Source of the DNA: a virus
DNA length: 35,974 bases
Reading direction: 5' to 3' (one strand)
IMG/VR virus record: IMGVR_UViG_3300017752_000062
Span: 1 to 35,974 of that record
Positions 1 to 35,974 of this stretch are shown here, piece after piece. The translations under genes and the position numbers were made by a program. The notes under the pieces were generated by a model, which was given only the letters and a program-made list of their open reading frames with translations, was not told the origin of the DNA and ran no database searches. Position 1 is the stretch's first letter; every line of letters begins with the position of its first letter.

Positions 1-630
1 ATCCAGAAAGCGTAGGTCGTCCTTGTCCCCATCAAGTACAGGCAGGCCTCTCCAATTTACAAGTTCTGATGCAGGGTGTCTAAAGACAACAGCAATGTTA
101 CATCCTGTAGCATTATATGCTTTCAGCACTTCATCAGCATATCTTGGATTGGCTTCACTGTATGACAGTGTAAGGTGATAGTTTTTAGGTAGTGTCTTAT
201 AGACACGCTTGATTATCTTGGTGTAGTCATAGAACTGAACATCTGGAAACTCATTCTCTAAATCAATATGATTTTCCCACATAATATCTGATGTGCCATT
301 CAGTCTTACGACTGGTTGAATATCACGCTTCTCACAGTATCGCTGAAACTTTGCAATATCTTCTCTTATCTGTTGCAAAAATGCAACACGATTGTCTCGC
401 CAGATGATAGTCTTGCGGATACGTCCAGCTTGTACATTGGACATCTTGCCACGACCAGCAGTATACAGACATGCTTTCTTGCATCCTGCAAGTTCAGCAG
501 TTGGGCATAGGTTTACACCTTCCACGTTATCGGCTGGTGCTAGGTATAGAATGGCTGTTAGATATTCTGAGCCATCACCCTTTACAGTCTTGGCATTATT
601 GCCAACAGATAATAAGTTATAGTTAGACAT
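1..630 (-). CDS. GP88-type phage protein, 3' end cut off by window
   Basis: The leftward frame is open from ATG at 630 to base 1, giving 210 residues with no stop. A GGAG site sits 8 bases before the start. The N-terminus (LLSVGNNAKTVKG, then YLTAILYLAPAD, LCPTAELAGCKKACLYTAGR, VQAGRIRKT) and the later RLNGTSDIMWEN match the pattern I know as the phage gene-product-88 family. The function of that family is unknown. Three cysteines, C42, C50 and C54 (C-x7-C-x3-C), could bind metal. Alternating strand-like segments such as VVRLNG, VQFYDYTK and YHLTLSYSE suggest an alpha/beta barrel, which is inference only. It is the last visible gene of the leftward group, and its C-terminus lies outside the window. 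Confidence 0.8.
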   Translation of the reverse strand, partial: MSNYNLLSVGNNAKTVKGDGSEYLTAILYLAPADNVEGVNLCPTAELAGCKKACLYTAGRGKMSNVQAGRIRKTIIWRDNRVAFLQQIREDIAKFQRYCEKRDIQPVVRLNGTSDIMWENHIDLENEFPDVQFYDYTKIIKRVYKTLPKNYHLTLSYSEANPRYADEVLKAYNATGCNIAVVFRHPASELVNWRGLPVLDGDKDDLRFLD

Positions 631-644
631 GTTAATACTCCGTA

Positions 645-719
645 TTATTTTCCCATAAGTATGACATAGCCCATGAAGATGCTTGAGATAGCCATAATAT
701 CTACGATAAATTCAACCAT
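645..719 (-). CDS. 24-residue hydrophobic membrane peptide
   Basis: This very short leftward frame starts at ATG 719 and ends with TAA at 645-647. Its product, MVEFIVDIMAISSIFMGYVI plus LMGK, is almost entirely one hydrophobic helix (about residues 3-22) with a lysine at the end. It begins inside a TAATG overlap with the upstream gene and fills the gap before the GP88-type gene. The junction and composition support a real translated small gene. No family is recognised. A small single-helix membrane peptide is the only role that can be proposed. Chance cannot be excluded at this length. Confidence 0.5.
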   Translation of the reverse strand: MVEFIVDIMAISSIFMGYVILMGK

Positions 720-952
720 TATACACCTGCCTTTTCGTCATTATATGCAAGTGCCGCCGAAAAGATTTCAAGTTGCACTTCAGCAGAAGTGTTCGGATAT
801 TCATCCGTAATCTTTTCGTGATACACCTCACAGTAAACATGTGGATATTTATCCACAACCTGCTTGGCAAGTTCCTTGATGTTCTCATTGATTTCTGCTT
901 GAAGTTCTTCAAGAGAATCAGGATATTTTTTACCAGTAGTTACATCATACAT
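719..952 (-). CDS. Small acidic protein of unknown function
   Basis: The protein begins MYDVTTGKKYPDSLEELQAE and is 77 residues long if started at ATG 952. An in-frame ATG lies four codons upstream at 964, but the GGAG at 957-960 lies six bases before the 952 start, so the shorter form is preferred. It is rich in Glu, Asp and Lys and predicted mostly helical. It has no signal peptide or membrane segment and no family that I recognise. Its stop codon overlaps the start of the 24-residue membrane peptide, so the two are probably translated together. It belongs to the leftward group of small accessory genes, which are typically early genes in phages. Confidence 0.7.
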   Translation of the reverse strand: MYDVTTGKKYPDSLEELQAEINENIKELAKQVVDKYPHVYCEVYHEKITDEYPNTSAEVQLEIFSAALAYNDEKAGV

Positions 953-982
953 ATTACACTCCATTAGGTTGTTGGGACTATC

Positions 983-1150
983 TTAATAGATAGACCCATT
1001 TTCGTAATCATCTGCCATGCCATTGGCAATGTCTTCATTGTCCCATATTGAGACAACCCCATCATAGCAATGGTATACACCATACACTACCTCTTGACTT
1101 CCGTGGTTATGTAGTTCTTCTACATAAAAGATATTATGTGTTCCGTCCAT
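983..1150 (-). CDS. 55-residue acidic protein of unknown function
   Basis: The leftward frame runs from ATG 1150 to TAA 983-985. An excellent ribosome binding site, AGAGGAG, ends six bases before the start. The protein begins MDGTHNIFYVEELHN and ends DDYENGSIY. It is acidic, rich in aromatic residues and His, and strand-like in the middle (EVVYGVYHCYDGVVSIW). No family is recognised. One copy of a perfect 52-bp direct repeat ends 18 bases ahead of the start, so its leader is shared with the next gene upstream. It reads as a small phage accessory protein. The strong binding site and tight packing between neighbours make it convincing despite its size. Confidence 0.7.
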   Translation of the reverse strand: MDGTHNIFYVEELHNHGSQEVVYGVYHCYDGVVSIWDNEDIANGMADDYENGSIY

Positions 1151-1167
1151 GACTAACTCCTCTCAAG

Positions 1168-1219
1168 TTAATATAAATATATAATTTATTCATAAATAAA
1201 TAAATTATTATTTTATTAA
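1168..1219. repeat. 52-bp perfect direct repeat, copy 1
   Basis: This A+T-only stretch (apart from one C) is identical base for base to 1502-1553. It contains a perfect 10-bp inverted repeat, ATAATTTATT at 1181-1190 and AATAAATTAT at 1199-1208, around an 8-base loop. Read leftward, it starts at the stop codon of the membrane-protein gene and ends just before the ribosome binding site of the 55-residue gene. It may be a shared leader, processing site or phage-specific promoter. Confidence 0.9.
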
Positions 1220-1482
1220 GCATTTTTGCTTTCAATCTCGTGTTTCAATTCATCAAGTTGCTTTAACAAACTATCCAGCTTGCGTTGCTCACCTTCAGTG
1301 AGTGGTGGATGCCTACGCTTGAGCTTGGCTGCATCAAGCATTATAAATCCTGCAAACAGTACGCATAACCCAATGATTAACAACAACAGGGTAATGACAA
1401 CGTCATTGTTTGTTACCGCAAGTAACAATATGCATACTGATGAAACCATAAAAAATCCTGCTAACATTTTCACAATATTCAT
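1216..1482 (-). CDS. Two-helix membrane protein with cytoplasmic coiled coil
   Basis: ATG 1482 is chosen over an upstream in-frame start because GAGGAG lies six bases before it and the upstream extension is translated AT-rich leader. The 88-residue product starts MNIVKMLAGFFMVSS. It has two hydrophobic segments, about residues 5-22 and 27-48, then a charged tail (KRRHPPLTEGEQRKLDSLLK onward) likely to form a short coiled coil. The pattern suggests an inner-membrane hairpin with both ends inside. No family is recognised. A role in membrane change, superinfection exclusion or lysis control is possible but unsupported. Its stop overlaps copy 1 of the 52-bp repeat, and copy 2 precedes its binding site. 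Confidence 0.75.
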   Translation of the reverse strand: MNIVKMLAGFFMVSSVCILLLAVTNNDVVITLLLLIIGLCVLFAGFIMLDAAKLKRRHPPLTEGEQRKLDSLLKQLDELKHEIESKNA

Positions 1483-1501
1483 AATCAACTCCTCATCCTT
1501 A

Positions 1502-1553
1502 TTAATATAAATATATAATTTATTCATAAATAAATAAATTATTATTTTATTAA
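1502..1553. repeat. 52-bp perfect direct repeat, copy 2
   Basis: This is identical to 1168-1219, including the internal 10-bp inverted repeat. Read leftward it ends about 20 bases before the start of the two-helix membrane protein, just ahead of GAGGAG. Its right end overlaps the -10 region of a candidate leftward promoter. Confidence 0.9.
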
Positions 1554-1575
1554 CTTTTTTTCCAACACATGTCAA
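1547..1575 (-). promoter_or_regulatory. Candidate leftward promoter
   Basis: On the minus strand there is a consensus -35 box TTGACA (1570-1575), 17 bases, then TAATAA (1547-1552). The -10 box matches only partly and lies in repeat copy 2. It would drive the small leftward genes. Other AT-rich boxes nearby could serve instead. Confidence 0.45.
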
Positions 1576-1803
1576 CACATATATGAAATTATTTTATAAA
1601 CCATTGGATTTATTAAATAATATATAGGGTAGAGGGTGTACTGTCTGTTTTATAAACAGGGTGATATGTTGCATTTAAGACACACTTTGTGTGAATGTTG
1701 TAATTTCATCACATATTCTATGTGTTTTACTGTGTCATCTCTGCAACACTGTGATATTTTTGTCACTAAAAAGGATTCTTTCCTATTTTCTTCAGAAAAT
1801 CTG

Positions 1804-1821
1804 TGACACATATGACACATA
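1804..1821. repeat. Tandem 9-bp repeat TGACACATA x2
   Basis: Two exact head-to-tail copies of TGACACATA occur in the control region. The related inverted form TGTGTCA occurs at 1731-1737. Such clusters can be protein-binding sites; none is identified here. Confidence 0.6.
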
Positions 1822-1985
1822 CCCTACACACAAAACGCACGAGCATACATATATATAAAATACCCCTGACATATACTGAGTAAATTTAGGAACTTTCTCA
1901 CAAAGTATATTTCTAAAGTAGTTCTACATTTAAAAACTGTAATATGGGGGTGTTAGTAGCGGAGTAAAATAGGAGGTTTCTCACA

Positions 1986-2018
1986 ATAAAAAAAAACTCC
2001 GGCGGGGTAGCCGAAGTT
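1986..2018 (-). terminator. Intrinsic terminator on the leftward strand
   Basis: On the minus strand, AACTTCGGC pairs with GCCGGAGTT around a six-base loop (stem arms 2010-2018 and 1995-2003, with one U-G pair). The stem is followed directly by a run of Ts (1988-1994 on this strand). On the plus strand the stem has a mismatch and no T run, so it acts leftward. No gene lies upstream of it on that strand before the terminase. Confidence 0.75.
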
Positions 2019-2044
2019 CTTATTAATATCTATGTATATATAAC

Positions 2045-2073
2045 TTGTATAAAAAAGATAATGTAAGTATAAT
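2045..2073 (+). promoter_or_regulatory. Rightward sigma-70-like promoter for the terminase group
   Basis: TTGTAT (2045-2050), 17 bases, then a consensus TATAAT (2068-2073). Transcription would start near 2080, leaving a leader of about 115 bases before terminase. The same two boxes with the same spacing occur at 11277-11305. Confidence 0.6.
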
Positions 2074-2126
2074 AGAATAATGTTAGCGGGTGTTATATTA
2101 AGCACCCCTTAAATTAAAGTAAGAAT

Positions 2127-2155
2127 ATTTTAGCATGTTTCTTTTCGACATACAA
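2127..2155 (-). promoter_or_regulatory. Candidate leftward promoter for the small RNA
   Basis: On the minus strand TTGTAT (2150-2155), 17 bases, then TAAAAT (2127-2132). Transcription would start near 2120 and face the rightward promoter at 2045-2073. Confidence 0.4.
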
Positions 2156-2171
2156 TAGGCTTACATACATC

Positions 2172-2201
2172 ATTTATGCAACACGAGTATTATTTATGCA
2201 A
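2172..2201. repeat. Direct repeat ATTTATGCAA spanning the terminase start
   Basis: Exact 10-base copies lie at 2172-2181 and 2192-2201, 20 bases apart (two helical turns). The second copy contains the terminase ATG. It may be an operator pair, or simply a duplicated start region. Confidence 0.5.
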
Positions 2202-3740
2202 GACAGTGACATTATTACTACACCCATAGAAGCCCATATAGGTTTTAACAATACACTTAAAACATATATACAAAAGAAATCTAAACAAGACTTCTTAACT
2301 TATGTAAGACTTGTAGCCCCCACCCTTGTAACAGACTTTAAGATGGGAAGACATATTGAAGTATTATGTGATAGACTACAGAAAGTAGCGGAGGGTGACT
2401 TAAAAAGGTTAATGATATTCCTGCCACCTCGTTCTAGTAAATCTTTAATAACAAGTAAACTATTTCCATCTTGGTATATAGGACATTTCAGTAATCACGA
2501 GATTATGTCTATCTCACACAGTGACCAACTAGCTAGTGACTTTGGGCGTAGTGTTAGGGATATAGTTAATGATGAACAGTTCCAACGTATCTTCAAGGGT
2601 GTGTCCCTACGGAGTGATGTGAAGGCTGCTGGTAAGTGGAAGACTAATCATAATGGTTCTTACTATGCTGCAGGTGTCAGGTCACAGATTGCTGGTCGTG
2701 GTGCGCACCTAGCATTACTGGATGATGTTATGTCTGAGGAGGATTCATTCTCAGAGGCAGGGCGTAGGTACATTAAAGAATGGTGGCCTAGTGGTCTACG
2801 TACACGCTTAATGCCTAATGGTGCTATTATTATTATTAATACAAGATATCACTACGATGATTTGTGTGGTTGGTTATTAAAACAAGAAAATGAATTAACA
2901 GAAAACAAATGGGAAGTAATTAGTATACCAGCATGGCTAGACGAGACAGCTGCAAACCTATTAGGTTTAGAAGAAGGTGGTAGTTATTTTCCTGAGTGGA
3001 AACCAGATGAGGTATTAAGAACAGATGAACAAGAAATACGGGCTAGTAATGGGTCTAGGTATTGGGACGCTTTGTACATGCAAAATCCGTCACCAGATGA
3101 AGGTGGGATTATCAAGAAATCCTGGTTTGAGTGGTGGGAGTATGAAGACCCACCGCAATGCGAGATTGTTATCCAGACTTATGACACAGCCTTCTCGACA
3201 AGGAAGACGGCAGACTACAGTGTCATCCAAACGTGGGGTATCTTTCACCAAGTCGAAGAAGATGAATATGGCATAGAGTCAGTAGTACCTAATCTAATTT
3301 TACTTGGCAATGTAAAAGATAGGTTTGAATATCCAGACCTACGGCGTACAGCACAGTTTCTTTTTCAAAAACATAAACCCGATATATGTATTGTAGAAAA
3401 GAAAGCATCAGGACAATCTTTAATACAAGATATGCGTAAAGCCGGACTACCTGTACTAGAGTATATGCCTGACAGGGATAAGGTATCTCGTGTTTATTCT
3501 GCCACACCAATCATGGAATCAGGACGGCTTTACATACCAAGCGGTAAAGAATGGGCAAAGGATTTATTTGATGAGTGTCTAGCATTTCCAAATGGCGCAC
3601 ACGATGACCAAGTAGATGCAATGACTATGGCAATACATTATATGAAGGATAGCTGGAACGTGACACATCCTGAAGACCCTAGCTGGGAAGATGATTATAA
3701 TCCCCGTAGACAAAAGAGGGTTGGATACTGGAGGACTTAG
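2196..3740 (+). CDS. terL: Terminase large subunit
   Basis: This 514-residue protein is the DNA-packaging motor and headful or site-specific nuclease. The N-terminal ATPase has a Walker A-like loop LPPRSSKS (about 76-83) and a Walker B strand HLALLDDV (171-178), followed by IIIINTRYHYDD (211-222). The C-terminal nuclease has the usual acidic set: D330 in IQTYDTAFS, E401 in CIVEKKASG, and D470/D471 in AHDDQVDAM. Length and order fit a complete enzyme. The start is uncertain because no Shine-Dalgarno sequence precedes ATG 2196. The frame is open upstream to 2115, but it has no better ATG. No small terminase subunit is recognisable in the window. A promoter is embedded in the last codons. Confidence 0.95.
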   Translation: MQDSDIITTPIEAHIGFNNTLKTYIQKKSKQDFLTYVRLVAPTLVTDFKMGRHIEVLCDRLQKVAEGDLKRLMIFLPPRSSKSLITSKLFPSWYIGHFSNHEIMSISHSDQLASDFGRSVRDIVNDEQFQRIFKGVSLRSDVKAAGKWKTNHNGSYYAAGVRSQIAGRGAHLALLDDVMSEEDSFSEAGRRYIKEWWPSGLRTRLMPNGAIIIINTRYHYDDLCGWLLKQENELTENKWEVISIPAWLDETAANLLGLEEGGSYFPEWKPDEVLRTDEQEIRASNGSRYWDALYMQNPSPDEGGIIKKSWFEWWEYEDPPQCEIVIQTYDTAFSTRKTADYSVIQTWGIFHQVEEDEYGIESVVPNLILLGNVKDRFEYPDLRRTAQFLFQKHKPDICIVEKKASGQSLIQDMRKAGLPVLEYMPDRDKVSRVYSATPIMESGRLYIPSGKEWAKDLFDECLAFPNGAHDDQVDAMTMAIHYMKDSWNVTHPEDPSWEDDYNPRRQKRVGYWRT

Positions 3741-3749
3741 TGCTATAAT
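3721..3749 (+). promoter_or_regulatory. Rightward promoter overlapping the end of terL
   Basis: TTGGAT (3721-3726), 17 bases, then TATAAT (3744-3749), with TG one base upstream (extended -10, TGCTATAAT). The expected start near 3756 leaves a normal leader before AGGAG at 3770-3774. Confidence 0.65.
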
Positions 3750-3782
3750 AAGGTCATCCATAATTTATTAGGAGTAAGTTAA

Positions 3783-3965
3783 ATGGTTATGAAAAAGAAA
3801 AGCAAGGGCTATCGTGCTGGCGGCAAGATGAAAAGCAAAGGTTATCGTGCTGGTGGTAAAATGAAAAGTAAAATGATGAGTAAGGGAGGCAAGGCTTCAG
3901 GAATGTCAGTAGCAAAACTACGGACTGAAGCTAAGAAAAAGGGGTACAAGTTGGTTAAAGCTTAA
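3783..3965 (+). CDS. 60-residue lysine/glycine-rich repeat protein
   Basis: AGGAG lies eight bases before ATG 3783. The product is extremely basic and contains two identical 11-residue units, KSKGYRAGGKM (residues 6-16 and 17-27), then KSKMMSKGGKASGM and a helical tail ending KGYKLVKA. The DNA units (3798-3830, 3831-3863) differ at synonymous positions. No enzymatic domain is present. It resembles the small Lys/Gly proteins further downstream in this window, and a DNA-binding or internal head role is plausible but unproven. Its stop overlaps the next start (TAATG), so the two are coupled. Confidence 0.75.
   Translation: MVMKKKSKGYRAGGKMKSKGYRAGGKMKSKMMSKGGKASGMSVAKLRTEAKKKGYKLVKA
3798..3863 (+). 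repeat. 33-bp tandem repeat in coding sequence
   Basis: Two adjacent 33-base units encode the identical peptide KSKGYRAGGKM but differ at several third-codon positions. The peptide has therefore been kept while the DNA drifted. Confidence 0.85.
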
Positions 3966-4636
3966 TGGCTTACCTGCAAAGCAATATCCCACATTTTAAA
4001 TGTTGGGTACGTCGTGAGTATACCCATAACCACGAAGCTTATCATGGAGAGTTTTTACACGCTATGGCAATTGCTGTCACAACAATGCCAAATAGATGTT
4101 TAAGTTTTCAAGTTATTTTTACTGGTATAGCACCAGAAGGAGAGGAAGAGGACACAGTACATGGTGGAGCTATGTGGGCTAGGATGCCTATCACGGCTCT
4201 TGTAGGAGATGTTCCTTTAGAAGAGTGGCCTGAACCTATGGATGTTCATAATGCTCAACCTTGGGATTGCTCCTCAAACCACCATGCAGTGTATGTTCTA
4301 GATAGAGCAACACCTTGTCCGTGGTTAGCTAAGATAGATGGTAACATGTATCCTGCTAATTATTTATTTACTGTTGACTATACAGAAAGTGAAATAGCGG
4401 ATGACCCTGCACAACATAAGCAAAGTCATGTTATGTGTTTATTAGATGCAGGAGAACGGACAGGTAATATTGTTGCACTACCTAATAATCGAGTAAGAGT
4501 AACACACCCTGCTTGGTTTGAAACAGGAGAAGGCGCACCAGACTTTAAACCTTCTGCTCACACACATTATAGTAAAAGTGATTTAGATTATACACTAGAC
4601 ACAAATAGAATATTTGATAATTTATATAATGAATAA
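3965..4636 (+). CDS. Conserved-looking phage protein of unknown function
   Basis: This 223-residue protein starts MAYLQSNIPHFKCWVRREYT. It is rich in His, Trp and acidic residues, with segments such as MPITALVGDVPLEEWPEPMD, NHHAVYVLDRATPCPWLAKI and MYPANYLFTVDYTES. It has no signal peptide or membrane helix. The even spread of aromatic residues suggests one compact, mainly beta domain. I do not recognise a named family. It is coupled by TAATG to the 60-residue basic protein and overlaps the next start. Its position between terminase and portal suggests packaging or head assembly, by location only. Confidence 0.8.
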   Translation: MAYLQSNIPHFKCWVRREYTHNHEAYHGEFLHAMAIAVTTMPNRCLSFQVIFTGIAPEGEEEDTVHGGAMWARMPITALVGDVPLEEWPEPMDVHNAQPWDCSSNHHAVYVLDRATPCPWLAKIDGNMYPANYLFTVDYTESEIADDPAQHKQSHVMCLLDAGERTGNIVALPNNRVRVTHPAWFETGEGAPDFKPSAHTHYSKSDLDYTLDTNRIFDNLYNE

Positions 4637-4931
4637 ACCACGTATACCAAGAAAGAAGGGACAACCTGCAGGGAGTAAGAAACACTCTGACCTGTATACT
4701 GATGAGAATCCAAAAGGTACTATCCGTGGTTTAAAGTTTGACACACCTGCTAATTCTAAATCTAGTGTTACTAAGATACGGCGTAGTGGTAAAACACACG
4801 CACATAAAATACAAGCTGCTATTGCAATGGAACAAAGAGCAAAGGTTGCTGGTAAAAAACAATCTGCTTCAATTTATAGAAAGTATATAAATGACATGAA
4901 ACAGAAAACCAAACAACGTAGGAAAGCATAA
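4629..4931 (+). CDS. Small basic helical protein
   Basis: ATG 4629 is preferred over a TTG at 4614. It overlaps the previous stop by eight bases and gives a natural N-terminus, MNKPRIPRKKGQPAGSKKHS. The 100-residue protein has a basic head, then GTIRGLKFDTPANSKSSVTK and a helical tail (AHKIQAAIAMEQRAKVAGKK, YRKYINDMKQKTKQ). The pattern of an AH-QAA-AM-QRA helix is one I recall from other marine phage contigs, without a known role. The strong positive charge suggests contact with DNA or a structural role. Its stop overlaps the portal start (TAATG). Confidence 0.75.
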   Translation: MNKPRIPRKKGQPAGSKKHSDLYTDENPKGTIRGLKFDTPANSKSSVTKIRRSGKTHAHKIQAAIAMEQRAKVAGKKQSASIYRKYINDMKQKTKQRRKA

Positions 4932-7435
4932 TGGCTACAGAAAAAAATCCATACGACCAAATACCAACTGATAATGTAATACAAATAAAAGCAGAAGACC
5001 CTATGTCTGCTAATGTTTCCTATCAAGTTGACCCTGAAACAGGAGAGGTTGAAGTAGACTTCCAAGCAGAAGGTGCGGAGATAGAAGTTGAAATTGAAAT
5101 TGAGTCTGAGTTTTATGAAAACCTTGTAGATAAACTAGATGAAGATACGTTAGAAGAAATTGGTCATACAGTAATTGATAAATTTGAAGCAGATAAAGAT
5201 TCTCGTGCTGAATGGGAGTCTATGTTTGAACGTGGTTTTGACCTTCTTGGTTTAAAACTAGAAGATACTACAGAACCTTTTGAAGGGGCTGCTACTGCTG
5301 TTCACCCACTGCTTATTGAGTCAGCTGTTAAGTTTCAATCTAAAGCATCACAAGAACTGTTTCCTTCTAAAGGACCAGTAAAAGCCCAAGTGCTTGGTAA
5401 TGCTACAGTAGAAAAACAACAACAAGCTAATCGTGTTCAAAACTTTATGAACTATCAAGTTACAACACAGATGCCTGAATACTTTGATGAGTTTGAACGT
5501 ATGTTGTTTCACTTACCTTTGATTGGCTCTTCAATTAAAAAGATTTACTATGACTCAAGTCTTGGTCGTCCTGTCTCTGAGTTTGTTCCTATTGACCAAT
5601 TCTATGTATCTTATTATGCTTCCGACCTTAGAAGGGCAGATAGATATACACATGTTATATATCGTAGTCCTGTTGATATAGCTCGTTGTATGGAAGCTGG
5701 CATGTATGCTGATATTGAACTTCCTAATGCTGGTATACCTGAATTATCTGGTATGGCATCTAAGATGGATAATGTATTAGGTTTATCACCAGCAGGAGAC
5801 AATGACCCTCAGTATGTATTACTTGAACAACATTGTTATCTAGAACTGCCGGAAGATAAAATGCATGAAGGTAAAACCGCATGTCCTTATATTGTAACTA
5901 TAGAACAATCAAGTGGTTCTGTTTTATCTATTCGCCGTAATTGGAATGAGGGAGATGAACGATATGAGAAGAAGATGCACTTCACCCATTACCGATATGT
6001 TCCTGGTTTTGGTTTCTATGGGCTGGGGCTTATTCACTTTCTTGGGAATCTTACTATGTCTGCCACTGCTGCTATGCGCAGTCTTTTGGACGCAGGGCAG
6101 TTTGCTAATCTACCGGGTGGATTTAAAGCTAAAGGAGTACGAATCGTGGGTGACAATGACCCGATTGCTCCGGGTGAGTTTAAAGAAGTGGAAGCTACGG
6201 GCGTTGACCTATCTAAGGCTATTGTTCCTCTTCCCTTTAAAGAGCCTTCTGGCACTTTGTTTAACATGCTCAGTTTTGTTACAGGGGCTGGTCAAAAATT
6301 TGCAGACTCCACAGAACAAGTAATTTCAGACAGTGGAGGCTATGGTCCTGTAGGCACAACTATGGCATTGCTTGAGGCTTCAAGTAAATTCTTTACTGCT
6401 ATTCATAAAAGACTACACAAGGCACAGGGAGATGAGTTTAAGATTCTTGCTCGTGTTGACTATGAGTATCTACCTAATGAGTATCCTTATAAACTTCCGG
6501 GTTGTCTTGAAAAAATATTTAAGAAAGACTTTAATGGTGATGTAGATATTATTCCAATATCTGACCCTAATATTCCATCAAATGCCCAGCGTATGATGCT
6601 TATTCAAATGGTACAACAGATTGCAGCACAGTCTCCTCCTGACATGTTTGATATGGAAGAAATTAATAGGATGCTTCTTACAACTGCAAACGTACCTAAT
6701 GTAGATAAAATAATGCCTTTGAAAAAAGAAGCAATGCCCCAAGACCCTTTATCAGATATTAAAGACGCTAATAAAGGAACTCCTATCAAAGCATTTAAAG
6801 GACAGAACCATGATGCACATATGCAGGTTAAAGGTTCTTATATACAAGACCCAATGAATCAACAAACAAATCCTGCATTTGCTAAAGTTGCTGGTGCGTT
6901 ACAAGCTAATATATCAGAACATGCAATGTTAAAATATGAAGAGCAAATTGAAGGATTAACTATGCAAGCTATGCAAAATCCACAAGCTGCGGCTATGTTA
7001 TCGCAAATGCCTGACCCCGTTGCTGCAATGCAAGCACAAGCTGCACAACAAATTATGCAAGCAGGTATGGCTATGGCACAACAAAAACAAGCTGGTACAC
7101 CTGAAGCTCAAATGGTACAACTAGAATCACAACGCCTTGGTGTTGAACAAGATAAAGTACAAGCTCAGATGGCTAATAAACAAGTTGATGCTGCGCTTAA
7201 ACAACGTGACCTTGATTTAAAAGAACAGAAAATTATTCTTGATGCGCAGAAAGCTGGTGCTAGTGACGCACTAAAGGATGCTCAGAAAGAAGAGGACAGA
7301 AATAATAAACGTGTTCTCAAAGCTATGGACTTGATTGGTGACTTAATGAAGGCACAAGAGAGCAATGAACTAGAGGAGTCAAAAGTAGTTGCAAATCTTT
7401 TAATGAACTTTATTAAAGAAGGTAAAAATATTTGA
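4931..7435 (+). CDS. Portal protein
   Basis: At 834 residues this is the expected size for a podovirus-type portal, the dodecameric ring through which DNA enters and leaves the head. After an acidic N-terminus (about 35-65) comes FEGAATAVHPLLIESAVKFQ and SKASQELFPSKGPVKAQVLG (117-156), a signature of this portal type. Residues 200-600 hold the wing and stem, including FVPIDQFYVSYYASDLRRAD and a GYGPVGTTMALLEASSKF helix. The C-terminus (about 660-834) is a long Gln/Met/Ala-rich helix-forming tail. The gene follows the basic protein by TAATG overlap and ends overlapping a TTG-started gene. Confidence 0.9.
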   Translation: MATEKNPYDQIPTDNVIQIKAEDPMSANVSYQVDPETGEVEVDFQAEGAEIEVEIEIESEFYENLVDKLDEDTLEEIGHTVIDKFEADKDSRAEWESMFERGFDLLGLKLEDTTEPFEGAATAVHPLLIESAVKFQSKASQELFPSKGPVKAQVLGNATVEKQQQANRVQNFMNYQVTTQMPEYFDEFERMLFHLPLIGSSIKKIYYDSSLGRPVSEFVPIDQFYVSYYASDLRRADRYTHVIYRSPVDIARCMEAGMYADIELPNAGIPELSGMASKMDNVLGLSPAGDNDPQYVLLEQHCYLELPEDKMHEGKTACPYIVTIEQSSGSVLSIRRNWNEGDERYEKKMHFTHYRYVPGFGFYGLGLIHFLGNLTMSATAAMRSLLDAGQFANLPGGFKAKGVRIVGDNDPIAPGEFKEVEATGVDLSKAIVPLPFKEPSGTLFNMLSFVTGAGQKFADSTEQVISDSGGYGPVGTTMALLEASSKFFTAIHKRLHKAQGDEFKILARVDYEYLPNEYPYKLPGCLEKIFKKDFNGDVDIIPISDPNIPSNAQRMMLIQMVQQIAAQSPPDMFDMEEINRMLLTTANVPNVDKIMPLKKEAMPQDPLSDIKDANKGTPIKAFKGQNHDAHMQVKGSYIQDPMNQQTNPAFAKVAGALQANISEHAMLKYEEQIEGLTMQAMQNPQAAAMLSQMPDPVAAMQAQAAQQIMQAGMAMAQQKQAGTPEAQMVQLESQRLGVEQDKVQAQMANKQVDAALKQRDLDLKEQKIILDAQKAGASDALKDAQKEEDRNNKRVLKAMDLIGDLMKAQESNELEESKVVANLLMNFIKEGKNI

Positions 7436-7617
7436 CACTCTATGAAAATTTAGTTAAAGAACTTCAAAAAGAAATTGATGAAGTAAAAAATTCGCTTGCG
7501 TATGGAAGTGTTTCGGATTATCCTAGTTATCGTGAAGCTGTTGGAAAAATCAATGGCTTTGAGATTTCAATTAGTATAATTAAAGATACTACCAATAGAT
7601 ATATCGAAGAGGATTAA
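7432..7617 (+). CDS. 61-residue helical protein with TTG start
   Basis: No ATG or GTG is available. The frame begins with TTG 7432, which overlaps the portal stop (TTGA), and AGAAGG lies upstream at normal distance. The product (MTLYENLVKELQKEIDEVKN, then a stretch with SDYPSYREAVGKINGFEISI) is a short helical hairpin with charged heptad-like spacing. No family is recognised, though a small protein at this place, after the portal, is common in related phages as I recall. It may be a head-assembly or regulatory peptide. The unusual start implies low-level, coupled translation. Confidence 0.65.
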   Translation: MTLYENLVKELQKEIDEVKNSLAYGSVSDYPSYREAVGKINGFEISISIIKDTTNRYIEED

Positions 7618-7618
7618 T

Positions 7619-8026
7619 ATGCAAGCAATTTCTAATGCAATAAAAAATGATGAATGGATTACAGATGCTGAAGTTCCTGACCCAGAAATTTTACCTGAAA
7701 TACCAGGTTATAATGTTTTGGTACGGCCTGTATCTGTTAAATCTGAAACTAAAGGTGGAATCATACTACCTGACTCTATCAAATCGGATATGGCCTACCT
7801 TACTACAGTGGGCAGGGTCTTACGAGTGGGTAATCTTGCTTATGCTGATAATAAATTTAAAGGTCGTCCTTGGTGTAAAGAAGGTGACTATATTTGTTAT
7901 GGAAAGCATAGTGGTACTAAGTTCTTTTATAAAGGCACTCAGCTATTGCTTATTTTCGATGACGATGTTAAAATGGTAGTCGAGGATTCAAAAGATTTAG
8001 ACCCTACCTATAATTTATCTAAGTAA
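7619..8026 (+). CDS. GroES-like co-chaperonin (Cpn10 fold)
   Basis: After a phage-specific N-terminal extension of about 28 residues, the chain matches a 10-kDa chaperonin: IPGYNVLVRPVSV (28-40), a mobile loop KSETKGGIILPD (41-52), TVGRVLRVG (63-71), and WCKEGDYICYGKHSGTKFFY then GTQLLLIFDDDV (85-117). Phage Cpn10 proteins such as T4 gp31 replace host GroES and help GroEL fold the capsid protein. A nearby capsid gene fits that role. The 135 residues exceed normal GroES (about 97) because of both ends. It starts one base after the preceding stop, with GAGG upstream. Confidence 0.85.
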   Translation: MQAISNAIKNDEWITDAEVPDPEILPEIPGYNVLVRPVSVKSETKGGIILPDSIKSDMAYLTTVGRVLRVGNLAYADNKFKGRPWCKEGDYICYGKHSGTKFFYKGTQLLLIFDDDVKMVVEDSKDLDPTYNLSK

Positions 8027-8032
8027 GCACTA

Positions 8033-8061
8033 TTGCAAAATAATAATTTATAATATATAAT
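8033..8061 (+). promoter_or_regulatory. Rightward promoter for the capsid group
   Basis: TTGCAA (8033-8038), 17 bases, then TATAAT (8056-8061). A second TATAAT at 8049-8054 lies nearby. The expected start near 8068 is two bases before a 12-codon frame. Confidence 0.6.
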
Positions 8062-8069
8062 ATATACAT

Positions 8070-8108
8070 ATGAACAGCGTAATTCGTCTTTTTCGCTGTG
8101 GACGTTAA
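8070..8108 (+). other. Possible 12-codon leader frame and hairpin
   Basis: ATG 8070 to TAA 8106-8108 would encode MNSVIRLFRCGR, starting almost at the predicted transcript end. ACAGCG and CGCTGT in the same stretch form a 6-bp stem around a 13-base loop. It could be a leader peptide controlling the scaffold gene, or chance. Confidence 0.25.
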
Positions 8109-8121
8109 AAGGAGTAAAACT

Positions 8122-9123
8122 ATGTCACAGACTGAATGGTCTACGATTGAGCCTACAAAGGCTGACGAACAAGAAAAAATACAATATGAAATAGAAGGAG
8201 AAGAGCCAGAGCAACAGGTAGAAGCTGTAGCTCCTGAAAAAAAAGAAGAAGCTCCTTTACAAGAAGAACAACCTCAAACTTCTGTTGAAGAAACTACTGA
8301 ATTACAAGAACCAAAAGAACTTGATGGTATAGAGACTTCAGGCGCACAGAAAAGAATTAGGCAACTTGTAAAACAAAAAAAAGAACGAGAAGAAGAAGTA
8401 GAACAATTAGTTGCCGCTAATAAAGAAATGCAGTTAAAGCTGCAGTCTCAAGAAGATAATTATAAAAAAGCATTATTAGAAAATGCAACATCTTCTGAAG
8501 GTCAAGTTAAAGAGAGACTTGAATTAGCTAGAGATGCTTACAAACGTGCTGTAGATAGCGGAGACTCTGACTTAATCTTACGAGCGCAAGAAGCTTTAAA
8601 TTCTGCACAACAGGATACTACTCGTTTTGCTGACTATAAAAAAGAACTAGATTCTTATACAGTACAACAAGAACAAGCGCAACCACAAGCTGTTCAACCA
8701 GCACCTGCTTATCAAGGATACGATGAAAAGGCCGTTATATGGGCGCATAAAAATGAATGGTTTAACTCAGACCAAGTTATGACAGCTGCTGCTCTTGCAA
8801 TTGATGCGCAGCTAAAAGAAGAAGGATATAACCCTTCTGAAGATGAATTTTATATGGAAGTAGATAAGCGTATTGCTAATACATTTCCACATAAATTTGG
8901 TGGCAATAATACTACCAACCCCGTACCGCAGGAAACGTCACAACCTGCTCAAGTGGTCGCTGGAGCTTCACGCACTCCATCAACCTCATCAAATAAGAAA
9001 GTAAAACTCACACAAGAGGATGTACGTCTTGCTAATAAGTGGGGTATATCACTTGAACAGTATGCAGCCGAGAAACTCAAAGTTGAAAATTCTGATGGCG
9101 AATATACTACAATTAACCGATAG
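8122..9123 (+). CDS. Capsid scaffolding protein
   Basis: ATG 8122 is chosen because AGGAG lies seven bases upstream; a GTG eight codons earlier lacks a site. The 333-residue protein is very acidic in its first third (Glu/Gln/Pro-rich, MSQTEWSTIEPTKADEQEKI onward). A coiled coil follows at roughly 75-170 (RIRQLVKQKKEREEEVEQLV). The C-terminal third includes AHKNEWFNSDQVMTAAALAI and a basic-helix tail. This composition and the position just before the capsid gene are typical of internal scaffolds (T7 gp9-like), which guide procapsid assembly and then leave. Sequence identity to scaffolds is low, so the call rests on pattern and place. Confidence 0.75.
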   Translation: MSQTEWSTIEPTKADEQEKIQYEIEGEEPEQQVEAVAPEKKEEAPLQEEQPQTSVEETTELQEPKELDGIETSGAQKRIRQLVKQKKEREEEVEQLVAANKEMQLKLQSQEDNYKKALLENATSSEGQVKERLELARDAYKRAVDSGDSDLILRAQEALNSAQQDTTRFADYKKELDSYTVQQEQAQPQAVQPAPAYQGYDEKAVIWAHKNEWFNSDQVMTAAALAIDAQLKEEGYNPSEDEFYMEVDKRIANTFPHKFGGNNTTNPVPQETSQPAQVVAGASRTPSTSSNKKVKLTQEDVRLANKWGISLEQYAAEKLKVENSDGEYTTINR

Positions 9124-9138
9124 CGTGGAGGAAACCCG

Positions 9139-9627
9139 ATGACAAGTAAAAACACACGAGAAACACAGAGTCGTGAACTGGAAACCAGAGAACAAGAAAC
9201 ATACGAATATCGTGAACCTAATCTTTTAGATATTCCTGATTCTGTAAACAATAGATTTACAAATGACGGAATGACACTTCGTTGGATACGTATAACCCTA
9301 AAAGGACAGGATGACTATACAAATGTAGGTAAGCGACTAGCTGAAGGCTGGGAGTTTGTTAATCTGGATGAAGTTCCTGAAATGGCACATACTTCAATGG
9401 TGAAGGATGATGGTCGTTACAAAGGTACAATATGTCGAGGAGATTTAGCCCTTGTCAAAATGCCGAAAGGCAAAGCTATGGCTCGACAAAAACACTTTGA
9501 AAATGCATCTGCGGAGATGGTACATGCTGTTAATTCACAGCTTGAGAATGCTGGTGACCGCCGTATGCCTATTTCAAACTCAAGTAAAACAAATGTAACT
9601 AAAGGCCGTTCTCCACAATTTGATTAA
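9139..9627 (+). CDS. Head-region protein of unknown function
   Basis: GGAGG lies seven bases before ATG 9139. The 162-residue product has a charged N-terminus (MTSKNTRETQSRELETREQE), a compact centre with LRWIRITLKGQDDYTNVGKR, EGWEFVNLDEVPEM and GTICRGDLALVKMPKGKAMA, and a tail with MPISNSSKTNVTKGRSPQFD. The centre reads as one small beta-rich domain. I recall similar proteins beside capsid genes in other marine phages, with no assigned role. It sits between scaffold and the decoration-like gene, so a head-assembly function is likely by context. It has no membrane segment or enzyme motif. Confidence 0.7.
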   Translation: MTSKNTRETQSRELETREQETYEYREPNLLDIPDSVNNRFTNDGMTLRWIRITLKGQDDYTNVGKRLAEGWEFVNLDEVPEMAHTSMVKDDGRYKGTICRGDLALVKMPKGKAMARQKHFENASAEMVHAVNSQLENAGDRRMPISNSSKTNVTKGRSPQFD

Positions 9628-9679
9628 AAAGGAAAACGAAGTTTAGTTACAGAAACTTAGACACTGAAGGAGAAAATAT

Positions 9680-10267
9680 ATGTCTACTACTAAAGTCACT
9701 GGACTTCAGCCTTCTCGTGTTCGTGGTGCTGCACCAAACAGTAACGGCCTGAATGAATATCCTATTGCTTCAGGTGCTACAGCAATGTATACAGGTACGC
9801 CTGTACGTATTGCCTCTGGTACACTTACACCGTGTGTAACCTCAACCGAAGTGCCTGTAGGTACTTTCCAAGGTTGTCGTTATGTCGAAGACGGGGAACA
9901 AAAATTTAAACCTTATTATTCTGGCGTGTCTGCTACAGATATCGTTGGTCTAGTAAATGATAACCCTGGACAAACTTACATCATTTCTTCAAACGCTACT
10001 GTTGCCGCTGGCATTGTAGGAAGAAATGTAGAAGTTAGCTCAATTGCTGGTGGTTCTACCTTTACTGGTAAATCAACCATTGTTGCTAAAACAACTGCTG
10101 GTACAACTGGTAAAACTACAAATGGTTTGCTACGTATCATCAATATTGTTGATGAGCCTAATAACGCTGCTGGAGATGCATTCACTAAATTGGAAGTCGC
10201 ATTTAACTATGATGCTACCGATTATCAGAATGTTGTAACTTCAGCCGTAGTAACTACAACTAACTAA
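9680..10267 (+). CDS. Putative capsid decoration protein
   Basis: AGGAG precedes ATG 9680. The 195-residue protein starts MSTTKVTGLQPSRVRGAAPN and continues LNEYPIASGATAMYTGTPVR and GTFQGCRYVEDGEQKFKPYY. It is rich in Thr, Val, Ala and Gly and predicted almost all beta, with few charged residues. Such a protein just before a major capsid gene, with the phrase YPIASGATAMYTGTPV, resembles head-stabilising or decoration proteins of related phages. That assignment is inferred from composition, position and remembered pattern rather than from a firm domain match. The 52-base gap before it holds only a weak AAGTTT/AAACTT stem. Confidence 0.55.
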   Translation: MSTTKVTGLQPSRVRGAAPNSNGLNEYPIASGATAMYTGTPVRIASGTLTPCVTSTEVPVGTFQGCRYVEDGEQKFKPYYSGVSATDIVGLVNDNPGQTYIISSNATVAAGIVGRNVEVSSIAGGSTFTGKSTIVAKTTAGTTGKTTNGLLRIINIVDEPNNAAGDAFTKLEVAFNYDATDYQNVVTSAVVTTTN

Positions 10268-10282
10268 GGGAGATAAATAATA

Positions 10283-11227
10283 ATGGCTATTAATCGTGCA
10301 AGTATTGCAAAAGAGCTTCTCCCTGGTCTTAACGCCGTGTTCGGCCTTGAGTATGGGGAAGTCTCTGATGAACACGCTCCACTGTTTGAAACTGAAAACA
10401 GTGACCGTGCATTTGAAGAAGAGGTTCTCTTCACAGGCTTCGGCACTGCACCTGTAAAAGGTGAAGGTGCTGCTGTTTCTTATGACGATGCTTCTGAAAG
10501 CTTTACATCTCGTTACACACACGAGACTATTGCTCTTGGATTCGCTGTCACAGAAGAAGCTATGGAAGATAATCTTTATGACACATTCGCCAAGTTACGT
10601 GCCAAAGGTTTGGCTCGTGCTATGGCTAATACAAAACAAGTTAAAGCTGCTGATGTATTTAACAATGGTTTTAACGCAAGCTTTGCTGGTGGTGATGGAC
10701 AACCGTTCTTCTCCGCTTCGCACCCAACTATCGGTGATGGCAACCAAAGCAACCTGCTTACAGGTGCTGACTTGTCAGAAGCTTCACTGGAAACTGCTCT
10801 TATCAGCATTTCCAAAATCAAAGATGACCGTGGTATCTTAATCGGCGCACAAGCCGAAAGCCTCCACATTCCATCTGACTTGGCATTTGTCGCTGACCAA
10901 ATCTTGAACAGCACAATGTCAACAACAATTGGGGTTAACCCAACAACTGCAGCTAATGGTGCAACAAATGTTAATGACATTAACTCCATTCGTAATCAAG
11001 GTCTTATGCCGGGTGGGTTCTTTGTGAACCGCCGTTTCACGGATACTAATGCCTTCTACATCAAAACTGATGTTCCGAATGGTGCTAAAATGTTTGTACG
11101 TTCACCACTGCAAACTAAGATGGAACCAGATTTCGATACAGGAAACCTTCGCTTTAAAGCTCGTGAGCGTTATAGCTTTGGCTTCTCTGATTGGAGAGGT
11201 TACTTTGGTAATGCTGGTTCTTCCTAA
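10283..11227 (+). CDS. Major capsid protein (Mu gpT-like, HK97 fold)
   Basis: The 314-residue protein carries patterns of the Mu-like major head subunit family: LGFAVTEEAMEDNLYDTFAK (85-104), a DGQPFFSASHPTIGDGNQSN loop (about 135-155), DDRGILIGAQAESLHIPSDL, NQGLMPGGFFVNRRFTDTNA, and the C-terminal RFKARERYSFGFSDWRGYFG (about 289-308). It would form the icosahedral shell, aided by the scaffold and co-chaperonin encoded upstream. A weak GGGAG site precedes ATG 10283. No head protease gene is seen nearby. The gene is followed by a strong terminator, as expected for a highly expressed product. Confidence 0.9.
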   Translation: MAINRASIAKELLPGLNAVFGLEYGEVSDEHAPLFETENSDRAFEEEVLFTGFGTAPVKGEGAAVSYDDASESFTSRYTHETIALGFAVTEEAMEDNLYDTFAKLRAKGLARAMANTKQVKAADVFNNGFNASFAGGDGQPFFSASHPTIGDGNQSNLLTGADLSEASLETALISISKIKDDRGILIGAQAESLHIPSDLAFVADQILNSTMSTTIGVNPTTAANGATNVNDINSIRNQGLMPGGFFVNRRFTDTNAFYIKTDVPNGAKMFVRSPLQTKMEPDFDTGNLRFKARERYSFGFSDWRGYFGNAGSS

Positions 11228-11265
11228 GAACTAGTTTATCTATAAAAACTTAATTAAAGTTTATG

Positions 11266-11296
11266 GGGAAAGGTCGTTGTATCTTTCCCTTTTTTT
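11266..11296 (+). terminator. Intrinsic terminator after the capsid gene
   Basis: GGGAAAG (11266-11272) pairs with CTTTCCC (11283-11289) around a ten-base loop, followed by seven Ts (11290-11296). The -35 box of the next promoter lies in the loop. Confidence 0.85.
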
Positions 11297-11305
11297 GTGT
11301 ATAAT
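11277..11305 (+). promoter_or_regulatory. Rightward promoter embedded in the terminator
   Basis: TTGTAT (11277-11282), 17 bases, then TATAAT (11300-11305): the same boxes and spacing as at 2045-2073. The start near 11312 leaves room for AGGAG at 11326-11330. Confidence 0.65.
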
Positions 11306-11337
11306 AGGTGTATCTGATTATAACTAGGAGTATTAAT

Positions 11338-11643
11338 ATGACAACAAATGTTAGAGTATCTTTTGTGTCTACGTCAGGAGATGCAGTTGATGCGGCAACT
11401 GGAAAAGCTGTAAAAGATACAAGAATACGTGCTATTCATGCTACAGGTGTTGGTGACTTTATAATTGCTGGAACATCTACAGACCCTTTTGGTACTGTAA
11501 CAGGTAATATAATTAAGTTTACAAATACAACAGCAAATGATTTAACAGACCAAAGCTATAGTGATAATGGTATTAGAATGACAGGAACTGTATCTGTTGC
11601 TTTACCAGTTAGCGCAGCAACTGTGACTATTTATTATGGCTAA
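11338..11643 (+). CDS. Small beta-rich virion-type protein
   Basis: ATG 11338, with AGGAG seven bases upstream, is preferred over a GTG at 11308 that lacks a site and overlaps the promoter. The 101-residue protein begins MTTNVRVSFVSTSGDAVDAA and ends TVSVALPVSAATVTIYYG. It is rich in Thr, Val and Ala, with alternating hydrophobic residues typical of a small beta sandwich. No family is recognised. It is the first gene after the post-capsid promoter and overlaps the adaptor gene by eight bases, so it may be a head-completion or neck protein. That role is inferred from position only. Confidence 0.7.
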   Translation: MTTNVRVSFVSTSGDAVDAATGKAVKDTRIRAIHATGVGDFIIAGTSTDPFGTVTGNIIKFTNTTANDLTDQSYSDNGIRMTGTVSVALPVSAATVTIYYG

Positions 11644-12289
11644 TTATACATATCTTGTAAATGATATTATTGAGACTACAGAAAATGATGGCACAGAGTT
11701 TGTCAATCATATTCCTAAACTTGTTAATCGTGCAGAAGAGAGACTAACAAAAGCTCTTGATGATTATGGTCTTGTAACTGTGACATCTATTACGCTTTCT
11801 GCTGGAACAAATGATTATACATTACCAACAGGAACAAGACTAGTTAAGAATATTAATATTACAAACAATGGCACTAAAATTAATTTACTTCAAAGAACGG
11901 ATGAATTTATAAATGATTACTGGCCTGTATCAGCAAGCACTGGAACTCCCAAGTACTATGCAAAGAGAACAAATACGCAAGTTCGTTTTGCCCCTACAGC
12001 TAGTGCTGATTACAGCGGAGAACTTGTATACATTACTAGGCCAACAACTTTGACTAGCGCAACAGATAGTAATTACTTTAGTGAGTTTTGTTATGACGCT
12101 TTGTATGCAGCTTGTATGTCAGAGGCTTTAGGTTTTATGAAAAACTATACAGCTAAACAAGTATATGAACAACAATATCAAAACTCAGTAGGTTTACTGC
12201 GTAACCAATCAAGAAGAACACGCCGTGATGATATGCAAACTCCTGCTTCGACAGGTGGCGGCGATAACACAATCGAAGGAGGATTGTAA
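11636..12289 (+). CDS. Head-tail adaptor (phage adaptor/gp11-like)
   Basis: The 217-residue product starts MANYTYLVNDIIETTENDGT, then EFVNHIPKLVNRAEERLTKA, a beta section with NDYTLPTGTRLVKNINITNN and TPKYYAKRTNTQVRFAPTAS, and a helix YAACMSEALGFMKNYTAKQV near 160-180. This order (N-terminal helices, beta insert, C-terminal helices) fits the adaptor proteins that bind under the portal, such as T7 gp11 and its relatives. The C-terminus is Arg- and Gly-rich and disordered. It starts inside the end of the preceding gene and ends in TAATG with the next. A second, P22 gp4-like adaptor lies at 15682. Confidence 0.7.
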   Translation: MANYTYLVNDIIETTENDGTEFVNHIPKLVNRAEERLTKALDDYGLVTVTSITLSAGTNDYTLPTGTRLVKNINITNNGTKINLLQRTDEFINDYWPVSASTGTPKYYAKRTNTQVRFAPTASADYSGELVYITRPTTLTSATDSNYFSEFCYDALYAACMSEALGFMKNYTAKQVYEQQYQNSVGLLRNQSRRTRRDDMQTPASTGGGDNTIEGGL

Positions 12290-13062
12290 TGGCAGGTAAA
12301 ACAGAAATAATAAAAGCAATAGCAAGCCTTGGTAAAGCAGCTGCTAATAAACAATTTGGTAAAAAAGCTGTTGACTCTGCAGTTAAGTCTGAAAAAGCTA
12401 AAGAACGTTTTGCGAAAGCGCAACTACGTAAAAAGAAAAAAAGTGATGCAGAAAAAAAATTAAAAGATAAAAAAATAAAAAGTAAAGGTGCGGGAGCTAC
12501 AGGAGTTCGCCGCCGTCAAAAAATGAGGGCAGAAGATAAAGCGAAGGCAGCATATGAAAAGTTTGAAAAGGCTACTAGTAAAATTAAAAAAACTGAATCT
12601 ATCAAAGACTTTCTTAAACGTGGTGGAGAAATTAGTGAGCTTCCTCGTTCAATGCAAGCATTTTATAGAAAAGAAGTTGAAAAAGAATTAAAAGGTCAAA
12701 CATCTAAACCTCTTCGTGAACTTCGTCAATCACAAACTGATAGAAAAAAAAGAAGACAAGCTCGTAAACTTACAGAGGGTAAGGAAACTACAGAAGCTTT
12801 TGAAAGAAGAATATCACAAGAAGCAAGAGCAGGTGGTGTAGAAGATGTAGGAGCTAGAGGTTCTCAACGTGGTTCACAACGTGACCCTCTTTATGAATAT
12901 GAGCGTAGTCAAGCTGCTGCGTTTCTTAGAGGTAAAGATTCACCTCAGTCAGAATCAAATATTCAAGATTTAGTAGAAATGTTTACAACCAAAAAGAAGG
13001 GCGGTACTTTAGGTCGTGGTATGGGTAAAGCTCTTCGAGGTGGTGGAAAGGTAATAAAATAA
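12289..13062 (+). CDS. Lysine-rich protein with C-terminal GGGK tag (257 aa)
   Basis: This is the first and largest of a cassette of very basic proteins. It begins MAGKTEIIKAIASLGKAAAN and continues through long Lys/Arg/Ala-rich helices such as RKKKKSDAEKKLKDKKIKSK. It has a more acidic middle, then a tail TKKKGGTLGRGMGKALRGGG and KVIK. It has few aromatic residues and no recognisable domain. The C-terminal motif is shared with the next protein. It starts and ends in TAATG overlaps. Given its charge and the neighbouring head-tail genes, it may bind packaged DNA or the inner head surface, but this is inference. Function unknown. Confidence 0.7.
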   Translation: MAGKTEIIKAIASLGKAAANKQFGKKAVDSAVKSEKAKERFAKAQLRKKKKSDAEKKLKDKKIKSKGAGATGVRRRQKMRAEDKAKAAYEKFEKATSKIKKTESIKDFLKRGGEISELPRSMQAFYRKEVEKELKGQTSKPLRELRQSQTDRKKRRQARKLTEGKETTEAFERRISQEARAGGVEDVGARGSQRGSQRDPLYEYERSQAAAFLRGKDSPQSESNIQDLVEMFTTKKKGGTLGRGMGKALRGGGKVIK

Positions 13063-13574
13063 TGTCAAAAGGTAAACTTGTAAGAACTCTTCTTCAAAAA
13101 CAAGGCAAACAAAAGAAACCAATAATGGATGATAAAGGAAAACCTGTAGCTAGAGATAAAACTACTCCTGAGTCTAAAGATGCTCGTGCGCCTAAAAGTA
13201 AGCAAACTAAAAAACAAGTAAAAGCAGATACTGCTGCAAAAGCTAGAATAGGTAGAGCTAAAGATGTAAAAAGAGAAATGCAAAAGCGTAGTAAAAGCGT
13301 TATACGAGAACGTGATACTAGACCTAGCGTAAATACTTTATCTAAGATAGACCAAAAAGAAACAGAGTATGATAAGTTTGTTATAGGTGTTAAAAGAAGT
13401 TTAATTAGTAAACAAAGAAAAGGAGAACCTGCTACTTATAAAGGCACAGATTATTCTGATGTTCTTTCTAAAAGAAAAGGCATTAAATCTGGAACTACTA
13501 AAAAGTCAGGGGGCGGTAAACTTCGTGGAATGGGTGTAGCTCTTCGTGGCGGTGGAAAGGTAACGAAAAGATAA
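13062..13574 (+). CDS. Lysine-rich protein with C-terminal GGGK tag (170 aa)
   Basis: It begins MSKGKLVRTLLQKQGKQKKP and is strongly basic and disordered-looking through about residue 90. A short ordered-looking stretch follows (EYDKFVIGVKRSLISKQRKG). It ends KSGGGKLRGMGVALRGGGKV plus TKR, nearly the same tail as the preceding gene's RGMGKALRGGGKV. The shared tail on otherwise unlike bodies suggests a common assembly or localisation signal. Both junctions are TAATG overlaps, and the DNA for the tail (GGTGGAAAGGTAA) is also purine-rich enough to act as a binding site for the next gene. Function unknown. Confidence 0.7.
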   Translation: MSKGKLVRTLLQKQGKQKKPIMDDKGKPVARDKTTPESKDARAPKSKQTKKQVKADTAAKARIGRAKDVKREMQKRSKSVIRERDTRPSVNTLSKIDQKETEYDKFVIGVKRSLISKQRKGEPATYKGTDYSDVLSKRKGIKSGTTKKSGGGKLRGMGVALRGGGKVTKR

Positions 13575-13825
13575 TGGGAAAAAGAATGAGTAACTCTAGT
13601 GATGAAAAATTAAGAAAAGAAAGTAATCCTACCAGAAAACAAAAAACTGTAGACCAAGATGCTATGGATACTACAAAACTTCTTAAAGAAGAAGGTGTTG
13701 AAAATGTTATGAATAAGTTAGGTGGAAAAAAACAAAAAGATGGTTCTTATGTTTTTAAAAGCACTGGTGGTTTAATTAATGGTCGTCCTACAGGTAAAGG
13801 CAAAGGAGCAGCAAGGTCAATATAA
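13574..13825 (+). CDS. Small basic protein with GG-containing tail (83 aa)
   Basis: The product begins MGKRMSNSSDEKLRKESNPT, has a helical middle with KLLKEEGVENVMNKLGGKKQ, and ends FKSTGGLINGRPTGKGKGAA plus RSI. The tail resembles other GG-x-I tails in this cassette. It could also start at the second Met (MSNSSDEK), but the TAATG overlap with the preceding stop favours ATG 13574. It has no membrane segment and no family that I recognise. Coupled overlaps on both sides place it in the same translation unit, and an internal virion or DNA-contact role is possible. Confidence 0.65.
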   Translation: MGKRMSNSSDEKLRKESNPTRKQKTVDQDAMDTTKLLKEEGVENVMNKLGGKKQKDGSYVFKSTGGLINGRPTGKGKGAARSI

Positions 13826-14220
13826 TGGCAAAAAAATTTCCTGATTTAACTGGTGATGGTAAAGTTACTCAAAAAGATATCCTTATGGGTAGGGGTGTTT
13901 CTTTAGCTAAAGGTGGACGTATTGCTTATAAAAAAGAAGGTAGCAGTATTAATCAAGATAAAATTGATAAAGTTGCTAAAGGTTTAAAAAAAGCTAGTGC
14001 AACACATGCTAAACAATCTAAAGTTTTATCTACTGTAAAATTAAAAACAGGAAGCCGTGTAAACGAAGCAGGTAACTATACTAAACCAGAAATGAGAAAG
14101 CGTCAATTTAATCGTATTAAAGCTGGTAGTAAGGGCGGCAAGCCGGGTCAGTGGTCTGCTCGTAAAGCTCAGATGCTTGCAAAAGCTTATAAAGATGCAG
14201 GTGGAGGCTACAAATCGTAG
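13825..14220 (+). CDS. Basic protein with a dockerin-like calcium loop (131 aa)
   Basis: Residues 7-18 (DLTGDGKVTQKD) match the calcium-binding loop D-x-[NT]-x-D-G-x-V-x-x-x-D seen in dockerin and EF-hand-like repeats. Only one such loop is present, whereas dockerins have two. The next part has KGGRIAYKKEG, a GG motif like its neighbours. The C-terminal half (YTKPEMRKRQFNRIKAGSKG then GKPGQWSARKAQMLAKAYKD) is basic and helical, ending AGGGYKS, and matches a pattern I recall from other marine phages. Calcium binding is inferred from the loop alone. It overlaps the preceding gene by TAATG. Confidence 0.7.
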   Translation: MAKKFPDLTGDGKVTQKDILMGRGVSLAKGGRIAYKKEGSSINQDKIDKVAKGLKKASATHAKQSKVLSTVKLKTGSRVNEAGNYTKPEMRKRQFNRIKAGSKGGKPGQWSARKAQMLAKAYKDAGGGYKS

Positions 14221-14228
14221 TATGATAT

Positions 14229-14519
14229 ATGGCAAAATCAAAGTCACAAGAGTCTCTTACCAACTGGACAAAACAAAAATGGAGAACAAAGAGTGGTAAG
14301 AAGTCAAGCAAGACGGGCGAAAGATACTTACCAGAGGCGGCTATTAAAGCACTCACCCCACAGGAATATGCGGCGACTTCGAGAGCTAAAAGAAAAGGAA
14401 CTAAGGCAGGAAAGCAATTTGTTAAGCAGCCTAAAGCTATAGCAAAGAAAACAGCACAATATCGTAAAGCTAAAAAAGGTGGTAAGATTGGTAAAGCACC
14501 GCACAATAGAATATACTAA
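14229..14519 (+). CDS. Basic protein with SLTNWTKQKW motif and APHNR tail (96 aa)
   Basis: It begins MAKSKSQESLTNWTKQKWRT and continues SGKKSSKTGERYLPEAAIKA, LTPQEYAATSRAKRKG and QFVKQPKAIAKKTAQYRKA. It ends KKGGKIGKAPHNRIY. The middle resembles small lysine-rich proteins known from marine phages and some giant viruses, whose role is unknown. The tail is almost identical to that of the next gene. It has an eight-base gap from the preceding gene, with no strong Shine-Dalgarno sequence. It has no cysteines and no membrane segment, and probably contacts nucleic acid or capsid. Confidence 0.7.
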   Translation: MAKSKSQESLTNWTKQKWRTKSGKKSSKTGERYLPEAAIKALTPQEYAATSRAKRKGTKAGKQFVKQPKAIAKKTAQYRKAKKGGKIGKAPHNRIY

Positions 14520-14530
14520 GGAGAAGTAAA

Positions 14531-14803
14531 ATGGCAATATCTAGTTTGATAAAAGCAGCAAAAAAAGCAGGAATGAAAAAATCTACAGCAAAAAAACCAA
14601 AAGTAGAAAATGCAAAACCAAAAACTTTTGAATCTGAACTTAAAAATATTCGAGGAATGGCTTTAAAAGATGAAACAAGAAATAATAAATTATTACAACT
14701 TTATAAGAAATATGATAAAAAAATTCCAGCAAAACTTGCTAAACCTGTTCAAAGAAAAAAGGGTGGTAAAATAGGCGGCGCACCTCATAATAGGTTATAT
14801 TAA
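14531..14803 (+). CDS. Lysine-rich protein with APHNR tail (90 aa)
   Basis: AAGGAG precedes ATG 14531. The product begins MAISSLIKAAKKAGMKKSTA, has a helical middle (FESELKNIRGMALKDETRNN, KLLQLYKKYDKKIPAKLAKP) and ends RKKGGKIGGAPHNRLY. The last 15 residues match the tail of the preceding protein except at two positions, although the bodies are unrelated. Either a tail-encoding segment was copied, or two proteins converge on one binding partner. It ends in TAATG with the next gene. Function unknown. Confidence 0.7.
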   Translation: MAISSLIKAAKKAGMKKSTAKKPKVENAKPKTFESELKNIRGMALKDETRNNKLLQLYKKYDKKIPAKLAKPVQRKKGGKIGGAPHNRLY

Positions 14804-15090
14804 TGTCTAAAAAGAAAGACCCAAGATTAGCAAAAGCAGGAGTAACTGGTTATAATAAACCAAAGCGCACTCCTAATCACAAAACTAAATCTCATGTTGT
14901 TGTGGCTAAAGAGGGTGACAAAGTAAAGACTATTCGATTTGGTCAGCAAGGAGTTAGAGGTGCTGGTAAGAACCCAACAACTGCAAAAGATAAAGCTCGT
15001 AAGCGGTCTTATTATGCACGACATAATGCACAAGGTAAACCTACAACAAAACTAAGTGCAAAATATTGGAGTCATAAAGTTAAATGGTAA
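14803..15090 (+). CDS. Conserved basic phage protein (IRFGQQG type, 95 aa)
   Basis: It begins MSKKKDPRLAKAGVTGYNKP and has KRTPNHKTKSHVVVAKEGDK, VKTIRFGQQGVRGAGKN, KRSYYARHNAQGKPTTKLSA and the ending YWSHKVKW. The SHVV-KEGDKVKTIRFGQQG pattern and the KYWSHKVKW ending recur, as I remember it, in small proteins of many marine phages. No biochemical role is known to me. The central strands could form a small SH3-like or OB-like barrel, which is a guess. It is coupled by TAATG to the preceding gene and closes the lysine-rich cassette. Confidence 0.75.
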   Translation: MSKKKDPRLAKAGVTGYNKPKRTPNHKTKSHVVVAKEGDKVKTIRFGQQGVRGAGKNPTTAKDKARKRSYYARHNAQGKPTTKLSAKYWSHKVKW

Positions 15091-15115
15091 AGAGGGTAAT
15101 AGAGAGGATAAATAA

Positions 15116-15583
15116 GTGGACCCCATCAGTACAGGATTGGCAGGTATTGCATTAGTACAAAAGTCTGTTGACTTTATTAAATCTAATATACAAACTGCAA
15201 ATGATATTAAAGATATTGCTGGGGCTATTGACGGATTGTTTCAAGGTGAGAAACAAATTCAAAAAGATAGGTTTGGCGATAAATCTATAATAGGTCAAAC
15301 TAAAGATGTAGCAACAAGTGTTATTGATGCAAAGTTAGCTCAAGAAAGTATGGATGAAATGAGACAGCTTGTTGATGCTAGATTTGGATTTGGAACATGG
15401 CAAGAGATTATTAATGAAAGAGCCAAGCGTATCCAAGAAGAAAAAGAAGCTGAAAAAGAAAGAGCTAGGATAGCAAGACAGAAACGTCAGGAAATAGTAG
15501 ATAACTTTCAAACAGCTGGTATAGCTGCTGCTATTATAGGTGTTGTTATATTAGCAATATTAGTATATTTTAAACTAGGATAA
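15116..15583 (+). CDS. Tail-anchored membrane protein with coiled coil
   Basis: GTG 15116 is preceded by AGAGAGG at eight bases. The 155-residue protein starts MDPISTGLAGIALVQKSVDF, has a helical region with LAQESMDEMRQLVDARFGFG and TWQEIINERAKRIQEEKEAE, then a charged coiled coil (about 105-130). It ends in one hydrophobic helix (AGIAAAIIGVVILAILVYFK, about 134-153). I have seen the QESM-EMRQLVD-RFG-GTW pattern in other marine phages, without a function. The C-terminal anchor suggests insertion in the cell membrane with the body in the cytoplasm or the virion. It sits between the basic cassette and a second adaptor. Confidence 0.75.
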   Translation: MDPISTGLAGIALVQKSVDFIKSNIQTANDIKDIAGAIDGLFQGEKQIQKDRFGDKSIIGQTKDVATSVIDAKLAQESMDEMRQLVDARFGFGTWQEIINERAKRIQEEKEAEKERARIARQKRQEIVDNFQTAGIAAAIIGVVILAILVYFKLG

Positions 15584-15585
15584 TT

Positions 15586-15681
15586 ATGGTTGTATCAAGA
15601 AGCTCTATATCACAACAAATAAAACGCCCTCCCTCTAAAAAGAAAAAGAAGAGGAATAAAAAGAAAGCAAGGAGACCATAA
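15586..15681 (+). CDS. 31-residue highly basic peptide
   Basis: ATG 15586 to TAA 15679-15681 encodes MVVSRSSISQQIKRPPSKKK and then KKRNKKKARRP. The next gene begins on the very next base, and the AAGGAG serving that gene is inside this one. The opening VSRSSISQQI followed by a Lys/Arg tail is a pattern I recall for short genes at this place in related marine phages. It is too short for standard gene calling. The charge suggests nucleic-acid contact. Packing without gaps on both sides supports translation. Confidence 0.65.
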   Translation: MVVSRSSISQQIKRPPSKKKKKRNKKKARRP

Positions 15682-16353
15682 ATGGCAACATCAGGTACAT
15701 ATAGCTTTTCAATGGACATTGATGAAGTAATCCAAGAAGCTATGGAAATGATAGGAGGCGAAGCTACACTTGGCGAAGAACCTCGTTCTGCTCGTAGGTC
15801 TATTAATTTGCTTTTACAAGATTGGCAAAATCGTGGTATTCAACTCTGGACAATTGGTACTACTGCTGTAACTGTAACAACAAGCACAACTAGCTATGAC
15901 CTTGGTTCAGAAAACATTGATGTACTTGAAGCTGTAGTAAATAGAAGTAATATTGACTTACAGCTTGAACGTATTAGTATGGAGGAGTATTTAAAAGTTC
16001 CTCGTAAAGGACAGACAGGCAGACCAACACAGTTTGCTGTTAGAAGAGAACGTGATAAATCTGTTGTATTCTTATGGCCTGTTCCTGAAAATAGTACAGA
16101 TGTTGTTAAGTTTGAAACTGTAAAATATATACAAGATGTAACAAGGTCAAACCAAAATGCAGATGTGTCTCGTAGATTCTTACCTTGTCTTACTGCTGGC
16201 ACAGCTTACTTTATGTCTATGAAACGACCCGGTGTAGATGCAGGACGTATTCAAATGTTAAAACAAGAATATGAAGAAAGGCTAATGAGGGCGCAAGAAG
16301 AAGATAAAGAACGTGCAAGTATGTACATCACACCTCGTCTGAACTATGTATAA
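15682..16353 (+). CDS. Head-tail adaptor, P22 gp4-like
   Basis: The 223-residue protein shows the order of P22 gp4-type tail accessory factors: an N-terminal helix MDIDEVIQEAMEMIGGEATL, ARRSINLLLQDWQNRGIQLW (about 37-56), the strand region TTSYDLGSENIDVLEAVVNR, GRPTQFAVRRERDKSVVFLW followed by PVPE, then helices ending ERLMRAQEEDKERASMYITP. Such proteins attach beneath the portal and keep packaged DNA inside. AAGGAG lies upstream. Together with the gp10-like gene at 25352 it points to a P22-like tail. It overlaps the next gene by TAATG. Confidence 0.8.
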   Translation: MATSGTYSFSMDIDEVIQEAMEMIGGEATLGEEPRSARRSINLLLQDWQNRGIQLWTIGTTAVTVTTSTTSYDLGSENIDVLEAVVNRSNIDLQLERISMEEYLKVPRKGQTGRPTQFAVRRERDKSVVFLWPVPENSTDVVKFETVKYIQDVTRSNQNADVSRRFLPCLTAGTAYFMSMKRPGVDAGRIQMLKQEYEERLMRAQEEDKERASMYITPRLNYV

Positions 16354-16598
16354 TGGCAAGGAAAACATTAGGCATCTGTGATATTTGTGGTTTTCGCTAT
16401 GAACTACGTGAGCTAAAAAAGAATAGTTATGGAATGATGGTTTGTCCTGCAGATTACGAAGGCAAATATGATTTAAACAATCATCCTCAAAATAGAATAG
16501 CTTCTGTTAAAGATGATGAAAATATAAAGGATGCTAGACCACAAAGACCTGCTTTAGTTTCGGCTGTTCCAGTATCTGCGTGGCTACCAAGTATTTAA
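16353..16598 (+). CDS. Small zinc-ribbon-like protein, copy A (81 aa)
   Basis: The product begins MARKTLGICDICGFRYELRE. It has CDIC at residues 9-12 and a third cysteine in GMMVCPADYEGKYD, with HPQN shortly after, so a CxxC plus Cys/His metal site is likely. The C-terminal third is Pro/Ala-rich and disordered. It is a clear paralogue of the next gene, aligned as CDICGF, LKKNSYGMMVCPADYEG and HPQN against CDICGF, LRKNSFNLWVCPNDWDG and HPQN. Such proteins at this place may be small structural or assembly factors. The role is unknown. Confidence 0.75.
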   Translation: MARKTLGICDICGFRYELRELKKNSYGMMVCPADYEGKYDLNNHPQNRIASVKDDENIKDARPQRPALVSAVPVSAWLPSI

Positions 16599-16898
16599 AT
16601 GGCTCGTGGTAAATATACAAAAGCAGAATGTGATATTTGTGGATTCTCTTTTCCAAGAAGTAGATTACGCAAAAATAGTTTTAACTTGTGGGTTTGTCCT
16701 AATGATTGGGATGGGTCATACGATAGAGTAATACATCCACAAAACAAATCTCCTGACTTACGTGATAATAGTCAGTATGTAATGAATGCAAGACCAGAGC
16801 CTAATTTTGACCGCAATGTAAATTGGGAAGATGCAGACCAAATTCATACAATTATTTATCAGTATGAGTTATTAGATAAGTATTGGAACGCAGTATAA
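16599..16898 (+). CDS. Small zinc-ribbon-like protein, copy B (99 aa)
   Basis: It starts on the base after the preceding stop. The chain begins MARGKYTKAECDICGFSFPR, then RLRKNSFNLWVCPNDWDGSY and HPQN. The CxxC, the third Cys and the His match copy A, so the pair arose by duplication. The tail differs: DADQIHTIIYQYELLDKYWN is a likely amphipathic helix absent from copy A. Loss of the Pro/Ala tail and gain of this helix suggest that the two copies now have different partners. The function is unknown; position before the first fibre gene hints at the tail. Confidence 0.75.
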   Translation: MARGKYTKAECDICGFSFPRSRLRKNSFNLWVCPNDWDGSYDRVIHPQNKSPDLRDNSQYVMNARPEPNFDRNVNWEDADQIHTIIYQYELLDKYWNAV

Positions 16899-18347
16899 AT
16901 GGCAGATTTAACGGGTAAAAAAATTGCAAATACCTATAAGGATTTGTTACAGATTAATTCTAGTGCTTCTAATAGTGGTATAGATGAAACACTTCGTCGT
17001 GTTCAGGATGGGGCTGGTACTAACTCTTCATTAAAACTTTCTCAAACTTCTGCTGCATTTACAGGTAATGTAAGTGTTGCAGGTAGTTTAAAAGTTACTG
17101 GTACATTTCAACCAACTAATATACAAGCTACAAATATTGTAGCTACAAGTATTACAACTGATTCTTTAAATGCTGGTACGCTTATATTTCAAGATGTAAG
17201 TGTAAGTAGTCTTAGAACTGGTAATTTATTTGCTACAACTGTTAGTGCTGGCACGATAAGTGCAACAACAGTAGATGCGACAAATATACTGGTTGGTGGT
17301 GAACCTGCTGCTACATCTTCTACAGTTGCTGCACTTTCTGCTACACTAGAAACACGTATTGCAGGAGTATCCTCTACTTTTGCTTCAACATCTGCGACAC
17401 TTAATACACGCATTGATGCTGTATCTGTTCTCACTAAAACTAATTTAGATGCTATATCATCCGTTAATACAATTGCATTAGCGGCGGCAAGTGCTGGCAC
17501 ATCAGCTACTTTAGAAACACGTATAGCTGCTGTAAGCTCTACTATGGCTACTAGTATTGCTACTGTATCTGCTGCTCTTGAAACACGTATAGCTGCTGTA
17601 AGTGCAGAAGTATCTGCTGTAAAAGCTTTAGTAACGGCTACTAATGCTTCTGCTATTGCTGCTAACACTTCAGCTATAGCAGTAGCTCAAACATCTATTG
17701 CTGCTAATACAAGTCTTATTACAGCTTTATCAGCTACCTTAGAATCACGTATTGCTACAGTTAGTTCTACTATGGCTACTAGTATTGCTACTGTATCTGC
17801 AACACTAGAATCAAGAATAGCTGCAGTGTCTTCTACCTTTGCATCTACATCAGCAACTTTAAATACAAGAATAGATGCTGTATCGGTATTAACTAAAACT
17901 AACCTAGATGCTATTGCATCAGTAAATACTATAGCAGTAGCAGCTGCAAGTGCTGGCACATCTGCTACACTAGAAACTAGAGTTGCTGCAGTATCTGCAT
18001 TAGTACCTGCACTATCTGCTACTATGGCAACTAGTATTAATAATTCTAATACAGCTATTGCTGCAGTATCAGTATTGACAAAAACTAATTTAGATGCTAT
18101 AGCGTCTGTTAATACTATTGCTCTTGCAGCTGCTAGTGCAGCAACATCAGCTACACTTGAAACTAGAATAGCTGCAGTATCTGCTTTAGTTCCGGCTTTG
18201 TCAGCTACGATGGCTACAAGTATTAATAATAGTAACACACAGATAGCTACAGTATCTGCTTTAGTTCCTTCACTATCAGCTACAATGGCTACATCTATAT
18301 CTAATGCAAACGCTGCGGCTGTGGCATTTGCCATTGCATTAGGATAA
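16899..18347 (+). CDS. Repetitive tail fibre shaft protein (482 aa)
   Basis: The N-terminus (MADLTGKKIANTYKDLLQIN, GIDETLRRVQDGAGTNSSLK) is a fibre-attachment type I recall from related phages. A beta-rich stretch, about 55-135, follows. The remainder is low-complexity Ala/Ser/Thr repeats with heptad-like spacing (LSATLETRIAAVSSTMATSI). A longer unit beginning VSVLTKTNLDAI recurs at about 175, 328 and 390. This fits a trimeric coiled-coil or helical shaft. It lacks any S74 or receptor-binding end. It ends VAFAIALG without a cap, so it may be the stalk that carries another fibre. Codons differ between repeat copies. Confidence 0.8.
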   Translation: MADLTGKKIANTYKDLLQINSSASNSGIDETLRRVQDGAGTNSSLKLSQTSAAFTGNVSVAGSLKVTGTFQPTNIQATNIVATSITTDSLNAGTLIFQDVSVSSLRTGNLFATTVSAGTISATTVDATNILVGGEPAATSSTVAALSATLETRIAGVSSTFASTSATLNTRIDAVSVLTKTNLDAISSVNTIALAAASAGTSATLETRIAAVSSTMATSIATVSAALETRIAAVSAEVSAVKALVTATNASAIAANTSAIAVAQTSIAANTSLITALSATLESRIATVSSTMATSIATVSATLESRIAAVSSTFASTSATLNTRIDAVSVLTKTNLDAIASVNTIAVAAASAGTSATLETRVAAVSALVPALSATMATSINNSNTAIAAVSVLTKTNLDAIASVNTIALAAASAATSATLETRIAAVSALVPALSATMATSINNSNTQIATVSALVPSLSATMATSISNANAAAVAFAIALG

Positions 18348-18362
18348 CTTTTGGAGTATAAT
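18334..18362 (+). promoter_or_regulatory. Rightward promoter before the fibre group
   Basis: TTGCAT (18334-18339), 17 bases, then TATAAT (18357-18362). The expected start near 18369 is almost at ATG 18368, so it would be a leaderless transcript or the boxes are fortuitous. Confidence 0.45.
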
Positions 18363-18367
18363 AAGCT

Positions 18368-18697
18368 ATGGCTAATTCATTTAAAATAAAAACAGACACA
18401 GCTGTTGGAACAAGTCCAGCTACTATTTATACTTGTCCTAGTTCAACTGAAACAACTATTATTGGTTTGTCTATTGCAAACATTGTTGCTTCACAAATTA
18501 CTGCTGATGTACAATTAGAAAATAATGATGGCGATAATATTTATTTAATTAAAGCTGCTCCTATTCCTGTAGGTAGTACATTAGTTGTTGTGGGTGGCGA
18601 CCAAAAGGTTGTCATGGAAGCATCAGACGTATTGAAGGTAACAACAAACACAGCATCTTCTGGTGATGTTGCGTTGTCTATATTGGAGATTACCTAA
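18368..18697 (+). CDS. Small beta-sandwich-like virion protein (109 aa)
   Basis: It starts MANSFKIKTDTAVGTSPATI and includes TTIIGLSIANIVASQITADV, NIYLIKAAPIPVGSTLVVVG and DQKVVMEASDVLKVTTNTAS. Alternating hydrophobic residues and few helices suggest one beta sandwich. I recall this pattern (IGLS-AN, PIP-GS-LVVVGGDQKVV) in small proteins of marine phages placed beside fibre genes. No function is established. GGAG lies eleven bases before the start, slightly far. It ends in TAATG with a fibre gene, suggesting a connector or neck decoration. This is inference from position. Confidence 0.7.
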   Translation: MANSFKIKTDTAVGTSPATIYTCPSSTETTIIGLSIANIVASQITADVQLENNDGDNIYLIKAAPIPVGSTLVVVGGDQKVVMEASDVLKVTTNTASSGDVALSILEIT

Positions 18698-19422
18698 TGG
18701 CGATTAGTAAAATTACATCAGATGCTATAGATGCAACTGGTTTTAATTTAGACAGTAATACACTGACTATTGATGCCACAAATAATCGAGTTGGAGTTGG
18801 AGAAGGCACTCCCCTTGCAACGCTTCATGTGAAAAATGCTACTGATATAAACATGGACAATAATGCCGCAGGTCAGTTAAATATTACAGGCAATGGTTAC
18901 ACTGGTTCAATTGCTCTTAATGCAACAGGTATGCAGATATACCACAACTCTGATGTGCGCTCGATAATCTTTGGAACCAATGAAACAGAACGTGTACGTA
19001 TCCAATCAGGCGGCGGCATATCATTCAACGGCGACACTGCTTCAACGAATGCACTTGATGACTATGAGGAAGGAGATTGGATACCAACTCTTACTGGTAC
19101 TGCTACTGCTTTAGCGGAAATTCGTCATGCTTCTTACATTAAAATTGGAAGAAAAGTTACAGCACAGGCTTATCTAATTTTTGCTACTGACACTGATGGA
19201 AGCTCAGTAAAAATAACACTGCCATTTACTAGTCACAATGTATCAAGTGGCTGGCAAGCAGGTGTTATAGCATTTAATACTGGATTTACTGGTGACCATG
19301 TAATTATTGCTCCAAACTCAACCAACATGGAAATAAGGCGTGGAAGTGGTGGAAGTGCAAGGCTTTATTCTGAATATAGCACTAAATCTATAATTTTTGG
19401 AATTACATATATAACGGCTTAA
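18697..19422 (+). CDS. Tail fibre protein (241 aa)
   Basis: Residues 1-45 (MAISKITSDAIDATGFNLDS, NNRVGVGEGTPLATLHVKNA) are a common start of fibre repeats. A segment TERVRIQSGGGISF precedes LDDYEEGDWIPTLTG (120-134), a motif that opens a C-terminal beta domain in many phage receptor-binding proteins. The following 100 residues are beta-rich and likely form the tip that touches the host surface. It has no S74 domain. The LDDYEEG motif is repeated in the next fibre. It overlaps the preceding gene by TAATG. The G+C content rises in this and the next genes. Confidence 0.75.
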   Translation: MAISKITSDAIDATGFNLDSNTLTIDATNNRVGVGEGTPLATLHVKNATDINMDNNAAGQLNITGNGYTGSIALNATGMQIYHNSDVRSIIFGTNETERVRIQSGGGISFNGDTASTNALDDYEEGDWIPTLTGTATALAEIRHASYIKIGRKVTAQAYLIFATDTDGSSVKITLPFTSHNVSSGWQAGVIAFNTGFTGDHVIIAPNSTNMEIRRGSGGSARLYSEYSTKSIIFGITYITA

Positions 19423-19436
19423 CAGGAAAACAATTA

Positions 19437-20603
19437 ATGGCATACATAGGACAAAACGCTGACGGAAACTTCACCACATCGGTATCGAAAGATACCTTTA
19501 GTGGTAACGGTTCTGCTACGGCATTTACTTTGTCCGAAGCCGCAACGACAAATACTGTTGATGTATTTGTAGAAAACATACGGCAAGAGCCGACAACAGC
19601 ATATTCTGTAGATGGCACTACACTTACATTTACAGCCGCACCTGTAACAGGCACAAACAATATATATGTCGTAAATCGTGGACCGATACAGCTTTCTGCA
19701 AGTCATCCTGCGGCACAGTCTTTGTCTGCTTTTAGTGCAACAATAACTAATGATTTGACTGTTGATACTAATACTCTTTTTGTAGATGCCTCTGAGAACA
19801 AGGTGGGCATTGGAACAACAACAGTAACAGATGCAGGCGTTGCTATAACACCAAGCGTTACTCGTGCAGGTGGTTGGGATGCACACCTTGCTTTGCAATC
19901 TACAGCCGCAGATGACTTTCCTGCTCTTTTGTTTTCTAATGCGGCAACAAATAGGTATGGGGGTATAGTTTCTACAAATGACGCATCTGGCAATGTTGCA
20001 AATAATGCCACTGCGGCAATAGACTTTCTAATGACATCTTCAACAGATGGTAATATTAATATCAGAACCAATACTGCCGTTGGCACTAGCGCACCCGTAT
20101 CAAACTGGCAGTTTACGCATGACGGTAATTTAAAAGCACTGGTAAATGGAAATGGGATTGATTTCAGTGCATCTGCTGGTAGTAACGCATCATCATCTGT
20201 ATTAGACGACTATGAAGAAGGGGCTTGGACACCTGTTGTAGCGGCAGGGTGGACAAGTGTTACGTTTCCAAATTCATATCAGTTTGGTAAATATCAAAAA
20301 GTTGGAAATGTTGTAGAGGCTTTCTTCTTTTTACAATTTAGCGGAACAAATGCGGGAGCGCATGTGCAAATTAATGGGTTGCCTTATGTAGCGGTAAATG
20401 AAACAGCAGGAGCTTTAAGAGGTGGTGCGCTAACATACTTTAATATACCAGTAGATTCATCGGGAATGGTTATGCCTTATGTGTTTCAAAACGCTACTAA
20501 CTTTAGGCTTTATGCAGGTGATGATGGCGGCGCAAGCACTTTATCAAATGGCAATGCAAGTAATGCCTTTTTGATTGGGTCAGTAAGATATAGGGTAAGT
20601 TAA
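19437..20603 (+). CDS. Tail fibre protein with MAYIG head (388 aa)
   Basis: The N-terminal domain (MAYIGQNADGNFTTSVSKDT, FSGNGSATAFTLSEAATTNT, VDVFVENIRQEPTTAYSVDG) is a fibre-anchoring type and shares MAYIG with the protein at 22107. A linker with DLTVDTNTLFVDASENKVGI follows. LDDYEEGAWTPVVAAG (256-271) then opens a beta-rich tip of about 130 residues ending LIGSVRYRVS. The tip differs from that of the preceding fibre, so the two may recognise different receptors. No S74 domain is present. The stop is two bases before a pair of GC-rich hairpins. Confidence 0.8.
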   Translation: MAYIGQNADGNFTTSVSKDTFSGNGSATAFTLSEAATTNTVDVFVENIRQEPTTAYSVDGTTLTFTAAPVTGTNNIYVVNRGPIQLSASHPAAQSLSAFSATITNDLTVDTNTLFVDASENKVGIGTTTVTDAGVAITPSVTRAGGWDAHLALQSTAADDFPALLFSNAATNRYGGIVSTNDASGNVANNATAAIDFLMTSSTDGNINIRTNTAVGTSAPVSNWQFTHDGNLKALVNGNGIDFSASAGSNASSSVLDDYEEGAWTPVVAAGWTSVTFPNSYQFGKYQKVGNVVEAFFFLQFSGTNAGAHVQINGLPYVAVNETAGALRGGALTYFNIPVDSSGMVMPYVFQNATNFRLYAGDDGGASTLSNGNASNAFLIGSVRYRVS

Positions 20604-20605
20604 TT

Positions 20606-20648
20606 AACCCGTCTGGAAGTCGGGTTGGACAGGTGGCAATCCCGCCAC
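20606..20648 (+). other. Pair of GC-rich hairpins between fibre genes
   Basis: AACCCG (20606-20611) pairs with CGGGTT (20621-20626), and GTGGC (20633-20637) pairs with GCCAC (20644-20648). No T run follows, so they do not look like intrinsic terminators. They could protect or process the mRNA, or mark a recombination boundary. Confidence 0.5.
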
Positions 20649-20667
20649 GATAACACAGGAGACTAAA

Positions 20668-20946
20668 ATGAGTTTAACAAAAGAATTTGAATATGACTGC
20701 GAAGTAAGGGGCGAACATAAAAACGTCCAAGTTCGCAAGGCAACAATCGTGAAAGACGATGGTGCAGAGATAAGCCGCACCTACCACAGACACGTTTTGC
20801 ATTGTCGCACAAAGACAGGTGATACTTGGGGTGATACAGACATCTCTGGTGAAGATGCATCAGTACAGGCGGTGTGTAACGCTGTGTGGACAGACGATGT
20901 AAAATCAGCCTATGAAACATTTGCGGATAATCAAGGGACACTCTAA
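20668..20946 (+). CDS. Small conserved-looking protein in the fibre group (92 aa)
   Basis: AGGAG lies nine bases before ATG 20668. The protein starts MSLTKEFEYDCEVRGEHKNV, then QVRKATIVKDDGAEISRTYH, RHVLHCRTKTGDTWGDTDIS and a helix SVQAVCNAVWTDDVKSAYET. The two-part design (beta meander followed by a helix) and the phrase QVR-ATIV-DDGAEISR-(Y/F)HRHV are ones I recall from many marine phages next to fibre genes. It may be a fibre chaperone or a tail component; neither is shown. Its G+C-rich sequence matches the flanking fibres and not the rest of the operon. It ends in TAATG with an S74 fibre. Confidence 0.75.
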   Translation: MSLTKEFEYDCEVRGEHKNVQVRKATIVKDDGAEISRTYHRHVLHCRTKTGDTWGDTDISGEDASVQAVCNAVWTDDVKSAYETFADNQGTL

Positions 20947-22106
20947 TGACTAGACCAAGAGACATAGCCGATAGCATTAACCGCATAAACAGCAGTGCGG
21001 CTGACGCTACGGCTGTGACTATTGATAGTAGCGAGAATGTCGGCATCGGGCTTACTGACCCCGACACACCACTAGAAATTCAACGTGGCTCATCAGGCAA
21101 TGCTTTAAAACTTTCATCAAGTGCAGATGGCGCAAGTGTTTTCCTAGCTTTTGAGCAACAAGAAAGTGGCACTAAACATGTGCGTGGGCGCATTAGGGCG
21201 GCAAGTAATGGCGTTGAGGGTGGGCTTATTTTTGAGACAGGTGCGTCTAGTTCTACAAGTGAGCGTATGCGTATTGATAATTCGGGTCGATTGCTGGTAG
21301 GCAAAACAACTAACGCAATTGGTACAGCAGGTCACACGTTACAGGCTGATGGATTTTTCTCCGCAACAAGAAGTGCTTCACACTGTGCAGGATTTAATCG
21401 TTTATCAGACGATGGTAATGTTGTTGAGATTCGCAAAGATGGTACGCTAGTTGGCTCGATTAATTCTCGTGCTGGAGAATTTATTGCTATCGGTTACAGC
21501 GACACATATCTTGAATTTAACGCTGGCTCAAACCAAATAAATCCATCAACAGGTTCGGCGGGTAGAGATAACGCTATTGACTTGGGTTCATCAAGTGCAC
21601 GTTTTGATGACATCTTTGCCACCAACGGCACAATTCAACCATCTGACCAAAATGAAAAACAAGACATTGCCAGCCTGACATCCGCAGAGATTACAGCCGC
21701 TAAAGCTATCAGCAAACTGTTCAAGACCTTCAAATGGAAAGATAAGGTTACATCAAAAGGTGACAGTGCCAGAACACACGCTGGCGTTATCGCACAAGAG
21801 GTGCAGTCGGCAATGAGCGATGCAGGGCTTGATGCAACTAAATATGCCTTTTTCTGTTCAGATACATGGTATGAAACATATACGGATGTGCCAGCCGTTG
21901 AAGCAAACGAGGAAAACGGAACTGAAGCACAAGACGCATACACTCGCACAGACACCTATAACACAGCCGACGAAGCACCAGAGGGCGCAACAGAAAAAAC
22001 ACGCTTGGGTATTCGTTATCCTGAACTGCTGGCTTTCGTTGGTGCGGCTACTGAACAACGCTTGACAAGCATTGAAGCCCGACTGACAGCACTGGAGAAC
22101 TCATAA
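20946..22106 (+). CDS. Tail fibre with S74 self-cleaving chaperone (386 aa)
   Basis: The N-terminus starts MTRPRDIADSINRINSSAAD. ENVGIGLTDPDTPLEIQRGS and SERMRIDNSGRLLVG (105-119) are typical fibre segments. The C-terminal S74 intramolecular chaperone begins near residue 230. SDQNEK gives the catalytic Ser233 and, five residues on, Lys238, the pair used for autocleavage in phage endosialidases. HAGVIAQEVQSAM and IRYPELLAFVGAA continue the domain, and a C-terminal coiled coil TEQRLTSIEARLTALENS closes it. The chaperone trimerises the fibre and is then cut off. It contains an unusual acidic insert (about 318-352). Confidence 0.85.
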   Translation: MTRPRDIADSINRINSSAADATAVTIDSSENVGIGLTDPDTPLEIQRGSSGNALKLSSSADGASVFLAFEQQESGTKHVRGRIRAASNGVEGGLIFETGASSSTSERMRIDNSGRLLVGKTTNAIGTAGHTLQADGFFSATRSASHCAGFNRLSDDGNVVEIRKDGTLVGSINSRAGEFIAIGYSDTYLEFNAGSNQINPSTGSAGRDNAIDLGSSSARFDDIFATNGTIQPSDQNEKQDIASLTSAEITAAKAISKLFKTFKWKDKVTSKGDSARTHAGVIAQEVQSAMSDAGLDATKYAFFCSDTWYETYTDVPAVEANEENGTEAQDAYTRTDTYNTADEAPEGATEKTRLGIRYPELLAFVGAATEQRLTSIEARLTALENS

Positions 22107-23444
22107 GTGGCATACATAGGTAGACAACAAGATGGTTTCGGAGTTCGTAGTAGGTTTATCTACACTGCTACGTCTAATCAAACCACATTCAATACTGATG
22201 ACAGCGGCAATGCACTATCATATTCAGACGGTGCATATGTAGATGTTTACCTTAATGGTGTGCTTCTTGACCCTGCTGACTACACGGACACAAGCCTGAC
22301 AAGCATTGTTTTAGCATCTGGCGCAACAGCAAGCGATATACTAGAGGTTATTGTCTACGATGTGTTTTCTGTATTTAGCGGCACATTTACAAATGGTATT
22401 ACTACTAGTGATGCGACTGTTACTGGAGACTTAACTGTTAACACTGACGCAACTGTCACTGGTACAATACTAGCAGGGGCTGACTCCGGTGATGCCTTTA
22501 ATGCTCACTCTAAGTTAAGAGTACAAAAATCTGACCACGCATATCTCCAAATAAAATCCGCAAACAACAAACAAGCTGGTGTTCTTTTAGGTGACACAGA
22601 TGATGATTTTGTTGGCGGTATGATTTATGACAACTCAACCAATCACTTACAGTTTAATTCTGGTGATGCTGAACGTATGCGCCTCGACAGTTCGGGCAAC
22701 GTCGGCATCGGCACAAGCACGATTTCAGGAAAATTGACTCTAGCTGGTGATGATGCTTTCGAAGCCATCACACTTAGAGATAACACCTCTTCAGCAAATA
22801 TGTTCTCCATAACCTGTGCAGAATATACAGGGGCTGGTGGAAATCCTAATAAATTATCAGCCGCAAATAGTTCCGCTATAAGTTTTGAAACTAGCGGTTC
22901 AGAACGTATGCGTATCGACAGTTCGGGCAATTTGCTGGTGGGGACTACTGGTTTACCATCGTCAACTAATAAAGGCACTGCGTTAAGACCAGTAAGTCTT
23001 GATAGAACAATTATACAAATGTCCTCTGCTTCTGTTGCTACTGGCGTAGAGTTAATCCAATTAAGAAATCCGAATGGTCAAGTGGGTTTTATTGGAACAA
23101 ATGCAAGTAGCACAACCTATCAAACAACTTCTGATTACCGCCTGAAAGAAAATGTCACAGACATTACAGATGGCATTGCAAGGATAAAGTTGCTTAATCC
23201 ATCACGCTTTAACTTCATTGTAGACGCAGACACAACAGTAGATGGCTTTCTTGCACACGAAGCACAGGAGGTTGTTCCTGAAGCAGTTAGCGGCGAAAAA
23301 GATGCGGTGGATGAAGACGGTAATCCTAACTATCAGGGTATTGACCAAAGCAAACTTGTGCCACTGCTGACAGCCGCATTACAAGAAGCTGTTGCAAAAA
23401 TAGAAACATTAGAAGCGAAAGTTACAGCACTGGAGAACGCATAA
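22107..23444 (+). CDS. Tail fibre with MAYIG head and S74 domain (445 aa)
   Basis: GTG 22107 follows the preceding stop directly. The head MAYIGRQQDGFGVRSRFIYT with DGAYVDVYLNGVLLDPADYT matches a widespread fibre-anchoring domain. Two ERMR(L/I)DSSGN units (189-198, 267-275) form the middle. The S74 domain starts near 338: SDYRLK supplies Ser342 and Lys347, followed by RIKLLNPSRFNFIVDADTTV, GFLAHEAQEVVPEAVSGEKD, and a C-terminal coiled coil AKIETLEAKVTALENA. All catalytic features are present. The body sequence differs from the other two S74 fibres, so three separate fibres are likely. Confidence 0.85.
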   Translation: MAYIGRQQDGFGVRSRFIYTATSNQTTFNTDDSGNALSYSDGAYVDVYLNGVLLDPADYTDTSLTSIVLASGATASDILEVIVYDVFSVFSGTFTNGITTSDATVTGDLTVNTDATVTGTILAGADSGDAFNAHSKLRVQKSDHAYLQIKSANNKQAGVLLGDTDDDFVGGMIYDNSTNHLQFNSGDAERMRLDSSGNVGIGTSTISGKLTLAGDDAFEAITLRDNTSSANMFSITCAEYTGAGGNPNKLSAANSSAISFETSGSERMRIDSSGNLLVGTTGLPSSTNKGTALRPVSLDRTIIQMSSASVATGVELIQLRNPNGQVGFIGTNASSTTYQTTSDYRLKENVTDITDGIARIKLLNPSRFNFIVDADTTVDGFLAHEAQEVVPEAVSGEKDAVDEDGNPNYQGIDQSKLVPLLTAALQEAVAKIETLEAKVTALENA

Positions 23445-23498
23445 ATGCTCGGTGAGTTCTCAATATCAGAAAAGGCGATAGCATTGCAAAACTACTAA
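23445..23498 (+). pseudogene. 17-codon remnant of a tail gene (possible)
   Basis: ATG 23445, directly after the fibre stop, opens a frame ending at TAA 23496-23498 and encoding MLGEFSISEKAIALQNY. The opening MLGEFSISE-AIA resembles the start of short tail proteins in other marine phages, as I recall. Only this opening remains. It may be the relic of a gene replaced by the small holin-like gene and its promoter, or a functional leader peptide. Confidence 0.3.
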
Positions 23499-23512
23499 CT
23501 ATATGGTAAAAT
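23484..23512 (+). promoter_or_regulatory. Rightward promoter before the small holin-like gene
   Basis: TTGCAA (23484-23489), 17 bases, then TAAAAT (23507-23512), with TG one base upstream. The start near 23519 would lie only a few bases before ATG 23525, making the transcript nearly leaderless. Confidence 0.45.
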
Positions 23513-23524
23513 AAGGAAACTATT

Positions 23525-23704
23525 ATGATAACAGAAGAAGCAAAACAAGTAGCCGATGTTGCAGCTGGTGGTGTAACTATTAGTGCATTTATGGCATGGA
23601 TACCCGAAGCTACGGCTCTTTTATCGTTAGTTTGGGTTTGTATTCGTATATATGAAACAGATACAGTTAGAACAATATTAGGAAAAGAAGAAGATGCCGA
23701 GTAG
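23525..23704 (+). CDS. Small holin-like membrane protein (59 aa)
   Basis: AAGGA lies upstream of ATG 23525. The product begins MITEEAKQVADVAAGGVTIS, contains a hydrophobic core (about 15-42, with AFMAWIPEATALLSLVWVCI), and ends RIYETDTVRTILGKEEDAE. One long or two short helices followed by a charged tail resemble the small class II-type holins of T7-like and marine podoviruses. A holin makes the membrane holes that release the lysozyme at the end of infection. The lysozyme gene, however, is 11 kb away, and a second candidate lies beside it. It overlaps the next fibre start by 11 bases. Confidence 0.6.
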   Translation: MITEEAKQVADVAAGGVTISAFMAWIPEATALLSLVWVCIRIYETDTVRTILGKEEDAE

Positions 23705-24737
23705 TTATACAACAAGAATTAGATTAGAAAAACAAGCTGATGGTGAAAACGCTAACACTTGGGGATTAAAACTTAATAACAATGTTATTGACCTTGTAGA
23801 TGAAGCTGTTGCAGGATTTGAACAGATAGATGTTTCTGCTGCTACCTCTGTTTCTCTAACAGGTATTAATGGTACTACTGACCAATCTCGTAATTTTGGT
23901 TTAAAATTTATAGGTGCTATTGATGCTGATGTTACAGTAGTAATGCCAGCAGTAGAAAAAATTTACTTTGTAAGAAACGATACATCAGGTGATTACAATT
24001 TAATGTTTAAAAATGCAGGTGGTACTGCTGTTACTGGTGTGGGTCAAGGACGTAGTATGATGTTGGCTACAGATGGTACAAACATTACAACTATGGAAGA
24101 ACCTGACTCAACTGTGTTTGCTAGTGCTGGTACATCTGCTACTCTTAAAACAGAAATAGATGCTAATACTGTAGCTATTGCAGCTAAAGTATCAGTTAAG
24201 TTTGCAACAAGCGCAAGCACTGCAGCTTTTGCTACAAGTGCTACTAATGCTACTAATGCTGTTAATGCTACTAATGCTACTAATGCTACTAATATTAATA
24301 TAAGTACAACTGGTTCAAGCTCTTCTCATAGAATGGTATTTGGACCTGCTAATGATAGCGCAGGAAATCAAGCCTTATTTAAAGATAGCGCAGCTAACTT
24401 TTATTATAACCCATCAAGTAATCAACTTAATGTAGGAAGTTTAGTAGCTAGTGGCGATGTAACTGCATTTTCTGATAAAAAACTTAAAGATAATATTGTT
24501 ACATTAGATGGAACAAAAGCATTTGAAATGAGAGGAGTTTCTTTTACTAAAGATAATAAAGAAAGTTCAGGTGTTATTGCACAAGAATTAGAAGAGATAG
24601 CACCAGAACTTGTTTACAATGATTCTGAATATAAAGCAGTTGCTTATGGTAATATTGTTGGTTATTTAATTGAAGCTATTAAACATTTAAAAGAAGAAAT
24701 AGAAGAATTAAAAGGTAAGGTAAATGGCTCTTCCTAG
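23694..24737 (+). CDS. Tail fibre with S74 domain and NAT repeats (347 aa)
   Basis: The N-terminus (MPSSYTTRIRLEKQADGENA, NTWGLKLNNNVIDLVDEAVA) is a common virion-attachment domain. Residues 60-140 are beta-rich. About residues 177-200 are a low-complexity Asn-Ala-Thr repeat encoded by a 9-base tandem repeat. The S74 chaperone follows: SDKKLK provides Ser260 and Lys265, then RGVSFTKDNKESSGVIAQEL, GNIVGYLIEAIKHLKEEIEE. It lacks the G+C shift of the other S74 fibres. It starts inside the holin-like gene. Confidence 0.85.
   Translation: MPSSYTTRIRLEKQADGENANTWGLKLNNNVIDLVDEAVAGFEQIDVSAATSVSLTGINGTTDQSRNFGLKFIGAIDADVTVVMPAVEKIYFVRNDTSGDYNLMFKNAGGTAVTGVGQGRSMMLATDGTNITTMEEPDSTVFASAGTSATLKTEIDANTVAIAAKVSVKFATSASTAAFATSATNATNAVNATNATNATNINISTTGSSSSHRMVFGPANDSAGNQALFKDSAANFYYNPSSNQLNVGSLVASGDVTAFSDKKLKDNIVTLDGTKAFEMRGVSFTKDNKESSGVIAQELEEIAPELVYNDSEYKAVAYGNIVGYLIEAIKHLKEEIEELKGKVNGSS
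24240..24293 (+). repeat. Six-unit 9-bp tandem repeat in a fibre gene
   Basis: Six 9-base units GCTACTAAT (the third is GCTGTTAAT) run head to tail and encode ATN repeats. The number of units can change without breaking the frame, so this is a possible length-variable linker. Confidence 0.85.
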
Positions 24738-25350
24738 TTCAGGGACACTAAAAATTTCAGATATTTCAGGTGAGTTTGGAGGCTCTACTCCACACTCATT
24801 AAGTGAATATTATCGTGGCGGTAGTCTTGTTCCTAATACATCTAATAATTCTAGTGTTCCTACTAGCGGTCAAATAAAAATAACAAATTTTTACGGTGCT
24901 GCTGATAACTTATATTCTGGAACAGTTACTAATGGATACACAAATGTTGACTTTGGTTTTTTAGGTCAGTATTTTTTTAGAGGTTTTAAAAACGGTAACT
25001 CTCAACAAGGTTTGTTTACATTAATTAATAGTGTAAATTTTGGTAGTGTTAGTGATAGCTCTGTAGATTTTTTAAGTGGTGCTAATTTAATAGTTTTAGC
25101 AGAATCAACAACATCTGGTGCATCTGCCGCAGGTACATTAAACTTTGAAGTTTCAGGAAGTTTTTCTAACTCAGGTTTTTCAACTTTAAAACTTACAACT
25201 AATGCTGGCTCAGATACTTTTAATAGAACAGATGCATCCTATTTATCTCAAAACGGAACAACTTCTTGGTCTTGGTCTACTACAATAAATCAAAATCCTT
25301 TTGGTACTAATGGTGCAAATATAACAAGCACAACATTTGAATTTAATTAA
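24724..25350 (+). CDS. Tail fibre/tip protein (208 aa)
   Basis: It begins MALPSSGTLKISDISGEFGG, STPHSLSEYYRGGSLVPNTS and SVPTSGQIKITNFYGAADNL, an opening I know from many phage tail-fibre or receptor-binding proteins. The remaining 150 residues are Ser/Thr/Asn/Gly- and Phe-rich and beta-stranded (YSGTVTNGYTNVDFGFLGQY). No S74 or enzyme motif is present. It overlaps the preceding fibre by 14 bases. It could be a minor tail tip or an adhesin. Its base composition is AT-rich like the surrounding nozzle gene. Confidence 0.75.
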   Translation: MALPSSGTLKISDISGEFGGSTPHSLSEYYRGGSLVPNTSNNSSVPTSGQIKITNFYGAADNLYSGTVTNGYTNVDFGFLGQYFFRGFKNGNSQQGLFTLINSVNFGSVSDSSVDFLSGANLIVLAESTTSGASAAGTLNFEVSGSFSNSGFSTLKLTTNAGSDTFNRTDASYLSQNGTTSWSWSTTINQNPFGTNGANITSTTFEFN

Positions 25351-25351
25351 T

Positions 25352-27199
25352 ATGGCATCACAATTAATAAAATTAGATTTTGCTCCCGGTTTTCATAGGG
25401 AGTCTACCCAATACTCTGAAGAGGGTAAATGGTATGACGGTAATCGTGTACGTTTTCGTCAGGGTAAACCAGAAAATCTTAGGGGATACCAAAAGTTTAG
25501 TGACACAGATATTAATGGTATTGCTCGTGACTTATTAACTTGGACAGATAATAACTCAAGACCTTACCAAGCTTTTGGAACTAACATACAACTGTATACT
25601 GTTCAGAATGAAACCTTTTATGATGTAACCCCTATCGTATCTACAGTTAGTGTTAATGGTAACTTTCAAACATTTACTAATAGCACGTTAGTTAAAGTTA
25701 GTTCTAACGCTCACTCTGTATCTGTTAATGATAGAATATTATTTACTGATGTTAATGTAAGTCTTGGTGGTAATATTAATATTAATGGAACTAAAACTGC
25801 TGTAAGTATAGAAGGTTCTAATCATTTTTTTGTTGATGTAAGTGTTAGTGCTGAGAGTGCAAGTTCTAATCAAGGTACTACAGGGTCTATTAATTTTCTT
25901 TTAGATACGCAACAATCAGATGATATTCAAGGTTTAGGTTATGGTGCAGGTGTTTATAATGCAGGTGTTACTGTAGTTGGCGCAAGAGGATGGAATGATG
26001 CTGCATCTGAATCTGCTATTACATTTTTAGCAAATCAATGGACACTTGATACTTGGGGTGAAGACCTGCTTGCTTTACGTAGAGGTGATAATCTTTTACA
26101 TCTTGATATTAGTTTATCTGTAATTCCAACTAGGACTGTTGTTGTAACTGCTTCTCCATCAGCTAATACATTTCTTGTATCACCTAATGATAGACATGTA
26201 ATATGTTATGGCACTAAGTCTTTTGCTGCTTCTGCTGCTGCACCTATTGATAATATGGTTGTTCGTTGGTCTGACCAAGAAGACTTTACAAACTGGACAC
26301 CATCTATTAACACTACTTCTGGTGAGGTTGTTCTTACTGAGGGTGCTAAACTTGTAGGTGCTATTCGTTCTAGGAATGCTATTAATATATGGACAGACAA
26401 GGCGATGTATATTCAGCAGTTTGTTGGTCCACCTTTTATATTTAGTTTTACACAGGTAGGTTCTAACTGTGGTTTGATTGGTCCACACGCTGCTATTGAC
26501 TATGATGGTGTATCTTATTGGATGGGTCAAAATAATTTCTTTGCTTACGATGGTCGTGTTCAAACAATGCCTTGCACAATAAGAAGAAAACTATTTGAAG
26601 ATTTTAACACAACTAACCAAGAGAAAGTTTATGCAGGTATTAATTCAGAATTTAAAGAAATCATTTGGCTGTATCCATTGGCAAATAGTTCAGAACCCAA
26701 TGCGTATGTAATTTATAATATAGAAGAACGCACATGGGTATATGGTAAATTATTTGAAGATGGTATAGTAACTACATTCCAAGATAGAAATGTGTATCGC
26801 ACTACACTTATGACAGGACGCACATCAGCTACAGATGATTTGTATGTATGGAGCAATGAGCCTGAAGATGTTTATACAGGGGATGGTAAAGAACTTACAT
26901 CTTTCTTAGAATCTTCAGAGTTTGATTTAGATACAGGTAAACAGCTTATGTTTATTGATAAACTTATACCTGATTATACATTTGATGCGGGACAACAAAT
27001 AAACTTTTTTGTAACAATTAAAGATTATCCTGCTGGTACTAAAAAAGAAAAAGGGCCTTTTGTTATAGGACAGAACACAGATAAAGTTAATATGAGAGCT
27101 AGGGGAAGAGCAGCAACTGTAAAAGTATCTGGTACTAATACTGGTGGCTGGCGTTGGGGTGGTGTTCGTATGTCGATGCAGGCTGATGGAGAAAGGTAG
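25352..27199 (+). CDS. Tail nozzle/stabilisation protein, P22 gp10-like
   Basis: ATG 25352 lies one base after the preceding stop; an in-frame TTG at 25337 is less likely. The 615-residue protein opens MASQLIKLDFAPGFHRESTQ, YSEEGKWYDGNRVRFRQGKP, ENLRGYQKF, then GIARDLLTWTDNNSRPYQAF and LYTVQNETFYDVTPI. Later come RWSDQEDFTNWTPSINTTSG and NAINIWTDKAMYIQQFVGPP. This is the pattern of packaged-DNA stabilisation or tail nozzle proteins (P22 gp10, T7 gp12-like), a large beta-propeller ring below the adaptor. Length and order are complete. Confidence 0.85.
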   Translation: MASQLIKLDFAPGFHRESTQYSEEGKWYDGNRVRFRQGKPENLRGYQKFSDTDINGIARDLLTWTDNNSRPYQAFGTNIQLYTVQNETFYDVTPIVSTVSVNGNFQTFTNSTLVKVSSNAHSVSVNDRILFTDVNVSLGGNININGTKTAVSIEGSNHFFVDVSVSAESASSNQGTTGSINFLLDTQQSDDIQGLGYGAGVYNAGVTVVGARGWNDAASESAITFLANQWTLDTWGEDLLALRRGDNLLHLDISLSVIPTRTVVVTASPSANTFLVSPNDRHVICYGTKSFAASAAAPIDNMVVRWSDQEDFTNWTPSINTTSGEVVLTEGAKLVGAIRSRNAINIWTDKAMYIQQFVGPPFIFSFTQVGSNCGLIGPHAAIDYDGVSYWMGQNNFFAYDGRVQTMPCTIRRKLFEDFNTTNQEKVYAGINSEFKEIIWLYPLANSSEPNAYVIYNIEERTWVYGKLFEDGIVTTFQDRNVYRTTLMTGRTSATDDLYVWSNEPEDVYTGDGKELTSFLESSEFDLDTGKQLMFIDKLIPDYTFDAGQQINFFVTIKDYPAGTKKEKGPFVIGQNTDKVNMRARGRAATVKVSGTNTGGWRWGGVRMSMQADGER

Positions 27200-27466
27200 A
27201 TGGCTAACTATCCAAGATTCTCTACATACTTTACACCAAAAAGTATTATAGATTTATATGATAGTTTACGTAGTTGGGGTAATGAGCTTGCTCGTGAACT
27301 AGATACAAGAGATGCACAAGTAGATGGAAAGCCTTCTACAAAAATATACACAGTAGTATCTGTGAGTGAAATAGGTCGTCCTGCTAATGGTGATGTAGCT
27401 TTTGCAGCTAGTGCTGGTAAATATAGAGGGTATGTAAGCGGCACAGGCTGGGTAGATTTTAATTAA
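27200..27466 (+). CDS. Small tail-region protein (88 aa)
   Basis: ATG 27200 follows the nozzle stop directly. The product begins MANYPRFSTYFTPKSIIDLY, with a helix DSLRSWGNELARELDTRDAQ and a beta end KIYTVVSVSEIGRPANGDVA, GKYRGYVSGTGWVDFN. The helix-then-beta design and the closing YRGYVSGTGWVDFN look like a small virion or fibre-linked protein of the kind seen after nozzle genes in related phages. The C-terminal strand pair resembles the end of fibre adhesins (G-W-V-DF). No function is known. Confidence 0.7.
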   Translation: MANYPRFSTYFTPKSIIDLYDSLRSWGNELARELDTRDAQVDGKPSTKIYTVVSVSEIGRPANGDVAFAASAGKYRGYVSGTGWVDFN

Positions 27467-27471
27467 CGGGC

Positions 27472-27500
27472 TGGTATATTTCAATAATATATTGTATAAT
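27472..27500 (+). promoter_or_regulatory. Rightward promoter before the ejection-protein group
   Basis: TGGTAT (27472-27477), 17 bases, then TATAAT (27495-27500). The start near 27507 fits AAGGA and ATG 27526. The -35 box is weaker than in the other copies. Confidence 0.55.
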
Positions 27501-27525
27501 AAGATAATTAACAAGGAAAAATAGT

Positions 27526-28716
27526 ATGGCTTATGGACAAAATATGAACGCACCAATGTCAGGGCTAATGGGATTAGCTGCTATGAAGGGGCGTATGGGT
27601 GATAATACACTGGTGCATGTTAATCCTATGGAACTTAAAGCATTAAATGCAATGGCAGGTCCAGATGGGTTGACACAGAATCCTAGTACTGGTTTACCCG
27701 AAGCTTTTAAGATTAAAGATATTCTTCCTATTCTCGGTGCTATTGCTGCGCCTTATGCTATTCCATTTATGATGGGTGGAGCAGCGGCTGGAACAGCACT
27801 AACAGGTTTGGCTGGTGCAGCAGCTGCTGGTGGTGGTGCTGCTATTGGTGCTAAACTAGGCGGTGCAAGTACAAAAGAAGCATTAACACAAGGTTTGGCA
27901 AGTGGTGTAACTGCTGGTATGTTTGGTGGTTTAAAAGGTGCTGAAAGTGTAGGACAAAAAGCTGCTGAAGAAACATTAACAAAGGGAGCTACTTCAGCTG
28001 CTAGTGCGCCTACATTTACATCTCAATTGGGTCAAAAAGCTTTAGGTCAGGGTGCAGAGGAAACTATTGCTAAAAGCATATTAGATTCAAGTGCAACAGG
28101 TTTAACAAAACAAGCAGCCTTACAATCAGCAAAAAATGCTGTAGGTCAACAAGTTATGAAACAAACAGCTGGAGCAGGTCTAGGTGCTATTGCAGGTGCG
28201 CCAATACCTTTACCTAAAGAGCCTACATATACTCCACCATCTACAGTTCCATCTACACAAATGACACAGACAGCTTCTTCTGCTGATATAGATAGATACA
28301 TTAGACAGGGCGGTGCTACACCTCAGTTCTTCAACTACTCACCTGTACAAATACCTGCACAGTTTGGCGGCATGGCTGCTGAAGGTGGAAGTATGGGAGA
28401 TGTACCTGCAACTTATATGGCACAAGGTGGTGATACAGGAATGTTTTCTGGAATGGTAGAAGCACCAGAAGGTGATGGTATGTCAGACAATGTATCATTT
28501 GAAGTTGTAGGCGACCCACAAATTAAACAAGCAATGTTAAGTCCTGACGAATATGTTATGGATGCATTCACAGTAGCAGCATTAGGTAATGGTTCCTCTG
28601 ATGCTGGCGCAGAAAAATTAGATAATTTTAGATTAGCTTTGAGAGAGAAAGTATATGGTAAGGAGGCACAGCCCAAACAGGTTGATGGGGCTAAAGAAAT
28701 TAGCCGACTTGCTTAA
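27526..28716 (+). CDS. Gly/Ala-rich structural or ejection protein (396 aa)
   Basis: Residues 65-140 form a hydrophobic Gly/Ala-rich stretch (ILPILGAIAAPYAIPFMMGG, AAAAGGGAAIGAKLGG), suggesting membrane interaction on ejection. The C-terminal third has GGSMGDVPATYMAQGGDTGM and then SPDEYVMDAFTVAALGNGSS, DAGAEKLDNFRLALREKVYG. That last motif is one I recognise from minor structural proteins of many tailed phages (S-P-GEFV-ALGNGS-GA), role unknown. The position before the large internal proteins, with its own promoter, fits an ejection or tail-internal component. AAGGA precedes ATG 27526. Confidence 0.7.
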   Translation: MAYGQNMNAPMSGLMGLAAMKGRMGDNTLVHVNPMELKALNAMAGPDGLTQNPSTGLPEAFKIKDILPILGAIAAPYAIPFMMGGAAAGTALTGLAGAAAAGGGAAIGAKLGGASTKEALTQGLASGVTAGMFGGLKGAESVGQKAAEETLTKGATSAASAPTFTSQLGQKALGQGAEETIAKSILDSSATGLTKQAALQSAKNAVGQQVMKQTAGAGLGAIAGAPIPLPKEPTYTPPSTVPSTQMTQTASSADIDRYIRQGGATPQFFNYSPVQIPAQFGGMAAEGGSMGDVPATYMAQGGDTGMFSGMVEAPEGDGMSDNVSFEVVGDPQIKQAMLSPDEYVMDAFTVAALGNGSSDAGAEKLDNFRLALREKVYGKEAQPKQVDGAKEISRLA

Positions 28717-29138
28717 TGACAAAAGAATATTTTCAAATACCACATACTGATATAGATAAGCATTGGGATTTATTTGCTGTATTAATACAAAAGGCTATAG
28801 ACAAAGTAGATAACAATGATTATAGTATTTTTGGAACATATCACAGACTTAAAACAAATCAATGGCAGTTGTTTTGTGTTTTAGAAGATAATGAATTAAA
28901 TTCTATTTTTGTTACATGTGTAACGCCTTTTGATTTAAACTGTTACTTACATGTGTGTATAACAACAGGTATAGAAGGTAAGAAAGTAGACTATCAATAT
29001 ATGTTAGACTGCTACAAAGAAATAGCAAGAAACTTTAACTGTAATAAGATTAGTGCTATGGGTAGAAAAGGTTGGAAAAGAATAATGCCTAAGTATGGCT
29101 GTGATGAACAGACACTGTTTACAATAACAATGGAATAA
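28716..29138 (+). CDS. GNAT-like or T7 gp13-like small protein (140 aa)
   Basis: The protein starts MTKEYFQIPHTDIDKHWDLF and has helices AVLIQKAIDKVDNNDYSI, strands WQLFCVLEDNELNSIFVTCV, a helix VDYQYMLDCYKEIARNFNCN and the end SAMGRKGWKRIMPKYGCDEQ, TLFTITME. The final (G)RKGW-R-M-KYG pattern recalls the C-terminus of GNAT-type proteins found in phages. Size and place resemble T7 gp13, the 138-residue internal virion protein A. No acetyl-CoA binding loop is clear. Either role remains a guess. It overlaps the preceding stop by one base. Confidence 0.5.
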   Translation: MTKEYFQIPHTDIDKHWDLFAVLIQKAIDKVDNNDYSIFGTYHRLKTNQWQLFCVLEDNELNSIFVTCVTPFDLNCYLHVCITTGIEGKKVDYQYMLDCYKEIARNFNCNKISAMGRKGWKRIMPKYGCDEQTLFTITME

Positions 29139-29144
29139 TATATT

Positions 29145-31127
29145 ATGATTATAGTAGAAAATAAAAATACCTTTGAAGATTTGTTAGGTTTAGAAATAGA
29201 AACAGAAGATAAGTTTCTAAATAAAAAACTTAACTCTCATGTTTGTTATAGCGGTGGTGGCGGCGGTGGTCAAAAACAACAAGACATTGCACCTACTTTA
29301 CGTCCTTATGTTACTGATGTTCTTAGCCGTGCTAAAGGACAAGTAGATGCTCCTTATCAAGCATATCCAGGTGAACGTGTTGTAGGCTTTACGCCACAAG
29401 AACTTGCGGCTCAACAAGGTATTCAACAAATGGCTGGTCAGTATGGTCTAGCATCTATGGCTCCAGGTCTTACATCTTCTGCTGCTTACTACAATCCTGC
29501 TTACAGTTATCTTGGACAAACGGGTCAGGCTCTTGGTGTTGGAGCGGGTGCTTTAGCTGAGTCTGGTGACATTCAACGTAATGCCGCTCGTGCTATTGGT
29601 TTAGATGAAGTTGGTAAGTTTGGTTTAACAGGCGAAGATATACAAAAGTATATTGACCCTTATCAACAAGCTGTAACTGATATTGATAAAAGACAGGCAC
29701 GACAAGATGCACTACAAACTGCGCAAGCTATTGGAGCTAAGTCTGCTGGTGCTGGTGCGTTTGGTGGTTCTCGTCAAGCTATTCTTGAGTCACAGGCTGC
29801 TTCTGATTTAGGTACACGTTTGGCAGATATACAGACTCGTGGTTCACAGGCTGCTTATCAACAAGCATTACAGACTGCAGCACAACAACAACAAGTAGGT
29901 TTAGGTGAGGCTGCTGCACAAAGAGCAAGAGAGCAACAGCTTGGTGCTGGTATTGCAGGACTTGCGGGACAGTATGGTCAACTAGCTGGTGGGCTAGGTT
30001 CATTATCTGGACAATACGGCTCACTTGGTCAGCAAGCTCTTGGTCAAGGTTATCGTGAACTAGGGTACTTATCTGGTGTTGGTGAGGCACAGCGTGGTCT
30101 TGGACAACAGCGTGCAGATATTTCTTTTGGTGAGTTCCAACAACAAAGAGATTATCCAATGCGTCAATTGGAAAGATATGCTGGTATGGCCTTTGGTGTT
30201 CCTTCTGGTTACTTACAACAGCAACAAGCACAGCCTTCAGGTTTCCAACAAGCTGTAGGTGGTCTTACTGCTGCAGCTGGTCTTGGTCGTGGTCTTGGAT
30301 TCTTTAAAGAAGGTGGTGATATAGGTAAGGGTGGTTTGTCTACTGTATATAGACAACCAGGTGGTACAGTTACAGGTAATAGTGTGCTTGATTTAGCTAA
30401 TGAAGAAGAAGTTTTAAAAAGACTTTTACAACTTGCAAAAGAAAGAAAACCTTTTGATAAAGAAGCAGAAGAGAAAAGAATTAGAGAAGATAAAGGATTT
30501 GCTATTGCTCAATTAGGTGCTAATATACTTGCTGCTGACCCTAGTCGTGGTGCGTTAGCTGCTATTGGTTCGGCTGCTCCTTCGTCTATTCAACAGCTTT
30601 CTGCATTAGAGAAGGAAAGAAAAGGAATTGAGGATGTAGCCAGAACAAAAGAACTGGAAGGTCTTTTAACAGAGGCAACTATTATTGATAAACTTAGAGA
30701 AGCTGAAGCAAGGAAACTAGAAGCAGGAGCAGCAGACCTTCCTTCTGATTATCAAGGTCTTTCAGATAGTGAATTTGATAGTTTCTTAAAGGAACTTACA
30801 GGACTTCCTAAAGCTCGTCTCTCTAAAAAATATGGAAAACCTCAAGATAAACAACTTTTATTAGGTCAGGTAACTAATTTAGTTTTAGCTGATGCAAGGT
30901 TAGGTGCATTAGGAAGAACTGTAACATCGGCTCAAATAGATAATGAAATTAAAAGACGAATGTTTAATGAATTAACTATATCTAAAAAACCTGATGATTT
31001 AGATTTAGATTTAGATATAGATGATGTTGATAAAAAAATAACGCCAGACGCAGCAAAAGACCAAGCAGCATTACTTAAGAATGACCTATCAAAAATACTT
31101 TTAGATGAGGAAGATGATATAAATTAA
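29145..31127 (+). CDS. Putative internal virion protein (660 aa)
   Basis: After a 34-residue head and a Gly run (SGGGGGGQKQQ, 36-46), the body is Gln/Ala/Gly-rich and helical. Signature phrases are YIDPYQQAVTDIDKRQARQD (169-188), GAGAFGGSRQAILESQAASD (202-221) and FQQQRDYPMRQLERYAGMAF (331-350), which I recall from podovirus structural proteins that enter the cell with DNA. A GG-linker FKEGGDIGKGGLS (387-399) follows, then a charged helical half and an Asp-rich stretch DLDLDLDIDD near the end. It corresponds in place to T7 gp14/gp15. The Shine-Dalgarno signal is weak. Confidence 0.65.
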   Translation: MIIVENKNTFEDLLGLEIETEDKFLNKKLNSHVCYSGGGGGGQKQQDIAPTLRPYVTDVLSRAKGQVDAPYQAYPGERVVGFTPQELAAQQGIQQMAGQYGLASMAPGLTSSAAYYNPAYSYLGQTGQALGVGAGALAESGDIQRNAARAIGLDEVGKFGLTGEDIQKYIDPYQQAVTDIDKRQARQDALQTAQAIGAKSAGAGAFGGSRQAILESQAASDLGTRLADIQTRGSQAAYQQALQTAAQQQQVGLGEAAAQRAREQQLGAGIAGLAGQYGQLAGGLGSLSGQYGSLGQQALGQGYRELGYLSGVGEAQRGLGQQRADISFGEFQQQRDYPMRQLERYAGMAFGVPSGYLQQQQAQPSGFQQAVGGLTAAAGLGRGLGFFKEGGDIGKGGLSTVYRQPGGTVTGNSVLDLANEEEVLKRLLQLAKERKPFDKEAEEKRIREDKGFAIAQLGANILAADPSRGALAAIGSAAPSSIQQLSALEKERKGIEDVARTKELEGLLTEATIIDKLREAEARKLEAGAADLPSDYQGLSDSEFDSFLKELTGLPKARLSKKYGKPQDKQLLLGQVTNLVLADARLGALGRTVTSAQIDNEIKRRMFNELTISKKPDDLDLDLDIDDVDKKITPDAAKDQAALLKNDLSKILLDEEDDIN

Positions 31128-31128
31128 A

Positions 31129-34100
31129 ATGGTAATGAGTTTTAGAAGTCAGACTTTTCATAATACTCTTGATGAGGTTACAGAAAAAATAAATGCAGGT
31201 GAATTATCTGCAAATAAAGATGCTATTACTGAATACATAGAAAACAAACAAAATATAAATACAGAAGAGTTTTTTTCTGCTAATAAAAAATATCAAGAAG
31301 CTGTAGGTAAAGGAGAGGTTGATTTTAGAGCTTTACAAGCAAGTGATAAAGATATAGAATATATCCCTGATAAAGCAATTGAATCTGCTATAAGAGCAGG
31401 GGGTAGATTTGTGGGTCAGATGACTCCAGAGTTTATTCAAGAAGGTTTAAAAGATATAGTACCTGAAGGTGCAGCCCAATATGTCGATGAGTTTTTTGAC
31501 CCATATCACGGCGATGGTTTGTATGCTACAGGAGAGCAGTTTGTCCCTGTGTTAGCTTCTTATATTACAGCAGGTGGGTTAGCTAAAAAGATAGGCACAG
31601 GTGCAATTAAAAGTATTAAAGGAAATAGCCCAGCAACACGTTCTTTAATGTCTAAGATAGCCAGAACTTCTGGTGAAAAAGGAAGAAAGCTAGGTAAGGC
31701 TGCTGGTTCAGGTGTTGCTTTTGCTGCTGGTGCTGCTGCGGTTGAAACAGCTGAAGATAATATTGCTAATGTTCTTAGAGAAACTTTTCCTGAGTCTACA
31801 GAATTTTTAGATAGACTAGCTACAGACCCTGATGATTCTTTTGCAGAGGCAAAACTAAAAGGATTTATGGCTAACTTAGGTTTGGGTGCTGCCTTTGCTC
31901 CACTAGCTGTTGCTAATGCTTACAAGAAACCTTTAATACAGGGTCTATCGTATGTAACAAGTCCTGTTGGAAAACTTTATAGTGAAACTGCCACAGCTGT
32001 AGGTCAACTTCCTGTGTTTAATAGTGGTCTTATTGCTCGTGGTTTAGGTAAACTTTCTTCTCGTATGGGTGCAGATGATACAATGCTTGCTTTAGAAGTT
32101 GAGGCAAGCCAAGCTGGTCGTGCCGCTCTTGAAAGAGCGAAAGGTCTTTCGTTAGATTTAAAAGATGCTGTAAAAAAAGAATACGGAAAAGAAACAGCTA
32201 GTATTACAGGCATTCTTGATGATGCTTTAGCTGGTAATCAAAGAGCGTTAAACTCTTTAAAAGAACCTGTTAAAGAAATTGTAAAAGAAATGCGTGGTAA
32301 TCTTACTTCTTTATCAAAAGAATTTGGTAAAGGTACAAAAGGTAATTTAAAAACTAAAGTAAATAAGAATGCAGATACATATATTACTCAGACATACGAT
32401 TTGTTTGAAGACCCTCAATATGCAAAACAAGTTTTAAAAGATTTTAAAAATTTTAAAAAGACTGGTAAAGATGTACAGGGTAAGTTTAGAAATGCTTTAA
32501 ACGCTATTAAAAGTTCTGGTGTAAAAGATGATGCTGCTGCTATGACAATGCTGGATGACTTGTTAAAGAAAACAAAAACTTCAGATGAAGCATTAGACAT
32601 GTTTCAAGGATTAACAGGATTTAGAAACTCTAATCTTTCTGTTAAAAGTGGATTTAAAAAACAAGAAAATATTCCTGATGGTATTTTAGATATATTAAAA
32701 CCTGGAAAAAATCCATATGAAAATTATATAAATACATTTACTAATTTATCTAATCTCACTGCTCAACAAAAATATTTAAAGGATGTAGCTTCACATTTAA
32801 AAACTAAAGGTCTTGTTTCTACAGGAGTAGGTACAGGTAAAAATGTTCATTTATCAGAAAATCTTGGTGATGTAATGAGTACAAAACTTGGTGCTATATT
32901 TGGTAAAGGCTCTTCTGAAATATTAGATAATCCTTTAGAAGGTTTATACACAACAGACGTATATAAGAACGCTATTCAAAACGGTTTAGATTTAATGAGT
33001 CCTGCAAATGAATTATCTAAATTGTTTATGAGAGCTAAAGGTTTTACTCAAACAACTCAAACAGTTTTAAGTCCTATTACTCACGGGCGTAACGTAATGG
33101 GTAATATGATTTTAACTGTTGCTAATGGAATGATTCCTGTATCAGGATTTAAAGAAGCTGCTAAAGCTATTGACGGGACAGGCATAGCTAAAAAATTATC
33201 TGGTATGTCTAATAAAGAAATAGCAGAACAATATGCAAGATACGTTGATTTAGGTATTGTCAATAGTAATCTTGAAGCTAATATTGTAAGAAGAAACTTA
33301 AAAGCTTTTGACACTGACGCTGAGAAGTGGATTTCAAATGCTTCTGTTGTTAAGCCAGTAAAAAAATTAAATAAAAAAATAACAGACTTATATCAAGCAG
33401 AAGATGACTTTTTTAAAGTAGCACATTTTGAAAATACAAAAAACTATTTAAGACAAAGTAAAATGTTTAAAAACTTTAAACCTAACCTTAGAGATATAGA
33501 CAGACAACTGACTAAAATTAGAAATAATCCAAAATTTAATAAACTATCAGAGGCTAAAGCCAGAGAGCTTGCATTAAAGAATGCAAAAGAAGAAGGGCTT
33601 GAAAGGATGGCTGCAGAAAGAACAAGAGATTTAATGCCTAACTATAATCTTGTTCCTCGTGCTATTAAAAGTTTACGTGGTATGCCTTTTGGTGACTATG
33701 TATCTTTTCCTGCAGAAATGACACGTATATCTAAAAACTTAGCTAAGTATACTTTAAAAGATTTAACTAGTGGTGATGAGGTTTTGTTTAAAGAAGGAGC
33801 TAAACGTGCTGCGGGTATAACAGCTACTGGTGTTGCAGGGGATGCGCTTGTAGATTTTTCTGCTCGTATGGTAGGATTAACAGAAGAAGATACAGATGCA
33901 GTTAATAATCTTGTTAGTTCATATGAGCATAACCAAGACCGTATATATTTAAGCGGTCTTTACGAAGATGATAGAGGGCATAAAAGAATAGATTATATTA
34001 ACCTTGGTCCTATTGACCCATTTTCTTATTTAAAAGTTATGGGTCGAGGGATGCACGAACTTATTGGTAGTGGAGAGGTAGACGATACTAGGTCAGCTGA

Positions 34101-34899
34101 AGAGTTGCAAAGAATAGGTGCTGGTTTATTTGAGTCTGCTGCTGGACCTTTTGTTGCACCTTCTATGATTACAGAAGCGTTTATTGAAACACTGGAAGGT
34201 AAAAGAATAGAAGAAGAAGGGAAGGGTGGGTTATCTAATTTAGATTATGTTCAAGCTGCTGTTGCTCCTCTTGTAGAAGTTGCTACTCCTAAGTTTGTGG
34301 ATATGATATTTAAAAGACAGGAGTACGAAAAAAGTCTTGCAAAAAATCAAGAGAAAGGTATTAATGTTGCTGTTAAACCAAACTCATTTGCCAGTTGGCC
34401 TGATGGAGAAACAGGTGATGTATTTTCTCCTGCAACTTATGGTATTAAAAAACAATCTTTAGATTTAACAGCAGGAACACGTTATGCTTTTGGAGATGTT
34501 ATTAGAGATATTGAAAATGCTGATAGCAGATTTAAAAAGTTTGTAGATAAAAATCCAAACTTAACTAAAGAAGACTATCCAGAACTTATTGATTTGTATA
34601 TAGGGGCAAATAATGTTAGAGTGGGCGAGCTTCAAAGACTGCGTTCTCTTACTGAAAACTACGAGCAACTTTATGGTGATATGTTTGACGACGAAGTGCA
34701 AAAAGGATTGTCATTAAAAAATCAATTTACAATTCCAGAAACTACTATGGACTATATTGCAAAGGCGCAACAAGGTGTAAATGAGCCAATACAATTTGAA
34801 AAAACAAATTTAAGATTGCAGGAAATAGGTTTGCCTGAAGAGTTATTTGAAACAACAGATAAAATTTATAACGTATATCAAGATGTAGGAATTGAATAA
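31129..34899 (+). CDS. Large internal/ejection protein (1256 aa)
   Basis: This is the largest gene in the window. The product starts MVMSFRSQTFHNTLDEVTEK and is mostly helical. It has a Gly/Ala-rich hydrophobic stretch (about 190-215, GKAAGSGVAFAAGAAAVETA) and a central block with FMRAKGFTQTTQTVLSPITH and GRNVMGNMILTVANGMIPVS. A later block has QAEDDFFKVAHFENTKNYLR and NYNLVPRAIKSLRGMPFGDY. These resemble large polyvalent-type domains of phage ejection proteins. Its length is close to T7 gp16 (1318). No lytic transglycosylase or protease motif is seen. It starts one base after the preceding stop. Confidence 0.65.
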   Translation: MVMSFRSQTFHNTLDEVTEKINAGELSANKDAITEYIENKQNINTEEFFSANKKYQEAVGKGEVDFRALQASDKDIEYIPDKAIESAIRAGGRFVGQMTPEFIQEGLKDIVPEGAAQYVDEFFDPYHGDGLYATGEQFVPVLASYITAGGLAKKIGTGAIKSIKGNSPATRSLMSKIARTSGEKGRKLGKAAGSGVAFAAGAAAVETAEDNIANVLRETFPESTEFLDRLATDPDDSFAEAKLKGFMANLGLGAAFAPLAVANAYKKPLIQGLSYVTSPVGKLYSETATAVGQLPVFNSGLIARGLGKLSSRMGADDTMLALEVEASQAGRAALERAKGLSLDLKDAVKKEYGKETASITGILDDALAGNQRALNSLKEPVKEIVKEMRGNLTSLSKEFGKGTKGNLKTKVNKNADTYITQTYDLFEDPQYAKQVLKDFKNFKKTGKDVQGKFRNALNAIKSSGVKDDAAAMTMLDDLLKKTKTSDEALDMFQGLTGFRNSNLSVKSGFKKQENIPDGILDILKPGKNPYENYINTFTNLSNLTAQQKYLKDVASHLKTKGLVSTGVGTGKNVHLSENLGDVMSTKLGAIFGKGSSEILDNPLEGLYTTDVYKNAIQNGLDLMSPANELSKLFMRAKGFTQTTQTVLSPITHGRNVMGNMILTVANGMIPVSGFKEAAKAIDGTGIAKKLSGMSNKEIAEQYARYVDLGIVNSNLEANIVRRNLKAFDTDAEKWISNASVVKPVKKLNKKITDLYQAEDDFFKVAHFENTKNYLRQSKMFKNFKPNLRDIDRQLTKIRNNPKFNKLSEAKARELALKNAKEEGLERMAAERTRDLMPNYNLVPRAIKSLRGMPFGDYVSFPAEMTRISKNLAKYTLKDLTSGDEVLFKEGAKRAAGITATGVAGDALVDFSARMVGLTEEDTDAVNNLVSSYEHNQDRIYLSGLYEDDRGHKRIDYINLGPIDPFSYLKVMGRGMHELIGSGEVDDTRSAEELQRIGAGLFESAAGPFVAPSMITEAFIETLEGKRIEEEGKGGLSNLDYVQAAVAPLVEVATPKFVDMIFKRQEYEKSLAKNQEKGINVAVKPNSFASWPDGETGDVFSPATYGIKKQSLDLTAGTRYAFGDVIRDIENADSRFKKFVDKNPNLTKEDYPELIDLYIGANNVRVGELQRLRSLTENYEQLYGDMFDDEVQKGLSLKNQFTIPETTMDYIAKAQQGVNEPIQFEKTNLRLQEIGLPEELFETTDKIYNVYQDVGIE

Positions 34900-34901
34900 T
34901 A

Positions 34902-35327
34902 ATGGAATACGACAGGGAGAAACTAATTGACCTTATTATCTATCACGAGGGGCTGGAGCTTAAACCTTATAGATGTACGGCTGGGCATCTCACGATTGGA
35001 ATTGGGCGTAATCTTGATGACCGTGGTATTACTGAAGACGAAGCCCGTTTTCTATGTGAGAACGATATTGAGATTGTTGAGCGAGAGCTTGTTAGAAAGT
35101 TTCCTTTTGTTGTGGGGCTTAGTGAGGTACGCATTAGGGTTCTTCTTGATATGGCTTTTAATCTTGGGATACCTCGTCTATCTGCCTTTTCAAATATGTG
35201 GGGAGCTTTGGAAGATGGAGACTACAAACAAGCAGCGGTGGAAATGCTCGACTCTCGATGGGCTAGACAGGTTGGACGACGAGCCGCCAAACTCTCACAA
35301 ATGATGGAGACAGGAGAAGACGAATAA
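34902..35327 (+). CDS. T4-type lysozyme (endolysin, GH24) with Asp-to-Cys change
   Basis: The 141-residue protein aligns with T4 lysozyme: LIIYHEGLELKPYRCTAGHL then TIGIGRNLDDRGIT, then a helical body with LLDMAFNLGIPRLSAF and WARQVGRRAAKLSQMMETGE. The catalytic Glu is E16 and the Thr is T31, but the position of T4 Asp20 is Cys25. Engineered D20C T4 lysozyme is reported to stay active, so the enzyme is probably functional. It cuts cell-wall peptidoglycan. No signal peptide is present, so a holin is needed for release. Base composition is G+C-richer than upstream genes, suggesting transfer. Confidence 0.85.
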   Translation: MEYDREKLIDLIIYHEGLELKPYRCTAGHLTIGIGRNLDDRGITEDEARFLCENDIEIVERELVRKFPFVVGLSEVRIRVLLDMAFNLGIPRLSAFSNMWGALEDGDYKQAAVEMLDSRWARQVGRRAAKLSQMMETGEDE

Positions 35328-35695
35328 TGTTACAAGGATTACTGGGGCCAATTGCAGGACTAGCTGGTACTTGGCTTGAAGGAAAACAAAAGAAAGCAGA
35401 AGCAAAGCAAAGGCTAGAGCTTGCAAAGCTAGAGGGCGCAGCTAAACATGCAGCCAGTGAATCAGCTTGGGAAGAGAAAGCTATGACTGCTTCACAGGAC
35501 TCGTGGAAAGACGAGTTGTGGACGGTTTTCTTTGTGTCTATGCTATGTGCTTGTTTCTATCCACCAGCACAGCCGTACATAGCAGAAGGTTTTAGGTTTT
35601 TAAGAGAGGATTGTCCAGAGTGGTTAAGCTGGGGAATCCTCGTGTCAATCGGCGCAAGCTTTGGTGTTAAGTCAATAGGCGCATTTAAAAGGTAG
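35327..35695 (+). CDS. Membrane protein, 3TM-holin-like (122 aa)
   Basis: It starts on the last base of the lysozyme stop (TAATG). The chain begins MLQGLLGPIAGLAGTWLEGK, has a charged helix KQKKAEAKQRLELAKLEGAA, a QDSWKDELW motif (about 57-65), then two hydrophobic segments (WTVFFVSMLCACFYPPAQ and LSWGILVSIGASFGVKSIGA). The SWKDE motif before membrane helices recalls the GTA-type 3TM holins. It probably forms or regulates the hole through which the lysozyme leaves. The other candidate is the 59-residue protein at 23525. Confidence 0.65.
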   Translation: MLQGLLGPIAGLAGTWLEGKQKKAEAKQRLELAKLEGAAKHAASESAWEEKAMTASQDSWKDELWTVFFVSMLCACFYPPAQPYIAEGFRFLREDCPEWLSWGILVSIGASFGVKSIGAFKR

Positions 35696-35705
35696 GAGAA
35701 GTACA

Positions 35706-35974
35706 GTGGAAAATTTTGACCCTGTTGCATATAGAAATCAGTTTAAATCGGATGGTACTGGATTAGCTGGTATTGCAGATGATTCTGTAAAGCCTAAAGG
35801 AGAGGAGACAGGAACGGGAACGCTACAACCTGCTGTTCATCCGGGTCAGAAAGATTTGATAAATACAGGTGATGGACAGCAAATGCCTAACTTCTATCAA
35901 CAACCCATGGGAATGATGCCGTTTGGTATGGGTGGTTTTAATCCTATGGGTATGTTTATGAATCCTTATGGTGG
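35706..35974 (+). CDS. Gly/Met-rich protein, 3' end cut off by window
   Basis: GTG 35706 has AGGAG seven bases upstream. The frame is open to the end of the window, 89 codons. It begins MENFDPVAYRNQFKSDGTGL, passes a Gly/Glu/Lys-rich linker, and becomes Met/Gly/Pro/Phe-rich (QQPMGMMPFGMGGFNPMGMF). This low-complexity tail is unlike any enzyme. It could be a structural or disordered virion protein. It has no family that I recognise, and its end is not in the window. Confidence 0.6.
   Translation, partial: MENFDPVAYRNQFKSDGTGLAGIADDSVKPKGEETGTGTLQPAVHPGQKDLINTGDGQQMPNFYQQPMGMMPFGMGGFNPMGMFMNPYG

Follow-up and report, generated by a model that had tools for sequence, protein, structure and literature searches.

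Shared terminal peptides on unlike basic proteins at a variable head-gene locus of a marine phage lineage

The T4 internal proteins IPI, IPII and IPIII are small and basic, have unlike bodies with a like short terminal peptide, and are accessory and poorly conserved between related phages (PMC9026906). Encapsulin cargo-loading peptides are about 10 residues long, stand at the C-terminus or sometimes the N-terminus of unlike cargo, and occur beside an HK97-fold shell gene (PMC7355545).

The proteins analysed here have in common with the T4 internal proteins a short terminal peptide on unlike basic bodies. However, the T4 tags are N-terminal, whereas nearly all copies of the present tags are C-terminal. 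The T4 tags are also cleaved by the gp21 protease and are of one main type, whereas five or more classes can be told apart among the present tags, which are known from sequence alone. Family matches of the head genes brought up no separate prohead protease. As with encapsulins, unlike proteins encoded next to a shell gene carry a conserved terminal peptide, but encapsulins are cellular compartments, whereas here the shell is a phage capsid and several tag classes coexist. By analogy, the tags probably act as capsid-targeting sequences do in T4 or cargo-loading peptides do in encapsulins; membership of neither group is claimed.

The closest known systems also include the small basic phage proteins of DUF6321 and of the families phrog_14910, phrog_17747 and phrog_7595, to which the bodies of the 14229, 13825 and 14803 proteins, respectively, belong (genes are named by their first nucleotide). 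The three phrog families are also found in HMO-2011-type phages and cobaviruses. Members of phrog_17747 in cultured phages are not fused to an EF-hand-like part, whereas the 13825 protein is.

The window and its basic genes

The window, that is, the whole stretch of DNA analysed, is an IMG/VR contig of 35,974 bases with genes of a marine phage for packaging, head, tail and lysis. Besides fibre genes, its gene calls include the following, given by start position.

2196, terminase
4931, portal
7619, GroES
8098, candidate scaffold
29145, DNA ejection protein
34902, lysozyme

The capsid protein is 51–55% identical to those of the pelagiphages HTVC023P and HTVC027P, the roseophages CRP-901 and CRP-902, and DSL-LC04, with 52–55% for HTVC023P, CRP-901 and DSL-LC04, and the window is therefore placed in the wider group around the HTVC023P type. 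By sequence comparison, the phage lineage is distantly related to HTVC023P and HTVC027P. Since a relative has a contig of 57 kb, the window probably holds only part of the genome. The basic genes lie in a hypervariable slot bounded by two conserved head or tail genes, as listed below with net charges in brackets.

10283–11227, + strand, major capsid protein, phrog_371 (E=3.8e-19), N-terminus MAINRASIAKELLPG
11636–12289, + strand, conserved virion protein, left slot boundary, phrog_2941 (E=1.8e-18)
12289–13062, + strand, 257-residue basic protein (+37) with an RGMG tag; close relatives keep the body
12994–13059, + strand, Tag 1 of the 12289 protein, KKGGTLGRGMGKALRGGGKVIK
13062–13574, + strand, 170-residue basic protein (+34) with an RGMG tag; relatives have another body
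13506–13571, + strand, Tag 1 of the 13062 protein, SGGGKLRGMGVALRGGGKVTKR
13574–13825, + strand, 83-residue basic protein (+9) ending in GGLINGRPTGKGKGAARSI, an ending seen on a single body family only
13825–14220, + strand, 131-residue basic protein (+23), phrog_17747 C-terminus (E=1e-33), no modular tag
14229–14519, + strand, 96-residue basic protein (+24), phrog_14910 body (E=2.2e-37) with APHNR tag
14472–14516, + strand, Tag 6 of the 14229 protein, KKGGKIGKAPHNRIY
14531–14803, + strand, 90-residue basic protein (+20), APHNR-tagged, gene absent or with another body in relatives
14756–14800, + strand, Tag 6 of the 14531 protein, KKGGKIGGAPHNRLY
14803–15090, + strand, 95-residue basic protein (+23), untagged, phrog_7595 family (E=9e-35)
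15586–15681, + strand, 31-residue basic poly-lysine mini-protein MVVSRSSISQQIKRPPSKKKKKRNKKKARRP, N-terminus resembling that of the capsid protein
15682–16353, + strand, adaptor-like protein, right slot boundary, phrog_12985

The 15682 protein is 31–40% identical to annotated adaptor proteins of cultured relatives, and a homologue of the 11636 protein is present in L010, L020, L049, L066 and L067 at 93–96% identity (tblastn). A PDB sequence search with the capsid, 11636 and 15682 proteins gave no usable match.

An earlier note on this DNA had described seven adjacent, small and strongly basic proteins at 12289–15090, mostly joined by TAATG overlaps. All seven open reading frames are present and basic, and the overlap occurs at five of the seven starts, the exceptions being 14229 and 14531. 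The two RGMG tails (RGMGKALRGGGKVIK and RGMGVALRGGGKVTKR) and the two APHNR tails are likewise as it had claimed. It overlooked an eighth basic mini-gene, 15586–15681, which lies between 15116 and 15682.

Tblastn with the 12289 body against cultured phages returned no match. The 13825 protein consists of an EF-hand-like N-terminus (DLTGDGKVTQKD), a helix-like middle and the phrog_17747 C-terminus, and so unites parts that are separate mini-proteins in the cultured pelagiphages HTVC033P and HTVC027P; its KGLKKASxTHAKQxK segment is a protein of 36–42 residues in both. The phrog_14910 homologues of the 14229 protein in cultured phages stop just short of the tag. A member of the 14803 family in L064 resembles a portion of phrog_220, a family annotated as minor head protein and DNA pilot (E=1.7e-9). 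AlphaFold models of the 12289 and 14229 proteins are of low confidence (mean pLDDT 55 and 63), and the tags, at pLDDT below 50, are disordered in these models.

The N-terminus of the eighth protein, MVVSRSSISQQI, ranks best of 1061 candidate starts against the capsid N-terminus MAINRASIAKEL, and its orthologues in G002, G004, G006 and HTVC023P likewise rank first. Position 7 is Q in both the capsid protein and the mini-protein of HTVC023P, and S in both in the window. Shuffled queries did as well in 0 of 200 trials for HTVC023P and 2 of 200 for G006, so the similarity is significant there; for the window alone, 40 of 200 did as well, which is not significant. The searched stretches of HTVC027P, DSL-LC04 and G005 contain no eighth gene with a capsid-like N-terminus. 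Where it occurs, the sequence similarity suggests an inner or scaffold contact for this protein.

Constant tags on changing bodies

The tails were searched as DNA patterns, without specifying a stop codon, over 2.9 million viral contigs of IMG/VR. The RGMG pattern matched in 56 contigs and the APHNR pattern in 10. In almost every match the RGMG tail (RGMGxALRGGGKV) is in frame 4–5 residues from the C-terminus, and the APHNR tail is in frame 2 residues from it; the exceptions are a few N-terminal RGMG copies. With a follow-up pattern, GGAPHNRxY is exactly C-terminal in 21 of 21 ORFs. All 25 ORFs found to encode FIxSLYKDK have it one residue before the stop, and lineage genes adjoin them; the background is about seven further matches that fall in no matching ORF. 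Thus the tail-motif search that the earlier note had called for finds the tails nearly always C-terminal, not in chance scatter. The RGMG pattern gave no match in 257 Gb of bacterial and archaeal genomes.

N-terminal RGMGxAxRGGG occurs on a small basic protein in the same neighbourhood in the more distant relatives L034, L045, L058, L062 and L078 (DSL-LC04). Gp51 of HTVC023P (L075 7481–7864) ends in SRGGGAAVRGMGFKGVF, apparently a rearranged form of the tag. Slot proteins of cultured relatives include gp50, gp51 and gp53 of HTVC023P and WJZ48052–48056 of DSL-LC04. Tblastn of the tails alone against cultured phages gave no match, but its low-complexity filter may mask sequences of this kind. 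TGHTDYR, the tail of CRP-345, was tried as a further tag in cultured phages and found only itself and noise.

SYRGYGxARxG, RGTGAALRGFGKGYK and FIxSLYKDK are further C-terminal tags on unrelated bodies. Bodies were clustered by single linkage (E<=1e-3, low-complexity masking), a procedure in which divergence beyond detection is indistinguishable from replacement; the clusters number at least 5 for RGxGxAxRGFG, 5 for RGYG, 8 for SLYKDK and 14 for HNRLY, and at least 9 for RGMG, whose contigs were gathered through the tag itself, so that its counts are not a census. The claim of unlike bodies with like tails is therefore strongly supported and extends to at least five tag classes. Endings 4 (MGGSLNxR) and 7 (TGxGxGAAR) were rejected as modular tags and are taken as ordinary C-termini, because each is confined to one body family.

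The RGMG-tailed genes sit between the homologues of 11636 and 15682 wherever the flanks are readable, and the number of basic genes in this interval varies between relatives. Of the 131 basic genes in 36 complete slots, 116 have one of the seven listed endings, and the order of the endings is nearly fixed. APHNR genes are also found between terminase and portal in relatives. There the tagged gene is absent from the window and is a clean insertion with its own ribosome-binding site in L124, whose DNA is about 98% identical to the window on both sides. Window nt 3965–4636, between terminase and portal, match phrog_3704 (annotated as ferredoxin, E=3.8e-29). CRP-901 lacks basic genes in the interval from capsid to adaptor; therefore the cargo is not essential to this particle type. 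In HTVC027P (L127 20690–23461) a run of small, mostly basic genes lies between portal and GroES, not after the capsid gene.

Close relatives reveal how bodies change under a constant tag. L011, L015, L017 and L070–L072 are about 92–100% identical to the window in the capsid, 11636 and 15682 proteins, with 91–100% for the 11636 protein taken singly, and 82–100% in the 12289 protein. At the 13062 position the bodies of L070, L071 and L072 are unrelated to that of the window (z 0.4–2.2), while 15–16 of 17 tag residues are identical. At the 14531 position the close relatives have a different body or lack the gene. In L010, whose capsid protein is 100% identical, an RGMG-tagged gene at 5984–6952 (− strand) encodes a LysM-domain protein; a lysine-proline-threonine repeat is also present in it.

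The tails differ in DNA far more than in peptide. The two APHNR tails of the window have synonymous differences at 8 of 15 codons and nonsynonymous ones at 2, and a comparison of the RGMG tails of L070 with each other gives 6 synonymous and 2 nonsynonymous changes over 14 codons; five RGMG peptides are encoded by 24 distinct DNA sequences. Since unrelated bodies keep near-identical tags and the codon differences are mostly synonymous, selection acts on the tag peptide. Among slot proteins with neither of the searched-for tails, 100 pairs of unrelated bodies, not independent of one another, share a 6-mer within the last 25 residues, against 0–3 pairs after shuffling and none at the N-terminus or in the middle.

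Address peptides and competing explanations

The data show modular tags selected as peptides, unrelated bodies at one gene position, a fixed location, and the presence or absence of whole tagged genes. A short terminal peptide on unlike basic bodies, encoded near the shell gene by accessory and fast-changing genes, is also the pattern of T4 internal proteins and encapsulin cargo, and the tags are therefore proposed as address peptides. The explanation we favour, at slightly better than even, is that the virion takes up interchangeable basic cargo proteins by way of their terminal address peptides. The 11636–15682 slot would then be an interchangeable cargo locus, with genes in the head-gene operon that are probably expressed late. 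A typical product would be a small lysine- or arginine-rich body with a short C-terminal address tag, in which a GG[K/R/S][V/L/I] hinge precedes a class-specific peptide, one of a few, within the last 15–20 residues. During assembly the tag would dock the protein on a conserved particle surface, most likely the procapsid interior or the scaffold, and whichever body is attached would be built in. Such bodies may neutralise the packaged DNA, and the cargo may pass into the next host together with the genome. Bodies would be free to change while the tag stays fixed.

Docking is the role best inferred for the tails. DNA condensation by the slot proteins appears plausible from charge alone. Head entry and ejection are plausible: the genes lie beside those of the head, T4 and encapsulins set precedents, one cargo is a LysM protein, and the N-terminus of the eighth protein resembles that of the capsid protein. 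Against the loading reading, genes 13825 and 14803 have no modular tag, CRP-901 does without such genes at this place, and the N-terminal resemblance is not significant in the window alone and is missing from HTVC027P, DSL-LC04 and G005. The papers searched on related phages yielded no virion proteomics covering slot genes and no expression timing for them, the text on the HTVC027P transcriptome giving none for individual small genes.

In its interpretation of unlike bodies with like tails the earlier note stands, but its extension to the ejection proteins 27526 and 29145 by way of a GG motif is dropped, since GG occurs there no more often than composition would give (compared with shuffled sequences, P=0.44 and 0.23). 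The related motif that it saw in the 60-residue 3783 protein is a tandem GGKM repeat and not a tag.

The tags might instead anchor the proteins outside the particle as decoration, with the basic bodies, and the LysM domain of one relative, projecting outward to aid sticking to cell surfaces or peptidoglycan. The LysM domain of the L010 tag carrier points this way, and fast-changing bodies and accessory genes suit surface display. However, DNA contact accounts for such a strongly positive charge, and for the place in the operon, at least equally well, and the resemblance of the eighth protein's N-terminus to that of the capsid protein would suggest an inner or scaffold contact; we consider outside decoration unlikely.

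The tails could also be only a part of nucleic-acid binding, as RGG-like basic tails that condense DNA without a specific docking site. Every tagged protein is strongly positive and the tails are rich in G and R, but the conserved non-basic residues (M, A, L and V in one tail; P, H, N and Y in the other), the fixed distance to the C-terminus and the distinct tag classes, each in its own place, exceed what charge needs, making this explanation decidedly unlikely. That the proteins stay out of the virion and act on the nucleoid, ribosome or membrane inside the infected cell, with tags that bind a host factor, would agree with their being accessory, fast-changing small genes, as is typical of host takeover. 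Yet they lie in the head operon and not among early genes, and the absence of the RGMG pattern from the cellular genomes means that no host protein there has this tag; we regard such a role as quite improbable. Exchange within genes does occur, as the slot genes of L030 and L031 have common N-terminal pieces and differ near the tail, but tails without function as peptides, left over from duplication or kept as DNA homology for gene exchange, are hardly credible, as their conservation is in the peptide and not the DNA and the codon data largely refute an origin by shared DNA or duplication.

The loading of cargo by address peptides may be taken further: several distinct C-terminal tags, whose gene order is nearly fixed within one phage lineage, could each have a docking site of their own on one particle, and a small basic body of almost any kind could then be fitted at a defined position and delivered to the host. 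We hold this multi-address form to be possible but rather doubtful. If the tags are addresses, they would predict which of the many small genes without known function in such a phage encode proteins that travel in the virion and reach the host. They would also provide short peptides with which proteins could be loaded into a phage head outside the T4 group, and would explain some of the small lysine-rich genes of marine phages that have no known function.
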